Shown one piece after another: positions 1 to 57,129 of a stretch of 57,129 nucleotides of DNA (position 1 is its first letter; each line of letters starts with the position of its first letter). The position numbers and the translations under genes are program-made. The notes under the pieces were generated by a model. That model made no database searches and was not told the origin of the DNA. It saw only the letters and a program-made list of their open reading frames with translations. The stretch comes from Desulfobacula sp. (GTDB lineage: Bacteria > Desulfobacterota > Desulfobacteria > Desulfobacterales > Desulfobacteraceae), in contig VMSR01000077.1 of assembly GCA_013792075.1 (NCBI GenBank), positions 1 through 57,129 of the forward strand, given 5' to 3'.

Positions 1-230
1 ACAACACAAAATCCGTTTCCATAAAGATTTGCAGGGATTGGTGTGCAAACTGGAAATGTTTTAAAAACAAAAATGATGCCTCAAGTTGTTCTATTGCCTA
101 TAGGAAAAATTTTGAGGACACACGCTTATTTTGGGATTAGAGTAATTACAGCCTGGAGAAGAAAAAAGGAACACCTATGCAAATAACATGTATTTTAGGG
201 TTCATCAAGGGGAAAACCAAATAATTTTAT

Positions 231-1409
231 TTAAATTCTGGTGTTGAGGATATCTTTCAAATCCCTGGGTGTTAAGGTCACGGGATTGCTTTTCTGGGCT
301 GTGGCAGATACGATTTTATCGACATCCTTTCCGGTGACACCGAAATGGCCCAGCAAGGGAATTTTTATAGACTTGGTCCATTCCATCAACAGGTCTGAAA
401 GCAGGCCTGCATTTTCCAGGGTATCTGTTGAGTTTGACTTGCCAAGCACCTTTCCCAGGGTGGCATATTTCACAAGAAACTTGCTTTTTGGATCCTTTCG
501 GATCAGTGTTTTAATATTTTTTTGTGTAACTTGTGCGACCAGGGTCCCGCAAATAACCCCATGGGGGATGGAAAAGTGTCCGCCGATAACGGCAGCAAAC
601 CCGTGGACTGCCCCAAGCCCTGCATTTGCCAGGGTTAAACCGGAAACATAGGATCCATAACACATCCGGGTGCGGGCGTCCAGGTCTGTGGGATCTGTGA
701 CAACAGATCTCAAAAGGGCGTCGCCCAGAACGCTTAATCCACCCAATGCCAGTGAATCTGTCATGGGGGAGGCGTTGACGGAAACATAGGACTCGATCAG
801 CTGGGTCACGGCATCCATGCCGCAGGCAGCCGTAATATCCGGGGGGCAGGACAGGGTTAATTCCGGATCAACCACCGCAATATCCGGCACCAGGGTTTCA
901 TGGCGAAGGGATTTTTTAAACCCGTTTTCTCCGACACAGGTGAGCACGGCATTTTGAGTTGCCTCGCTGCCTGTTCCGGCTGTGGTGGGCACGGCAATAA
1001 AGGAAATTTTTTTACCTGCATAGGGTTTGGTTCCCACCCCTTCCAGATAAGTTGAAACCGGTTCCTTTCGGGTCAGCATGGCAGACACCGCTTTCCCGGT
1101 ATCCAACACACTTCCGCCGCCAATGGCAACCACAACATGAATCTGTTTGTCATGGTATGTCCGGACGATTTCATCAATGAGCTCAGGGGAGGGTTCGGAT
1201 TGTACGAAAAAAAAATACACCTGGGTCGGGCTGTTTTTAAAGGCCTTCAAAAGCCATTGGAAGCGATTGTTCTTTTTAAATGAGTCTGCGCCGGTTACCA
1301 ATAACACATGGGGTCCAAAACCATTGATCAGCCGGGGAAGCACCTTAAATTTGCCCGCACCAAAATACACAACAGGATTTGAAGCGAATTTAAAATCAAA
1401 GGGAGTCAT
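231..1409 (-). CDS. Iron-containing alcohol dehydrogenase
   Basis: A 392-aa protein of the group III (iron-type) alcohol dehydrogenase family, which usually interconverts alcohols and aldehydes with NAD(P)H in the cytoplasm. The nucleotide-binding GGGS is at residues 97-100 and PTTAGTGSE at 141-149. The expected metal ligands fall at Asp199, His269 and His283. The fourth position, His in FucO-type enzymes, is Gln203 here (GMDAVTQ), so the metal site may differ. Its start overlaps the end of the upstream amidase gene by 14 bases, so it is probably the last gene of the dsr transcript. The substrate cannot be told from the sequence; an ethanol/aldehyde role is only one possibility. Confidence 0.9.
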   Translation of the reverse strand: MTPFDFKFASNPVVYFGAGKFKVLPRLINGFGPHVLLVTGADSFKKNNRFQWLLKAFKNSPTQVYFFFVQSEPSPELIDEIVRTYHDKQIHVVVAIGGGSVLDTGKAVSAMLTRKEPVSTYLEGVGTKPYAGKKISFIAVPTTAGTGSEATQNAVLTCVGENGFKKSLRHETLVPDIAVVDPELTLSCPPDITAACGMDAVTQLIESYVSVNASPMTDSLALGGLSVLGDALLRSVVTDPTDLDARTRMCYGSYVSGLTLANAGLGAVHGFAAVIGGHFSIPHGVICGTLVAQVTQKNIKTLIRKDPKSKFLVKYATLGKVLGKSNSTDTLENAGLLSDLLMEWTKSIKIPLLGHFGVTGKDVDKIVSATAQKSNPVTLTPRDLKDILNTRI

Positions 1410-2826
1410 GATCCATTAATGCCGCTTTATAAGCCCTGGCCTTATCAACCAGTGAAGGCGCCCAGGATACAGACCCCAGGGCATGGATATGGGTATAGGT
1501 GCCAAAGGTATTGTCTTTAAAAAACCCGTCCTTTTTTTCAAGAATTCCCTTGCCCCTTTCCATGCGAAAGGCCATTTCATGGTCCTGGTAATCAATGGAA
1601 AGAACCTTGGAATACCTGAATTCATGGCCTTTTAAGGTCTCCCCCTTTTTATAAAAAGGGTTGTCATTGGCAACGTGAACCCGGGTGTACCCATGACCTT
1701 GTGGTTTTTCGGACAAACCGAACCGGATGGGCAGAATACCTGTCATGGGATATTCGATGTCGGAAAGCCGGATGCTGTCTCCCAGATATATCAATCCCCC
1801 GCATTCGGCATAAATGGGCAGGCCTTTTCTGGACAATACCTTAAGATTGTCCCGAAAGGCTTGATTTTGGGCGAGTTGAGGCGCATGGGTTTCAGGAAAT
1901 CCACCGCCCATATAAATGGCATGTACAGCCGGGATGCGTTCTTCTTTCAGGGGACTTAAAAATAGGATGTCAGCCCCGAGGTTTTTCAAGGCTTCCAGGT
2001 TGTCGGGATAGTAAAATTGAAAGGCTGAATCCCGTATAACACCGATGGTGACCGGATCATTTTTCCGGGAAACCGCTATTTGCCCGGCAGTCGGCATACC
2101 ATCAAATGAAGGGGTCTGATCCTCCTGGGAGGTGATGGTTTCATACAAAAGATCCAGATCGATATTTTTTTTGGCAACCGTCATGGCGGCTTCAATGGCC
2201 TTTTCCGAAAAGCTGTGCTCTTCCGAAGTTACAAGCCCCATATGACGCTCGGGAAAATCTTTGGCCGCAAGTTTGGGTATGGCCCCAAATACCGGAATAT
2301 TGCAAAACCGCTCAATATTGGCCCGGACTTTGTCCTCATGGCGTTTGCCTGCCACCTGGTTGAGCACCACCCCGCAGATACGGACATCCGGATCAAACTG
2401 AACACAGCCCATGAGAAGGGCCGCCATGGTGCGGGTACTTTTGGTACAGTCCAGCACCAGAAGAACCGGCAGGTCCAATAATTTGGCCAATTCTGAGGTG
2501 GAGGTGGAACCGTCTATATCAATGCCGTCAAAAAGACCACGGTTGCCTTCCACCACTGCAATATCTGAATCGTTGGAATGGAGATAATAGGAGTTTTGGA
2601 CAACGTCGGGACGACACAGGAAGGTATCCAGATTGTAACAGGGACGACCGGCTGCCTTTGAAAGCCAGCCGGCGTCAATATAATCAGGCCCCTTTTTAAA
2701 TGGGGAGACCCGAATTCCTGAATTTTTCCATGCAGCCGTTATCCCCAGGGATATAATTGTCTTGCCGGAACCACCCCTGAGGCCTGCTATTACAATCCCA
2801 GGAACTTTTTTAACAACCGTTTGCAT
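1396..2826 (-). CDS. CbiA/DsrN-type cobyrinate or siroheme a,c-diamide synthase
   Basis: A 476-aa glutamine-dependent amidotransferase of the CobB/CbiA family. The N-terminal ATP-binding half has the P-loop GLRGGSGKT (residues 15-23) and the conserved GPDYIDAGW region (46-54). The C-terminal class I glutaminase half has GGGFPE (307-312) and the nucleophile Cys342 in YAECGGL. The family amidates carboxylate side chains of corrinoids. Homologues in dsr operons (DsrN of Allochromatium) are implicated in amidating siroheme for DsrAB. Its place 19 bases after dsrD points to the siroheme role; cobalamin synthesis remains possible because no other cob/cbi genes lie nearby to decide it. The upstream Shine-Dalgarno is weak, which suggests coupling to dsrD. 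Confidence 0.9.
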   Translation of the reverse strand: MQTVVKKVPGIVIAGLRGGSGKTIISLGITAAWKNSGIRVSPFKKGPDYIDAGWLSKAAGRPCYNLDTFLCRPDVVQNSYYLHSNDSDIAVVEGNRGLFDGIDIDGSTSTSELAKLLDLPVLLVLDCTKSTRTMAALLMGCVQFDPDVRICGVVLNQVAGKRHEDKVRANIERFCNIPVFGAIPKLAAKDFPERHMGLVTSEEHSFSEKAIEAAMTVAKKNIDLDLLYETITSQEDQTPSFDGMPTAGQIAVSRKNDPVTIGVIRDSAFQFYYPDNLEALKNLGADILFLSPLKEERIPAVHAIYMGGGFPETHAPQLAQNQAFRDNLKVLSRKGLPIYAECGGLIYLGDSIRLSDIEYPMTGILPIRFGLSEKPQGHGYTRVHVANDNPFYKKGETLKGHEFRYSKVLSIDYQDHEMAFRMERGKGILEKKDGFFKDNTFGTYTHIHALGSVSWAPSLVDKARAYKAALMDHDSL

Positions 2827-2845
2827 GGATAAATTTAATGTATTC

Positions 2846-3103
2846 TTATTCTTCGCCTTCGGACGAATGCTGGATCCCTGAACCTTTTAGTCCATACATG
2901 GTTGTACTTCCGGAAGACCAGTATTCGAGCACTTCAGCTTCAACCATTTTATTAATAACTTTTTTGATATCCCTTTGTTTGTCATCGGGAAAAACTTTAC
3001 AAAAATCTTTAAAATAAAACTTGGTTTTGCTGCCGGCTTTTTTTGTCATCCAATCCACAACTGCTTTGGTAGCTGCGTCTTTGTCTGCAAGAAGATCACT
3101 CAT
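2846..3103 (-). CDS. dsrD: Dissimilatory sulfite reductase-associated protein DsrD
   Basis: An 85-aa winged-helix protein, close to the usual size of about 78 aa. In sulfate reducers DsrD is encoded next to dsrAB and is reported to bind the DsrAB complex and stimulate sulfite reduction. The sequence shows the typical middle segment (KFYFKDFCKVFPDD) and the central helix DIKKVINKMVEAEVLEYW. I chose the ATG at 3103 because AAAGGAG lies seven bases upstream of it; the ATG two codons earlier would be almost touching that site. The gene follows dsrB after about 100 bases containing a perfect hairpin. Confidence 0.93.
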   Translation of the reverse strand: MSDLLADKDAATKAVVDWMTKKAGSKTKFYFKDFCKVFPDDKQRDIKKVINKMVEAEVLEYWSSGSTTMYGLKGSGIQHSSEGEE

Positions 3104-3132
3104 TATCATGCTCCTTTGATATCAAATGGATG

Positions 3133-3159
3133 AGCCGGAGAACTACAAGTTCTCCGGCT
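3133..3159 (-). promoter_or_regulatory. Perfect hairpin between dsrB and dsrD
   Basis: A 12-bp perfect inverted repeat (AGCCGGAGAACT) with a 3-base loop lies in the 99-base dsrB-dsrD gap. On the transcribed strand no T-run follows, so it is not a standard intrinsic terminator. An RNA-stability, processing or partial-attenuation element that sets dsrAB to dsrD ratios would fit; this is inference. Confidence 0.6.
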
Positions 3160-3202
3160 TTATCATCGTATATAACAGGTAAAGTTCAATAAAAAAATCT
3201 TA

Positions 3203-4351
3203 TTAGAACTTGAACTGAGTTGACTGACGCCAGCTCATGTATGCCTGCTGACGGAAATCATCGATCAGGTGATGGGTGAATTCAAGCTCACATGCTTCAA
3301 AGAATTTTTCCCATCCGATTCTCTCGGCCCAGTCACCCAGACGCTCATACTTGTTAGCACCGTTGGAATAGGCGTTAACCATCTGATTGATCGCCTTTGT
3401 CATTGAAGGCCAGCGGGGCATTTCATTGGGCAGAAAGGCCACAACAACTTTAGAGAACTTGGGATCGGAAATTCTGTTTGAAACCTTGCCGCCCGCCATG
3501 AGAACAATACCATCACCCACTGTATCGGCTAGGGGCATTGAAGGACACATGGTGTAGCAGTTACCGCAATACATGCATCTTTCATTTTTAACTTCAACCG
3601 ATTTTACTTCGGTGCCGTTGGCCAGTTTTACTTTGGACGGTTTGATGGCCGCTGTGGGGCAGGAAGAAACAGCCAAAGGAATTTCACAGACTTTGTCCAG
3701 GTATTCATGATCCAGCATTGGCGGTTTTCTGTGATATCCGAGAATGGCGATATCAGAGCAATGAACCGCACCGCACATGTTCAGGCAGCAGGCCATGGAA
3801 ACCCTCAGCTGTGCCGGAAGTCTCATGTCCTGGAAATCGGCAAACAATTCATCCATGGTTGCTTTTACAGTACCGGATGCATCGGTTGCAGGTGTATGGC
3901 AATGCAGCCACCCCTGGGTATGAACGATGTTGGTGATGCCGGCACCGGTTCCGCCAATGGGGAACTTAAAGGAACCGCCGTCAAATTTTCTGGCAGCCAG
4001 ATCATTTTTAAGGGGTTCTACCTTGTCCTTTGAATCCACCATAAACTCAATATTGTTACGGGTGGTAAACCGGACATGACCATCACAATGTTTGTCGGCA
4101 ATATCACAGATCTCATTGATAAGACCGGTAGACATCAGACGCGCACCACCGACTCTTACGGTATACAATTCATCTCCTGAATCCGCTACATGAACAAGAA
4201 CGCCGGGCTCAAGAATTTCGTGATGAGACCATTTTCCCTTGTTTTTCTTGATAACAGGAGGATAAAATTCGTTATGGTCCCTCGGACCGATGTCAGTGAT
4301 TCTATTTTCCATCGGCTTGGCTGGATTATAACCAGTAGAAATAAATGCCAT
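3203..4351 (-). CDS. dsrB: Dissimilatory sulfite reductase beta subunit
   Basis: A 382-aa beta subunit of the reverse-independent (sulfate-reducing) DsrAB, which reduces sulfite in the cytoplasm with DsrC. The siroheme-[4Fe-4S] ligand cysteines are visible at Cys151 and at Cys188/Cys189/Cys193 ([12 protein letters not shown]). A ferredoxin-type insert with Cys231 and [11 protein letters not shown] (259-269) supplies the second cluster. Length and motifs match the family well. GGGAG stands seven bases before the start, and the gene follows dsrA after 15 bases, so the two are co-translated from one message. Confidence 0.98.
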
Positions 4352-4366
4352 TATAATTCTCCCTTT

Positions 4367-5695
4367 CTATCTTAAATGGTGTTTTCTGTATTCTTCAACA
4401 TCACGTTCCCAGCCGCCTTCAACCTCATCTTCTTTCCAGAAGATATAGGGGTTGGTTCTCGGGTATTGTACGTGCTGTGGCATTGCCTCGATACCAGTTA
4501 CTTCAAGAAGCTTCTGGAATCCCTGACGCATAATCAGTTCACCAAGTCTTTCACGGTTCTTGCCTTCTTCCATCCACCAATCCCAAACATTTTCAATAAC
4601 TTCTGTGATGGCTTCATAATCATTGTCAGCGTTGACTTCGATAAAGGGAACCAGCAGAGAACCCATCTGGGCACCATCAAGGATGGGGGCCTTTGCACCC
4701 ACCAGAATGGAACAACCGGTTTCTTTACCAATTTTAAGGGCTCGTGGCATTACATTGATACAATGCATGCAGCGGGTACAATTGGCATTGTCAATGAACA
4801 ATTTTTTATTTTTAAACTGCATACAGCGTGTGGGACAAAGACCGGTCACTTCTTTTTCAATGTCAAATGGACCCCAGTCTTTGCTGCCTTTATATGCACC
4901 GGCATTTGCAGGGTAACCATCCGCACATTCAACATATTTATTAACCGCATCCTGATCAATCCGGATATCATCTTTCCAGGTACCGATAAAGGACATGTCA
5001 GACCGTGCAATGGAGGCTACGCAGCAGTTGGGGCAGCCATCCAGTTTGAATTTAAACTTGTAGGGAAATGCAGGTCTATGAAGCTCATCCTGATACTCAT
5101 TGGTCAGAAAGTAAACCAGTGCATTGGTATCATAACATGCATATTCACATCTGGACTGGCCCAGGCAATCGGCAGGTGTTCTCAGGTTGGAACCTGATCC
5201 GCCAAGATCCTGATTCATGTCATGGGTCAATGTGTGGAAGATTTCTTCCAGCTGGGGAGTTGTGGTTCCCAGAAGGATGATATCACCGGTGGCACCATGC
5301 ATATTGGTAACGCCGGAACCTCTGAAATCCCACAGTTTGGTCAGGGCTCTCAGGTAGTCTGTTTTATAGTATTTACCAGCAGGCTGGGCGATACGCATGG
5401 TATGGAAATGCTGTACACCAGGAAACAGTGTCGGCTGATCGCAATATCTGCCGATAACACCACCGCCATAACCGAAAACGCCAACGATACCGCCATGTTT
5501 CCAGTGAGTTCTGCCATGCTTGTAAGAAAGCTCCAGAACGCCCAAAAGATCTTCTACCGCATCCACGGGAATTTGGAATTCAACACCTTCTACATTCTTT
5601 GCTCTTCTTTCAGCCTGGGCTTTCAGGTCTGAGACAAAGCTAGGCCATGGGCCGGATTCCAGCTGGTCCAGTAAAGGAGTCTTATGTTTTGCCAT
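4367..5695 (-). CDS. dsrA: Dissimilatory sulfite reductase alpha subunit
   Basis: A 442-aa alpha subunit of DsrAB. The siroheme-coupled cluster motif CX5C is at Cys177/Cys183 (CLGQSRC) followed by CPNCC (221-225). The ferredoxin domain has Cys287/Cys291 and CTRCMHC (306-312). Together with DsrB it carries out the terminal six-electron (in vivo DsrC-linked) reduction of sulfite. The start is fixed by GGAGGTAAG a few bases upstream. A TTGACA/TATATC promoter lies about 150 bases before the start, leaving an untranslated leader of roughly 140 bases. This is the strongest taxonomic marker in the window. Confidence 0.98.
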   Translation of the reverse strand: MAKHKTPLLDQLESGPWPSFVSDLKAQAERRAKNVEGVEFQIPVDAVEDLLGVLELSYKHGRTHWKHGGIVGVFGYGGGVIGRYCDQPTLFPGVQHFHTMRIAQPAGKYYKTDYLRALTKLWDFRGSGVTNMHGATGDIILLGTTTPQLEEIFHTLTHDMNQDLGGSGSNLRTPADCLGQSRCEYACYDTNALVYFLTNEYQDELHRPAFPYKFKFKLDGCPNCCVASIARSDMSFIGTWKDDIRIDQDAVNKYVECADGYPANAGAYKGSKDWGPFDIEKEVTGLCPTRCMQFKNKKLFIDNANCTRCMHCINVMPRALKIGKETGCSILVGAKAPILDGAQMGSLLVPFIEVNADNDYEAITEVIENVWDWWMEEGKNRERLGELIMRQGFQKLLEVTGIEAMPQHVQYPRTNPYIFWKEDEVEGGWERDVEEYRKHHLR

Positions 5696-5844
5696 TTACT
5701 TACCTCCGTTAATAGTTAATTTACACTCAATTAATGAAAAGATTTTCCAAACTCTTCATTCAATAATCTAATTTCCTATTATTCCAAAATGTTATGTAAT
5801 ACCCACCATTTCAAAATAAACACCTTACGCAAAATAACATTGCA

Positions 5845-5873
5845 GATATAGAATTTCTATTTCCACATGTCAA
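5845..5873 (-). promoter_or_regulatory. Sigma70-like promoter of dsrABD
   Basis: On the minus strand TTGACA (5868-5873) is followed after 17 bases by TATATC (5845-5850). The -35 box is a perfect consensus match and the spacing is ideal. It lies between the end of the 404-aa gene and dsrA, implying that dsrABD can be transcribed separately from the upstream pair. Confidence 0.75.
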
Positions 5874-5888
5874 TAAAAATCCTGCGAT

Positions 5889-7103
5889 CTACACGTTTTT
5901 AAACAGAGAATGAAGTGCGCTGCTATGGGAGGCAAGATGCGCCTGGGCCAGAGAAAATTCCAAGGCATTCGGAGGCCATGCCTGAATCAGATTCACCAGG
6001 ATCCCCAGCAGCTGCTCCTGGCTGAAACCCGCCAGAAACGCTGCAAAAATATTTTCTAGCCCTTTTATGCTGCCCGAAGCCTGGGATGTCTGCCCTGACA
6101 TATCGCCCAGACTTCGCAAAAATCCATGGACCGTGGCCGTCAGTACCGGTTCTTCCAAAAAAACAGGGGTTCCAACGCCGTCCAGGCGATCCAGGCGCAT
6201 CCTAAGGGTTAAATTCAAAAAGAAAAAAAGAAGGGCAGGCAGCACATTTTCTTTGGGGTCTGTTGCCGGATCAAATTCCATCAAAGATTGATAGCCGCGC
6301 ACAGTGATCAGTTTGACGGGCAACCCCTTCACCAGTGGGTTTACCACAAAATCTCCCGCAGCATGGTGCCAGGGAAAAATCTGCTCACCTGTATGGACAT
6401 TGTAATGGGCCGTAAGGATATAGGCAACCTGTTCATATATAACCTGGGCTCTTTCCAGGGAAAGATGCGCAACATCTCCGTTGGACTCCCAGACGGCAAT
6501 CTGCCGTTTTCCCTGGGCCTCTGAAACGTGGAACTCCCGGAATTCCTCAAACCATTCTCCAAGGAAAAAACCCAGGGTTCTTTTTTTCAGGTTTAAATTT
6601 TCCGGTTTCCTGGTTTCAAGGGTCTGGACCCCCGCCCCAAATACCCTGGGCGTGCAGACTCCGGATAGTCTTTTTTCAAAACCGGCCAGCAGCTGGTATT
6701 CTTTTTCGATCAGGGCAAGGCCTGGTTCTGAAACCGCCCCGTTCAATACGAAAGAAACCGACCGGCCTGTTTCCGATACCACCTTCACCCGGAGGGGATG
6801 ATAAAAGGCACCATGCTTTTCAAGAAAGAGATCCACTGCCCGGATGGGGCCGCAGCCCTTGCCTGCCATGGCGGAAAAGGCTTCAAAAAGCATACGGCCG
6901 TCCGCTTTTTGGAGAAAGGTTTCAGCCGCCGTAAAATAATCACCAACGGTCAGGACGGGCCCCCTGACACTCTTCTCGCCCTGACCCTTCTTTAAAAACC
7001 CGGAGGACTTCCCTGACAGGGGCATTTGCCACAGAAAACTATCCGGCCCAATACAGCCATCTTCTCCCGGAATATAAAAAGAAAAAACAGGGGGTATGCT
7101 CAT
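5889..7103 (-). CDS. Uncharacterised 404-aa protein upstream of dsrAB
   Basis: I do not recognise this family. It has no signal peptide, no clear membrane span and no cysteine cluster. The middle part is rich in aromatic and charged residues (LGFFLGEWFEEFREFHVSE), and the C-terminal 130 residues are mostly predicted helix. It overlaps the stop of the preceding TPR gene by four bases (ATGA), so the two are surely co-translated. The position directly before dsrA, with only the dsr promoter between, makes a role linked to sulfur metabolism or DsrAB maturation possible, but this rests on context alone. Confidence 0.75.
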   Translation of the reverse strand: MSIPPVFSFYIPGEDGCIGPDSFLWQMPLSGKSSGFLKKGQGEKSVRGPVLTVGDYFTAAETFLQKADGRMLFEAFSAMAGKGCGPIRAVDLFLEKHGAFYHPLRVKVVSETGRSVSFVLNGAVSEPGLALIEKEYQLLAGFEKRLSGVCTPRVFGAGVQTLETRKPENLNLKKRTLGFFLGEWFEEFREFHVSEAQGKRQIAVWESNGDVAHLSLERAQVIYEQVAYILTAHYNVHTGEQIFPWHHAAGDFVVNPLVKGLPVKLITVRGYQSLMEFDPATDPKENVLPALLFFFLNLTLRMRLDRLDGVGTPVFLEEPVLTATVHGFLRSLGDMSGQTSQASGSIKGLENIFAAFLAGFSQEQLLGILVNLIQAWPPNALEFSLAQAHLASHSSALHSLFKNV

Positions 7104-7777
7104 GCCTTTCTATGGGGAGCCAGTTCATCCAAGAGTGCCGGGGCCACTTCAAACCCCAGTTTGACCGCTGCATCACAATGAACAATGGCTTTCTCATACT
7201 CTCCAAGCTCAAGATATCCAACGGCCAGATTGTTATGGGCAATGGGAAACTGCTGCTCAACAGACAGGGCCTCAAGGTTAGCCTTGATGCTTTCGGCAAA
7301 CAGTCCTTTCATAAAATAGGCCGTTCCCAGGGTGGTGTAGGCCTGGACAAACTTTTGGTTATGGATAATGGCCTTTCTCAGATTTTTGATGGCCTTGTCC
7401 ACCTTTTCCTCGTCTTGTTTTGCATCTTTCCCATCCACCAGCTGAAGCAGCACAAAGCCCATGTTGGCATACCCTTCTGCAAATCCGGCACGGGCTTTTG
7501 TGGCCCTCTGGTTAAACCGGTAGCAGCCTTCCAGGTCTTTTTTCTGCAAACAGATACCGCCAAGGAGTACATAGGCTTCCGCCAGACTGGGGCTGCAGTC
7601 AACTGCCTCGTGAAGCACTTTTTCAGCTTCGGCATATTCTTGTTTCCCCATGAGGGCCACAGCCAGATTGTAATGGGTGGTGCCGCATTCGGTGTTTTTG
7701 GCCAATTGAGACCTCAGGACTGCAATCTGCTCATCCGCATTGTTTGGCAAATGACTTTGGCTCTGATCTTCTGACAT
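7100..7777 (-). CDS. Tetratricopeptide repeat protein
   Basis: A 225-aa soluble protein made mostly of TPR units, for example EYAEAEKVLHEAVDCSPSLA and GEYEKAIVHCDAAVKLG; four to five repeats can be traced. Such proteins act as scaffolds for protein complexes. I chose the start at 7777 (MSEDQ) because AAGGAG lies six bases before it; the longer frame from 7819 has no ribosome binding site. It is first in a two-gene unit with the 404-aa protein. A TTGACA/TATTAT promoter lies just upstream. Its partner is unknown. Confidence 0.85.
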   Translation of the reverse strand: MSEDQSQSHLPNNADEQIAVLRSQLAKNTECGTTHYNLAVALMGKQEYAEAEKVLHEAVDCSPSLAEAYVLLGGICLQKKDLEGCYRFNQRATKARAGFAEGYANMGFVLLQLVDGKDAKQDEEKVDKAIKNLRKAIIHNQKFVQAYTTLGTAYFMKGLFAESIKANLEALSVEQQFPIAHNNLAVGYLELGEYEKAIVHCDAAVKLGFEVAPALLDELAPHRKA

Positions 7778-7827
7778 ATATAACTCCTTAAATCTAATTT
7801 TGTATTGTTTTCTGTCCAAAACCTAAT

Positions 7828-7855
7828 ATAATAGTACCCTCAATACAGGTGTCAA
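7828..7855 (-). promoter_or_regulatory. Sigma70-like promoter of the TPR gene
   Basis: On the minus strand TTGACA (7850-7855), a 16-base spacer and TATTAT (7828-7833, five of six consensus) precede the TPR gene start by about 50 bases. Confidence 0.7.
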
Positions 7856-7972
7856 GGCATTGATCCGAATAATAAATCTTGAACCCTTACCCCACTTGTG
7901 GTAGCACCTGATTTAAAACAACACAAATTTACGTATCATTGATATTTTATACAATTCAGGAGTTAAGTCGCT

Positions 7973-9007
7973 ATGGAACAAGGATGCTATACCGCATTAA
8001 TAACCCCGTTTAACACGGCAGGAGAACTGGACCAAAAAGGCCTTGGACAGCTTATTGATTTCCAGATTCAAAACGGCATCACCGGTATACTGGCAACCGG
8101 AACCACAGGAGAGAGCCCGACATTCAAATGGAAGGAACATGACCATGTCATCGCCCTTACGGCCAAACAGACAAAGGGCAAATGCCTTTGCATTGCCGGC
8201 ACCGGCAGCAACAATACCGAAGAAGCCATTATGGGCGCAGGTCATGCCGTAAAGGAAGGGGTGGACGCCATCCTCATGGTGGATCCCTATTATAACGGCC
8301 CCAGTTCCCTTGAAATCAGAAAAGAGTATTACGAAGTGGTGGCAAAACAATACCCTGAAATTGATATCATTCCGTATATTATCCCGGGCAGAACCGGTGC
8401 CCAGATGCTCCCCCAGGATCTTGCCATTCTGTCCCAAAACTGCCCCAATATCACCTCGGTGAAAGAGGCTACGGGCAACCTTGCCAACATGAAACTTGTC
8501 CGGCAATACTGCGGCAATACCTTCAATATTCTGTCCGGAGACGATGCCCTGGTCTATGATATCATGACCGACCCGGATATTCGTGCCTGCGGCTGCATTT
8601 CAGTTATGGCCAATATTGTTCCCAAGTTCATGACCCAGATGGTGGAGCAGATCAACCGGGGCGATCTTGGGGGGGCGCTAAAGATCCGGACTGCCCTGAA
8701 ACCCCTGCTGGATCTTGTGGTGGTGACCACCCAGGAAGATACAAGCTTCGGCCCTGTAAATTGCAGGGCAAGAAACCCCCTGCCCCTTAAAACGATGATG
8801 CAGATTTTGGGCATGCCCTCGGGCCCCTGCAGAAAACCCCTGGGAAAAATGACGGCAAAAGGGTTCAAAATAGTGCTGGAAGCATTGAAGCAGGTCCATG
8901 GCGACGCGCCGGAATTGTTTAGTCCCATTGCAGATTTTTTCCGCGTGGATATTGCCGACCGGCTCAACAATACCGAATACCGGAAAAATCTCTGGTACGA
9001 TTACTAG
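7973..9007 (+). CDS. DapA-family class I aldolase (dihydrodipicolinate synthase-like)
   Basis: A 344-aa (beta/alpha)8 aldolase of the DHDPS/N-acetylneuraminate lyase family. The GTTGE substrate motif is at 43-47, the catalytic Tyr at 135, the Arg at 140 (PGRTG) and the Schiff-base Lys at 164 (TSVKEATGN). All catalytic residues for pyruvate condensation are present. It is about 50 residues longer than normal DapA (about 292 aa), with a C-terminal extension after residue 290 ending in EYRKNLWYDY. It could make lysine precursor or serve another pyruvate aldolase reaction; the extension leaves this open. It is monocistronic, with AGGAG ten bases before ATG. Confidence 0.85.
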   Translation: MEQGCYTALITPFNTAGELDQKGLGQLIDFQIQNGITGILATGTTGESPTFKWKEHDHVIALTAKQTKGKCLCIAGTGSNNTEEAIMGAGHAVKEGVDAILMVDPYYNGPSSLEIRKEYYEVVAKQYPEIDIIPYIIPGRTGAQMLPQDLAILSQNCPNITSVKEATGNLANMKLVRQYCGNTFNILSGDDALVYDIMTDPDIRACGCISVMANIVPKFMTQMVEQINRGDLGGALKIRTALKPLLDLVVVTTQEDTSFGPVNCRARNPLPLKTMMQILGMPSGPCRKPLGKMTAKGFKIVLEALKQVHGDAPELFSPIADFFRVDIADRLNNTEYRKNLWYDY

Positions 9008-9041
9008 CCCCATCTTCCCGGGCGAATACCGCTGCTGAAAC

Positions 9042-9081
9042 AAAAAAGGGATCCTGCACCCACTGCAGTATCCCTTTTTTT
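9042..9081. terminator. Bidirectional intrinsic terminator
   Basis: An A-run, a GC-containing stem (GGGATCCTGCA pairing with TGCAGTATCCC, one mismatch) and a T-run follow the DapA-like gene. The symmetric A and T tracts let it serve both that gene and the convergent cysteine-cluster gene. Confidence 0.8.
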
Positions 9082-9103
9082 TATCCATACAAGAAAAGAT
9101 CTC

Positions 9104-9889
9104 TTATTTTTTGATCTGGAACCCTTCCTTTGCCGCCTGGAAAAAAGTTGCCTTGAGCCACTCAAATCCGAACTGAAGCAACTTGATGTCATCGGCCCTG
9201 ATTTCTTCAATTTTCTGGGCATCAATCGCATACCGCTTAAGAAATGAGCTGTTAAAGACAAACTCCCTAAATTTATCAATATTATAGCAGACCATGAAAA
9301 ATATCTTTTTGCTCTCTTCGGAAAGCCGCATGCTGGGGGGAAGTGATTTTTTCCGGACCATCAAATCCAGCCATCCGTCATTGACCTCGTCCCTGAGATC
9401 AACACCTTGGTCCTCCCGCCATTCTGCCACGGTCCACTCATGGTCTTCTTCAAACCCCAGACAATGGGCTTCCTTGACCGTAAAGAAAAACTCATCTTTT
9501 TTGCCCTCTTCTCCGGAATAGCTCAGGGAGCCGACCCCGAGAGGATAGTAACGGCAAGTGGTGGGCCGATTTTCGTAGATGGCGCAGCCTTCCTTGTCCT
9601 CAACAAAAGGACAGGATTTTCTTTCATCATCCAGAAGCTTTAAGGTCACTACAGGCATATCTGCCTTTTCAAGAATCTGGGGTTGGGTAAACACGGCCAG
9701 AAATTCTTCGGACGTCAAGTCCAGTTTTTTGCGCATGGTCAGAATATCATAGGGGGTAAGCATGATATCAATGCCCCGGCAGCAATCGGTGAAACATTTC
9801 ACCCCTTTGTGGCATTTGAACTGAAACCGGCTTCTCAGACTCAGCTGCTCTGGCGGTATTTCGGATGTTTTCTTTATGGTGTCATTCAT
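9104..9889 (-). CDS. YkgJ-type cysteine cluster protein
   Basis: A 261-aa protein of the UPF0153/CxxCxxCC metal-chelating family. The N-terminal half has FKCHKGVKCFTDCC, and then CPFVEDKEGCAIYENRPTTC, giving the family's set of cysteines that probably bind Zn or an Fe-S cluster. The C-terminal half is helical and lacks cysteines. Function in the family is not established. It is a single gene converging on the DapA-like gene across a shared terminator. Confidence 0.85.
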   Translation of the reverse strand: MNDTIKKTSEIPPEQLSLRSRFQFKCHKGVKCFTDCCRGIDIMLTPYDILTMRKKLDLTSEEFLAVFTQPQILEKADMPVVTLKLLDDERKSCPFVEDKEGCAIYENRPTTCRYYPLGVGSLSYSGEEGKKDEFFFTVKEAHCLGFEEDHEWTVAEWREDQGVDLRDEVNDGWLDLMVRKKSLPPSMRLSEESKKIFFMVCYNIDKFREFVFNSSFLKRYAIDAQKIEEIRADDIKLLQFGFEWLKATFFQAAKEGFQIKK

Positions 9890-10036
9890 TGGCTGATCCT
9901 TATCAATTTTGTAACAGGTCGCTTATTTGCAACAGGTCGGTTAGAGGTGTGGACTATACAAAAAAAATATAATAATGTCAACCGGATACAGGCTTGGGGC
10001 GGACTGCCAGCCAAATGGGGCGCAGAGATTGCGCTA

Positions 10037-10696
10037 TCAGTGACTATCAATGTATTCTTGTAATTGCGCATGCCATTTTAATGTATCATATGTCTGGGGA
10101 TCTGTGGACTCGCCCATTAAAAGGTCCATTAAATGCCTTGGTTTTTTCCCACCGATATGCATGGATTTGATACATGAAACGCAATACACGCAAACAATCT
10201 GGCAAGGCATTGACTCCGCACGTTTTTTCATATGGGAATGAACCTTGTCCATTGAAAGTTTCGGATAAAAATCATCCCCGCAACAGACAGAGCGTGTGCC
10301 GCTGAACTTGGTTTCAACAACTTTGATATTCATTTTTTCAAGCAGATTGCGCACAGCCTTATGAACCTGGGGTTTTTCACGCACAGGGCAAGGATCATGT
10401 ACCGACATTTTCAGCTCCCCATAATCAGGATAGGAAAACGAATCAAGCTTGTCGATTATTTCCCACACAGATATGGTGGATATTCCCCCATACAGACTTC
10501 TAAACCGCCTGTCGCAACCCGCACATACATTTATGATCAAAGATCCTTTTTCAAGCCGGGGTTCATGGCGGCAGCATATTTTGTGCAGTGCCGTTTCTTT
10601 ATAGCTTTGGTTCAAAAAGTCTAAAATCCTATTCTCCATCCCGGGTTTATAAATGCTTAAAGCGCAACCGGGATTAAAGTATGTTGCAATTGTCAT
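10037..10696 (-). CDS. CCG-domain (HdrD/GlpC-like) Fe-S protein
   Basis: A 219-aa protein with two cysteine-rich CCG units: NPGCALSIY...KICCRHEP...VCAGCDRRF and HDPCPVREK...VCCGDDF...YCVSCIKS. Such domains bind a non-cubane [4Fe-4S] or zinc and occur in heterodisulfide reductase and glycolate or glycerol-3-phosphate oxidoreductases. No ferredoxin domain or flavin domain is fused, so it would act with a partner. I take the start at 10696 (MTIATYF) because AGGAAG lies five bases upstream; the longer frame from 10729 has none. No partner genes are adjacent. Confidence 0.8.
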   Translation of the reverse strand: MTIATYFNPGCALSIYKPGMENRILDFLNQSYKETALHKICCRHEPRLEKGSLIINVCAGCDRRFRSLYGGISTISVWEIIDKLDSFSYPDYGELKMSVHDPCPVREKPQVHKAVRNLLEKMNIKVVETKFSGTRSVCCGDDFYPKLSMDKVHSHMKKRAESMPCQIVCVYCVSCIKSMHIGGKKPRHLMDLLMGESTDPQTYDTLKWHAQLQEYIDSH

Positions 10697-10869
10697 ATTT
10701 TCTTCCTGTTTATCCGCAATTTGTTTCATTGGAGATAATCATTCCCAGCTTAAAAATGCAACCCTAAACAGGGTACAATAGAAACACATCGAAAAGAGAA
10801 CATGCGCGATTATATCCCCTTTTGTTGCGTCAAGGCCCGGATCCGGGCAAAAAAACTTATAAATTTAAT

Positions 10870-10898
10870 TTGACATCTAAACCGCTTTTAACTAAAAA
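10870..10898 (+). promoter_or_regulatory. Sigma70-like promoter of galU
   Basis: TTGACA at 10870-10875, 17-base spacer, TAAAAA at 10893-10898. The galU start lies 90 bases downstream. Confidence 0.6.
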
Positions 10899-10988
10899 GC
10901 AGGAGACGTACAATTTGTCTTATCTTTCCATAAAAGAATGCGCTGGTTGCAGTATTCTATTTCGACACCCGCTATTCAAGGAGTTGCC

Positions 10989-11861
10989 ATGAAGATCAAA
11001 AAAGCTGTTTTCCCGGTTGCAGGACTTGGTACCCGGTTTATTCCCGCCACAAAAGCCATGGCCAAGGAAATGCTGCCCGTAGTCGATAAGCCCATTATTC
11101 AATATGCCGTGGAAGAGGCTTTTGCCGCCGGAATTGAACAGATCATTTTTGTGACCGGTCGGGGGAAAAAGGCCCTGGAAGATCATTTTGACCGGTGCTT
11201 TGAAATAGAATTGAGCCTTAAGAACAAAGGCAAGCAGGATCTGCTCAAACAGATCCAGGAATTGGTGCCCAAAACCGGAACCATCGTCTATACACGCCAG
11301 AACGAACCTTTAGGGCTGGGCCATGCCATCTGGTGCGCCAGGGATATTGTGGGGGATGAGCCCTTTGCCGTCCTCCTTGCCGATGACCTGATCCAGACCG
11401 ACAAGCCGGTATTGGCTGAAATGGTAAAAAAATTCGACCGGCTCCGGGCATCCATGGCAGCGGTCATGGAAGTGGAAAAGGACCAGACGGACAAATATGG
11501 TATTCTGGAGGCCACACAAGTGGAAGACAATATTTTCCGGATTGACGACATGGTGGAAAAACCCCTGCCCGAAGAGGCCCCTTCCAATCTTGCCATCATC
11601 GGCCGGTATATCTTAACCCCCCGCATCTTTGAGCTTCTGGGCAAGGGAAAAATGGGCGCGGGCGGGGAAATCCAACTCACCGACGCCATGAAGAGCCTGC
11701 TCAAGGAGCAGCCCATATTCGGGTATAAATTTGAAGGCAAACGGTTTGACTGCGGCGACAAAGTGGGCTTCCAGATGGCCAACCTGGCCTTTGCCCTGGA
11801 ACGGCCGGACATGAGAGAGCGGCTGATCCGATTTGTCAACGAGATTCAAAAAAGTTTTTAA
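10989..11861 (+). CDS. galU: UTP-glucose-1-phosphate uridylyltransferase
   Basis: A 290-aa nucleotidyltransferase that makes UDP-glucose from UTP and glucose-1-phosphate for envelope polysaccharides. It shows the N-terminal GLGTRFIPATKAMAKEMLP signature, VVDKPIIQYAVEEA, the nucleotide-binding LLADDLI and the VEKP lysine. The start at 10989 has AAGGAG five bases upstream; the longer open frame from 10938 is not supported. Its last four bases overlap the 3' end of the convergent transglycosylase gene. Confidence 0.95.
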   Translation: MKIKKAVFPVAGLGTRFIPATKAMAKEMLPVVDKPIIQYAVEEAFAAGIEQIIFVTGRGKKALEDHFDRCFEIELSLKNKGKQDLLKQIQELVPKTGTIVYTRQNEPLGLGHAIWCARDIVGDEPFAVLLADDLIQTDKPVLAEMVKKFDRLRASMAAVMEVEKDQTDKYGILEATQVEDNIFRIDDMVEKPLPEEAPSNLAIIGRYILTPRIFELLGKGKMGAGGEIQLTDAMKSLLKEQPIFGYKFEGKRFDCGDKVGFQMANLAFALERPDMRERLIRFVNEIQKSF

Positions 11862-12484
11862 ATATTTTTGTAGCGGCTGTACAGGCGCAGGACCTTTTGA
11901 ACATAATTTTGGGTTTCTTCATAGGGCGGAATCCGCCCGTACCTGTCCACGGCTTCCGGCCCTGCATTATAGGCGGCAAGCGCCAGGGCCAATTTGTCGT
12001 CATACCGGGTTAAGAGCTGTTTCAAATATCGTGTCCCTCCCATGATGTTCTGGGACGGATCAAAGGGGTCTGATACGGACAGGGCCTTGTAATTTTCCGG
12101 CATAATCTGCATGAGACCCTTGGCCCCTTTTCTAGAGACTGCCCGGGAATCAAACCCGGACTCAGCATGGATCACCGCTTTAATCAAAGAAAATTCAATG
12201 CCATATTTTTCCTGGGCCTTTTGAATGAGGGGAGTGTATGCCCGGGAAAGGGGACCGGCATTTGTCTCTGCCGATTGTTCCCTCATGTACAATACATACT
12301 CCGATGAGGTGGGGGCATTGGTGTAGTGAAGCACACCTTCGCTGTCAACATACTTGTAGATATCGGCCAAACCGCTTCCCGGAAAAAACCACATCATCAC
12401 CAGGAGGGCAAGCCAAACCCATACCGGCCAAATGCTTCCCAAGGCGTTCGAACCGATATTATCTGTCTTTGTTTTTCTTTTCAA
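11858..12484 (-). CDS. Lytic transglycosylase with DUF4124-like N-terminus
   Basis: A 208-aa exported murein hydrolase. Residues about 20-40 form a signal anchor (WPVWVWLALLVMMWFF). A short DUF4124-like region follows (DIYKYVDSEGVLHYTNAPTS), then an SLT domain with the catalytic Glu in IKAVIHAESGFDS and the motifs GLMQIMP and LALAAYNAGPEAV. It cleaves glycan strands to anhydromuropeptides. The start codon is TTG at 12484, directly after AAGGAAAGGG. It overlaps the upstream hypothetical gene by 26 bases, which suggests translational coupling. Confidence 0.88.
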   Translation of the reverse strand: MKRKTKTDNIGSNALGSIWPVWVWLALLVMMWFFPGSGLADIYKYVDSEGVLHYTNAPTSSEYVLYMREQSAETNAGPLSRAYTPLIQKAQEKYGIEFSLIKAVIHAESGFDSRAVSRKGAKGLMQIMPENYKALSVSDPFDPSQNIMGGTRYLKQLLTRYDDKLALALAAYNAGPEAVDRYGRIPPYEETQNYVQKVLRLYSRYKNI

Positions 12485-12848
12485 CCCTTTCCTTGTATTC
12501 CTTTAATGCCTTTTTTTCCGGGAATATGGATTTGGAAATATAGGGCACCATGTTCGTAATAAAGGTTGCAACCAGGCCTTCAAACACCTGGTTCTTTTCA
12601 GGTGCCATGATCATGTTTCGCTCACTCTTGTATTCATAGAAGAATTCATCCCCAAGGACTTTTCGGATATCATCAAACTGGGCATCTGATACCGTGTTTT
12701 CCGCAAAAAGATCCCGATGGACCCGGATTGCCATCCGGACCCCCATGGTCACCACATAGGCATCTTCCGCTATTTTCCTGGATTTATCAAGAATGACCAG
12801 TGTCTGGTTATTGTCCAGCTCCATTGTTTTGAATATCGTTTCTTCCAT
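12459..12848 (-). CDS. Conserved-looking 129-aa hypothetical protein
   Basis: I do not recognise this protein. It is acidic in its first half and has a highly charged C-terminus (KALKEYKERVEKKNKDR). It has no signal peptide or cysteines and is predicted mostly helical. It shares 26 bases with the start of the transglycosylase gene and lies 40 bases after the EndoQ-UvrD gene, so all three could be one transcript. GGAAAGAAG precedes the ATG. Confidence 0.7.
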   Translation of the reverse strand: MEETIFKTMELDNNQTLVILDKSRKIAEDAYVVTMGVRMAIRVHRDLFAENTVSDAQFDDIRKVLGDEFFYEYKSERNMIMAPEKNQVFEGLVATFITNMVPYISKSIFPEKKALKEYKERVEKKNKDR

Positions 12849-12888
12849 TTTCTTCTTTCCTGGGGGTTGTTGCTCCGGGCAGATGTTC

Positions 12889-15800
12889 CTAGAACAATTC
12901 CAATTGTATTTCTTTTTGTTTATCCTTTACCCGGTCAATACGCCCTTCCAACTGGGCCAGTCTTGTTTCAATATCATCAATAAAAAAGGACCGTTGTCGT
13001 TTTTGACTGGTGCCATATATGCGTCTTTTTTGGGCATAAGTCAAACAAAGAATATCCATGGCCCGGGTCATGGCCACATAAAAAAGACGACGTTCTTCTT
13101 CCGGATTCTCACAGGTTTCTCCATCCCTTGCAAAGGGAATCAAACCCTGCTCGCACCCGGTGACAAAGACCACCGGATACTCAAGCCCTTTGGCTGAATG
13201 CAGGGTCATCAGGGATACGCGTTCAACAAAATTCGACAGATAATCCGGATCCTGGTCCAAAATCAGATACGCCATGAACTCCGACGGGGAGGGGTAGAGA
13301 CGGGCCAGAGAAACCAGGTGTTCATATACCGCTGCCAAAGATTGTTTTGCCCGGATCATCTGCCGGACTTCCAGAAAATCAATCAAAAATTCCAGGCAGG
13401 CACTCGTGTTTTGGTCACGGACCTGACTGCGAACCTGGGCAAGAATTTGTTGCATTTGTCTCTGGCCCTGGGGTGGGTCCTGTTTTTTCGATCTCCTGTC
13501 AAAATGATCCTTCAGGATCTTGGAATCCATGGCAGCGGCCCTGTCCGTTATCACCCTGAAAAGGCTCAACACCTGGCAAATACCGTCCTGGGCAAACCGG
13601 TCTTTTTTATCTGCCGCCTGAAAGGGGATGCCGTGTTTTGCAAAGACTTCGGCAAAAATCTTCCCTTGCTCTTTTGTTCGGAAAAGGACGGCAAAATCTG
13701 CGAAAGAATAGGCTTTTTCACCAGTTATATTTCCGGTATCCTTGGTTCCCATATCCATTGCAAAAAAAGAAAGTCCGCCCATCAGTTTTTCTATCATCAT
13801 TCCCACGGCCACCGCCTCGGCCGCCGGACTGGCTGTCTGTTTTAGGATCAGTTTCTGGGGGGTGACCAGATTGGAAAATATTTTCTCAGATCCGCTCTGA
13901 CCTTCGGCAGCAGTAATCATTTGAAAAGAGGCATCCAAAATGGTCTGGGTGGATCTGTAATTTTGGGTCAGCTGAATCTGTTCGCATCCGGGGTAATCCT
14001 CTGCACACCGTTTAAAATAGGTATTGTCCGATCCCCGGAACCCGTAGATGGACTGGTCAGGGTCCCCAATCACCACCAGATTACTTTTTTGTGCCAGCAA
14101 TTTGACCAGTTCATACTGACCCAGGTTCAGATCCTGGTATTCATCAATGAAGATATGGGCAAATTGATTCCGAACCCGGTCCAAAAGCTCAGGAGACCGG
14201 ACCAGGTGATGGTAGAACACAAAGATCAGATCCTCAAAATCCACCAGGTTCATCCGGCGGCACTGCTCCACGTAGCTTGTGTATCCGCGTTTGAGCAGTA
14301 AAACCTCCGGTTCTTCCGCTACAACAGACAGATCATCGTCCGGTCCCAGCAGCTGCTGCTTGCACAGACAAATGAGCCGGTCCAGACGGCCTATCATTTT
14401 CTTTGGAGAAAGGCCGGGCAGGGTCTTGGCTGCCCCGATTTTATACCCCCTGGACGCTTCCGGTTGAACCGCGGTTTGAACCGCTTTCTTCATCAATTCC
14501 AGTCTCAGAGGCTCATCCATCAGGCCTGCGTTAAATTCCGTATTTTCCTTTAAACTCTTCAGGCAAAATCCATGGAAGGTAGCTGCTAAAACCGGGGGCC
14601 TGCCCTTGGAAAGAAAGGCTTCGATACGCCGGGCAAGTTCTTTGGCGGCCTTGTTGGTAAAGGTCAGGGCCAGGATGGCCCTGGGATCTGTTTTCTTTTC
14701 AGAGATGAGATGGGCAATTTTCGCTGTTAATGTCCTGGTTTTCCCCGTACCCGGACCTGCCTGGATCAGAATGGCCCGGTTCTCGGATTCAACGGCCTGT
14801 TTCTGGCCGGGATTCAATCCTTCCAAAAGACCGGGAACCCTTGCCGGAGGATGGGCCGGGAAGGCCGATAAAGTCGGCTTTTTCGACACCAGAGAAGGAG
14901 AAGGTTTTTTTTTAAAAGGAGCCTTTGCAGCCGGCAGGGAGAACAGGAGATGTTTCTCTCCCCTGAGGCGTTCTTTTTCCTGGGAAGAAAAAATAGTCAC
15001 CTTGCCGAATTCGCCGTCAAACCCTGGATCAATCCGGATATCATTGGACCGCATCCGCAGGATGGCCTCTGCCAACAGGGGCACCCCGGCCGATTCAATG
15101 GCATCAAAGGAAAGATCTGTCAGAAGGGGCAGTTCGGGACCCAGTGCTTCAATGGCCTTTTGATAATATCCGGCAACTTTCTGGGTCTTGGGCCCCTTGT
15201 CACATATCTCGGATAAAATATCCGCAAGGGGAATAATACTGGTGTACCCCTGACGGTTTTCGGGCACAAACCCTTCCCTTCGGTCGGCAAGCGCCTGGAC
15301 CCGGTGGAGCACACCCAGGGTCAAGGGTTTTTTGCATTCAGGACAAATGCCGTCTAAGTTTGCACTTGCAGCAGGATTCAGACTGACATTGCATTTCCTG
15401 TGGCCGTCATAGTGATATTTTCCCTGGTGGGGAAACATATCCAGGGTTCCTTTAAACCCATCCATGTCCCTTGTTTCAAGGGCGGCTTTGATGGCAAAAT
15501 AATCCAGATCTGTATTGAACACCGATGCATTCCGGCCCAGATAGCCCGGGGAATGGGCATCGGAATTGGAGATCAGACTCACCTGATCCAGATCCGATAC
15601 CCGCCAGTTCATGGGCGGGTCCGAAGAAAGCCCGGTTTCCACGGCAAATATATGGGGCGTCAGATCCCCAAAACACGCTTCAATGGTGTCAAATCCGGAT
15701 TTGGACCCGAACATGGAAAACCAGGGGGTCCAGATGTGGGCCGGGACAAAAAGACCGTCTTCGCTGGTTTCCAGTACAATTTCCAAAAGCGCCCTGGCAT

Positions 15801-16227
15801 CCAGGCCCAATATGGGCCGGCCATCTGATTTGATATTACCGAGGGCATCCAGGCGGGCGTTAAATTTTTTAACGGCCAGAAGATCCGGAAAATACACCAG
15901 GTTGTGATTTTTTCGAACCCGGCCCTCTTTTTTATAAATATTGCTGATCTCTGTCTGCAGGACAAACCGGACCTTATTCCGACAGGATGGGGGTACACTT
16001 TGGTCGATTTTGTCTGCAATATGTTTTTTCAGGGAAAACAGCCCGGGTTCGGTCTGTTCCAGTTTGGATTCAATTTCGTCAATCCATGCGGGAAAGGTGA
16101 AATCTCCGGTGCCGACCACGGAAATCCCTTTGATCTGTGCGGCCTGGTAAAGATTTTCCAGGTCAAGATTTTTGGCCGTGGCCCGGGAGTATTTGGAATG
16201 GATATGGAGATCTGCAATAAAGGTCAT
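12889..16227 (-). CDS. EndoQ-like PHP nuclease fused to UvrD/Rep helicase
   Basis: A 1112-aa two-part DNA repair protein. Residues 1-425 match the PHP-domain family that includes archaeal endonuclease Q: metal ligands in DLHIHSKYS (6-14), GTGDFT (39-44), the VPAHIWTPW segment (161-169), SNSDAHS (220-226), and a zinc finger with Cys279 and Cys295/Cys298. After a proline-rich linker (430-465) comes a complete superfamily 1A helicase: Walker A AGPGTGKT (490-497), FIDEYQDLN, GDPDQSIYGFRGS, and the C-terminal VTLHSAKGLEYP-like and FYVAMTRA motifs. EndoQ nicks 5' of deaminated or abasic bases; here the helicase would unwind from the nick. The fusion links recognition with strand displacement. Confidence 0.9.
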   Translation of the reverse strand: MTFIADLHIHSKYSRATAKNLDLENLYQAAQIKGISVVGTGDFTFPAWIDEIESKLEQTEPGLFSLKKHIADKIDQSVPPSCRNKVRFVLQTEISNIYKKEGRVRKNHNLVYFPDLLAVKKFNARLDALGNIKSDGRPILGLDARALLEIVLETSEDGLFVPAHIWTPWFSMFGSKSGFDTIEACFGDLTPHIFAVETGLSSDPPMNWRVSDLDQVSLISNSDAHSPGYLGRNASVFNTDLDYFAIKAALETRDMDGFKGTLDMFPHQGKYHYDGHRKCNVSLNPAASANLDGICPECKKPLTLGVLHRVQALADRREGFVPENRQGYTSIIPLADILSEICDKGPKTQKVAGYYQKAIEALGPELPLLTDLSFDAIESAGVPLLAEAILRMRSNDIRIDPGFDGEFGKVTIFSSQEKERLRGEKHLLFSLPAAKAPFKKKPSPSLVSKKPTLSAFPAHPPARVPGLLEGLNPGQKQAVESENRAILIQAGPGTGKTRTLTAKIAHLISEKKTDPRAILALTFTNKAAKELARRIEAFLSKGRPPVLAATFHGFCLKSLKENTEFNAGLMDEPLRLELMKKAVQTAVQPEASRGYKIGAAKTLPGLSPKKMIGRLDRLICLCKQQLLGPDDDLSVVAEEPEVLLLKRGYTSYVEQCRRMNLVDFEDLIFVFYHHLVRSPELLDRVRNQFAHIFIDEYQDLNLGQYELVKLLAQKSNLVVIGDPDQSIYGFRGSDNTYFKRCAEDYPGCEQIQLTQNYRSTQTILDASFQMITAAEGQSGSEKIFSNLVTPQKLILKQTASPAAEAVAVGMMIEKLMGGLSFFAMDMGTKDTGNITGEKAYSFADFAVLFRTKEQGKIFAEVFAKHGIPFQAADKKDRFAQDGICQVLSLFRVITDRAAAMDSKILKDHFDRRSKKQDPPQGQRQMQQILAQVRSQVRDQNTSACLEFLIDFLEVRQMIRAKQSLAAVYEHLVSLARLYPSPSEFMAYLILDQDPDYLSNFVERVSLMTLHSAKGLEYPVVFVTGCEQGLIPFARDGETCENPEEERRLFYVAMTRAMDILCLTYAQKRRIYGTSQKRQRSFFIDDIETRLAQLEGRIDRVKDKQKEIQLELF

Positions 16228-16378
16228 TTGTATCTACCTGTGATAGGAATTCAAATTTTTTTATCAATTTAATTTATTTACATGATTTCCCCTTAATTTA
16301 AAAGCAGGATTCTGATAAAGAAATATACAAAGACTCAATTCCACCAATTCTATATAAAGGAAGGGAAAGGAAAGGAAG

Positions 16379-18034
16379 ATGAACAAAGACCAATTGCTTG
16401 TCATCGCATCCGACGCTTCTGTCCATGCCGTTTCACAAATTTTGCCGAATTTTCCAGGGCTTAAAATGATCCGGGCCAACTCTGATACAGATGCCATTGG
16501 GTTAATGAGGACCCACCACTTTGCCATGGTACTCCTGGAAGATGCTCTTTTGGGAATCGATGCCTTAAAGATCGCCGCAAAACTTCCGGTCCCTGGGAAT
16601 TCAGAAGCGCCCCCCCTGCTGATTATTACCGAATCTTCAGCCCCTCCGGCCGTATTTGAGTCCCTACCTTTACTACAGGTTGATTTTCTTCCCAAGCCCC
16701 TTGATCCCGGAATGCTAAAGGCGAGGCTCAAAATTTTTCTTGCGCTTTACCAAAACAAAATTGCCGTGGCAAAAAGCATTGACGAGCTGGACCATGTGTA
16801 TAAAAAAATTATGTCCCTCCAAAAAAACTTCCTTGGGGAACAGGAATCCAGAAAAAAGATGGCAAGGTTTTCATCGTCCTTTGCCAGCCAGATTCAGTCC
16901 CCCCTGAAAAACATTGCGGCCAGTCTCTACCAGTTGCAGAACGCACGGGATCTTCCTGCACGCCTGGGCCAGGGGGTGAACCATATCCGGAATGCTGCAG
17001 ATCAGATCTCCGGGATTACAAAAAGAATATCTGCCCTTTCGAGCCGCACCCCGGAACGGACGACCCGCCTGACCGATGATACCGGGCAGCAAAGGCCCTG
17101 CGCCATTCTCCATGTAACCGGATCAAAGGACGAATTTGATATTTTCCGGCATTATCTCCATAATGCCCTTAACTGCGTTATCGAACAGGCCGAAACCATT
17201 TTTCGGGCAAAGGAGATCATCGCTGCAAGGGAGTTGGATATCATTTTTATCGATCACCTCCTGGCCGACGGAACCGGGCTTGCGCTTCTGTCCTATCTTA
17301 CACGGCTGGAATCGGATATCCCCGTTATCTTTACCCTGGACAATTCCTGTTTGGATATGGGTGCAAAGGCTATTGCAGAAGGGGCATACAATTTTTTTAT
17401 AAAAGAGGGGATCTCAACACAAAATATTCTGGCCCTCATCCGGGAGGCCCTTGAGAGATCAAAACTGACAAAGGAAATTAACGCCGCAAGGGACCGGATT
17501 GTCATGATTTCCCGGCGGGATCATCTGACCCGCCTGTACAACCGGCAGAGTTTTGACCAGGCAATGAAAACGGAAATGGATAAAGCCGGGCGATATAAGA
17601 TTCCCCTGTCCATCCTGATGGTAGCGTTTGACAACCATAAAACCATGATCAAAACCCATGGATATGAGACCTGCGATCAAATCCTCTCCACCAGTGCCGC
17701 CCTGATTAAGACAATGGTCAGAAACCTGGATGTGGTCTGCCGTTACGGGGATCAGGAATTCGGCATTATGCTTCCCAACACGGATCTTCAAGGTGCCACC
17801 ATTCTGGCCCGGAGAATCTTATCGGGTATCAGGGACCATGGTTTTGATATAGACGATACCCGGGTTCCTCTGACGGTCAGCATCGGTATCGCCGCCCTTG
17901 GAAAAGACACCGCCGACCAGCCGCAACCTTTGGATCAGAATTTGGTAAAACAGGCATTAGCAGCTTTGGCGCTTACGGTTCAGCAAGGGGGCAACACCCT
18001 GGGCACCTTTTCCAAAAGCGACCACACACCATGA
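16379..18034 (+). CDS. REC - HisKA-like - REC - degenerate GGDEF signalling protein
   Basis: A 551-aa cytoplasmic protein. Residues 1-125 form a receiver-like domain in which the phospho-acceptor position is Glu54, with Lys106 kept. Residues 160-220 resemble a histidine kinase dimerisation domain, but the histidine is Ser170 (ASQIQSPL). Residues 241-360 are a second receiver with a normal Asp292 and Lys342. Residues 375-545 are a GGDEF domain with intact DHLTRLYNR, but its signature reads GDQEF (457-461). Diguanylate cyclase activity is therefore doubtful, and the protein may sense or scaffold. AAGGAAG precedes the ATG, and its stop overlaps the next start (ATGA). Confidence 0.85.
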   Translation: MNKDQLLVIASDASVHAVSQILPNFPGLKMIRANSDTDAIGLMRTHHFAMVLLEDALLGIDALKIAAKLPVPGNSEAPPLLIITESSAPPAVFESLPLLQVDFLPKPLDPGMLKARLKIFLALYQNKIAVAKSIDELDHVYKKIMSLQKNFLGEQESRKKMARFSSSFASQIQSPLKNIAASLYQLQNARDLPARLGQGVNHIRNAADQISGITKRISALSSRTPERTTRLTDDTGQQRPCAILHVTGSKDEFDIFRHYLHNALNCVIEQAETIFRAKEIIAARELDIIFIDHLLADGTGLALLSYLTRLESDIPVIFTLDNSCLDMGAKAIAEGAYNFFIKEGISTQNILALIREALERSKLTKEINAARDRIVMISRRDHLTRLYNRQSFDQAMKTEMDKAGRYKIPLSILMVAFDNHKTMIKTHGYETCDQILSTSAALIKTMVRNLDVVCRYGDQEFGIMLPNTDLQGATILARRILSGIRDHGFDIDDTRVPLTVSIGIAALGKDTADQPQPLDQNLVKQALAALALTVQQGGNTLGTFSKSDHTP

Positions 18035-19014
18035 TGGATGCGACTGCCAGACAAAGCATTTCAGACTGGGGAAAAAAAAGGACCCAAAATCAACTCATTC
18101 ACATCCTCTCAACAGACCATTGGGAGCAGAAACAATTTGAAGCCTTTGGACGGGAGCTTTCCGCCCTGGTCCCTTCCCTCCGGGTAAAACCATCTGACAA
18201 AAAGCAATCTTTACCCGGATTTCTTCTCAAGGCAAATATTACCTATTCCGCCCTGGCACAGGGCAGGGAATTGCCCCCTTTTCTGAAGGGACTCTCGTGT
18301 ATCTCGGAACAGGCACCCAAGCCGTCGGATTCCATCCAAAAAAGCTTAGACCAGCTTGACCTTCCCTGCAGCCTGACCCTCTATGTTGCCCCCCATTGCC
18401 CCCATTGCCCCGGGGTGGTCGATACACTTTTCCCCCTGGCGGTGTTCTCGGATAAAATTGCACTGCATATCATCGACGGGACCCTGTTTCCGGAAGCAGC
18501 CCAAAGGGACAAAATCATGTCTGCCCCCTGCTTGATCCTTGACAACGGCTTCCAATGGACCGGTGCCGTGGCCCCCGAAGAGGTTCTTTCCATGATCCTG
18601 CACCGGGATCTGTCAAGGCTTTCTGCCCAAACCCTCAAGACCATCCTGGAAAAAGGGGACGCCTCCTGGATATTTCGGGAAATGGCACGGGCTGATAGGA
18701 TATTTGAGGGATTTATCCCCTTGTTGCTGGATGACACCTGGTCCGTGCGCCTGGGTGCCATGGTGGTAGTGGAAACCCTTGGACAAGAACGCCCGGACCT
18801 GGCCTTGCAATTGTGCCCCATGCTAATCAGGGCCTTTGATCAAAAGGATATCCCCATCCAGGGGGATATCCTCTATGCCCTGGGAGAAACAGGAAACCTT
18901 GAAACAAAGGGCTGGCTCCAGGAACGATTAAAGAATCTGGGGAACCAGGAACTCAGGGAAGCTGCAGAAGAGGCCATTGGGGCCATTGAATCAAGGATTG
19001 ACCGGCAGAACTAA
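18031..19014 (+). CDS. Thioredoxin-like (AhpF N-terminal type) and HEAT-repeat protein
   Basis: A 327-aa protein. Residues 15-205 resemble the tandem thioredoxin-fold N-terminal domain of AhpF, with a single redox motif CPHC at 123-126 in YVAPHCPHCPG and the cis-Pro region MSAPCLIL. Residues 205-320 form HEAT-like helical repeats (VRLGAMVVVETLG, DILYALGETGN). It has no flavin domain, so it is not a peroxiredoxin reductase in itself. Its start overlaps the stop of the signalling gene by four bases, so a link between redox state and that protein is plausible, though only from context. Confidence 0.8.
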   Translation: MMDATARQSISDWGKKRTQNQLIHILSTDHWEQKQFEAFGRELSALVPSLRVKPSDKKQSLPGFLLKANITYSALAQGRELPPFLKGLSCISEQAPKPSDSIQKSLDQLDLPCSLTLYVAPHCPHCPGVVDTLFPLAVFSDKIALHIIDGTLFPEAAQRDKIMSAPCLILDNGFQWTGAVAPEEVLSMILHRDLSRLSAQTLKTILEKGDASWIFREMARADRIFEGFIPLLLDDTWSVRLGAMVVVETLGQERPDLALQLCPMLIRAFDQKDIPIQGDILYALGETGNLETKGWLQERLKNLGNQELREAAEEAIGAIESRIDRQN

Positions 19015-19028
19015 TGAAAAACGCTTTC

Positions 19029-19214
19029 TTATTCTGTGTGACTAACGGTCAGTGCCTGGATTCTCTGTCTCGCCGCCTGGACAACTTCCCCGTCCTGATC
19101 TTTTTCGACGATGGATTCCAATAGGGTCACATCCGTTGTTTTGCCGATAAATTTAATCCTGACCTGCGGATTGGAATGTACATACTTGGGAACAAAAAAA
19201 TCTGAAAATTTCAT
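19029..19214 (-). CDS. Small single-unit HEAT-like protein
   Basis: A 61-aa protein beginning FSDFFVPKYVHSNPQVRIKF and followed by one HEAT-like helical pair (LLESIVEKDQDGEVVQAARQ). Its opening resembles larger HEAT-repeat proteins of sulfate reducers, cut down to one unit. AAGGAGGGT lies a few bases before the ATG, a strong sign that it is translated. It converges on the thioredoxin/HEAT gene. Role unknown. Confidence 0.7.
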   Translation of the reverse strand: MKFSDFFVPKYVHSNPQVRIKFIGKTTDVTLLESIVEKDQDGEVVQAARQRIQALTVSHTE

Positions 19215-19231
19215 GACACCCTCCTTTATGG

Positions 19232-19396
19232 TTATGGATCACAGGGGTCAGATGCTTTTCCCACATATTGCCGGATAAGTTCGATTGTAACGTCTCCCAT
19301 TGTTCTGCCCTCTTTTACCGCAGTTACCTTGAATTCCTTGTGAAGGTTTTCCGGTATTCTTAACGTCAGCTGTTTTATTTTAAGTTTTTCATCCAT
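19232..19396 (-). CDS. 54-aa ribbon-helix-helix (Arc/CopG-type) regulator
   Basis: A small open frame encoding 54 aa. Its N-terminus reads KQLTLRIPENLHKEFK, the beta strand and first helix of a ribbon-helix-helix DNA-binding domain, followed by the second helix GRTMGDVTIELIRQYV. Proteins of this size are usually antitoxins or plasmid and phage-type repressors that dimerise. No toxin gene lies next to it on either side, so it may be an orphan. A promoter and three AGACA half-sites stand just upstream, which fits self-repression. It is 17 bases upstream of the HEAT-like gene's start and could be co-transcribed with it. Confidence 0.75.
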   Translation of the reverse strand: MDEKLKIKQLTLRIPENLHKEFKVTAVKEGRTMGDVTIELIRQYVGKASDPCDP

Positions 19397-19447
19397 GGAG
19401 CATCATCCGATTCTTTTTAAAAATTCATCCAAACCCCGTATAGTTTT

Positions 19448-19481
19448 ATAAAAGACAGAAAAATGTCTATATGTCAAGACA
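19448..19481 (-). promoter_or_regulatory. Promoter and operator of the ribbon-helix-helix gene
   Basis: On the minus strand TTGACA (19472-19477), an 18-base spacer and TTTTAT (19448-19453) form a promoter. AGACA/TGTCT half-sites at 19453-19457, 19464-19468 and 19477-19481 alternate in orientation across it. This arrangement suits a small dimeric repressor binding over its own promoter. Confidence 0.55.
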
Positions 19482-19625
19482 TAAATTATAAAGCCCAACA
19501 CCCCTACAAAATATTTTGCATTGCATTTGGTTTTATTTGGATGATATTTTGATGTGATTCGGTCACATCCGGCAAAGGAACCAGTTGTTTGAAAACGCTT
19601 TAACGACAATAAGGATAATAGGCAA

Positions 19626-20087
19626 ATGGAAAACCTCATCAAAAAATATGCATTGACCCCCCACCCGGAAGGCGGATATTTCAGGGAAATATACCGGTCT
19701 GCCCAGACACTTCAATCCGGGCGCGTCCCCCAAAAAAGAAATGCCGTTACCCATATTTATTTTTTGCTGGTAAAAGGCCAGATCAGTAGGTTCCACCGGG
19801 TAATCCACGATGAAATCTGGAATTTCTATGAAGGGGACCCCCTTCAATTGATTCAATTTACGACCACCGGGATAGGGGCAAAGACCCTGGGGCCGGGCGG
19901 CAATGGATATGCGGCCGTCGTACCCGGCAACACCTGGCAGGCGGCTGCCACCCTTGGCCGTTACAGCCTTATGGGCTGCACCGTGGCACCGGGGTTTGAT
20001 TTTGCCGATTTCTCGTTTTTAAGGGATATCCCTGACGAACTTGCGCGGTTCAGGGCCGGGCAAACCGGGTATGATTCTTTTTTGTAA
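19626..20087 (+). CDS. DUF985 cupin-fold protein
   Basis: A 153-aa protein of the DUF985 (cupin_5) family. Family marks are HPEGGYFREIYRS near the start, the IYFLL strand, the metal-site region RFHRVIHDEIWNFYEGDPLQL, VVPGNTWQAA and GCTVAPGFDFADF. These are small beta-barrel proteins whose substrate is unknown. It is a single gene. The stop lies 17 bases from the convergent end of the Lon-like protease gene. Confidence 0.9.
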   Translation: MENLIKKYALTPHPEGGYFREIYRSAQTLQSGRVPQKRNAVTHIYFLLVKGQISRFHRVIHDEIWNFYEGDPLQLIQFTTTGIGAKTLGPGGNGYAAVVPGNTWQAAATLGRYSLMGCTVAPGFDFADFSFLRDIPDELARFRAGQTGYDSFL

Positions 20088-20104
20088 ACAAACCCTCATC
20101 GCTC

Positions 20105-22477
20105 CTATTCAAATGCCCGGGACCTTTCGTGGTATTTTTCCAGTTTTTTCTGAACAAGGCCGAACACGGTCTTGTCCGGGTAATGAAACTGGGCATCCGC
20201 TTTTCCGGCGCGAATACCCGTGAGCACCTCTATGCCCTGTTCAATGGAGGCCACCGCATAAATATGGAACTTTCCTTCCCCAACGGCCTTAACCACATCT
20301 GTCCTGAGCATGAGATTTTTTACATTGGCAGCCGGGATCATCACTCCCTGGTCGCCGGTCAGACCCTTTTTGACACAGACATCATAAAACCCTTCTATCT
20401 TCTCGTTGACCCCCCCGATGGCCTGGATCTCCCCTTTTTGATTCACCGATCCTGTAACGGCAATCCCCTGGCGGATTGGAACATTTGACAGGCTTGAGAG
20501 AACGGCATAGAGCTCGGTTGAAGAGGCACTGTCCCCGTCTATGCCGTCATAGCTCTGCTCAAAGGTGATACTGATACTGACGCTCAAAGGATAATTCTGG
20601 GCAAACATGCGCCCCACATACCCGGAAACAATCATCACCCCCTTGTCGTGGGTCTGGCCCGACATATCCGCCTCGTGCTCCACATTGATAATCCCGGGAG
20701 TTCCCATATAGGATTCGGCCGTAATCCGTGTGGGTCTTCCGAAAGCAATCTCCCCTATGCTGTAAACAGCCAGGGCATTGACCTGTCCTGTCATGCTTCC
20801 TGAGACATCCAGAAGGATAGAGTGATCGTCAAACCCCTGCTGGACCTTTTCCTCGTAAAGATTGTGGCGAAACCTGTGGGCAGTGATCGCCTTTAAAACA
20901 AATTCACCGGAGACCACATTCGCCCTGTCTTTTTTCGCCCAATAATCGGCCTCCTTGAGCAGCCCTGTTACCTGCCCAAACCTCAGGGAAAGTTTTTTCT
21001 TGTCCTCAACCATGCGGCTGCCGTATTCCAGTATGGCCGATACGCCGCAGGGGGTAAAAGGTAACAGATTTTCATCCCTGCAGGCCCTTGCTATAAACCT
21101 TGCATACTTGAGTTCATTCTCTTGTGTCAGATCCGCCTCGTAATCAAAATCCGCCCTGACCTTGAATATTTTATTAAACTTGCCATCTTCCTGCTGCAAT
21201 ACCATAAACGGTTCATAACTGCCCAAAAGGATAACCTTGACATCCACGGGGATGGGAAGGGGTTTTAAAAGACTTGCGCCCATTGCCGATTGATCCGGCA
21301 AATCTTCTATGTTCAGGGCCTGATTCTGGAGGGTGGTCTTTAATGTCTCCCATATATGAGGATTCATCAGCAAAGGCTCGATCTCAAGGACCAGGTATCC
21401 CTTATGGGCCTTTAAAACAGATCCGGCCCTGATCTTGGAAAAATCGCCCGATTCTCCCACTGGATTTCTTTCTATTTTTCCGAAAAGATTCTGAAACCCG
21501 GGGCTGGTTTCAACTACGACCGGCGCCCCTTTTTCGTTTTTCCGGTCGCACAAAACATTCACCCGGTAGCGGGCGATCAGGGAATCGGCCATCATCAAAA
21601 GCCCCTGCTCGGCCTGGGAGTTTCCTGCTTCCAAAAACAATGCCACATTTTCAACAATATCCCTTTGGACATTTTTTAAATAAACTTCGATTCCGGGACT
21701 GTGGCCAAAGGTGTCTTCCATGGTTTCGATCTGCCGGGATACGATGGAGAATGCCTGTTCCTCCACCTGTTTTTTGAATTCTTTTTTCATTTCCCGGGCA
21801 AGCTTTCCCATCTCCCTGAGTGCAAGGTTCAGTTTGTCCTGGACCTTTGCCAAATTTGCCTGGATGACCGCCTTTGTCCGTTCATCACAGGCCTGATATT
21901 TCTCGGCAGGAATCGGCTGCCCCTCCTTGATGGGTACGGCCTGGTATTCTTTTTCCGTCTGCAGGATTCCCACATCAAGGGCGGCCCCAAAGGTCTCAAC
22001 TTCCGTAAAAATCAAGTTCTGCTGATCCGTATATTTTTCCTGGGTCTCTTTTCTGGTTCTTTGGAACCTATCGGATTCAAAGGACCTGGGAATTTTGATT
22101 TTCAGGGTTTCCACAAACCTTGCCATTCTCCGGGCAAAGACAGCGGCTGTACCGGATTTCATTTCCAGGGCGACCGGGCAGTATTCATCATCAAAATTAT
22201 ACACCAGACACAGGTCCGGCGGGGTTTCCAACTGCGCGGCATGCCGGGTGAGGATATCCTTCACGATACTGGATTTTCCCGTTCCTTCATATCCTGTAAC
22301 AAATATATTGTATCCCGGGCCCTTCATATTCAGACCAAAATCAATGGCCTCCACTGCCCGTTTTTGTCCGATGACCGTATCAAGGGGTTCCAGATCTTGG
22401 GTGGTTTTAAATACAAAAACAGGCGAATCACATTTCCTTGTCAGATCTGCTGTCGCCACACTGAATTTTCCTGCCAT
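20105..22477 (-). CDS. Lon-like ATP-dependent protease (AAA_32 type)
   Basis: A 790-aa protein. The N-terminal ATPase region has the P-loop GYEGTGKSS around residue 62. A long coiled region follows (about 190-290). The C-terminal S16 protease domain has the catalytic Ser in DGDSASSTELYAV and the Lys in GVNEKIEGFYDVC. This family differs from classical LonA by lacking the LAN domain and having the inserted coiled coil. It probably degrades damaged or regulatory proteins in the cytosol; substrates are unknown. AGGAGAG precedes the ATG. It is divergent from the cupin operon. Confidence 0.9.
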   Translation of the reverse strand: MAGKFSVATADLTRKCDSPVFVFKTTQDLEPLDTVIGQKRAVEAIDFGLNMKGPGYNIFVTGYEGTGKSSIVKDILTRHAAQLETPPDLCLVYNFDDEYCPVALEMKSGTAAVFARRMARFVETLKIKIPRSFESDRFQRTRKETQEKYTDQQNLIFTEVETFGAALDVGILQTEKEYQAVPIKEGQPIPAEKYQACDERTKAVIQANLAKVQDKLNLALREMGKLAREMKKEFKKQVEEQAFSIVSRQIETMEDTFGHSPGIEVYLKNVQRDIVENVALFLEAGNSQAEQGLLMMADSLIARYRVNVLCDRKNEKGAPVVVETSPGFQNLFGKIERNPVGESGDFSKIRAGSVLKAHKGYLVLEIEPLLMNPHIWETLKTTLQNQALNIEDLPDQSAMGASLLKPLPIPVDVKVILLGSYEPFMVLQQEDGKFNKIFKVRADFDYEADLTQENELKYARFIARACRDENLLPFTPCGVSAILEYGSRMVEDKKKLSLRFGQVTGLLKEADYWAKKDRANVVSGEFVLKAITAHRFRHNLYEEKVQQGFDDHSILLDVSGSMTGQVNALAVYSIGEIAFGRPTRITAESYMGTPGIINVEHEADMSGQTHDKGVMIVSGYVGRMFAQNYPLSVSISITFEQSYDGIDGDSASSTELYAVLSSLSNVPIRQGIAVTGSVNQKGEIQAIGGVNEKIEGFYDVCVKKGLTGDQGVMIPAANVKNLMLRTDVVKAVGEGKFHIYAVASIEQGIEVLTGIRAGKADAQFHYPDKTVFGLVQKKLEKYHERSRAFE

Positions 22478-22582
22478 GGTTCTCTCCTATAAACACTATC
22501 AAATAGTTTTATTGACAACGCCCCATTGAATCGCATATTTTTATCTTAAGAAGACAGATAACCCCCTTGAGGAGATAAATCA

Positions 22583-22933
22583 ATGAAAGTGATCAATTAT
22601 ACAGATATATTACCCGTGACCATGGACAATGACATGGTGAAAAATGTCGCAGGGCGATTGCTGATCGGCCGGGAAGACGGGGCGAATAATTTTTCCATGC
22701 GCCTTTTTGAAATGGGATCAAAGGGGCATACCCCCAAACACAGCCACCCCTGGGAACACGAGGTTTTTGTCCACAAAGGCACAGGAGAAGTCTTTATGGA
22801 CGGCCAATGGCATTCGTTGTCAGAAGGTTCGGCAATTTTTGTCCCCCCCAATGTGGAACACCAGTTCCGCAATACCGCAGACAAGGATTTTGCCTTTGTC
22901 TGTCTGGTGCCGCCGACTGCGCCGGAATTATAA
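22583..22933 (+). CDS. Cupin domain protein
   Basis: A 116-aa single-domain cupin. Metal-binding histidines appear in the first motif (HTPKHSHPWEHEVFV) and the second motif (FVPPNVEHQFRN). GGAG precedes the start. Its stop overlaps the next start (TAATG), so it is the first gene of an apparent three-gene operon with the GalT-like protein and a 135-aa protein. The ligand is not known; sugar or nucleotide-sugar chemistry would fit the neighbour. Confidence 0.85.
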   Translation: MKVINYTDILPVTMDNDMVKNVAGRLLIGREDGANNFSMRLFEMGSKGHTPKHSHPWEHEVFVHKGTGEVFMDGQWHSLSEGSAIFVPPNVEHQFRNTADKDFAFVCLVPPTAPEL

Positions 22934-24543
22934 TGAAACCAAGAACCTGTGTGGATCCTTCGGGTGTTTTCAGGGTGGGTATCCACCATCCCGAATTTGA
23001 GGTTAAAAACCTCAGGGAGAATGCCTATCCTGAAATTTTGGGACAGCTTTCCGACAGCACCCCTGTTGACAACCTGATAAATTTTCCCAAAGGAGTTGTC
23101 CGGGAGCCGTGTGCAGACACGATATTTGAAATTGCCAACCCCTTCCCCTTCAGGGGCACCACCTTTATCAATTCCGCCTGGGCAGACAGCCATGCCGGCC
23201 GACCCGAAACCATCGGTATCCCCCTGCCCGCCCCCTGCTCATTGCTCCAAAGCCTTGACCAGTGGCGCCCGGAACTTGGGTCCCAAGACAAAGAACGGCT
23301 GTTGGCACTCTTGCCCCACCCCCTTCTCCTTGCCCTGGCCCAGGCCTCCACTGATCCCCGGGAGCTTGTGCTCCTGGCCCGAAAAGCCTGCAATCTCCTG
23401 TTTGAACAGGGATCCGATGTGCCCTGGGGCATTGGATACACAACCCGAAAAGATGGCAGTGTCATCCCGGACGTCTACGACCAGGAGGTATTTGAGGTGC
23501 TGGTCAACAACCCATACCTGCCCGATGCCTATAAAAAGGCCCTGGTTCTCAGGCCCGGGGTCCAGGGAAGAAGTGAAATCATTGGGGAGCATGGATCCAA
23601 AGGCAGTCCTGCCCATGTGTTTGAATACCTGAGACGCAACTCCTATATCCCCTGGGGTCATTTTGCATCCAACATGGCCGATGATGCCATCCGTTACAGG
23701 GCAAGGGATCTGACATCCGAAGACATGACCGGCCTGCGCCATCTTTATTACCAGCGGGTCTATGTCCGGGTGGCAGACCAGCTTGGCATTGCCCTGCCGC
23801 CTTCCGGCAAATGCCTTTGCCCGGACGAACTGGAGGCGCTTCGCAAATCAATTGTCCGGGCACTTGGGTCAGATCCGAAAAAACCGCTTTTTTTTAACAG
23901 CGCTTTGTGGGGATGGAATTTTGGCTTCGGAATGGCCCAGTCCGGCCACAGGCTCCACGCCTCCCACCAGATGATTCACCAGCAAAATAGCCTGGTGCCC
24001 GAAAAAATAACAGACACCCGGGGAAATGACTATGCCTGTTTTTCCTGCGGTGATCTGGTAACGGATTTTATCAATGACTTCAAAGCGTCCACGGGCACCC
24101 ATTTTTTTGACGCCTATCTTGGGGCCATCCAAAACAATGAACGCACAGACGGGAAAAAGATCGGCCAATCTTCGCTCATTGTCCATGAAAATGACCAGGT
24201 GATCTTGTTTGCCCCCAAAGCCCAGGTCAGTGAATGGGAGCTTCAGCTTATGACCAAAACCCCCTGCAGCAGCGTTCTGGAAGCTGACACCCCACTGAGA
24301 AAAGCCCTGGACCATGCCATGCGCATTGCCATCCAGGTGCTTGAACGCCTGGGGGCCCAGATGGTCACGGCCATTGAACTGGGCGGCCGCTTTGACAGAC
24401 CGGGCACAAGACAGCATCTAGTATATGCATTTATCCCGAAGCTTCCCTATGCCCCGGGAACCTTTTCCGAAGCACAGCTTCGATGGATCAGCGGATGCTA
24501 TCCCGAAGATTTCGCCCATGCCTGCCGAAGGGCAATGGTTTAA
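22933..24543 (+). CDS. GalT/HIT-superfamily-like protein, uncharacterised
   Basis: A 536-aa protein I cannot name. The C-terminal 230 residues recall galactose-1-phosphate uridylyltransferase and related HIT-superfamily transferases. HASHQMIHQQ (342-351) could carry the nucleophile His349 and the following Gln351 of the HxHxQ pattern. SLIVHENDQVILFAPK (414-429) recalls the second GalT half. The N-terminal 200 residues have no clear match. A nucleotidyl transfer or phosphorolysis reaction on a sugar nucleotide is a guess from this pattern. The true start is the ATG at 22933, overlapping the cupin stop; upstream in-frame sequence belongs to the cupin gene in another frame. Confidence 0.6.
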   Translation: MKPRTCVDPSGVFRVGIHHPEFEVKNLRENAYPEILGQLSDSTPVDNLINFPKGVVREPCADTIFEIANPFPFRGTTFINSAWADSHAGRPETIGIPLPAPCSLLQSLDQWRPELGSQDKERLLALLPHPLLLALAQASTDPRELVLLARKACNLLFEQGSDVPWGIGYTTRKDGSVIPDVYDQEVFEVLVNNPYLPDAYKKALVLRPGVQGRSEIIGEHGSKGSPAHVFEYLRRNSYIPWGHFASNMADDAIRYRARDLTSEDMTGLRHLYYQRVYVRVADQLGIALPPSGKCLCPDELEALRKSIVRALGSDPKKPLFFNSALWGWNFGFGMAQSGHRLHASHQMIHQQNSLVPEKITDTRGNDYACFSCGDLVTDFINDFKASTGTHFFDAYLGAIQNNERTDGKKIGQSSLIVHENDQVILFAPKAQVSEWELQLMTKTPCSSVLEADTPLRKALDHAMRIAIQVLERLGAQMVTAIELGGRFDRPGTRQHLVYAFIPKLPYAPGTFSEAQLRWISGCYPEDFAHACRRAMV

Positions 24544-24573
24544 CCCAAAACAGATACCAAAGGAGGAGGAACG

Positions 24574-24981
24574 ATGATTCTTCATGATATCTCCTATGAA
24601 TGGGATGGAAAGAGCAAAGCCGGAGAAAAACCCATATCCTGGTGGCCGGGATCCTACCGGGTCAGAATTGTCAAACTTGGGGACAACACCAAAGCCATCG
24701 CATATCTTTTCCCCATTGCCGTGATATTCAAGTCCCAGAAAACCACGGAACCCATGAACACCTCTTTGAGAAATTATATTGATAATTTTGCCACAAAAAT
24801 ATCAATGGCCTATGGCCTTGATATTGAGAAAACCCTGTGGATAGAGCTGGCCGAGCAAATCCAGGTGGCCCAGCTGCATCCGGACAGAAAGCTTTCCGAC
24901 AAGACCCTGTATACCATTTCCTGGCGGCAGGCCAGGCCCAATGAATTGTCCATGATCGCGCCCTATATAAAAGATTTATAG
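24574..24981 (+). CDS. Hypothetical 135-aa protein, third gene of the cupin operon
   Basis: Not recognised. It is rich in aromatic residues at the N-terminus (ISYEWDG, PISWWPGSYRVRIVKLG) and is predicted alpha/beta, with no cysteines or membrane span. It starts 30 bases after the GalT-like gene behind a strong AAAGGAGGAGG, so it is co-transcribed with it. It ends five bases from the convergent glutamate dehydrogenase gene. Confidence 0.7.
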   Translation: MILHDISYEWDGKSKAGEKPISWWPGSYRVRIVKLGDNTKAIAYLFPIAVIFKSQKTTEPMNTSLRNYIDNFATKISMAYGLDIEKTLWIELAEQIQVAQLHPDRKLSDKTLYTISWRQARPNELSMIAPYIKDL

Positions 24982-24985
24982 GGCG

Positions 24986-26335
24986 TCAGACAATCCCCTG
25001 GTCCATCATGGCATCCGCCACCTTGACAAATCCGGCGATATTGGCGCCATTGACGTAGTTGCCCGGGGTTCCGTACGCTTCTGCGGCCCCCATACAGGCC
25101 TTGTGGATACTGTGCATAATCCCCTTGAGTTTTGCTTCCACCTCCTGTCTGGACCACTTGAGCCGCATGGAATTTTGTGACATCTCAAGACCGGAAACAG
25201 CTACCCCGCCTGCATTGGCAGCTTTTCCTGGTGCATAGAGAACCTTGTTGCCAAGAAAAACCTCAATGCCCTCAGGGGTGGTGGGCATGTTGGCACCCTC
25301 GCAAACCGTGGTAATCCCGTTTTTGACCAACGTCTGGGCATCCTTCCCGTTGATTTCATTCTGGGTGGCCGAAGGAAAGGCGCAATCGGCCTTGTGGGCC
25401 CAGAGGGGGTTATGATCGGCACTGGTATCAACGGCCGTAAAAACCGCTTCTGGATATTTTTCAACATAGGCCTTGATCCGGTCCCGTTTTACATTTTTAA
25501 GGTACATGACATGGGCAAGTTTGGCCTCATCAATCCCTTTTTCATCGTAAATATACCCGGACGAATCGGACAGGGTCACCACTTTTCCCCCCAGCTGATT
25601 GATCTTCTGGGTGGTGTACTGGGCCACATTGCCGGACCCCGATACCAGGCAGACCTTATCCTTCAGGCTTTTCTTATGGGTGGCCAGCATTTCATCGGCA
25701 AAATAGACGGATCCGTACCCCGTGGCCTCGGGCCGGATCAGGCTGCCGCCCCAGTTGAGGCTTTTCCCGGTCAGCACCCCGGAGAATTCGTTCTTCAGTT
25801 TTTTGTACATGCCGAACAAATAACCGATTTCCCTGCCGCCAACCCCGATATCACCGGCCGGTACATCGGTATTGGACCCCAGATGGCGAAAGAGTTCGGA
25901 CATGAAACTCTGGCAGAACCGCATCACTTCAAAATCGGATTTTCCCTTGGGATCAAAATCAGAACCGCCCTTTCCTCCGCCAATGGGAAGGGTGGTCAGG
26001 GCATTTTTAAACACCTGTTCAAAGGCCAGAAATTTTAAAATAGAGAGATTAACAGAAGGGTGGAACCGCAACCCCCCTTTGTAAGGCCCTATGGCGGAAC
26101 TCATTTGTATCCTGAACCCCCGGTTGACCTGGACCTTGTTCTGATCATCCACCCAGGGGACCCGGAACACAATCACCCGTTCGGGTTCAACCAGTCGTTC
26201 CATAATCCCTGCATGCCGGTACTCGGCATTACTGTCCAGAACCGGTTTCACGGATTCCACAACCTCGGTGACAGCCTGATGGAATTCTTTCTCATAGGGG
26301 TCTCTTGCCGTTACAATGTCCATTATTGTACCCAT
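24986..26335 (-). CDS. gdhA: NADP-type glutamate dehydrogenase
   Basis: A 449-aa hexameric-class glutamate dehydrogenase, normal length for NADP-specific bacterial GdhA. It shows KGGLRFHPSVN, the catalytic Lys region GGGKGGSDFDPKGKS, the PAGDIGVGGREI motif and the Rossmann fingerprint SGSGNVAQY. It aminates 2-oxoglutarate to glutamate. AGGAG lies six bases before the start. It follows the large NAD-type glutamate dehydrogenase with about 60 bases between, so both may share a transcript and form an assimilatory/catabolic pair. Confidence 0.95.
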   Translation of the reverse strand: MGTIMDIVTARDPYEKEFHQAVTEVVESVKPVLDSNAEYRHAGIMERLVEPERVIVFRVPWVDDQNKVQVNRGFRIQMSSAIGPYKGGLRFHPSVNLSILKFLAFEQVFKNALTTLPIGGGKGGSDFDPKGKSDFEVMRFCQSFMSELFRHLGSNTDVPAGDIGVGGREIGYLFGMYKKLKNEFSGVLTGKSLNWGGSLIRPEATGYGSVYFADEMLATHKKSLKDKVCLVSGSGNVAQYTTQKINQLGGKVVTLSDSSGYIYDEKGIDEAKLAHVMYLKNVKRDRIKAYVEKYPEAVFTAVDTSADHNPLWAHKADCAFPSATQNEINGKDAQTLVKNGITTVCEGANMPTTPEGIEVFLGNKVLYAPGKAANAGGVAVSGLEMSQNSMRLKWSRQEVEAKLKGIMHSIHKACMGAAEAYGTPGNYVNGANIAGFVKVADAMMDQGIV

Positions 26336-26393
26336 TTTCGACTCCTGTTCTCTGTTAACGTTTTATAGATACTTCTCCCTCCATAACCGGCCT

Positions 26394-29300
26394 TTATGAG
26401 GCGAACAAGGCATTAACTGTCCCTATAAAATCGGATTTTGCGGCGGCCACATAGGCATCCCACTCCAGACCATTTTGATAAAATGCCACGGCAGACAATT
26501 TCTTTGTAATGATCGCATTGCGATAGGCGGACAATTTTTCCGAATTGAGTATCCCCAAAATAGTCTCCTGCCCCAGATTTTTTACCAGAATCCCCGGGAT
26601 ATAAGCTTTCAATACCTGCCACAGCAGATTCTCGTCTGCCAGGACGCTTTCCAGGTTTTCGCCGACAATTTTCTGAAACGCAAAAATCTGCTCGCTTGTT
26701 TTCTCGGACAGCACAAACAAGGGAACAGAGGGATCTTTTTCATGGATTTTGATGAGCATATCGGTTTCCGCCCCGGCATAGGTATCGACCAGGGTGATGA
26801 TATCCCGGATCAGCGCCCAGCGGTTGTCCGTGTCTTCCAAAAGGCGTTTTTCATAGTCATCTTCAAATAAAAATGCCGTGAGCACCTCGGCCACGGCAGA
26901 GGAAAAGACCCCTCCCTTGTTGGCCGAGGTATCCTTGATCTGGAGGATCTTTGTGGAACCGGCAATAAATCTTCTGGCAGTATCATCAAAAAAGACATTG
27001 GCCCCTTCCACAATAAAACGCAGCTCATTGAACAGACTTGCAAACTGCCGCACATTGGCGTGGTTGATGGTGTCCTTGAACCCCCCGCAGGGAATAAAGG
27101 CCTTGATATCGGCCTTTTCAATATATTTCCGATTGCTGGGGTCCGTGAGAAAATTTCTATGGAACATGGCCCCGTCGTCCACAAAACTGCCGTCTGGAAG
27201 GGTAATGTTCTTGGCCTTAAGCCGGACCTGAAATCCGTCTTTTCCAAGCTTTTCAACCGGATATCCCAAAGAATTAACCCGGGGAGAGGAATGGCGCATG
27301 AAGGCAATTTTCATCAGCTCTTTTTTGTCCAGCCCGTCGGGATCAAAAAGAACAGACCCCCCGTCAATGATCAGGCAGATCTTCCCCTTGTAACACTGGA
27401 TCTCGTTGCAGCCCAGATCCCCGTCAGGGCCGCCTGTCATCATCAGATTCAGGTCTTCTTCTTTGCAGCCGTAATGGGCAATGAGGGTTCTGAAGGCTCC
27501 CATGACGCTGGTGGTGGTCATGCCGCTGATCTGGATCTTTCCGCCGATATGGGCATAGATATCCTCCATGTCCGTTGTCACGGCCATGGTTTTCCCGTTG
27601 ATCGCAAGCTCGGTCTTCTTGTTCTTGTTGGCCGAAAGCCCGAACAGATCTCCGTTTTTCAAAATGCCGTAGGTATCGTGGGGAATACCAAAGCTCTTGC
27701 CCGTGGTAATGGTCCGCCAATAGGGATATCCCTTCTCCCTGGCCCGGTATGCCACGGCATCCATCAAGGGAGCAGTTCCCTCGTCGGGTCCGAAAAAAAC
27801 CATTTCCGGACGGCCGTAATGATCCACCACCGCCCCATCGGGCAACATGAGATCCATGATCCCTTCGGTGTAGTCGTAGAGGGCATCCATGCTGTATCCG
27901 GCATAGATGGTATGGGGCACCACCACCCCCTTTGAGCCGCTTTCACAGATATCCTTGTGCTTGAGCCGCTGGGCTTTGGGGCCCAGGGCATAATTGAGCA
28001 ACAGGGCATTGTCCAGCTCCATGGCATGATTGGTGGGAGACACCCGGATCAGGCGCAAACCGCCACGGGCGATATCATCGGCCCGCAAATGGGTGCCACA
28101 GGCATAGTGACCGTTAACAAAGAAAATCCCGTATACAAATTGCTTAAACACCAGGGGATCCAAAACACTATTGTCCATGCGAAAGGAAAAAGACCGTTTC
28201 TCGACTTTATAAAAATTGGTTTTCAGGGTGGCGGGAATAAATTTAAACATAAAGGTGAAAATATCATGGCCCAGACGAAAATCCATGAACCGCATGGACA
28301 GCATCCGGTTAAACTCGGCCTGTTTTTTTGAAAGAACTTCCATGGTCAGATCACAGGGCGTTCCCGGATTGAATTTTCGTTCAAACAGCCCGTACAAAAA
28401 GGCAATCAGATCCGGATGCTCGCAGGCCATATCCATGATCATCCGGGACACATAGGTAAACTTGTTGGACTCGTGGATCCGGGCGGAAAAGGCCTCCTGA
28501 TGATCAACGCTGGCAAGGCTGTCCATGATCTCCCGGTCTGTCTGGTTCCCCCGTTCCTTAAATATGAACATATGGGTTAAATCAATCAGATTGCCGGCAA
28601 AAAGCATCTCCTGAAAACTTAATTTTTCTTCCACATAGAGTCGGGTGACCGGGCTTGCGGCAAAGCATAAAAAAGCCCGCAGATCGTCCACCAGGGCAAC
28701 TTCCATTTTCCGGGACAATTCCCCCTGGACATAAAGTGAACAAATGGATGAGGCTACCGTTGACTGGGCATGGTAGGGCTCCCAATAGGCCCGGGTAATC
28801 ACAAGCCCGTGGTCGGCAAAGAGTTTTCGCAACACCTGCAGCTGGGGGCGCTCAAAATCAGAATTGAACATGAAACGTATTTCCCCGATATCCGAGAGGT
28901 TGAACACCTCAATCAGTGGAATCACAGCTGTGGATACCTTTTCCAGAAACTTCTCGTACCGGTTCCGGGTCAGGCGGGGAGTGGTTCCATAGTCCTGGTC
29001 CAGGCTGAACAGGAACCGGGAATCCGCAAAATCGGATTCCGCAAAATCCGCCACTGTCTCCGGGCGAAACACATAGGTATAATACTGGCTTTCAGGGTTA
29101 TAATAATATTCCCGGCGATGCCCTGAAAGCTGGGTATTCAAAACACTCTCCATATTGTCCCGGGTTTCTTGGGTGGCAATCCTGACCCGCTGGATCTGGC
29201 TGCCCTGGTTCAGATCAAAATCAATGTCCGCCACCCAGGAATTGAGCACCACCCGGTCATCCTGGAGTTTGATGCTCTTGGCAATGGAGGCCAGGATATG

Positions 29301-29528
29301 TTTCAGGGATTCCTTGGTAATGGTTTCAAAAAAGTAATCGGGCAGCCCCAGGTCATTGAGCAGAATTCCGGCTGCCATATTAATACAATTGGCGGTCACC
29401 AGCCCTTCGGAAGCCAGGTCAATCACGGCTTCGTATAAAATACTGGGATTGAGTTTCACACTCTGGGCCTTATTGATGATATAAGCACCTGCTGATACGG
29501 GAAGGCGGCTATCGGGTTGGATTTCCAT
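26394..29528 (-). CDS. Large NAD-dependent glutamate dehydrogenase (115-kDa class)
   Basis: A 1044-aa protein of the large NAD-GDH group. The long N-terminal half is an accessory region without catalytic motifs. The core includes HLRADDIARGGLRLI, the catalytic segment ESGSKGVVVPHT, DEGTAPLMDAVAYRA and MTGGPDGDLGCNEI. Size fits the 115-kDa class (yeast GDH2-like) and not the 180-kDa class. Such enzymes usually oxidise glutamate for catabolism. AGGAG precedes the ATG. It is transcribed just before gdhA. Confidence 0.9.
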   Translation of the reverse strand: MEIQPDSRLPVSAGAYIINKAQSVKLNPSILYEAVIDLASEGLVTANCINMAAGILLNDLGLPDYFFETITKESLKHILASIAKSIKLQDDRVVLNSWVADIDFDLNQGSQIQRVRIATQETRDNMESVLNTQLSGHRREYYYNPESQYYTYVFRPETVADFAESDFADSRFLFSLDQDYGTTPRLTRNRYEKFLEKVSTAVIPLIEVFNLSDIGEIRFMFNSDFERPQLQVLRKLFADHGLVITRAYWEPYHAQSTVASSICSLYVQGELSRKMEVALVDDLRAFLCFAASPVTRLYVEEKLSFQEMLFAGNLIDLTHMFIFKERGNQTDREIMDSLASVDHQEAFSARIHESNKFTYVSRMIMDMACEHPDLIAFLYGLFERKFNPGTPCDLTMEVLSKKQAEFNRMLSMRFMDFRLGHDIFTFMFKFIPATLKTNFYKVEKRSFSFRMDNSVLDPLVFKQFVYGIFFVNGHYACGTHLRADDIARGGLRLIRVSPTNHAMELDNALLLNYALGPKAQRLKHKDICESGSKGVVVPHTIYAGYSMDALYDYTEGIMDLMLPDGAVVDHYGRPEMVFFGPDEGTAPLMDAVAYRAREKGYPYWRTITTGKSFGIPHDTYGILKNGDLFGLSANKNKKTELAINGKTMAVTTDMEDIYAHIGGKIQISGMTTTSVMGAFRTLIAHYGCKEEDLNLMMTGGPDGDLGCNEIQCYKGKICLIIDGGSVLFDPDGLDKKELMKIAFMRHSSPRVNSLGYPVEKLGKDGFQVRLKAKNITLPDGSFVDDGAMFHRNFLTDPSNRKYIEKADIKAFIPCGGFKDTINHANVRQFASLFNELRFIVEGANVFFDDTARRFIAGSTKILQIKDTSANKGGVFSSAVAEVLTAFLFEDDYEKRLLEDTDNRWALIRDIITLVDTYAGAETDMLIKIHEKDPSVPLFVLSEKTSEQIFAFQKIVGENLESVLADENLLWQVLKAYIPGILVKNLGQETILGILNSEKLSAYRNAIITKKLSAVAFYQNGLEWDAYVAAAKSDFIGTVNALFAS

Positions 29529-29890
29529 TTAAACTCCTATTCCGGATGTTTGTTTTCTTTGAAAATTGATGTGAATCACATTGCCGGGCAGGTACAAGCG
29601 TTCCATATCTGCCGGATACGAAGTAAAATAACATTTTTTTTGGTCAGGTTACAATGATTTAATCAAAGAATGAACAAGAAACCATTGAAAACACAAAATT
29701 CCCTTTTAATTTTTATTTCGTCTTTGCTCATATACCCTTGATTTCGGTTGGTCAATAAAAAATAGCCTTCCTGGGAAATAAAACAGATAACTTCTTATAT
29801 TTACAACAAATTTTCAAACCCGGCATATTGACTTCCCCAACAAACAAGGGTAAAGTGATTGCCTTTATTCCAACAAAAAGGATACCCCCC
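29529..29890. other. Divergent intergenic region
   Basis: An AT-rich stretch of 362 bases between the NAD-GDH gene and the MaoC gene. It holds a promoter for the plus strand (listed separately). I see no small coding frame with a ribosome binding site and no strong hairpin. Confidence 0.6.
29828..29856 (+). promoter_or_regulatory. Sigma70-like promoter of the MaoC gene
   Basis: TTGACT (29828-29833), a 17-base spacer and TAAAGT (29851-29856). The TTG of the -35 box could be misread as a start codon of a longer frame, but it has no ribosome binding site. Confidence 0.6.
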
Positions 29891-30850
29891 ATGGATGCTA
29901 CTGAAGAGATAACCCTGTTTGAATTGGCTGACCCTGAAATCCTGGTGAGACTTGAAAAAATACCGTCCATAAAAATACTGTTTTTTAAAATCTTTCTGCT
30001 GTCCCTGGTACGGCCTTCCACCCTGAAGGATACGGCTGTTCTTTCAAAGGCCCGAGTTGTGTTCACTGGTGTGAAACCCGACAAAGAAATAATTCACCGC
30101 TACCAAAGGGTCTGCGGTTTTTCAACCCTTGACAATACCCTCCCTGCCAGCTATATCCAGACCCTGTTCATCGGGCTTCTGGGAAAATTTATCACCACCT
30201 CCCATTTCCCCATCAATCCCATGGGCCTGATCCAGGTCGGCCAGTCCTTTGAGCTGAAACGGGCGGTAACAATTGACCAGACCCTGGATTTGTCCTGCCG
30301 GCTCCATGGATTCACAAAGACCCCAAAGGGAATCCGGACCCAGTTTTTCCTGGAGGCCCTGGCTGGCAAAGAGGTCGTGTGGCAGGGGATCTCAACTTTC
30401 TTCACCCGAAGCAAGATAAAAGCGTCCCGGGAAAACCGCCCCCGGACAGAAGAAGATCCTTTTCTTGAGACAAAAGAGACCCTTTTTGTACCCCGGGATA
30501 CGGGCCGGAAATATGCAAGGGTTTCAGGAGATTACAACCCCCACCACCTCTATGGGTTTACAGCCAGACTGCTGGGGTTTAAACACCCCATTGCCCATGG
30601 CATGTGGAGCTTTGCCCGGGTGATGGCAAGCATGGAGAACGCCTTTGGCACCCACTACCCCCTAAGCGCGGATGCGGCATTCAAGCTTCCCATCTTCATG
30701 CCCGCAACCATTACCCTGGGATATGAGCCGGTAAAAATGCCGGCTGAACAGAACCACCCGAACAAAACCCGGATCAACTTTGAACTCCGGGATACAAAAA
30801 AAGGTCTCCCCCACCTCAAAGGCCAATTTGCCTTTACGGCTGAGCCATAA
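29891..30850 (+). CDS. MaoC-type hot-dog hydratase-like protein
   Basis: A 319-aa double hot-dog protein. The second half has the MaoC/R-hydratase signature YARVSGDYNPHHLYG followed by FKHPIAHGMWSFAR, which includes the catalytic Asp and His. The family hydrates enoyl-CoA or acts on similar acyl thioesters. The N-terminal half looks like a degenerate hot dog, as in eukaryotic hydratase 2. I start at ATG 29891 since the in-frame TTG at 29828 is part of the promoter. AAGG stands upstream with a rather long spacer. The EamA gene follows after three bases. Confidence 0.82.
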   Translation: MDATEEITLFELADPEILVRLEKIPSIKILFFKIFLLSLVRPSTLKDTAVLSKARVVFTGVKPDKEIIHRYQRVCGFSTLDNTLPASYIQTLFIGLLGKFITTSHFPINPMGLIQVGQSFELKRAVTIDQTLDLSCRLHGFTKTPKGIRTQFFLEALAGKEVVWQGISTFFTRSKIKASRENRPRTEEDPFLETKETLFVPRDTGRKYARVSGDYNPHHLYGFTARLLGFKHPIAHGMWSFARVMASMENAFGTHYPLSADAAFKLPIFMPATITLGYEPVKMPAEQNHPNKTRINFELRDTKKGLPHLKGQFAFTAEP

Positions 30851-30853
30851 CGC

Positions 30854-31741
30854 GTGCTGGGATCCCTGTTTGCCATCAGTTCTGCCTTTTTCTGGGCCTT
30901 GGCCGTAATTTTATTTAAAAAAAGCGGGGATGTTTTTTCCCCCCTGTCCCTGAATATCTACAAAAGCTGCGTGGCCCTGATTCTGATCCTTGGAACCATG
31001 CTGGTGTTAAAGATTCCCTTTTTCCCGGCAGCCCCCCTGAAGGACTGGCTGCTGTTGTCCCTGTCCGGGATACTGGGAATTACCCTTGCAGACATTTTCT
31101 TTTTCATGGCCTTGAACAAGCTGGGGGCAAGCCTTGTAGCAATTGTGGAATGCCTCTACCTGCCAAGTGTTCTGTTCTTTTCCTATATCCTTCTGGGGGA
31201 AAAACTGGGTTTGGGCGGGATCATGGGCAGTATTCTGGTATTGTCCGCAATTTTGGTGGGGTCCATGAAAAAAAAACAAATGGCCGACCGGAACAAAGGT
31301 TCCGAAAGCGATCTTGGGGGAATTGTTTCCGGAATTCTGTCCATGATCTTCGTTGCCTTTGGCATTGTCATGATCAAGGAAGTTTTGGAACAATCCAATG
31401 TGTTCTGGGCAACCCTTGTCCGGGTGACAGCCGGCTGTATCTCCCTATTGGTCATTTTGGTCTGTCACCCCAACCGCCGGCATTATTTCAATGAACTCAA
31501 ATTCTCCAGGGCTTGGCTCACGGCCTTTCCAGCCTCGGTGTGCGGAAACTACATCGCCCTTTTGTGCTGGGTTGCGGGCATGAAGTACACCAGTGCCTCC
31601 CAGGCCGCCATCTTAAACCAAATGTCCACCATTTTCATCTTTATCCTGGCAGCCATCTTCCTGAAAGAAAAAATCACCGTCAACAAAGCCTTTGCCATCG
31701 TCCTTGCCCTGGCCGGGGCCTGTTTGACCATTTTCACCTGA
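30854..31741 (+). CDS. EamA/DMT-family exporter
   Basis: A 295-aa inner-membrane protein with about ten hydrophobic spans in two homologous EamA halves (residues 1-135 and 150-295). Typical marks are the first-helix start LFAISSAFFWALAVILFKK and the glycine/proline-rich helices. Family members export amino acids, sugars or metabolites; the substrate is not clear. The start is GTG at 30854, three bases after the MaoC stop, so translation is likely coupled. Confidence 0.9.
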   Translation: MLGSLFAISSAFFWALAVILFKKSGDVFSPLSLNIYKSCVALILILGTMLVLKIPFFPAAPLKDWLLLSLSGILGITLADIFFFMALNKLGASLVAIVECLYLPSVLFFSYILLGEKLGLGGIMGSILVLSAILVGSMKKKQMADRNKGSESDLGGIVSGILSMIFVAFGIVMIKEVLEQSNVFWATLVRVTAGCISLLVILVCHPNRRHYFNELKFSRAWLTAFPASVCGNYIALLCWVAGMKYTSASQAAILNQMSTIFIFILAAIFLKEKITVNKAFAIVLALAGACLTIFT

Positions 31742-31794
31742 AAACCCGGGCCGATCTGCGTCCCATTTTGGAGGGGTTTATTTTTCCGAGTTTC

Positions 31795-32568
31795 TTAATT
31801 TGCAACCATATGGGCCTTCATAAAATCAAGCAGGACGGCCAGATGTGCTGAGTCCGGCATGGTGGAAAGGATCAGGGGAATATACCCAAGATCGTCCACC
31901 CGCTGTATCGTTTCTTTGAAATTCAGGTCAAACATCCAGCTGATCTGAAGCAGTTTCAGATCGTTCAGAGACTGAACCTGGTGGTTGTTTATCAATTGTT
32001 TTTTAAAAATCTGGTCCATGAGTGTCTTGGAAATCTGGCCGTCATCCTTAAGATTGTGGGTGAGATACCCGTTTTCCGCTGTGTCTGCCTCACGGTATTT
32101 TCGGGTCACCACATTGAAAATATCCAGTTTGTCCGCGTCCCGCAGCAATTGGGTCAAAAAGCGGCTCTCCCCATCCATCCCAAAGGGCAGTTGATAGGCA
32201 TTGTGCAGGGCAATGGCCCGGAGAATTTGTCTTTTCTCAACTTTTGGGAAAGTTGCCAGAAGCCTGTGTTCCCGGATCACCCCCACGCCCAAGGCCCCGT
32301 GATTTTTTGAAGCAAAATCTGAAAAAGTGCCATAGGTCTCAAACTGATGGAAACGCCCGATATCATGGAGCAGGGCCGCAGCCTTTGCCATTCTCATCTG
32401 CTGGCGGGCAAGACCCAGGCTTTTTCCCAGGAACACCATGTTTTCGACCACCCGGGCCGTGTGTTCTTTTTTGGTTATATGGGGGTGGGCATTGGTATTC
32501 CGGGTGATAAACCCTGAGGTATACCCATCAAAAAAATCAACCAATACCTGGTAGTCATCATCTGTCAT
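31795..32568 (-). CDS. HD-domain phosphohydrolase
   Basis: A 257-aa cytoplasmic HD-superfamily metal-dependent hydrolase. The first His is in KKEHTARVVENM, the HD pair in LLHDIGRFHQ, and a later Asp in LLRDADKLDIFNV. Substrates in the family range from nucleotides to cyclic dinucleotides; none is indicated here. AAAGGAG lies 12 bases before the ATG, a long spacing. It converges on the EamA gene and is divergent from the YhhN gene. Confidence 0.85.
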   Translation of the reverse strand: MTDDDYQVLVDFFDGYTSGFITRNTNAHPHITKKEHTARVVENMVFLGKSLGLARQQMRMAKAAALLHDIGRFHQFETYGTFSDFASKNHGALGVGVIREHRLLATFPKVEKRQILRAIALHNAYQLPFGMDGESRFLTQLLRDADKLDIFNVVTRKYREADTAENGYLTHNLKDDGQISKTLMDQIFKKQLINNHQVQSLNDLKLLQISWMFDLNFKETIQRVDDLGYIPLILSTMPDSAHLAVLLDFMKAHMVAN

Positions 32569-32809
32569 CTTTCGTTCCAGCTCCTTTATATTGGGTTGCG
32601 GTGGCAGACGCTATCCCCCATGGAAGACTTAGCACAAATGATGCCATAAAAATACAATTGCCATGATAAATTGAGGTCCACCGGACAGATAAACAAAAGA
32701 AATAAAAAAGGAGCCTTTTTCTTCCTTGACCGGCGCCGGTGAATTGATTAAACGTAAAAAACAAGAACCTTTGTCCCGGTTTAGACCTTTGCCGTTAAAA
32801 GGAGCCCAA

Positions 32810-33472
32810 ATGCCCACAAAACATGTCGACAAGGCCTTGCAATGGATCTTTTTTTGTTTTGCAGCAGCATACATGCTGACGCTGCATTTGCGACCTTATC
32901 CACTGAGCTATGTGGTTAAATCCATCCCCATCTTCTGCCTTTCTATTTTTGCATGGCGCAGGATTCACGGGAAAAAGGGGAAACTGCTTTTCCTGGGATT
33001 TCTGCTGTCCGGTTTTGGAGATATTTTTCTTGAGTTCCATTCCCAGGGGTTTTTTATGATCGGCATGGGCTTTTTCACCATGGCCCATCTGTCTTATATT
33101 GGTGTCTTTCTGGGCAAGCCGAAACTGAATACCGGAAGAAAACTTGCCCTGGGTGTTATTTTTCTCTATTCAATCTCTTTTGGGATCTTTCTTTTTCCGA
33201 CCTTAGGCACCATGATGCTGCCGATATACCTGTACCTGGGTGTTATTTCCGTCATGGGAATCACTGCCTGCACAGGAGAATCCAACCACCCACTGGTAAT
33301 GGCGGGGGCTTTTCTTTTTATACTTTCCGATTCGATCATTGCCTACACATTGTTTGTTTCTCCGGTGTATCTTTCCAGTTTTTGGGTGATGACAACCTAT
33401 TATCTTGCCCAATTGCTGCTGGCCCTTGGCGCCGAAAAATCAGGAACCCAAAAATCACCAACGAACATATGA
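32810..33472 (+). CDS. YhhN-family membrane protein (lysoplasmalogenase-like)
   Basis: A 220-aa integral membrane protein with seven to eight spans and the YhhN signatures GFLLSGFGDIFLEF and FTMAHLSYIGVFL. Eukaryotic members hydrolyse the vinyl-ether bond of lysoplasmalogens. In anaerobes that make plasmalogens this activity would make sense, but it is not proven for bacterial YhhN in general. The start at 32810 follows AAAGGAG by five bases; the longer frame from TTG 32726 lacks a ribosome binding site. Confidence 0.85.
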   Translation: MPTKHVDKALQWIFFCFAAAYMLTLHLRPYPLSYVVKSIPIFCLSIFAWRRIHGKKGKLLFLGFLLSGFGDIFLEFHSQGFFMIGMGFFTMAHLSYIGVFLGKPKLNTGRKLALGVIFLYSISFGIFLFPTLGTMMLPIYLYLGVISVMGITACTGESNHPLVMAGAFLFILSDSIIAYTLFVSPVYLSSFWVMTTYYLAQLLLALGAEKSGTQKSPTNI

Positions 33473-33492
33473 CAAGACGCATTTAATCTTTT

Positions 33493-35748
33493 TTAGATTC
33501 CTTTTTGATATTGCAGGTTGGTTGAGGGATGAATCCTTTGGGTGATCTCTTTTTTTGAATCCGGATCTCCTTTGAGAAGCCGTTCAAACAACGCTATAAT
33601 GCCGGATTTATCCGTCCCAGATTGGGTCTGGGTTTTTATCTGCCTTAAATCAATGAGAAACCCGGTAAAAAAATCCGGTAAATCCGTAACAATATCCGTG
33701 TTCAAAAAATTTTTATGGTTATAGATACAATGATAGTTCCCTTTTGTTTTTTCAATGAAAAGAGGACGCTTTTTTAAATTTGTAATGGATGAAGCTTTGT
33801 GACAGGTTTGAAGACAATCTTCATCAATTGCATTTTTTTCACACCCGATAACCTGGTGAAATAGACATTGCCGGCTGGTCATAAGTAAAATCGGATGATA
33901 GATACGATAATAAAGTTTAAAGTTTTCGGGAGGAACAATGGTTTTTATCTGATACTTATTGAGTTCATTTGAAATAAATGCCCCGTAACACTTAAAATTT
34001 TCCTTTAAACACAAGAGGCCAAAGGAATTGGCCAGGTTAAGATAGGGCCCTGCTATCCAGGAAATTCCTTTTTTATAAGCTTCATAGGCAATGCCGGTAT
34101 TGTTGGTTACGATCCGTTTGGGGTTCACCTTTTGCAAAAATTCCAGAGCCGCCCAATAGTTTTCTCCGATTAAAACAGCCGGGAACCAGGGAATTAATTT
34201 ATTGTTTTTCAAAAAAAGATCGATCAACCCGGCTGTTTTATTTTCAAAACAATTGGGAAGTTGAAAAAAAAACTCCGCACCGCTTTCCTGACACAAATAC
34301 ACATCCTCGGGGGAAGAAATCAATACACAAAGAGCAGGGGGGCTTTTGATTGTATTTTCTGTTTTTAAGAGCGGAACCGCAATTGGGTCCATGATTTCTT
34401 TTGAACCGATTAAAAGGGATAAAATTTGTTTTTTAATTGCAGTAAGGGCCTTAAACGACATGAACAGATTGGTTGGAAGCCTATCCAATTCAAGATGCGC
34501 AATATAATATTGCGTGTCATTTAAGGCTTTGAGTCTTTCCGATAAAAACGTGTGATTCAGGCACCCAGCCCTGCCGGCCCCGGTTTTTTCGACAAGCGTT
34601 GTATCTGAAAGTACAACAAAAGAAGTGTCCGGCGTTTTTACAGACACGGTTAAGGGCCTGTCGTGTTTTCCAGAAATACCTATGGTTAAAGGAACTTTAG
34701 CGATGCTTAACCGATCGATCTTCTCTCTAACACGAAGTGCCGTTTCTTGTTTTTCTTCATAAAGCGCTGTTTTGCCCGCTTCCAGTTTCTCCTGGGTGGA
34801 ATAGGTATGAATGTCAGAAAGATGGGTGATTGAATTGTCCCGGGGATGGTCAATAAACATGTGTTTGTTGATATCTGCCTTTAAATAGGCATTTGAAAAA
34901 TCCCGGTTAAAGACCTTGTAAAGATCGGAATTGTCAGTGCCAAGCCTGTCTTGGGCATCAAACCGTTGGAGTTGTTTTTTCCAGCTGTTCACCACCGTAA
35001 AGACATAGTCAAACTTCTTGATTCTGCCTTCGATCTTTATGGCGTCAACCCCTGCACCAGCCAGTTCTTCCAGATCAAAATAGGCTGAATTGTCTTTAAG
35101 GTTCAGGGGATAATTTTTACCTTCAGGCGTTGTGAGGTATCGCTCGCGGCAGGGCTGACTGCACATGCCGCGATTTCCGGATTTTCCGCCAAGAACTGAA
35201 CTCATATAGCAGATGCCTGAAAAAGAGATACAATAGGAGCCATGGACAAATACTTCCGTCAAAATATCATTTTCATGCCCGGCCCGGGTTAATGCTTTTA
35301 TCTCATCAATACTTAGCTCCCGCGACAGGTTCACCCGTTTGGCCGACAATTTGGCCAAAAATTTTATCTGGCCTTCATTGTGGGTATTCAGCTGGGTTGA
35401 GGCATGAATTTTAAGGCCTTTAAAATAGGTTGATACAAGATAAAACACCCCTAAATCCTGAACAATGATGCCATCAATACCGGTATTGACCAGTTTGTTC
35501 AGCAAGCTCACAAGGGCTGGAATTTCACTTTCCACCAGGAGGATATTTAGGGTCAGAAAAACCTGGCAGCCATTTTTATGGGCAAGGTATAAAATACCGT
35601 TTAAGGTCTCAAAAGTAAGGTTGGCAGCCCGGTTTCTCGCGTTAAATCTGTTCAGACCGCAGTACACAGCATCTGCCCCTGCCAGGATGGCCGCTTTTAT
35701 GGAATCAATATCTCCACCGGGTGCCAATAATTCAATTTTTCTGTTCAT
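33493..35748 (-). CDS. U32 family peptidase / RNA hydroxylation protein family
   Basis: A 751-aa protein. The N-terminal part (1-330) is a U32 domain with ELLAPGGDIDSIKAAI, DAVYCGLNRFNARN and the signature EVFVHGSYCISFSGICYMSS with its conserved cysteines. The C-terminal part carries further cysteines (CLFHQVIGCEKNAIDEDC) like those of large U32 proteins with DUF3656. Several U32 proteins (RlhA, TrhP) take part in rRNA or tRNA hydroxylation, so RNA modification is more likely than proteolysis. The start is uncertain: 35748 fits the family, without a clear ribosome binding site. Base composition is more AT-rich than that of the neighbours. Confidence 0.88.
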   Translation of the reverse strand: MNRKIELLAPGGDIDSIKAAILAGADAVYCGLNRFNARNRAANLTFETLNGILYLAHKNGCQVFLTLNILLVESEIPALVSLLNKLVNTGIDGIIVQDLGVFYLVSTYFKGLKIHASTQLNTHNEGQIKFLAKLSAKRVNLSRELSIDEIKALTRAGHENDILTEVFVHGSYCISFSGICYMSSVLGGKSGNRGMCSQPCRERYLTTPEGKNYPLNLKDNSAYFDLEELAGAGVDAIKIEGRIKKFDYVFTVVNSWKKQLQRFDAQDRLGTDNSDLYKVFNRDFSNAYLKADINKHMFIDHPRDNSITHLSDIHTYSTQEKLEAGKTALYEEKQETALRVREKIDRLSIAKVPLTIGISGKHDRPLTVSVKTPDTSFVVLSDTTLVEKTGAGRAGCLNHTFLSERLKALNDTQYYIAHLELDRLPTNLFMSFKALTAIKKQILSLLIGSKEIMDPIAVPLLKTENTIKSPPALCVLISSPEDVYLCQESGAEFFFQLPNCFENKTAGLIDLFLKNNKLIPWFPAVLIGENYWAALEFLQKVNPKRIVTNNTGIAYEAYKKGISWIAGPYLNLANSFGLLCLKENFKCYGAFISNELNKYQIKTIVPPENFKLYYRIYHPILLMTSRQCLFHQVIGCEKNAIDEDCLQTCHKASSITNLKKRPLFIEKTKGNYHCIYNHKNFLNTDIVTDLPDFFTGFLIDLRQIKTQTQSGTDKSGIIALFERLLKGDPDSKKEITQRIHPSTNLQYQKGI

Positions 35749-35983
35749 GGCCGCCATTATAACACAATTGACATCAATGGCATGGACAAAACACAACTCC
35801 CAATACCACCGGCATTTCTTTACTATTCATATTTTCAATACAGATCCGGAAAACGCATCCAAACTATCCATTGGACCAGGGGTTTTTCCCTGGGATATAT
35901 CTAAGTTTTTTCTGCCCGGGCAGGGGAGTGAAAACCTGCAGAAAATCCGGGCAGCGGATATAACACCACACAGGGAAGAGACA

Positions 35984-36634
35984 ATGAACCCAAAAATAGA
36001 TCAGGCCCTGGACCGTTTAAATGCTGTTTTACCATTAAAGGCAAACCAGGACAGCTGCCAACCCGATATCAAACAACTGCACCAGACCCTGCTCCACTCT
36101 TTTGTGAATCAGGGAAGAATTTTGACAAGGGATGAAATGGCGTCCCAGACCGATAATGTGGAAGCAGCCATTGCCATATTGACGGAAAAGGACATGGCGG
36201 TTTTTTCCCATGACGGAGAGCCTGTGGGAGCCTATCCATTCACCATGGAACAGCGGGAACACAAAGTCCGGATCAACGGACACACGGTCCACGCCATGTG
36301 TGCCCTGGATGCCCTGTCCATTGCCCCCATGTTTAACCGGAAAGCACAGATTTATTCGGTGTGCAGGGTCACCCAGACCCCTGTGTCCATCCAGATGGCC
36401 GGCAACCGCATTGAAAATCCGGAAACAGCCGGCAGCATCTGCTTCGGCATCCTCTGGGGGGCGGCAAATGGCTGTTCCTGCTGTGCCAACAGCCTGTGCA
36501 CGGAAATGATGTTTTTAACAGACAGGGCTGTGGCTGAAGAATGGTTGTCCCAGGACCCTGAAAACAGACAAGTCTTTGACCTGGAAGAGGCCATTGAATT
36601 CGGGGCCCGTTTTTTTACCCCCCTGATGTCCTGA
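35984..36634 (+). CDS. MerB-like organomercurial lyase family protein
   Basis: A 216-aa protein, normal MerB length. MerB cleaves carbon-mercury bonds with two Cys and one Asp. All three align here: Cys106 and Asp109 in HAMCALDALSIAP, and Cys172 in NSLCTEMMFL, placed 15 residues before the conserved Trp (AEEW) as Cys159 is in plasmid MerB. Extra cysteines stand nearby (GCSCC). The N-terminal 80 residues form the family's winged-helix part. No merA, merT or merR is adjacent. It opens a three-gene plus-strand operon; the next gene begins around its stop. GGGAAGAG precedes the ATG. Substrate not proven. Confidence 0.82.
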   Translation: MNPKIDQALDRLNAVLPLKANQDSCQPDIKQLHQTLLHSFVNQGRILTRDEMASQTDNVEAAIAILTEKDMAVFSHDGEPVGAYPFTMEQREHKVRINGHTVHAMCALDALSIAPMFNRKAQIYSVCRVTQTPVSIQMAGNRIENPETAGSICFGILWGAANGCSCCANSLCTEMMFLTDRAVAEEWLSQDPENRQVFDLEEAIEFGARFFTPLMS

Positions 36635-36657
36635 TGGTTAAACCAAAGAGGCAGATC

Positions 36658-39186
36658 ATGAAATCCAAGACCCTTAAAAAAATGCTGCTCCTGGCCCTGA
36701 TCGCAGGGCTGGTCACCTTGTTTTTTGTGCTGGGGCTCCAGAAATACCTGACCCTGGAATTTATAAAAGACTCCAGGGACAGGTTCCAGGAGATGTATAC
36801 CCAGCGTCCCTTTTTTATCATCAGCAGCTTTCTGGCCGTTTATATACCAGCCATTGCCCTGAACCTGCCGGGAGCCGCCATCCTGGGACTTGGGGCAGGT
36901 GCCCTGTTCGGGGCCCTGCCCGGAACTTTGATCATTTCCTTTGCCTCCACCATCGGGGCGACCCTGGCCTGTCTTTTGTCCCGGTATCTTTTGCGCGACT
37001 GGATCCAGAAAAAATTTTCAGACCGCCTGGAGCGGATCAACAACGGCATCCAAGAGGAAGGGGCTTTTTACCTGTTTTCCATGCGCCTGATCCCGGTGAT
37101 TCCATTTTTTGTGATCAACATGGCCATGGGGCTGACCCCCATGCGGCTGCGGACCTTTTATTGGGTATCCCAGCTGGGCATGCTGCCCGGAACCTTTATC
37201 TATGTGAATGCCGGCAGCCAGATCGCCCGTATCGATTCCCTGGCAGGGATCATCTCTCCAGGCCTCATCGGGTCCCTGGCCCTGCTGGGACTTTTTCCCC
37301 TGGTGACAAAAAAATTGCTGAACGCCTTCCAGAACCGTTCGGGCAAAGGAAAGACGCCTGCAGCACAGGGAGCAAGTACCAATTGCCCGGAATTTTCCCA
37401 ATCGGAGTTTACCCGATCTGAATTTACCCGATCTGAATTTATCCGGGCCCTTGAGCAGATGCAGACATCCTGCACAGACTGCGGGGCCTGCAAAAGTCAA
37501 TGCGCCTTTCTTGAGAGTTACGGCACCCCCAAACAGCTTTTGGAATCCTTTGACATGACCCGGGACGCAGGCCAGGCAAAGGCCTTTGAATGCAGCCTGT
37601 GCAACCTGTGTTCTGCGGTCTGCCCTGAACAACTGGATCCCGGCCGCCTGTTTTTTCTGGCCCGGAAACAGGCCATGGCAACCGGAAGGAAGGACCTGTC
37701 CAAGTACAAGGGGATCCTCTCCTATGAACAAAAGGGCAGCTCTCCTTTGTTTTCCTGGTACGGCCTGCCCCATGGATGTGACACCATCTTCTTCCCGGGC
37801 TGCACCCTGCCCGGCACACGGCCTGAAACCACCTGGAAGATGTTCCGGCACCTGCAGACCCTTGTACCCTCCCTGGGTATTGTCCTGGACTGCTGTACCA
37901 AAATCAGCCATGACCTGGGCCGGCAGGACCACTTTGACTTCATGTTTTCTGAAATGCTGGCCTATCTGAAAAAAAACCATATTAAAAACGTCTGGGTGGC
38001 CTGCCCCAACTGCTACAAGATTTTTGCATCCCATGGAAAGGGGCTCCAGGTGACAACCGTGTACGAAATCATGGACGGTCACGACCTGCCCAAACAAGCT
38101 GTGGGAAAGGGAGAACTTGTGGTACACGACCCCTGCCCCCTGCGCCTGAACACAGCAGCCCAAACAGCAGTCCGCAGTCTGGTGGACCGGATGGGCATGG
38201 CCGAGACCCAGATGCACCACCAGGGAAGGCAGACCCTCTGCTGCGGCGAGGGCGGCAGTGTGGGATGTGTACGGCCGGACCTGGCCAAAACATGGGGACG
38301 GGTCCGGCAAAAAGAGGCCAAGGGCAGCCACATGGTGACCTATTGCGCCGGCTGTGCCGGATTCCTCAACCGGGTCACCCCCACACTTCACCTGGCCGAC
38401 CTGATCTTTGATACGAAGAAAAGCCTTGATGGCGGGCCAAGGGTGGCCTCTGCCCCCTTTACCTATCTTCACCGCATACGGCTCAAACACCAATTTAAAA
38501 AAACCATTCTACCGGTGGTCCAGCGGGTCCGGAACTGCGACCCCAAAATCTTGGCCCGGCAAAGAAAAGATGAGTGCACTCTGGAAGACTGTACCGCTTC
38601 CCTGGGCCGTAAGGGCCTGGTCCTGGGAGGGGTTTTTTGCCTGAGCATCGGTCTTTTTTTCCTGGCCCGGCATTTGATGTACCTGCTGGATGCCTATGTG
38701 TACACAGCGGAATTCCATGCCATGTTCATAAAAAACAATTTGATAGCCGCCAACGCAGCCCTTTTCGCAGAGTATTTTAAGGCCCTGGGGCCTTTGGGCA
38801 GCATTCCCAACCTGGTGGCCGGTGCTGTTTTGGAAGGTGTGGCCGGTTTCTGGCACCGCTCCATTCTCTATGCCGGCATGAACCAGGCCTTTGGCCCAGG
38901 AGTGGGCTCATTGATTTCCCTGGCAGGTTTCTGCACCGCAGGTCTTATTTTCTACGGCCTGGGCCGGTTCTTTCTGGGAGATATTTTACCTTTGTTCCGT
39001 AAAACAAAGGCGCCGCTTTCAGGAAAAATAGGACCTGCTTTGGCCGTCATGCTGGTGATTCCCCATATTCCCGTGGCCCTGCCGGCCATACTGGGGGCCG
39101 TCACCCGGATCCGGCTTAAAACCATCACCCTGATTCTGGTATCTGCCCTGCTGGTACGGGTCATCCTTTTAAGTTTCTTGACCTGA
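36658..39186 (+). CDS. VTT (TVP38) - ferredoxin - CCG - VTT membrane redox fusion
   Basis: An 842-aa protein. From the N-terminus it has a VTT/TVP38-TMEM64 membrane domain (about 10-225), a flexible linker with a threefold SEFTR repeat, a two-cluster ferredoxin segment (CTDCGACKSQC and CSLCNLCSAVC), and two CCG domains (FFPGCTLPGTR...LDCCTK and HDPCPLRLN...LCCGEGG...YCAGCAG) as in GlpC/HdrD. A second membrane domain, also VTT-like, fills the last 190 residues. It would pass electrons in or near the membrane. The chosen start has AGAGG six bases upstream; an ATG at 36634 overlapping the MerB stop is the alternative. Confidence 0.85.
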   Translation: MKSKTLKKMLLLALIAGLVTLFFVLGLQKYLTLEFIKDSRDRFQEMYTQRPFFIISSFLAVYIPAIALNLPGAAILGLGAGALFGALPGTLIISFASTIGATLACLLSRYLLRDWIQKKFSDRLERINNGIQEEGAFYLFSMRLIPVIPFFVINMAMGLTPMRLRTFYWVSQLGMLPGTFIYVNAGSQIARIDSLAGIISPGLIGSLALLGLFPLVTKKLLNAFQNRSGKGKTPAAQGASTNCPEFSQSEFTRSEFTRSEFIRALEQMQTSCTDCGACKSQCAFLESYGTPKQLLESFDMTRDAGQAKAFECSLCNLCSAVCPEQLDPGRLFFLARKQAMATGRKDLSKYKGILSYEQKGSSPLFSWYGLPHGCDTIFFPGCTLPGTRPETTWKMFRHLQTLVPSLGIVLDCCTKISHDLGRQDHFDFMFSEMLAYLKKNHIKNVWVACPNCYKIFASHGKGLQVTTVYEIMDGHDLPKQAVGKGELVVHDPCPLRLNTAAQTAVRSLVDRMGMAETQMHHQGRQTLCCGEGGSVGCVRPDLAKTWGRVRQKEAKGSHMVTYCAGCAGFLNRVTPTLHLADLIFDTKKSLDGGPRVASAPFTYLHRIRLKHQFKKTILPVVQRVRNCDPKILARQRKDECTLEDCTASLGRKGLVLGGVFCLSIGLFFLARHLMYLLDAYVYTAEFHAMFIKNNLIAANAALFAEYFKALGPLGSIPNLVAGAVLEGVAGFWHRSILYAGMNQAFGPGVGSLISLAGFCTAGLIFYGLGRFFLGDILPLFRKTKAPLSGKIGPALAVMLVIPHIPVALPAILGAVTRIRLKTITLILVSALLVRVILLSFLT
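37401..37445 (+). repeat. 15-bp in-frame tandem repeat, three copies
   Basis: Three near-identical 15-base units (around TCTGAATTTACCCGA) encode SEF-TR/IR repeats in the linker between the membrane and ferredoxin domains. Copy number may vary between strains. Confidence 0.7.
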
Positions 39187-39261
39187 TCCGGGCGGTATCC
39201 AAATGGAACCCTTTTTTTTGATACTTTTTACCAGATGATGACCGAACAAAGGAGACAACAA

Positions 39262-40134
39262 ATGAACGAGAACAAAAAAAACGATTGCGGCTGCGGCTGC
39301 TGTGGCAAAACCCCCAAGGAGGTACTTTTGGGCGGAAAAACAGGTGCAAGGGATATTTTAGAACCCGGCATGACCCGGGCCTCTTTTTTTAAAACCCTGG
39401 CAGCCGGAGCCTTAGGGCTTTCAACCCTGACGGCCCTTTCCGGAAAAGCACAGGCCTCCTCCGGCCAGACCCTGGTCCAAGGGGATGGGGACGTGATGAT
39501 CGTTGACCAGACCAACCGGGAGGTCCGCATATCCGCCACAGTGACCAAGGATGTGAGCAAACCCTCTGTGGCAGACTGGGGCCGGCGTTTCCAGGCATTT
39601 TTCGGTACCAGGGGCGGCAAGATGGAAGCCTTTTTTGTCTTTACCACCGGGGTTTCCCGAATGGAGATCAACAAGGCGGTCCAGCAGATCGGCATCCGCT
39701 CCCTGCGCCAGATTCCCATGGATGAAGTGGAACAGCGCCGCGGCCTGAAAGCCACCACCACAACGGCAGACTATCTGAACGGTGATCCGGTCATCTGCAC
39801 GATCCGTTTTGAAAATAAGGGCAAGATCGTGGAAGGGGCCATGGAAGATTTTATCATGGAAAAAATCATGGTGGACGGGGCAGAGGTGATCAAGCCCTAT
39901 ACTCCCCATTTCATCTACCACGGCACAGGCGAGGCCATCAATTTCCCGTCGGGCTGCATTGTCTGCCCTTCGGACTGTAACGGCGGCATTATCACGGACA
40001 ATGTCATGCCCCTGAAAACCACGGTCAATTATTACAAGATCAACTGGGATGTGATGCCGGCGGTCGGCTCAAAGGTGGAAGTGGTTCTCAAATCCATCTA
40101 CGGCCCTGAGCCGGGCGCCACCCTGAAATCCTGA
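39262..40134 (+). CDS. Exported cysteine-rich YdjY-like protein
   Basis: A 290-aa protein. The cytoplasmic N-terminus is cysteine-rich (DCGCGCCGKTPKE), then a hydrophobic segment follows (about residues 42-65, FKTLAAGALGLSTLTALSG) like a late signal sequence or anchor. The rest resembles the YdjY domain with AFFVFTTGVSRMEINKAV and ends with a pair of cysteines in GCIVCPSDC. Function of YdjY proteins is unclear, though they often sit near Fe-S or redox genes. AAAGGAG stands seven bases before 39262; the ATG at 39235 lacks one. It is third in the operon behind the MerB-like and redox fusion genes. Confidence 0.72.
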   Translation: MNENKKNDCGCGCCGKTPKEVLLGGKTGARDILEPGMTRASFFKTLAAGALGLSTLTALSGKAQASSGQTLVQGDGDVMIVDQTNREVRISATVTKDVSKPSVADWGRRFQAFFGTRGGKMEAFFVFTTGVSRMEINKAVQQIGIRSLRQIPMDEVEQRRGLKATTTTADYLNGDPVICTIRFENKGKIVEGAMEDFIMEKIMVDGAEVIKPYTPHFIYHGTGEAINFPSGCIVCPSDCNGGIITDNVMPLKTTVNYYKINWDVMPAVGSKVEVVLKSIYGPEPGATLKS

Positions 40135-40145
40135 TCTGCTGGAAA

Positions 40146-40180
40146 ATACAGGTGCAACGGCATAGCTGTTGCACCTGTAT
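40146..40180. terminator. 13-bp perfect hairpin between convergent genes
   Basis: ATACAGGTGCAAC pairs perfectly with GTTGCACCTGTAT around a 9-base loop. On the minus strand a short T-run (TTTT) follows, so it probably ends the helicase transcript and blocks readthrough from the plus-strand operon. Confidence 0.75.
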
Positions 40181-40182
40181 CT

Positions 40183-43122
40183 TCAGGAAAGGTGGAGGCT
40201 TTTTATTAACTCGTGGGCGATAGTGCTACTTGAAAGACGCATGATGCTTTCTTCAGAATATCCGAAACTCAACAAATTAATACTGCCATACCAGGTTGTT
40301 TTCTGATCAATAATGGCAAATTTCTGATGAATATTTGATTTGAACACAACTTGAACTCCGGCTCCCTTTAATAAGGTAAAAATCGCTTCCAATGATAATT
40401 TCTTATCTTCTTTAAAATCTTCAACAGGCCTTGTCATAATTGTTATTCTGACCTGTTTTTTTAAAAGCATATCAAAATGGGGCATCATTTGGATCACGCG
40501 TTTTTTTGTTATAAAAGGACTGACAATCAGCACCTGCGTTAATGCATTCTCAATGTCCGTCAAATACACCGCAAAGAAACTGTGTTTATCAAAAATAATA
40601 TCTGTCGGCATATCAGGGACATTTCCCGCCTTAACCTTGTAACCAATAGATGCATACCCTTTCAGTCTCTTCCCATACATATTTTCAAGCATTCTGACAT
40701 GAATATCGACATAATCATATATTTGAACATCCTTTTTGTCCTCATACAAACGGTGCAGTCTGCCGGCATATTGCTGCAATGTCCCTTTCCAGGAAATCGG
40801 CATGGCCAAAAACAAAGTATCAAGGCGGGGTTCATCAAATCCCTCTCCAATGAAGCTGCCGGTTGAAACCAAAACAAACGGCTTTTTCAAAGGGATTGAA
40901 GATATTTTTTCCAGCACTTGAGCTGTTTTCTTGGCTCCCATTCCGCCTGTCAGACTTATGACATCAGGGATACTTTTGATAAGGATTTCGCTCAATGAAT
41001 TCACATGGGACACACGTCCGGTCAGAACCAATGAATTTCTGCCCTTTTCATAACATGCCACAATATCATCGACAATTAATTGATTTCGGATATCATCTGA
41101 TACGAGTTCCGATTTGATTTCTTGAATTGATAACTCTTCTTTATTTTTGTTCAGTCCTGTTTTAAAACAAGTGAACCGCGGAATCAAATAGTGGGCAAAA
41201 GGCCTTATTTCTGCCTGTTTTTTTGCATCCACAAGAAACCTTACCGGACCACAATAAAAAAAGATGATCGGGTGATGCCCGTCTTGCCGATAAGGCGTTG
41301 CCGTTAATCCATAAATATATCTGGCGGTCGCATTCTTTAGAATTTGTTCAAAACTGACTGCCGGAACATGATGGCACTCATCAACAATAATCATTCCATA
41401 ATTTTTTATACAATCTTTTACGACACCACCTGTACTCAAGGATTGCATAATCGCGATATCCACTATGCCACTTAGATTGTCTTTCCCAGCCCCCAACCGG
41501 CCGATTACATTTAATTGTTTTTTTCTGCCTCTTTTCTTTGGTAAATCAGGAAGTGTTTCATGAATCAAAAGGAATTGGGACAATCGTTCAACCCACTGGG
41601 ATAACAACTGTTGCCGGTGTACCAATATAAGCGTATTCACCTTTCTTAAACTGATCAACCTTGCCCCGATAACCGTTTTTCCGAAAGCGGTTGTAGCCGA
41701 CAACACACCATTATACTGTTCCATAAGTGCGTCAACGGCATCCTGTTGCTCCTGCCGGAGGACACCGCTAAATTCGATATTGATGGGCCGACCCGAATTT
41801 GTTTCATCGACCTGATTCAACTTCACGTTATAGCCTTTGATCAAGTTGATTACATCCTCTTCACACCCACGGGGCAACGCCAAAAAGGCATCAAAATCCT
41901 CAGAACAGGAAATAACCCTCGGTTTATTAAAAGTGGGCATTCTCATCGCCTGACTTCTATAAAAATCCGGATTTTTAAAGGCTGCAAACCGTTTCAGGAT
42001 ATTTAATGCTTTTTGCGTCAATCCGGATTTTTTAATATACAACATCCCGGATTTGGTAATTTCAATCGTTTTTGGAAAATCCTGAAGCGCTAACTTTATC
42101 TCCTTTTTGATCCATGGTTTGTTGACACTTACTGCCTCATCCTTCAGCATTCCCAGCTCATTTTCTTTGCCGAACTTTGTTGTGAAGGATATCAACTCTT
42201 TTTCTGTCAACTTTTGAATATCGCATAGATATTTCCATTGATCTTTATAGGCGCCATACACTTCATCAACAAAGAGACTGTTTTCATTTTTTCTTGAAGC
42301 CTTCTGCAATGGTAAAGCAATAAGATTTCCAAAACCGCCTTTTGGCATTGTATCCTGATTGGGGAATAATCTGTCATAGGATTCAAACGAAATCGTATGT
42401 CTTTTTTCCATTGAATATGTCAGCAATGATGTTCCAAATCTTCTCGCCAATGACGCAGAAATCTCCTCTTTGAAGAAAAACCACACATGACCCCCATTCC
42501 CGGATCTGGATCGTTCAACTGCTACAGGAATTCCGATCTGCGTGCATATCTCTCTTATGACAGAAATATCTTTTTCCCAGCCCTCATTATCAAAATCAAT
42601 GGCCAAAAAACAACAGGTTTCATCCAGGCGCATCGGATAGATTCCGATGACGATCTCGCCTTGAAGATGTTTTTCAATCATTGCTTCATTTAATGCAGAG
42701 TATAATTTTTTGTTGCACTTGGAACATTTAATTCTGGGTTTCTTACACACGCTGGGTATCCACTCATTCAAGCATACCGGGCTGTATCCGGATTGTCCCT
42801 TTTTATTTTGCCATCTTTTGGCATATACATCGCTCCGGCCTTTAAACAGGGACATGAAAAGGGCTATCTTATCTTCTTTTACAGAATAATGATTAACCGA
42901 TTTACCGCAGAAGGAATCGGTCTCTATGAATTCTTCTTTAAACTGCTTATCAGGTTCTGTTTCCCAGGTATCTTGGAATAACGAATCTTGCGTTTGAAAT
43001 TCCTTTGAACGAGATTCTAACGCACCAGATTCAAATTTTTTAATCTTTGCTTTCAGACACTGATTTTCTTCAAGCAGGTTTAAATATTTTTTATATAATT
43101 CGTCATATGAAAGATGATTCAT
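40183..43122 (-). CDS. TOTE-type primase - SF2 helicase - PLD nuclease protein
   Basis: A 979-aa protein. After a coiled coil (5-35) comes a zinc-binding stretch (Cys126, Cys133/Cys136) and an archaeo-eukaryotic primase domain of the kind found in TOTE conflict systems: AIDFDNE (174-180) gives the metal aspartates and SGNGGHVWFFF (207-217) the histidine. A superfamily 2 helicase follows, with TTAFGKT (476-482), DECHH (581-585) and TATP (607-610). The C-terminus is a phospholipase D-type nuclease with one HxKx4D motif (HQKFAIID). The order fits a DNA-targeting defence protein. It lies 40 bases downstream of a restriction-modification pair on the same strand. Confidence 0.88.
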   Translation of the reverse strand: MNHLSYDELYKKYLNLLEENQCLKAKIKKFESGALESRSKEFQTQDSLFQDTWETEPDKQFKEEFIETDSFCGKSVNHYSVKEDKIALFMSLFKGRSDVYAKRWQNKKGQSGYSPVCLNEWIPSVCKKPRIKCSKCNKKLYSALNEAMIEKHLQGEIVIGIYPMRLDETCCFLAIDFDNEGWEKDISVIREICTQIGIPVAVERSRSGNGGHVWFFFKEEISASLARRFGTSLLTYSMEKRHTISFESYDRLFPNQDTMPKGGFGNLIALPLQKASRKNENSLFVDEVYGAYKDQWKYLCDIQKLTEKELISFTTKFGKENELGMLKDEAVSVNKPWIKKEIKLALQDFPKTIEITKSGMLYIKKSGLTQKALNILKRFAAFKNPDFYRSQAMRMPTFNKPRVISCSEDFDAFLALPRGCEEDVINLIKGYNVKLNQVDETNSGRPINIEFSGVLRQEQQDAVDALMEQYNGVLSATTAFGKTVIGARLISLRKVNTLILVHRQQLLSQWVERLSQFLLIHETLPDLPKKRGRKKQLNVIGRLGAGKDNLSGIVDIAIMQSLSTGGVVKDCIKNYGMIIVDECHHVPAVSFEQILKNATARYIYGLTATPYRQDGHHPIIFFYCGPVRFLVDAKKQAEIRPFAHYLIPRFTCFKTGLNKNKEELSIQEIKSELVSDDIRNQLIVDDIVACYEKGRNSLVLTGRVSHVNSLSEILIKSIPDVISLTGGMGAKKTAQVLEKISSIPLKKPFVLVSTGSFIGEGFDEPRLDTLFLAMPISWKGTLQQYAGRLHRLYEDKKDVQIYDYVDIHVRMLENMYGKRLKGYASIGYKVKAGNVPDMPTDIIFDKHSFFAVYLTDIENALTQVLIVSPFITKKRVIQMMPHFDMLLKKQVRITIMTRPVEDFKEDKKLSLEAIFTLLKGAGVQVVFKSNIHQKFAIIDQKTTWYGSINLLSFGYSEESIMRLSSSTIAHELIKSLHLS

Positions 43123-43163
43123 ACCCTCACATCATACGGAAATATCACATAAAATATTATAAA

Positions 43164-43886
43164 TCATGACTTCATCTTGGCAAAAGCCATGGCATGAGCA
43201 CTCAGAGAGATTGCAAAATTTTTAAAATTCACTTCTGCATTAGGTTCGGAGTATCCTCCATTCAGACCAGTATCCTTGCCGGATAAGAGTAAACATGTCG
43301 CATCATATAGGCGTTCACGGACCAAATGCTCGCAGAACAATTCATAACGCACAGCATATGATGCGTCTTTGAATTTTTCAAAGACTTTAAAGTGTGGTGC
43401 GAACACGCGCACAGGTGATTTCGATTGGGGCGCATCTTCCAGCAGCATTAACCAACCCAACCATGGCTTTTGAGATGGTTTAAATGCGCCCTCTCTATAT
43501 GCTGTCCATATATCGGTGGCACTTCCCAAAGCTTCCTCAACACGGTTGTTGAAGTTGTTACCAAAGGAAGGCCCAACATGGGATTTCAGTTCGATACTTG
43601 CCAATAGCTCACCATCGGCAACAACAACTAAATCCCACTTTTTAGTAGGTCTGAAATAGCCCGGCAAAACAGTTTTCTTTTTAAAGATTGTGTGATCTGG
43701 TAATCCGGCATCTTCAAGAATTGATCCAAGAAGATGAATGAAACCATCAAGTTGTGCCCCGCCTGTTACAGCAGTTCTAGTGCCAGCATCTCGTTTGCCA
43801 GTAATCGAACCTTGGCTCTCATCCTGTTTAAGTCTAATTCTCCAAAAATGCTGTACCGCTTCTGCTACTTGATCTGAATAATTCAT
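43164..43886 (-). CDS. PaeR7I/XhoI-type type II restriction endonuclease
   Basis: A 240-aa enzyme of the PaeR7I family, whose studied members cut at CTCGAG. The PD-(D/E)xK site is visible as Asp85 in KKWDLVVV and Glu99/Lys101 in SIELKSH. Size matches the family. It begins one base after the methyltransferase stop, so the pair is translated together and the cognate modification enzyme is made first. The site it cuts is inferred from the family only. Confidence 0.9.
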   Translation of the reverse strand: MNYSDQVAEAVQHFWRIRLKQDESQGSITGKRDAGTRTAVTGGAQLDGFIHLLGSILEDAGLPDHTIFKKKTVLPGYFRPTKKWDLVVVADGELLASIELKSHVGPSFGNNFNNRVEEALGSATDIWTAYREGAFKPSQKPWLGWLMLLEDAPQSKSPVRVFAPHFKVFEKFKDASYAVRYELFCEHLVRERLYDATCLLLSGKDTGLNGGYSEPNAEVNFKNFAISLSAHAMAFAKMKS

Positions 43887-43887
43887 A

Positions 43888-44871
43888 TCATTTTGTTTTG
43901 ATTGTCTTGTTAATTTTCGTTTGTGAAAATAAAGAATCTGTAGCCTTATGTATTCTCTTTCCAGCTAATTCAAAATAATGCGGATCAAGTTCTACACCTA
44001 TGCTATTTCTTCCCCATTTTGCAGCAGCAACCGTTGTTGTGCCTGTACCCATGAATGGATCAAACACTGTATCACCAACAAAACTGAACATTCGTATCAA
44101 ACGTTCTGCGAGTTCTTCCGGGTATGGCGCTGGATGATTGCGGGTAGATGCCCCCGTAACGCCTGACCATATGGATTTAAACCAGTTTTTATGATTTTCA
44201 TCAGATATAATGGAAAGTACTCGCGTATCAACAGAGGCGTTTCTATACCCCCCATGCTTCCGTTCCATCAAAATGTATTCAATATCATTTTTAATAACCC
44301 CATTTGGTTCGTATGGCTTGCCAAGGAACCCAGCACCATTACCATTGGCTTCATACGTGGCATTGGCAATCTTGTACCATATGATGGGTGAAAGGTTATC
44401 ATATCCTATTTGCCTGCACCGTTCCTGAATTGATGCGTGAAGCGGAACAACGGTATGCCTTCCTTTATTGTTTCTTCTCGAAAGACACACATCACCAACA
44501 ACACAGACCAGTCTTCCTCCAGGAACCAATATTCGATGGCAGTGTTTCCAAACCTTATCAAGTTCTTTTAAAAAACGGTCATAATCTTCAATATCCCCCA
44601 ACTGACCTTCATGATCTCTATATTTTTTTAGTGTCCAATATGGAGGAGAGGTGACCACTAAATGGATAGATTTATCAGGGATAAAAGACAGTTTACGGGA
44701 ATCTGCCTGAAACAAATCGTGCTGTGAGGGAATCTGCCGAACTACCGACTCAATTTGCTTTATTATGGTTTTGTCCTTAGCCATTCGAGGAATATCCGTT
44801 TGTGGATTTTCCAGATTGCGAAGTGCTTCAGGCAAAAAAACTGAATAATTTTGTTTTATAGGCATTAGCAT
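43888..44871 (-). CDS. Site-specific DNA methyltransferase (cognate of PaeR7I-type enzyme)
   Basis: A 327-aa amino-methyltransferase of the N4-cytosine/N6-adenine type. The catalytic motif IV is TSPPYW (74-79) and the AdoMet-binding motif lies near the C-terminus (DPFMGTGTTT, then GVELDPHYFELA), an order that corresponds to the beta class. It protects host DNA from the adjacent nuclease. Two further ATG codons lie near the start; none has a strong Shine-Dalgarno. More AT-rich than the acsE-like gene beside it, in line with acquisition by transfer. Confidence 0.9.
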   Translation of the reverse strand: MLMPIKQNYSVFLPEALRNLENPQTDIPRMAKDKTIIKQIESVVRQIPSQHDLFQADSRKLSFIPDKSIHLVVTSPPYWTLKKYRDHEGQLGDIEDYDRFLKELDKVWKHCHRILVPGGRLVCVVGDVCLSRRNNKGRHTVVPLHASIQERCRQIGYDNLSPIIWYKIANATYEANGNGAGFLGKPYEPNGVIKNDIEYILMERKHGGYRNASVDTRVLSIISDENHKNWFKSIWSGVTGASTRNHPAPYPEELAERLIRMFSFVGDTVFDPFMGTGTTTVAAAKWGRNSIGVELDPHYFELAGKRIHKATDSLFSQTKINKTIKTK

Positions 44872-44971
44872 AATGCTTTATTTATACAGGGTTTTCAAAA
44901 AAAATCTATATTCATCTTTAACCCTCTCAATGAGAATTTTATTTATTGTACGCCTCAATTGCGCTGTTCTT

Positions 44972-45763
44972 TTATGGAAGAGACTCCCAGGAGAAAATCT
45001 CTCCCCGGGTCAGCATCGTGGCTGCCAGGGCTGCATCCCTTGTAAGGGGATTTAAAATATCCAGCATCAGATAGTCCAGGCCGGCTGCGGCCAGCATGGA
45101 AAGAAAGCTTGCCTCCACCAGCGTCTTCCGGGAGGGGTCTGCAGCTCCTGTTGTCAGATTGGAAAGCCCTGCAATGGTCCGCACCGGAAATCCCAGAAGC
45201 TCGGGCAGCAGAAAAATGGTTTTTAACAGCTCTCTGGCCCTGAAAAGTCCGTCATCCCAGGACAGGGGCGGCACCACCGGATCAATGATCAGCCGCTCCT
45301 TTGCCACCCCGGCTTCTTCAACCCGGGCCAGCAATTCCAGAGCGATCCCGCACCGCTCGCTGCTGTCCTTGGGGACCCGGCTGTCCGGATAGAGCAAAAA
45401 CCCAATAAGGTCGACATCGAATTTTTTGGCCAGGGGCAGAATCGCTGCAAGCTTTGAACGCTCCAGGGAAATCCCGTTGATAATGGTTTTGTTTCGGGCG
45501 GCTGCAAGCCCGGCTGCCATGGCCAGGGGATTTGTGGTGTCGATGAGAAGGGGAAGGTCTGTGACCTGCTCAATGGTCCTGACCAAAAAGACCATGTCCT
45601 CTTCACACGCCTTGCCCAAAGGGCCGGTGTTGACATCAATGGCATGGGCCCCATTTCTGACACAGGCTTGCGCAAGGGCTGCAATGCCAGCCGGGTCCTT
45701 TTTTCTCAGCCCTTCCCGGACAATGAATTTTGTAATCCGGATATTGTCTGCAACCAGTTTCAT
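44972..45763 (-). CDS. Methyltetrahydrofolate:corrinoid methyltransferase (AcsE-like)
   Basis: A 263-aa pterin-binding TIM barrel. DVNTGP near residue 43, LIDTTNP, the ISLER strand and GLSNLTTGA match AcsE and MetH-type methyl-H4folate methyltransferases. In the Wood-Ljungdahl pathway AcsE passes the methyl group to the corrinoid Fe-S protein; complete-oxidising sulfate reducers run this in reverse. No other acs or cdh genes are adjacent. It begins five bases after argR and so shares its transcript, an unusual pairing. GAGG stands ten bases before the start. Confidence 0.85.
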   Translation of the reverse strand: MKLVADNIRITKFIVREGLRKKDPAGIAALAQACVRNGAHAIDVNTGPLGKACEEDMVFLVRTIEQVTDLPLLIDTTNPLAMAAGLAAARNKTIINGISLERSKLAAILPLAKKFDVDLIGFLLYPDSRVPKDSSERCGIALELLARVEEAGVAKERLIIDPVVPPLSWDDGLFRARELLKTIFLLPELLGFPVRTIAGLSNLTTGAADPSRKTLVEASFLSMLAAAGLDYLMLDILNPLTRDAALAATMLTRGEIFSWESLP

Positions 45764-45768
45764 GGATT

Positions 45769-46224
45769 TTAGGCCTCAAAGATACCGATTTGCGTCATAT
45801 AGGCCGTTATCTCCCGGACGGTCTGCCGGATCAACGCCACATCAGCCGGAACGATGAAAATGGTATCATCTCCGGCCACCGTTCCCAGGACCTGGTCAAA
45901 CCCATGGTCATCAATGAACTTGGCAACGGTGTTGGCGGTCCCCGGCCGGGTCTGGATCACGATCTGATAGCCGTTGTCCGCAATTTTGTTGACCAGGGAA
46001 TCAAAAAAGCCCATGTCCTTGAGCCCGGGTTCAGGCGGTGCCGGGGAATAAACCACATTGCCTTCCCTGTCCTGGCCTTTTACGGCATTGATCTTTTTCA
46101 ATGCCCGGGAAACAGAAGACTGGGTGGTGTGCACCCCTTTTTCTCCCAGGGCCCGGACAAGCTGGGCCTGGTTCCCGGAAACCCCCTGGGAGAGCAGTCG
46201 GTTCAATTCAGCAGAAATGGTCAT
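45769..46224 (-). CDS. argR: Arginine repressor ArgR
   Basis: A 151-aa ArgR. The N-terminal winged helix (1-70) contains QSSVSRALKKINAVK and the C-terminal hexamerisation/arginine-binding domain contains GTVAGDDTIFIVP, where the paired aspartates bind arginine. It represses arginine biosynthesis. It is divergent from argG across a 193-base region with several TGCAT-type palindromes that are probably its own operators. The AcsE-like gene follows it directly. Confidence 0.93.
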   Translation of the reverse strand: MTISAELNRLLSQGVSGNQAQLVRALGEKGVHTTQSSVSRALKKINAVKGQDREGNVVYSPAPPEPGLKDMGFFDSLVNKIADNGYQIVIQTRPGTANTVAKFIDDHGFDQVLGTVAGDDTIFIVPADVALIRQTVREITAYMTQIGIFEA

Positions 46225-46271
46225 GGCAATTATTCATTTTTTTTATATTTATGTAAAAACACCCCAATTCA

Positions 46272-46317
46272 TTCATATTTATGCATATATTTACGCATTA
46301 TCTGCATTTTATACATA
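46272..46317. promoter_or_regulatory. Probable ArgR operator cluster
   Basis: Three AT-rich imperfect palindromes with TGCAT-like half-sites lie in tandem: TTCATATTTATGCA (46272-46285), TGCATATATTTACGCA (46282-46297) and TGCATTTTATACATA (46303-46317). They sit between argR and argG, next to a TTGACT box (46323-46328) with an 18-base spacing to ATTAAT that could drive argG. Confidence 0.55.
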
Positions 46318-46417
46318 AACCCTTGACTATTTCAAGATTTTTCTGCATTAATAACGGTCATGATATAAAGCCAAAAACTTATAAATAAATATAAAAACCA
46401 ACGTTTAAGGAGATAGT

Positions 46418-47644
46418 ATGTCAAAGGGAAAAGTAGTTCTGGCCTATTCAGGCGGACTGGACACCTCGGTTATCTTAAAGTGGCTGCTCGAACAGGGATA
46501 CGAGGTCATTGCTTACATGGCCAACATCGGCCAGCAGGAAGATTTTGATGCGGCCCGGAAAAAAGCATTGCAGATCGGGGCGTCCCAGGTATTTATCGAG
46601 GACATGAAAAAAGAGTTTGTCACGGATTATATTTTTCCGGTGTACAAAGCCAATACCGTCTATGAAGGCCGCTACCTTTTGGGAACGGCCATTGCAAGGC
46701 CCATTATCGCCAAACGCCAGATTGAAATTGCCAAGGAAGTGGGCGCCCAGTTTGTTTCCCACGGGGCCACAGGCAAAGGAAATGACCAGGTGCGGTTTGA
46801 GCTGTCCTATTATTCCTTAAACCCCCAGATCAAGGTCATTGCGCCCTGGAAAAACAAGGAATTTCTCAACGCCTTCAAGGGCCGGACCGATCTATTGGCC
46901 TATGCCGAAAAACACGGAATCCCCACCAAACAGTCTGCATCCAAACCCTATAGCGAGGATGACAACCTGCTCCACATTTCCCATGAAGCAGGGATATTGG
47001 AAGATCCGGGCCATGTGTGCGACGAAAGCATCTATTCCCACACCGTCTCCCCGGAAAATGCGCCGGACAAGGCCACCCGAATCATATTGGAATTCAAGGA
47101 CGGCATTCCCGTAAAGGTCACCAACCTGGAAGACAATACCGTGAAAACAGATCCCCTGGAATTGTTTGAATATCTGAACCAGCTGGGACGGGAAAATGGG
47201 ATCGGTCGTCTGGACATGGTGGAAAACCGGTTTGTGGGCATCAAGTCACGGGGGGTCTATGAAACACCCGGCGGCACCATCCTCCATGAAGCCCACAAGG
47301 ACATTGAAGGCATTGCCATGGACCGGGAAGTCATGCGGATAAGGGACATGCTGGCAGGCAAATATGCGGAACTTGTCTACAACGGGTTCTGGTTCAGCCC
47401 GGAAATGGAATTTCTCATGGCTGCCATGGACAAGAGCCAGGAGGTCATTGACGGCGAAGTCACCCTGAAGCTTTACAAGGGAGTTGCCTACCCCATTGCA
47501 AGGACTAGCCCGTCTTCCCTGTACAATCAGGATCTTTCCTCAATGGATATTGCAGGCGGTTACAACCAGGAAGATGCCGAAGGGTTCATTAAAATCAATG
47601 CCATTCGGCTCATGGCCCACAGAAAGATTATCGACAAAAAATAA
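46418..47644 (+). CDS. argG: Argininosuccinate synthase
   Basis: A 408-aa enzyme that joins citrulline and aspartate with ATP in arginine synthesis. The PP-loop ATP site AYSGGLDTS is at residues 9-17, and [15 protein letters not shown] and [18 protein letters not shown] are typical. Length is normal for the type 1 enzyme. AAGGAG precedes the start. The putative ArgR operators upstream indicate arginine repression. Confidence 0.96.
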
Positions 47645-47658
47645 GGTCTTGGCTATCC

Positions 47659-47731
47659 GTCACCTTGAAGACCATGAAGGGCATGAACAAATTAATTTTT
47701 GTTCCATGTCCTTCATGCACTTCAGGGTGAC
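47659..47731. repeat. Long imperfect inverted repeat between argG and gpt
   Basis: Two arms of about 33 bases (starting GTCACCTTGAAG and ending CTTCAGGGTGAC) pair with only a few mismatches around an AT-rich loop; a TTTT run follows. It can act as a terminator for argG and gpt, but its length and near-identity suggest a small dispersed repeat element. Confidence 0.65.
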
Positions 47732-47742
47732 GCCACAGTCTT

Positions 47743-48225
47743 TTAACGGCCGGCAATGGGTTCCACAAACCGGGCTTCGGAATCCCAGGGGAACAGAATC
47801 CAGGTGTCCTGGCTCACCTCGGTCACATGGGCATCCACCAGGGGTTTGCCGGCAGGTTTCGCATAAACCGTTGCAAAATAGGCTTTGGGAAGCATACGCC
47901 TGACCACCTTTGCCGTGGAGCCTGTATCCACAAGGTCGTCAATAATGAGCAGGCCCTCTCCGTCCCCTTCTATCCCTTTGAGAATGGTTGCTTCCCCCTG
48001 GTTCTGCCCGTCATAACTTGTGATACAAACCGTATCAATGTGGTGAATCCCCAGCTCCCTTGCAATAATGGCCGCCGGGACAAGTCCCCCCCGGGTGATG
48101 GCAACAATGCCTTTCCACGGCGTTTCCCGGTCATGGAGCCGCCATGACAATGCCTTGGCATCCCGGTGGAGCTGGTCCCAGGAAATGGGGTAACTTCTCG
48201 TATATCGATCTTTTGTTTTATCCAT
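47743..48225 (-). CDS. gpt: Xanthine-guanine phosphoribosyltransferase
   Basis: A 160-aa purine salvage enzyme. It shows [10 protein letters not shown], the PRPP-binding [17 protein letters not shown], and the C-terminal WILFPWD, which together are specific for Gpt-type XGPRT. It converts xanthine and guanine with PRPP to their nucleotides, near the membrane in E. coli. It is a single gene, convergent with argG. Confidence 0.93.
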
Positions 48226-48250
48226 AGGTGTTTGGGCCTCCTTGGCTGTG

Positions 48251-48310
48251 ACCCTGTAAACAGGGTTGAGGAATTAAGTTTTGACTTTTCATCTGCCTGT
48301 TTTATTTTAT
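48251..48310 (+). promoter_or_regulatory. Possible promoter and hairpin before the selenoprotein gene
   Basis: A hairpin (ACCCTG-TAAA-CAGGGT, 48251-48266) is followed by TTGACT (48281-48286) and, after 18 bases, TTTTAT (48305-48310). The match is moderate. The selenoprotein start lies 37 bases further on. Confidence 0.35.
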
Positions 48311-48346
48311 CTGGCAATAAAAGAAAAGATACAAAGGAAAAATACT

Positions 48347-48529
48347 GTGAATGAAATCAACAATGCCTGCCTTGACTGCGGCGGCAAATTATACATCAAA
48401 AAGACCTGAACAAAGGTAAGTCTGTGCTGCAGGTCCTGCGGCAAAAATTTCCCCCAAGACAAATACAAAGATCTCATGGACGACTATCTTGAAGAGCAGC
48501 TGGCCAATGTGCCGGTGAACAGGCTTTAG
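48347..48529 (+). CDS. Dual-CXXC small selenoprotein with in-frame UGA
   Basis: A 60-codon frame from GTG (48347) to TAG (48527-48529), interrupted only by TGA at 48407-48409 (codon 21). Before it lies NACLDCGGKLYIKKT with Cys8-x2-Cys11; after it TKVSLCCRSCGKNF with Cys28-x2-Cys31, then an acidic helix (DLMDDYLEEQL). The protein reads as one small zinc-ribbon or redox domain with selenocysteine between two CXXC pairs. I recall that a family of dual CXXC motif small (seleno)proteins is known, mainly in anaerobes. A hairpin closely like the fdhF SECIS starts 16 bases after the TGA. AAGGA is eight bases before the GTG. A conventional caller would see two fragments. Confidence 0.85.
48425..48443 (+). 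promoter_or_regulatory. SECIS element for UGA decoding
   Basis: An 8-bp stem (TGCTGCAG pairing with CTGCGGCA, including one G-U pair) closes a GUC loop. The apical part GCAGGTCCTGC is almost the same as GCAGGTCTGC of the E. coli fdhF SECIS, including the GU needed by SelB. It lies inside the coding frame 16 bases after the TGA, within the bacterial range. Confidence 0.8.
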
Positions 48530-48882
48530 CCTGCAGCAACTCAAACTGCAATAAAAAAAGCCTGACCCCATATGAAACCACCCTCATTCCAGCAGATCTG
48601 AAGAGGGTGGCATACCAGATCTTGTGGTCTAAAAATTTTAAAAAACGCAATCAATTACAGGGAGAGTCCGGGGTGATTTTTAAACCCCTAAGGGGGTTGA
48701 CTATAGCCAGAGATTTTATCGTGGCGGCTATGCGAGTTAAATTGAAGGCTCACTCGCCTCCCCGAAATAAATCTCTCAGAAGCGTACCAGTAGTGTTCTC
48801 TTTATTTTTTATATGCAAAAAGTTATATTAATGACATATTTGATAATTGGACTCACTTATCTCAATGACCGGATTAGGATTT
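48530..48882. other. Non-coding region with several hairpins
   Basis: 353 bases with no convincing gene. Perfect stems visible: CCACCCTC/GAGGGTGG near 48583-48611, AACCCC/GGGGTT near 48683-48699, ATAGCC/GGCTAT around 48702-48735, GCGAGT/ACTCGC near 48733-48758, and AGAGATTT/AAATCTCT enclosing the last two. Some stems exclude each other. A structured RNA or the worn end of a mobile element are both possible. Confidence 0.5.
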
Positions 48883-49545
48883 TTATTCGTTTGAAATATT
48901 AAAAGGTTCTCTAAAGACTTTCTCCCAGTCATATAATATCGAAGGGGCTAAAGTACTATATCCATTTGATGTTATTAGGGTAAAATATTTGCACGCAATT
49001 TCATTAAGCAAATCCAATGCATCGTATACATCACCATAAGTTGGTTTATTGATTTGGTTCTTTCGGTCTAGATGCGCAATCCTGATGTCAACAAAATCAC
49101 TAACTGTTTTTGAAATCTGATCTAATTCAAGCATATCATGATGAATTTTTTTTTCTGAAATTATATGATTATCGTCACTAAAATTATTAAAGGTTATTTC
49201 TTGCCAACCGTATTCATTGTTTTCTTTTGGATATATTTGTAGGTAAAAATCGTAAGTGAATTGATTGGAACATTTTTCTATTTGGTTCAATAATTTCATT
49301 AAAGAGATGCTATTATCAATTTTCCGATGGCGTCTAATACAAACTGCTGCGTTTACAATAAAGCTCTCACGGACAAAATCACAAAATAATATGCCGTTAT
49401 TTTTTTTAACGTGTTCAAAATTATGATTTACTATTTCTTCGAAGCGCAGATATATTTGCTTATAATCAACAATTTTTTGCAGATCATCTTTGATCAACTC
49501 ACACCATTTGATCCATTTTTTGAATTCATGTTTGTTTAATCTCAT
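48883..49545 (-). CDS. HEPN (AbiU2-like) protein with degenerate RNase motif
   Basis: A 220-aa helical protein. RRHRKIDNSISLMKLL (71-86) and FVDIRIAHLD (151-160) resemble AbiU2-type HEPN proteins. At the place of the RNase motif (Arg, five residues, His) the arginine is Val152 while His158 stays, so catalysis is doubtful. It lies behind another HEPN gene and starts on the stop of a tiny intervening frame (ATGA) with no ribosome binding site of its own. It may be a binding or neutralising partner of the active HEPN protein. Strongly AT-rich. Confidence 0.65.
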   Translation of the reverse strand: MRLNKHEFKKWIKWCELIKDDLQKIVDYKQIYLRFEEIVNHNFEHVKKNNGILFCDFVRESFIVNAAVCIRRHRKIDNSISLMKLLNQIEKCSNQFTYDFYLQIYPKENNEYGWQEITFNNFSDDNHIISEKKIHHDMLELDQISKTVSDFVDIRIAHLDRKNQINKPTYGDVYDALDLLNEIACKYFTLITSNGYSTLAPSILYDWEKVFREPFNISNE

Positions 49546-49661
49546 TTGTGGATACTATCGATAAATTTTTTTATCCAAAAAGAAGCTTCAAAACTTGAAA
49601 ACAATTTGGAGATGGTTTTTAATTCATATTTGTGAATGTGTTTGTTATAATTTTTTGACAT
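49542..49661 (-). CDS. Tiny 39-aa linking frame between the HEPN genes
   Basis: A basic frame (MSKNYNKHIHKYELKT...) beginning inside the last codons of the intact HEPN gene and ending with an ATGA overlap on the next. It may be translated only to couple the two genes. GGGAG lies 12 bases upstream. No family recognised. Confidence 0.3.
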   Translation of the reverse strand: MSKNYNKHIHKYELKTISKLFSSFEASFWIKKFIDSIHK

Positions 49662-50319
49662 TATCAAGCAATCTCCCAAAATCCCTCTCATAAAAAGCAA
49701 TATCTGGTTTCCGATTTCTAAGTTCTGGTTTTTTACCATTCAAAAAAGTTTCAGATAACGTCACTTTTAGGTCATTTAGAAACCAAATTATTTCTTCCAA
49801 TTCGACAATATTAGTTTCAACCCAAAGATCATTCGCATTATCCAAAAAATTTTTGTCCTTATGAGCAATAATCTTATGACGTATTGGGCGATAAACGTTT
49901 TCAAAAATATTTCTGCGTTTAGATACTTCGCCTCTTAGTTTGCTAAAGTCATTTTCAATCGGCTCGTAAGCATCCTCAATATATTTAGATAGCCAAGCGG
50001 GTTCATTACCATTTTGATCAACCATTTTTCGTATTCGTAAATTTTCTGAACTAAAAATATTAATTTCCTTTATACAACATTTTAAAAGATCATCTACAGA
50101 GAAAGCCTTGGTATCAACATCGAAAATACGACCTAATGTTATAAAGAGAGTCACCTGTAGGGAATGTCTTATAATTATCCAGCTTAAAGGCGTTTTATTG
50201 AGGGCTGCGATGAGTTCTTTTTCAGATGCAATTCTATCTCTTAACATTCTCCAAAAGAAATAAGTTGCAAGAATCTTATGAATTTCATTACTGTATTCAT
50301 GATGATATCTCTCGAACAT
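49645..50319 (-). CDS. HEPN (AbiU2-like) protein with intact RNase motif
   Basis: A 224-aa helical protein. The motif RHKIIAHKDKN holds Arg147 and His153, the Arg-x5-His arrangement of HEPN ribonucleases, and the region before it (KRRNIFENVYRPI) fits AbiU2-like proteins. Such proteins commonly cut RNA in abortive infection or toxin-antitoxin pairs. It is first of a two- or three-gene AT-rich unit. A 26-bp perfect palindrome 30 bases before the start is a likely operator. Function is inferred from family and context only. Confidence 0.7.
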   Translation of the reverse strand: MFERYHHEYSNEIHKILATYFFWRMLRDRIASEKELIAALNKTPLSWIIIRHSLQVTLFITLGRIFDVDTKAFSVDDLLKCCIKEINIFSSENLRIRKMVDQNGNEPAWLSKYIEDAYEPIENDFSKLRGEVSKRRNIFENVYRPIRHKIIAHKDKNFLDNANDLWVETNIVELEEIIWFLNDLKVTLSETFLNGKKPELRNRKPDIAFYERDFGRLLDNVKKL

Positions 50320-50671
50320 TTAATTATCCTTTGACTCTCAAATCTCCTGATTTCATTTGAATTCAAATGAAATCCTACCTGAACCAATTAAACTGTTTAC
50401 ACCTAAACTCGTATCAATATTTAAAATTTGTGTAAAGAGGATTCAATTTTATAGAGAATAAATTGATTGATAACTATACGTCCAGTGTTTTTTTGAAAAT
50501 TTATTGACCCTGACTTTTAGCCAGAAGCAAACACCACAATACCCGACAAAAATCATTCATAACTTGATCAAATTAATTTTCGACATGTAATGAAATCTTA
50601 TAAATTAATCGTAACATTATGTTCGGGGAAAATGAGAGGGTTCGTTCAGATATAGGAGATCTCACATAATT
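50320..50671. other. AT-rich intergenic region with a palindromic operator
   Basis: 352 bases between the HEPN gene and the DUF2971 gene. Apart from the palindrome listed separately I see no coding frame of useful length and no terminator. Confidence 0.6.
50349..50374. promoter_or_regulatory. 26-bp perfect palindrome upstream of the HEPN genes
   Basis: GATTTCATTTGAA is followed directly by its reverse complement, with GAATTC at the centre. It has no loop, which suits a dimeric DNA-binding protein better than an RNA hairpin. It lies 30 bases before the HEPN start, a usual place for an operator. Confidence 0.6.
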
Positions 50672-51535
50672 TTAATAATTTCTGTACGGGACAGATGAAT
50701 CGTATGTAACACAGCCCTTAATTCCTTTGGCATCTATAAACCTATCCAAAGAAGCCTTTGCCAATTTGTTATGCGGAGTTGGGCTGTGATAGATCGAATC
50801 AAACGGATTCTTATGCAAATCAAAAGAGATATATGGAATTAACATTGACTTACCAGCACGAAACTCAATCTCTTCTTGGGTAACGAATAATAAACGCCAT
50901 TCTGCTTCTTCATAAAAAGATTTGTGTTTTAGTAAACCAGCAATTTGAAAAAGCATAAATGACAAATGCTTTATACATTTTAGATTATTCTCTGGTGTAC
51001 CCGTGTTTTTTAATAATTGTTGAGCATCCTCCCTTTGGAACCAGAAATCGATGACATCTTCAATTACCCGTGTTTTGTCTTTTTCTTTGTATTGACATTG
51101 TAACAGCAGGCTTTTTCTCTTTGGTAGGGTCGAATTCCATAATTTAGAAGCATTAAAACCAAGGCAAAAACCTATTCCATTGGAACAATACCCCCTCCAT
51201 TGACTAAGCTGGTCTTCCCTTTCAGAGAATGAACAAACATAAGCTTTTAGTATTCCACTATTTAGGATATTCAAAATCGAATCCATTATGGAATTGTCAC
51301 TTCCTGGAATCTGTATTGAACTAAAATTAATTTTTGATTTTTCTAAAACTTTTTCTATCAATACTTGACCATGAGATAATTCTTCTGAATCATTTAGATA
51401 GTGAATATCTGTTGCCCACATTGAATTCTTATCACTGATACCCAAAAAGCCTTCTTGCGATGTATAATGGTAAATGGTTTTTGGCGGTAATTTTCTATTT
51501 ACTACTTCATTTAAATAGTATTCTATTGTCCCCAT
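50672..51535 (-). CDS. DUF2971 protein
   Basis: A 287-aa protein of the DUF2971 family, found in many defence islands and of unproven function. Marks in order: IYHYTSQEGFLGI near the start, MWATDIHYLNDSEEL, VCSFSEREDQLSQWRGY, and near the C-terminus KHKSFYEEAEWRLLF. The arrangement of conserved polar residues suggests an enzyme. I start at 51535 since GGGAGGG lies eight bases upstream; the longer frame from 51574 lacks one. AT-rich, alone on its transcript. Confidence 0.75.
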   Translation of the reverse strand: MGTIEYYLNEVVNRKLPPKTIYHYTSQEGFLGISDKNSMWATDIHYLNDSEELSHGQVLIEKVLEKSKINFSSIQIPGSDNSIMDSILNILNSGILKAYVCSFSEREDQLSQWRGYCSNGIGFCLGFNASKLWNSTLPKRKSLLLQCQYKEKDKTRVIEDVIDFWFQREDAQQLLKNTGTPENNLKCIKHLSFMLFQIAGLLKHKSFYEEAEWRLLFVTQEEIEFRAGKSMLIPYISFDLHKNPFDSIYHSPTPHNKLAKASLDRFIDAKGIKGCVTYDSSVPYRNY

Positions 51536-51574
51536 GGAGAAACCCTCCCTTCCATTAAGAATAATTATTCCCAT

Positions 51575-51895
51575 AAATTGTCATACGATAACAGTATTGT
51601 AAACAGCCTTATGGCATTTCTCTGCGTCACTACCAAAAAAACAATATTTTTGTATAAATCACACTCTGGACTTTGTCTATAACGAAACTCCCCAAACGCC
51701 TGTGTAGCGTGGCAGGCAATCTAGCATATTTAAAATTTTGACTTTAGACAAAAAGCAACTCAATATATGAGTTTACTTTCTGCTCAATAATTTTTAATAC
51801 TTCATTTCATTTGGTCTGGTATTTGCTTTGAAAGTTTAATTAGATAATTACTTGGCAACTTTTTTGGCATTGCAATTAATATAAAGGAACAATTT
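51575..51895. other. AT-rich intergenic region
   Basis: About 320 bases between the divergent DUF2971 and pentapeptide genes. A weak promoter (TTGGCA with ATTAAT after 17 bases) lies shortly before the pentapeptide gene. No other feature seen. Confidence 0.4.
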
Positions 51896-52384
51896 ATGAG
51901 CCGGTTTTCTAAACTTTTCTTATTGGTGATTTGTCTCTCTCTTTTTTGCACTGTCACCGCATTTGATCAGTCCTCGTTATTAAGGTTAAAAACAACAAAT
52001 CAATGTCCTTCCTGCGGCCTGTACGGTGCCGACCTGTCCGGTGCCAAGCTGTCCGGTGCCAAGCTATCCCATGCCAACCTGTCCCATGCCAACCTGTCCG
52101 GTGCCAACCTGTCTGGTGCCGACCTGTCCGGTGCGAACGTTTCCGGTGCGAACCTTTCCGGTGCCAACCTGTACGCTGCAAACCTGACCGGTGCCAACCT
52201 GTCTGGTGCGAACCTGTCCGGTGCCGACTTGTCCCATGCCAATCTGACCGGTGCCAACCTGACCGATGCCAATCTGACCGGTGCCATCCTGCCCGGAGCC
52301 AACCTGTACGCTGCCAACCTGACCGGTGCAACTTGGCCTAACGGTTGCAAGTGTGTTGACAGAAAGGGTTCAAACTGTAAATAA
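51896..52384 (+). CDS. Exported pentapeptide repeat protein
   Basis: A 162-aa protein with a signal peptide (SKLFLLVICLSLFCTVTA, residues 5-22). Residues 43-145 hold about twenty tandem pentapeptides of the A(N/D)LSG type, which form a right-handed quadrilateral beta helix. CPSC lies before the helix, and three cysteines follow it (GCKCVDRKGSNC), probably disulfide-bonded caps in the periplasm. AAGGAAC precedes the ATG. Cytoplasmic relatives mimic DNA (Qnr), but the export signal argues against that role. Confidence 0.88.
   Translation: MSRFSKLFLLVICLSLFCTVTAFDQSSLLRLKTTNQCPSCGLYGADLSGAKLSGAKLSHANLSHANLSGANLSGADLSGANVSGANLSGANLYAANLTGANLSGANLSGADLSHANLTGANLTDANLTGAILPGANLYAANLTGATWPNGCKCVDRKGSNCK
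52025..52330 (+). repeat. 15-bp tandem repeat array in the pentapeptide gene
   Basis: About twenty units of the 15-base type GCCAACCTGTCCGGT, with a few base changes each. Recent homogenisation or slippage is likely because third codon positions are also conserved. Confidence 0.8.
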
Positions 52385-52412
52385 ATTGAAAAATTGAGCG
52401 ATAACCGGGATA

Positions 52413-52431
52413 GGCAGGCCAGTGGCCTGCC
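52413..52431 (+). terminator. Probable terminator of the pentapeptide gene
   Basis: GGCAGGCC pairs perfectly with GGCCTGCC around a 3-base loop (AGT), about 30 bases after the stop. The T-run after it is weak (GGGTTTATGG). Confidence 0.5.
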
Positions 52432-52625
52432 GGGTTTATGGTTAAAATTATAACCACAACTTTTTTTTACTTGCCTCTGATTTTTCTATCTTTCCAGATC
52501 TGTCATGGTGCTTTTTCCAGGAATCTGTATCTGTTAATTGCCTTTTTTCCCTGTTAATCTGACGGACAAAATCACACCCAGTCAATGGGAAAACATCCGT
52601 ATTACAGGGGAAAAGGGAGGAAAAA

Positions 52626-53825
52626 ATGGACTATAAATGCCTTCTGGCAGACAGAACAAACCGCATGCAGGCCAATGCCATCCGGGAAATCTTAAAAGTG
52701 GTTGCCACCCCCGGCATCATCTCCCTGGCAGGCGGTATCCCCTCCCCTGAAAGTTTTCCCATGGACATCATCCGGACCCTTACCCAGCAGGTGCTGGAAA
52801 AATATAAATCCAGCGCCTTCCAATATGACCTGACCGAAGGGTTTTTGCCGTTAAGAGAGCAGATATCCATTCTCCTTGGGGCAAGGGGGATCAACATCCT
52901 GCCCGATGCCGTCAATATCACTTCGGGTTCCCAGGGCGTCCTGGACGCCATTGCCAAACTGACCATATCAAAAGGGGACAAGATCGCCCTGGAATCTCCC
53001 ACCTACCTGGGCGCACTGTCGGCTTTCAACCCCTATGAACCCTGTTATATCCCCATGGAGATGGACGATGAAGGGCTTGTTCCAGAATCCCTGGAACTTG
53101 TCCTGAAAACCCATGTGATTAAATTTATATATCTTGTCCCCACCTTTCAGAACCCCACGGGCCGGAGCCTGACCCTGGAAAGGCGGATCAAGATTGCCGA
53201 CATCATCCAGCGACACAATGTGCTGCTGGTGGAAGATGACCCCTATTCTTCCCTTCGCTACAAGGGAGATCCGGTGCCGGCCATCAAAACCCTTGCCCCG
53301 GACCATGTCATCTATATTTCCACCCTTTCCAAGGTGTTTGCGCCTGGGCTGCGCATCGGATTTTACGCAGCCCCTAAATTTATTCGGGAATGGCTTGTCC
53401 TGGTCAAGCAGGGGGTGGACCTTCACACCTCCACCTTTAACCAGGCCCTGGCAGCCGAATACCTTGCGGGCAAACACATGGACGCCCACCTTCCCCGGAT
53501 CATCGACATCTATAAACCCCGGCAAAGGGCCATGACAGATGCCCTGGAGCGCATGCTGCCCCAAGGGTTTTCCTGTGCACCTTCCGACGGGGGTATGTTT
53601 TTATGGGTATCCGGCCCCAAAGGATTTAATGCCCTGTCCCTCTATGACAAAGCCATCGAAAAAGGGGTGGCCTTTGTTCCGGGACATTTTTTTTATACCG
53701 ACCCCGAACAGGGTCTTGAAACCATGCGCCTCAATTACACCATGGCCGATGTTGCCACCATTGAAATTGCCGTTGAAAAGCTTTGTGATGCCATCCGGGA
53801 CATGCAACGCCGGGAAAAAAAATAA
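52626..53825 (+). CDS. PLP-dependent aminotransferase (class I/II, LysN/2-aminoadipate type)
   Basis: A 399-aa fold-type I aminotransferase. It shows ISLAGGIPSPESFP at the N-terminus, TSGSQGVLDAI, VPTFQNPTGRSL, VEDDPYSSLRY and the PLP lysine in YISTLSKVFAPGLRIGF. The pattern fits the MocR-like/2-aminoadipate aminotransferase group without a DNA-binding domain. Substrate could be a branched-chain, aromatic or aminoadipate-type amino acid. GGGAGG precedes the ATG. It converges on the flavodoxin gene. Confidence 0.92.
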   Translation: MDYKCLLADRTNRMQANAIREILKVVATPGIISLAGGIPSPESFPMDIIRTLTQQVLEKYKSSAFQYDLTEGFLPLREQISILLGARGINILPDAVNITSGSQGVLDAIAKLTISKGDKIALESPTYLGALSAFNPYEPCYIPMEMDDEGLVPESLELVLKTHVIKFIYLVPTFQNPTGRSLTLERRIKIADIIQRHNVLLVEDDPYSSLRYKGDPVPAIKTLAPDHVIYISTLSKVFAPGLRIGFYAAPKFIREWLVLVKQGVDLHTSTFNQALAAEYLAGKHMDAHLPRIIDIYKPRQRAMTDALERMLPQGFSCAPSDGGMFLWVSGPKGFNALSLYDKAIEKGVAFVPGHFFYTDPEQGLETMRLNYTMADVATIEIAVEKLCDAIRDMQRREKK

Positions 53826-53837
53826 GAACCCCCCATA

Positions 53838-54800
53838 TCAGAGGGTCACTTCCGGGGGCAGGTAGGGTTGAATACCATGCTGCTCTAGAAATTGCTTAAA
53901 CCCGGATACCCTCTCTTTGCTGTATTCCATATGAATTGCCTGGTATTCACAGGTATTGATACAGCCAAAACACATGACGCAGGCATGGGTGTCCACATGA
54001 TATTGCCCGAGATCAATGGCGTTGACCGGACACAATTTCACACAGGCATTGCATCGGACACAGTTTTCTTCAATGATATGATGATTTTTAACCAAAAGTT
54101 TTGTCCACCACTCAGGCCCGAACATGGTGGACGCCTCCCTCAAGGTCAGTTTTTTAACAAAGGTTCCCGGGTGGTTCTCTTTAATTTGGCCAAGGACAAA
54201 CCCGGCATAATTGCGAACCGATTGAAAGGTCTGTTCATCCGGCAGATGCCGGGCATCCCAGGTTTTTTCATGTACCGTGTCCGTTGACCAGGCCAGGGGA
54301 AAGGAACTCAGACTCCTGAATGACTTTTGCCCCACCGGCACCCCGTTTTTTTCAGATAACAATTGGAGGATGGAATAGTTTGCATTGTCCTGGTTACCTT
54401 CGGGCCCCCCGAAACTAACATAGGATGCCACGGGTATCCCTTTTAAATCCGGCAGGGACCGGATAAAGTTTTTCACAAAACCAGGGGTATCGTAATAAAA
54501 AACAGGCGACCCTAAAACCAGAAGGTCAAAATCAATTTTTTCCTGTTTTTTAAATTCTCTTATGTCATGGGCCTGGACCTTTATCCCTTTATCTGCCAAT
54601 GCTGCTGCAAGGACCTCCCCGCATCGGCGGGTGTGACCGGTCTGGCTGTACCATAGGACAAGTGCGCGGTCCACCCGGCCCGATCTCATGGGAACTTTTG
54701 CCGTTGTGGTACTGATGGTCACACAGGCCGGAAGTGCTGGGACAGTCAGGGCTGCGGTTGCCAGGATACTTTTTTTTATAAAACATCTCCTGTTGTTCAA
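53838..54800 (-). CDS. Exported flavodoxin-ferredoxin fusion (EFR1-like)
   Basis: A 320-aa protein. The N-terminus has a signal segment with twin arginines (NNRRCFIKK) and a possible lipobox (LPAC, near residue 26). A flavodoxin domain follows, with the FMN phosphate loop LWYSQTGHTRR, then two [4Fe-4S] motifs near the C-terminus (CVRCNACVKLCPVNAI and CVMCFGCINTCEYQAI). It should carry electrons outside the cytoplasm, perhaps anchored to the membrane. The start codon is TTG at 54800, seven bases after AAAGGAG. Gene stands alone. Confidence 0.82.
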   Translation of the reverse strand: MNNRRCFIKKSILATAALTVPALPACVTISTTTAKVPMRSGRVDRALVLWYSQTGHTRRCGEVLAAALADKGIKVQAHDIREFKKQEKIDFDLLVLGSPVFYYDTPGFVKNFIRSLPDLKGIPVASYVSFGGPEGNQDNANYSILQLLSEKNGVPVGQKSFRSLSSFPLAWSTDTVHEKTWDARHLPDEQTFQSVRNYAGFVLGQIKENHPGTFVKKLTLREASTMFGPEWWTKLLVKNHHIIEENCVRCNACVKLCPVNAIDLGQYHVDTHACVMCFGCINTCEYQAIHMEYSKERVSGFKQFLEQHGIQPYLPPEVTL

Positions 54801-54982
54801 AAATAAACTCCTTTCTTTAAATTGAATAAATCATACTAGTTCCATAAAAATATTGGTAGAAAATATTAAAGGACTGCCGGAACCGGATACGATTTTTCTT
54901 GTGAAAAAACTGAATCCTCCATAGAATCACGATTTTAGCGAACCCAATCATTTTAAAATTAAAAAATCAGAGGGAAAACATA

Positions 54983-57097
54983 ATGTATTTTGTAAGACAC
55001 TTATCTGGTAAGCGTATCATCCTGATCATGGCAATGGGGATCTTTCTGATGGCGGGCGCCTCCCATGCAGCACCGACACAGGGCACGGAAAAAAGCGCTG
55101 TTGATGTCTTTCCAATCAACCCTTCCATTGCGCCCAATGTGGCGTTCTGGACAGATGTGTTTGGCCGCTACACCCAATCCCATGGCATAATCCATGATGC
55201 CCGGCATCTGGGGCGGGTTTACGAGGTAATTTCCCTGGACACGGCCAGAACAGTGACAGCGGAAAAGAAAAACAAAAGAAACAAACAATTGGCCCTGGAA
55301 AAATACGAAAGAATTCTCCTGGCCCTTGGTGCCGGAAACCCGCCTGCCACTTCAACGGAAAAACAGGTTGCAAAATTATTCAGCGCCAAGGCAGGACCTG
55401 CTGAATATAACCAGGCAGCCCGGGAGGTGAGATGCCAAACCGGAATAAGCCAGCAGTTTAAGGAAGGCCTGATCCGTTCCGGTTCCGTGATAGAGGAATT
55501 TAAAAGAATTTTTCACTCCCATGGTCTGCCCATTGACCTGGTCTATCTGCCCTGTGTGGAATCTTCCTTTGATTTTACAGCCTATTCAAAATTCGGGGCG
55601 GCCGGCGTCTGGCAGTTCACCCAGGGAACAGGGAAAATGTACATGGAAATCGGGTATGTGGTGGACCAGCGACGGGACCCTTTCATCTCCGCCGACGCGG
55701 CTGCCCGCCTTTTAAAAAAAAATTATGCACACTTGAAAGACTGGCCCCTGGCCCTCACTGCCTATAACCATGGATTAAACGGCATGCTCCGGGCCCAGCA
55801 GCAAAAGGGCTCCTATGAAAATATCTTTAACACTTACCAGGGTGCTTCCTTTAAATTTGCCTCAAGAAATTTTTATCCCGAGTTCCTGGCTGCCCGGCAC
55901 GTGGCCAAAAATTACAAACAATACTTTGGGGATATCCCTTTCCAGAAACCGGTTCAAGTCACCCGGTTCACCACCAAAGGATATGTGTCGGCCTCGGCCC
56001 TGGCCCGGGGCCTTAATCTGGATATCAAAACATTGCAAGACCTGAATCCCTCCCTGCGAGCCCCGGTATTCGACGGCCGAAAACACATTCCCGAAGGGTT
56101 TGAGCTGCGCCTGCCCAACCATATTGGTCATAAAACCATCACCCAGGTGACCGCCAACCTGCTCCAGGAAAAACAAAAACCCAGCAAATTCCATGTGGTT
56201 CGGAAAGGGGATACTGCCGGCAGCATTGCCAGAACCCACGCCGTTTCCTTAAATGACCTGGCCATGGCAAACGGACTGGGCCGCAAAACCACGATCTATA
56301 TTGGCCAGAACCTGAGGATCCCGGTGCAGGGCGAAAGGATTCCCCCCATCAAACTGGCCCTGGCCAAACCCCAAAAACCTGTAGAACCAAAGGAACCGGT
56401 AGCGCAAAAGGAACCCGTAAAAACAGCCGCAGCCACCCCGGCACCGCCCGAACAAGCACCACCCGAAAAAAAAAAAGAGCAGATAACCGAACAGATACCA
56501 CCAACAGCACCACCGACAGAAATACCAACCGCCTTGCCAAAAACCACCCCAACACCGGAAGTCAGCTTGGCGGACAGCGCTGAAACCCTTGCAAAACCTG
56601 TTTCCGAAAAACCTGCCGTCAATCTGGAAATTGTCACCAGCGACCTGAAAATACAAAAAACATTTACCCAGTCAAACCAGCTGGTAGGACTTATCCAGGT
56701 TGCACCGGAAGAGACCCTGGGTCACTATGCAGACTGGCTCCAGATACCCACCCACAAAATCCGCACCCTGAACCGGTTTCCCTATAGCAGAACCATTTCC
56801 ATTGACCAGAAGGTACAGATTCCCCTGGGAAAAAAAGATAGGGAACGATTTGAGGAACTTCGGTATGAATATCACAAGGAGATGGAAGAAGATTTTTTTG
56901 AATCCTTTTCCATTTCCAGTGTGGAAACCTATGAAATAAAAAACGGAGACACCATCTGGTCCCTCTGCCTCAATGATCTGGAAATACCCGTATGGCTGCT
57001 CAAAAAATACAACCCTGCCATGGATTTCGGCCGGTTGCAGCCCCGGGATAAACTTGTATACCCCATTGTCAGCAGCCGCAAGGATGTCCGGAGCTGA
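54983..57097 (+). CDS. MltD-like lytic transglycosylase with LysM domains
   Basis: A 704-aa exported murein hydrolase. It has a signal peptide ([18 protein letters not shown], ends near residue 29). The SLT domain lies at about 175-310, with catalytic Glu in [11 protein letters not shown], then [14 protein letters not shown] and LALTAYNHG. LysM modules follow near residues 400-447 ([20 protein letters not shown]), with a third, degenerate one near 560-610 and a last near 650-700 ([13 protein letters not shown]). A proline-, lysine- and threonine-rich linker separates them. Longer than E. coli MltD because of the linker. Confidence 0.93.
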
Positions 57098-57124
57098 TGA
57101 AACAAGGATCAAAAGGAGTCCACA

Positions 57125-57129
57125 ATGGA
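57125..57129 (+). CDS. Start of a further gene, cut by the window end
   Basis: An ATG at 57125 follows AAAGGAG by six bases, so a gene begins here and continues beyond the window. It is probably co-transcribed with the MltD-like gene. Nothing can be said about its product. Confidence 0.5.

Follow-up and report, generated by a model that had tools for sequence, protein, structure and literature searches.

Small proteins that carry selenocysteine (Sec) between two CXXC motifs are already known as a family, held in NCBIfam as NF041197, "dual CXXC motif small (seleno)protein", a model that belongs to the set by which NCBI names proteins. In the excerpts of a 2026 review (PMC13188914) this model has two entries: 'Dual CXXC motif small protein (hypothetical protein OS_HP3), NF041197, RxU', credited there to a 2007 paper (Nucleic Acids Research) on a symbiont of the worm Olavius algarvensis, and 'hypothetical protein DW, NF041197, GxU', from deep-Sep (2025). 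As far as the published excerpts go, OS_HP3 was missed by deep-Sep in one genome. The two branches are not named consistently: SMF39960.1 appears as OS_HP3 in the excerpts of a 2022 review (PMC9312934) and as protein DW in those of the 2026 review (PMC13188914). A literature search for the function of the NF041197 family found none.

The gene described here is one more member of this catalogued selenoprotein family. Its product matches NF041197 with 76 bits against a cut-off of 40, over positions 1-53 of the 53 of the profile and over residues 8-60 of the protein, straight across the TGA; in Pfam nothing exceeded the cut-offs for the protein. The original prediction, made from the letters of the DNA, held that standard annotation would lose the gene. 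This no longer applies: the curated model covers the protein well over its cut-off, and the family is already in print (PMC13188914, PMC12013277, PMC9312934, each as represented by its excerpts).

The gene and its homologues

The gene lies in a window (the whole stretch of DNA analysed) of 57,129 nucleotides, and its parts and surroundings are collected in Table 1. As had been predicted, translation with TGA read as U gives a frame of 60 codons in which this TGA is the sole break, with a Cys-x2-Cys pair on each side of it and a stem-loop after it inside the frame. The stem begins 15 bases after the TGA.

Table 1. Positions of the selenoprotein gene, its parts and its neighbours in the window
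Feature	Position	Strand	Basis and remarks
argG	46418-47644	+	over cut-off; neighbour conserved in closest relatives
Xanthine phosphoribosyltransferase gene, divergent	47743-48225	-	over cut-off; neighbour conserved in closest relatives
AAGGA, likely ribosome-binding site	48334-48338	+	8 bases 5′ of the GTG start; judged from the sequence
Selenoprotein gene, 60 residues, NF041197 member	48347-48529	+	GTG start, TAG stop (48527-48529), TGA read as U
First CXXC pair, residues 8-11	48368-48379	+	translation, homologue alignment
TGA, probable selenocysteine, residue 21	48407-48409	+	TGA in 77, Cys in 22 of 99 scorable loci
Putative SECIS hairpin with a stem of 8 bp and the loop GUC (48433-48435) at its apex	48425-48443	+	folding and homologue comparison
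Second CXXC pair, residues 28-31, overlapping the hairpin	48428-48439	+	translation, homologue alignment
Weaker AbiU2-like protein	48883-49545		under cut-off
HEPN_AbiU2 protein	49645-50319
DUF2971 protein	50672-51574
Pentapeptide-repeat protein	51896-52384		repeats
PLP aminotransferase-like gene	52626-53825	+	family matches under cut-offs

The claim that coding character continues past the TGA is likewise borne out. Among 11 close sequences (the gene studied and 10 relatives, hand-picked for closeness from 36 aligned rows), pN/pS was 0.154 5′ of the TGA and 0.225 in frame 3′ of it, while shifted frames gave 1.06-2.55, the other two frames 3′ of the TGA standing at 1.06 and 2.55. The TGA sits inside one selected reading frame.

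The family was found in 112 of 395 genomes sampled from the phylum at E<=0.001, with matches over the cut-off in 88 of the 395, and it was found in none of 14 control genomes. From 144 NF041197 matches (counted by hand) 100 were taken for locus analysis: the column of residue 21 holds TGA in 77 and Cys in 22, and one locus is truncated; L129, which is without the first CXXC, was left out of the Sec/Cys counts. The homologues read, in which the original prediction had proposed to look for Cys in place of codon 21, have Sec or Cys at this column and keep their sequence on both sides of it, the four CXXC cysteines and the Sec/Cys position being invariant or nearly so. Seventeen loci lie in genomes named Desulfobacula, Desulfobacteraceae, Desulfobacterales, Desulfatibacillum or Candidatus Desulfaltia, or named only as Deltaproteobacteria. 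The source genome has one family copy, and 29 of 39 genomes of near relatives, the source genome included, match a profile built from close members. In one relative (L168, 4000-4180) the homologue is frame-shifted near a T run, probably through an assembly or sequencing error. The gene studied reads K-T-U at the Sec; over the 57 Sec loci of the same branch the residue two before Sec is R in 42, K in 7 and another in 8, so the RxU motif is not absolute.

The components for Sec synthesis and insertion that the original prediction had named (selA, selB, selC and selD) are present in the source genome as selA, selB and selD, each over its own cut-off in profile searches, and a tRNA-Sec of 76.9 bits, over cut-off. 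The selD of this genome (L056, G000:C238:23605-24528) has one in-frame TGA, and selenophosphate synthetase is probably itself a selenoprotein here. Among the genomes sampled from the phylum selA was found in 359 of 395; it occurs in 110 of the 112 family-bearing genomes vs 249 of the 283 others (Fisher p 0.0007, genomes matched by eye), an excess that is weak evidence because selA is almost universal in the sample. The two family-bearing genomes without selA are MAGs, 79% and 67% complete.

Together with the SECIS-type hairpin described below, the Cys homologues and the Sec machinery indicate that the frame very probably encodes a selenoprotein with Sec between two CXXC pairs, as originally proposed. 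The comparative evidence strongly supports a real selenoprotein gene rather than a truncated open frame, and the gene almost certainly is a genuine member of the known dual-CXXC family (NF041197, OS_HP3), a judgement that covers identity alone and not the redox function proposed further on.

The probable SECIS hairpin

In the hairpin, positions 48425-48432 pair with 48436-48443 around the loop GUC, and the label fdhF-like, given to it by the original prediction, agrees with what we take to be the apical sequence of E. coli fdhF. The 48 nt after the TGA fold with -15.8 kcal/mol (z -2.7), an energy reached by 3 of 200 shuffles. Ordinary shuffles overstate the hairpin, since two G-C pairs follow from the coding of a CXXC as TGC..TGC. 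When the same 8 residues were recoded 5000 times with synonymous codons at local codon usage, the -11.5 kcal/mol of the 24-nt hairpin was equalled in 0.18% of the recodings (mean -2.8); over the whole 48 nt the synonymous control was weaker (z -2.05, p 0.03, 300 recodings). The bacterial SECIS model, as given in the excerpts of PMC13188914 (Fig. 2 legend), has a loop of 3-9 nt, an upper stem of 4-16 bp, a G within the first two loop bases, a UGA-to-loop distance of 16-37 nt and an MFE <= -7.5; the hairpin fits it, with a loop of 3, a stem of 8, G first, 23 nt and the energy stated above. An Rfam search of 48200-48700 at E<=5 returned five matches, each to a eukaryotic family and each short of the gathering score of that family.

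Close homologues are constrained in the codon whose third base opens the loop and which encodes the residue after the first Cys of the second CXXC. Arg is written AGG in 27 of 27 (frequency in neighbouring genes 0.20, binomial p 2e-19) and Lys is written AAG in 5 of 5 (background 0.30, p 0.002), the remaining 2 of the 34 distinct homologues having GGT and ATG, although these p values overstate independence, the 34 sequences being related. The alignment of the 34 leaves out L176 and L183, which duplicate L165 and L167 there, and L168, in which the frame is broken. In it the helix is paired in 87.1% of cells, vs 29.4-54.8% when it is slid by 1-3 columns, and 17 cells are changed on both sides, a number reached by 0 of 500 shuffles; 82 of 500 shuffles reached the count of 4 doubly changed pairs, and 90 of 500 that of 12 further pair types. 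Pairing is lost at the three outermost positions in 12, 10 and 7 of the 34 close sequences and at the loop-closing one in 6, and the inner six pairs were recovered independently by RNAalifold. The hairpin is conserved beyond coding need.

Across the wider family the SECIS support is modest. A hairpin that conforms to the model at <= -7.5 kcal/mol was found in 68 of 77 Sec loci vs 10 of 22 Cys loci (Fisher p 7e-5). At the loop position, 62 of 77 Sec loci and 8 of 22 Cys loci have a G with G or T as the next base (Fisher p 1.5e-4). The whole-region synonymous control was weaker: it gave a mean z of -1.19 for the Sec loci and -0.61 for the Cys loci (Mann-Whitney p 0.03); taken singly, 24 Sec loci of 77 and 3 Cys loci of 22 were at p<0.05. 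One Sec locus (L108) has no conforming hairpin. Taken as a whole, the sequence evidence strongly supports SECIS-directed decoding of the UGA along the established SelB pathway, by which SelB with Sec-tRNA would bind the hairpin and Sec would be inserted at the UGA to give the 60-residue protein.

Predicted fold and possible function

The AlphaFold model built with 80 sequences (mean pLDDT 76.8) has strands at residues 14-19 and 24-28 and helices at 37-43 and 46-51; a model from 41 rows (pLDDT 66.9) has the same two strands. In these models residue 21 falls in the turn that joins the strands, at the far end from both CXXC knuckles. Searches for known folds gave weak matches (Foldseek E>=0.24; the highest VIA Z was 3.8), among them zinc ribbons from topoisomerase I, ATCase and RNA polymerase subunits, and zinc-binding chains such as HypA and YfgJ are among the matches of a profile search. 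A zinc-ribbon fold is likely, and the models suggest that zinc would likely be held by the two CXXC pairs, whose four cysteines would form one metal site, with Sec21 placed away from it in the inter-strand turn. The original prediction had suggested a redox or metal-binding factor as a possibility. In the turn the selenolate would be exposed, in most cases with Arg or Lys two residues ahead of it, and could act as a redox-reactive group in thiol, polysulfide or electrophile chemistry, and a redox-reactive selenolate carried on a small zinc-ribbon protein is the function that we tentatively propose.

That the Sec is instead a metal ligand or a purely structural residue of the ribbon, and not a reactive group, appears unlikely. 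The near-invariance of the Cys/Sec column alongside the four CXXC cysteines would be expected of such a residue, and no thiol partner is fixed elsewhere, a C-terminal Cys occurring in 27 of the 57 Sec loci of the branch. The modelled distance between residue 21 and the CXXC knuckles, however, does not favour it, and the retention of a costly Sec in 77 of 99 loci would argue for chemistry. The C-terminal Cys was itself considered as a general resolving partner of a reactive Sec and was rejected on its partial occurrence and on the Val that stands there in the gene studied.

The sister branch and the dsr genes

The best functional lead for the family comes from a second set of 22 loci. It has G two residues before Sec in 19 and R in 3, proportions that are partly built in, the set having been sorted by hand-typed motifs. 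We infer from the motif given in the excerpts of PMC13188914 that this set is protein DW. Six of the 22 loci read, which may not all be independent, lie near dsr genes. In L136, L140, L144, L150 and L152 dsrP is adjacent or one gene off (a model confirmed DsrP in L136, L140, L144 and L150, and clustering assigned it in L152), and in L146 the family member stands beside dsrA and dsrB. The member lies at about 4900-5160 in each of the six, and each of them also has, by clustering, a homologue of a TPR gene and one of a DVU0298-domain gene, the two names coming from L150. A link of the G-x-U branch to sulfite reduction is possible. The source genome has a dsrP as well, which fits a sulfate reducer, as the source bacterium probably is. 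A literature search joining dsr with selenocysteine gave nothing relevant among the matches listed.

A more speculative extension, which we regard as improbable, is that NF041197 proteins at large are Sec-tipped zinc ribbons of dissimilatory sulfur metabolism whose selenolate handles a sulfur intermediate or senses sulfide or the oxidant state. If so, sulfite reduction would have its dedicated partner in the G-x-U branch found next to dsrMKJOP or dsrAB, and the R/K-x-U branch, to which the gene studied belongs, would be a general relative of that branch. The role of the family can be tested through the Sec/Cys pair, the constraint on the loop codon and the dsr genes near some of the sister-branch loci.

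Gene neighbourhood

Among 36 close rows argG and the divergent xanthine phosphoribosyltransferase gene are neighbours in 13 loci each, a truA-like gene (named by eye) follows in 12, an argJ-like gene (by eye) precedes in 14 and an aminotransferase-like homologue lies directly 3′ of the selenoprotein gene in 7 loci (6 distinct), where each count includes one locus twice (L167/L183 or L165/L176). Only argG, the phosphoribosyltransferase and the dsr proteins were over cut-off among the neighbours, an argR-like and the aminotransferase-like protein being under theirs. Across lineages the neighbours vary among the loci listed (fabD, pyrE, truA, argJ, alaS and asd, by eye), and the synteny of the gene's own branch gave no clear function. 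Seven Cys forms (L086, L087, L089, L092, L093, L095 and L098) directly follow a pyrE-like gene (by eye), and some of them precede a small PilZ-domain protein (confirmed in L089).

In the window about 4 kb (48530-52600) separate the selenoprotein gene from the aminotransferase-like gene, and this segment, with its AbiU2-like, DUF2971 and pentapeptide-repeat genes, looks like an inserted, perhaps defence-related, island. A search of plasmid DNA with 47740-48900 gave 26 records, of which the best 5 of 26 all fall over the phosphoribosyltransferase part.

The arginine genes invite comparison with the amino-group carriers LysW and ArgW. LysW is about as long and is a zinc ribbon with two CXXC pairs; its acidic C-terminal end of the EDWGE type carries the substrate. 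The family gives a weak profile match to it (E 0.22), argG is a neighbour of the gene studied, an argR-like gene (its protein under cut-offs) is nearby and argJ, named by eye, stands beside homologues. The arg genes, however, share no operon with the selenoprotein gene, the other lineages have other neighbours (fabD, pyrE, truA and alaS, by eye, among the loci listed), and the C-terminus speaks against a carrier: it is N-R-L in the gene studied, and in the branch mostly D/N-R-L/I, or I-Y-D in 13 Cys loci. A LysW-like carrier was rejected on this end, which is not of the acidic glutamate type, and we consider it very improbable.

Just as hard to credit is a regulatory leader, in which decoding of the UGA under selenium would control the downstream gene; the frame is short and the co-directional aminotransferase-like gene comes next in the 7 loci mentioned, but downstream partners differ among lineages (among the loci listed) and selection at the protein level persists past the TGA. 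An ordinary stop at the TGA, where translation would indeed end at residue 21 if there were no special decoding, leaving a 20-residue peptide and an untranslated or decayed remnant, has next to no likelihood and is already contradicted by purifying selection in frame 3′ of the TGA, by the profile match on through residue 60, by family members with Cys and no stop, and by the TGA at the identical column in 77 of 99 scorable loci.

Comparison with known systems

The gene is thus best read as a selenoprotein gene, and among described proteins OS_HP3 of NF041197 is like it in the spacing of C-x2-C, Sec/Cys and C-x2-C and in the D/N-R-L type of C-terminus. It differs from OS_HP3 in having K-x-U, whereas the excerpts of PMC13188914 give R-x-U, and in a Val where the C-terminal Cys is frequent. 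Protein DW shares the dual CXXC with Sec between, and of 5 members scored against NF041197, 4 exceed its cut-off; unlike the gene studied, its set is mostly G-x-U, has another C-terminal half and has the dsr neighbours described above.

A wider likeness is to zinc ribbons such as those of Rpb9-type subunits and topoisomerase I and that of the ATCase regulatory chain, which have the two-knuckle topology predicted for this protein, the matches being weak. We know of none among these Rpb9-type, topoisomerase I and ATCase ribbons with a reactive Sec or Cys in the hairpin turn, the place that Sec21 would occupy in the protein studied.
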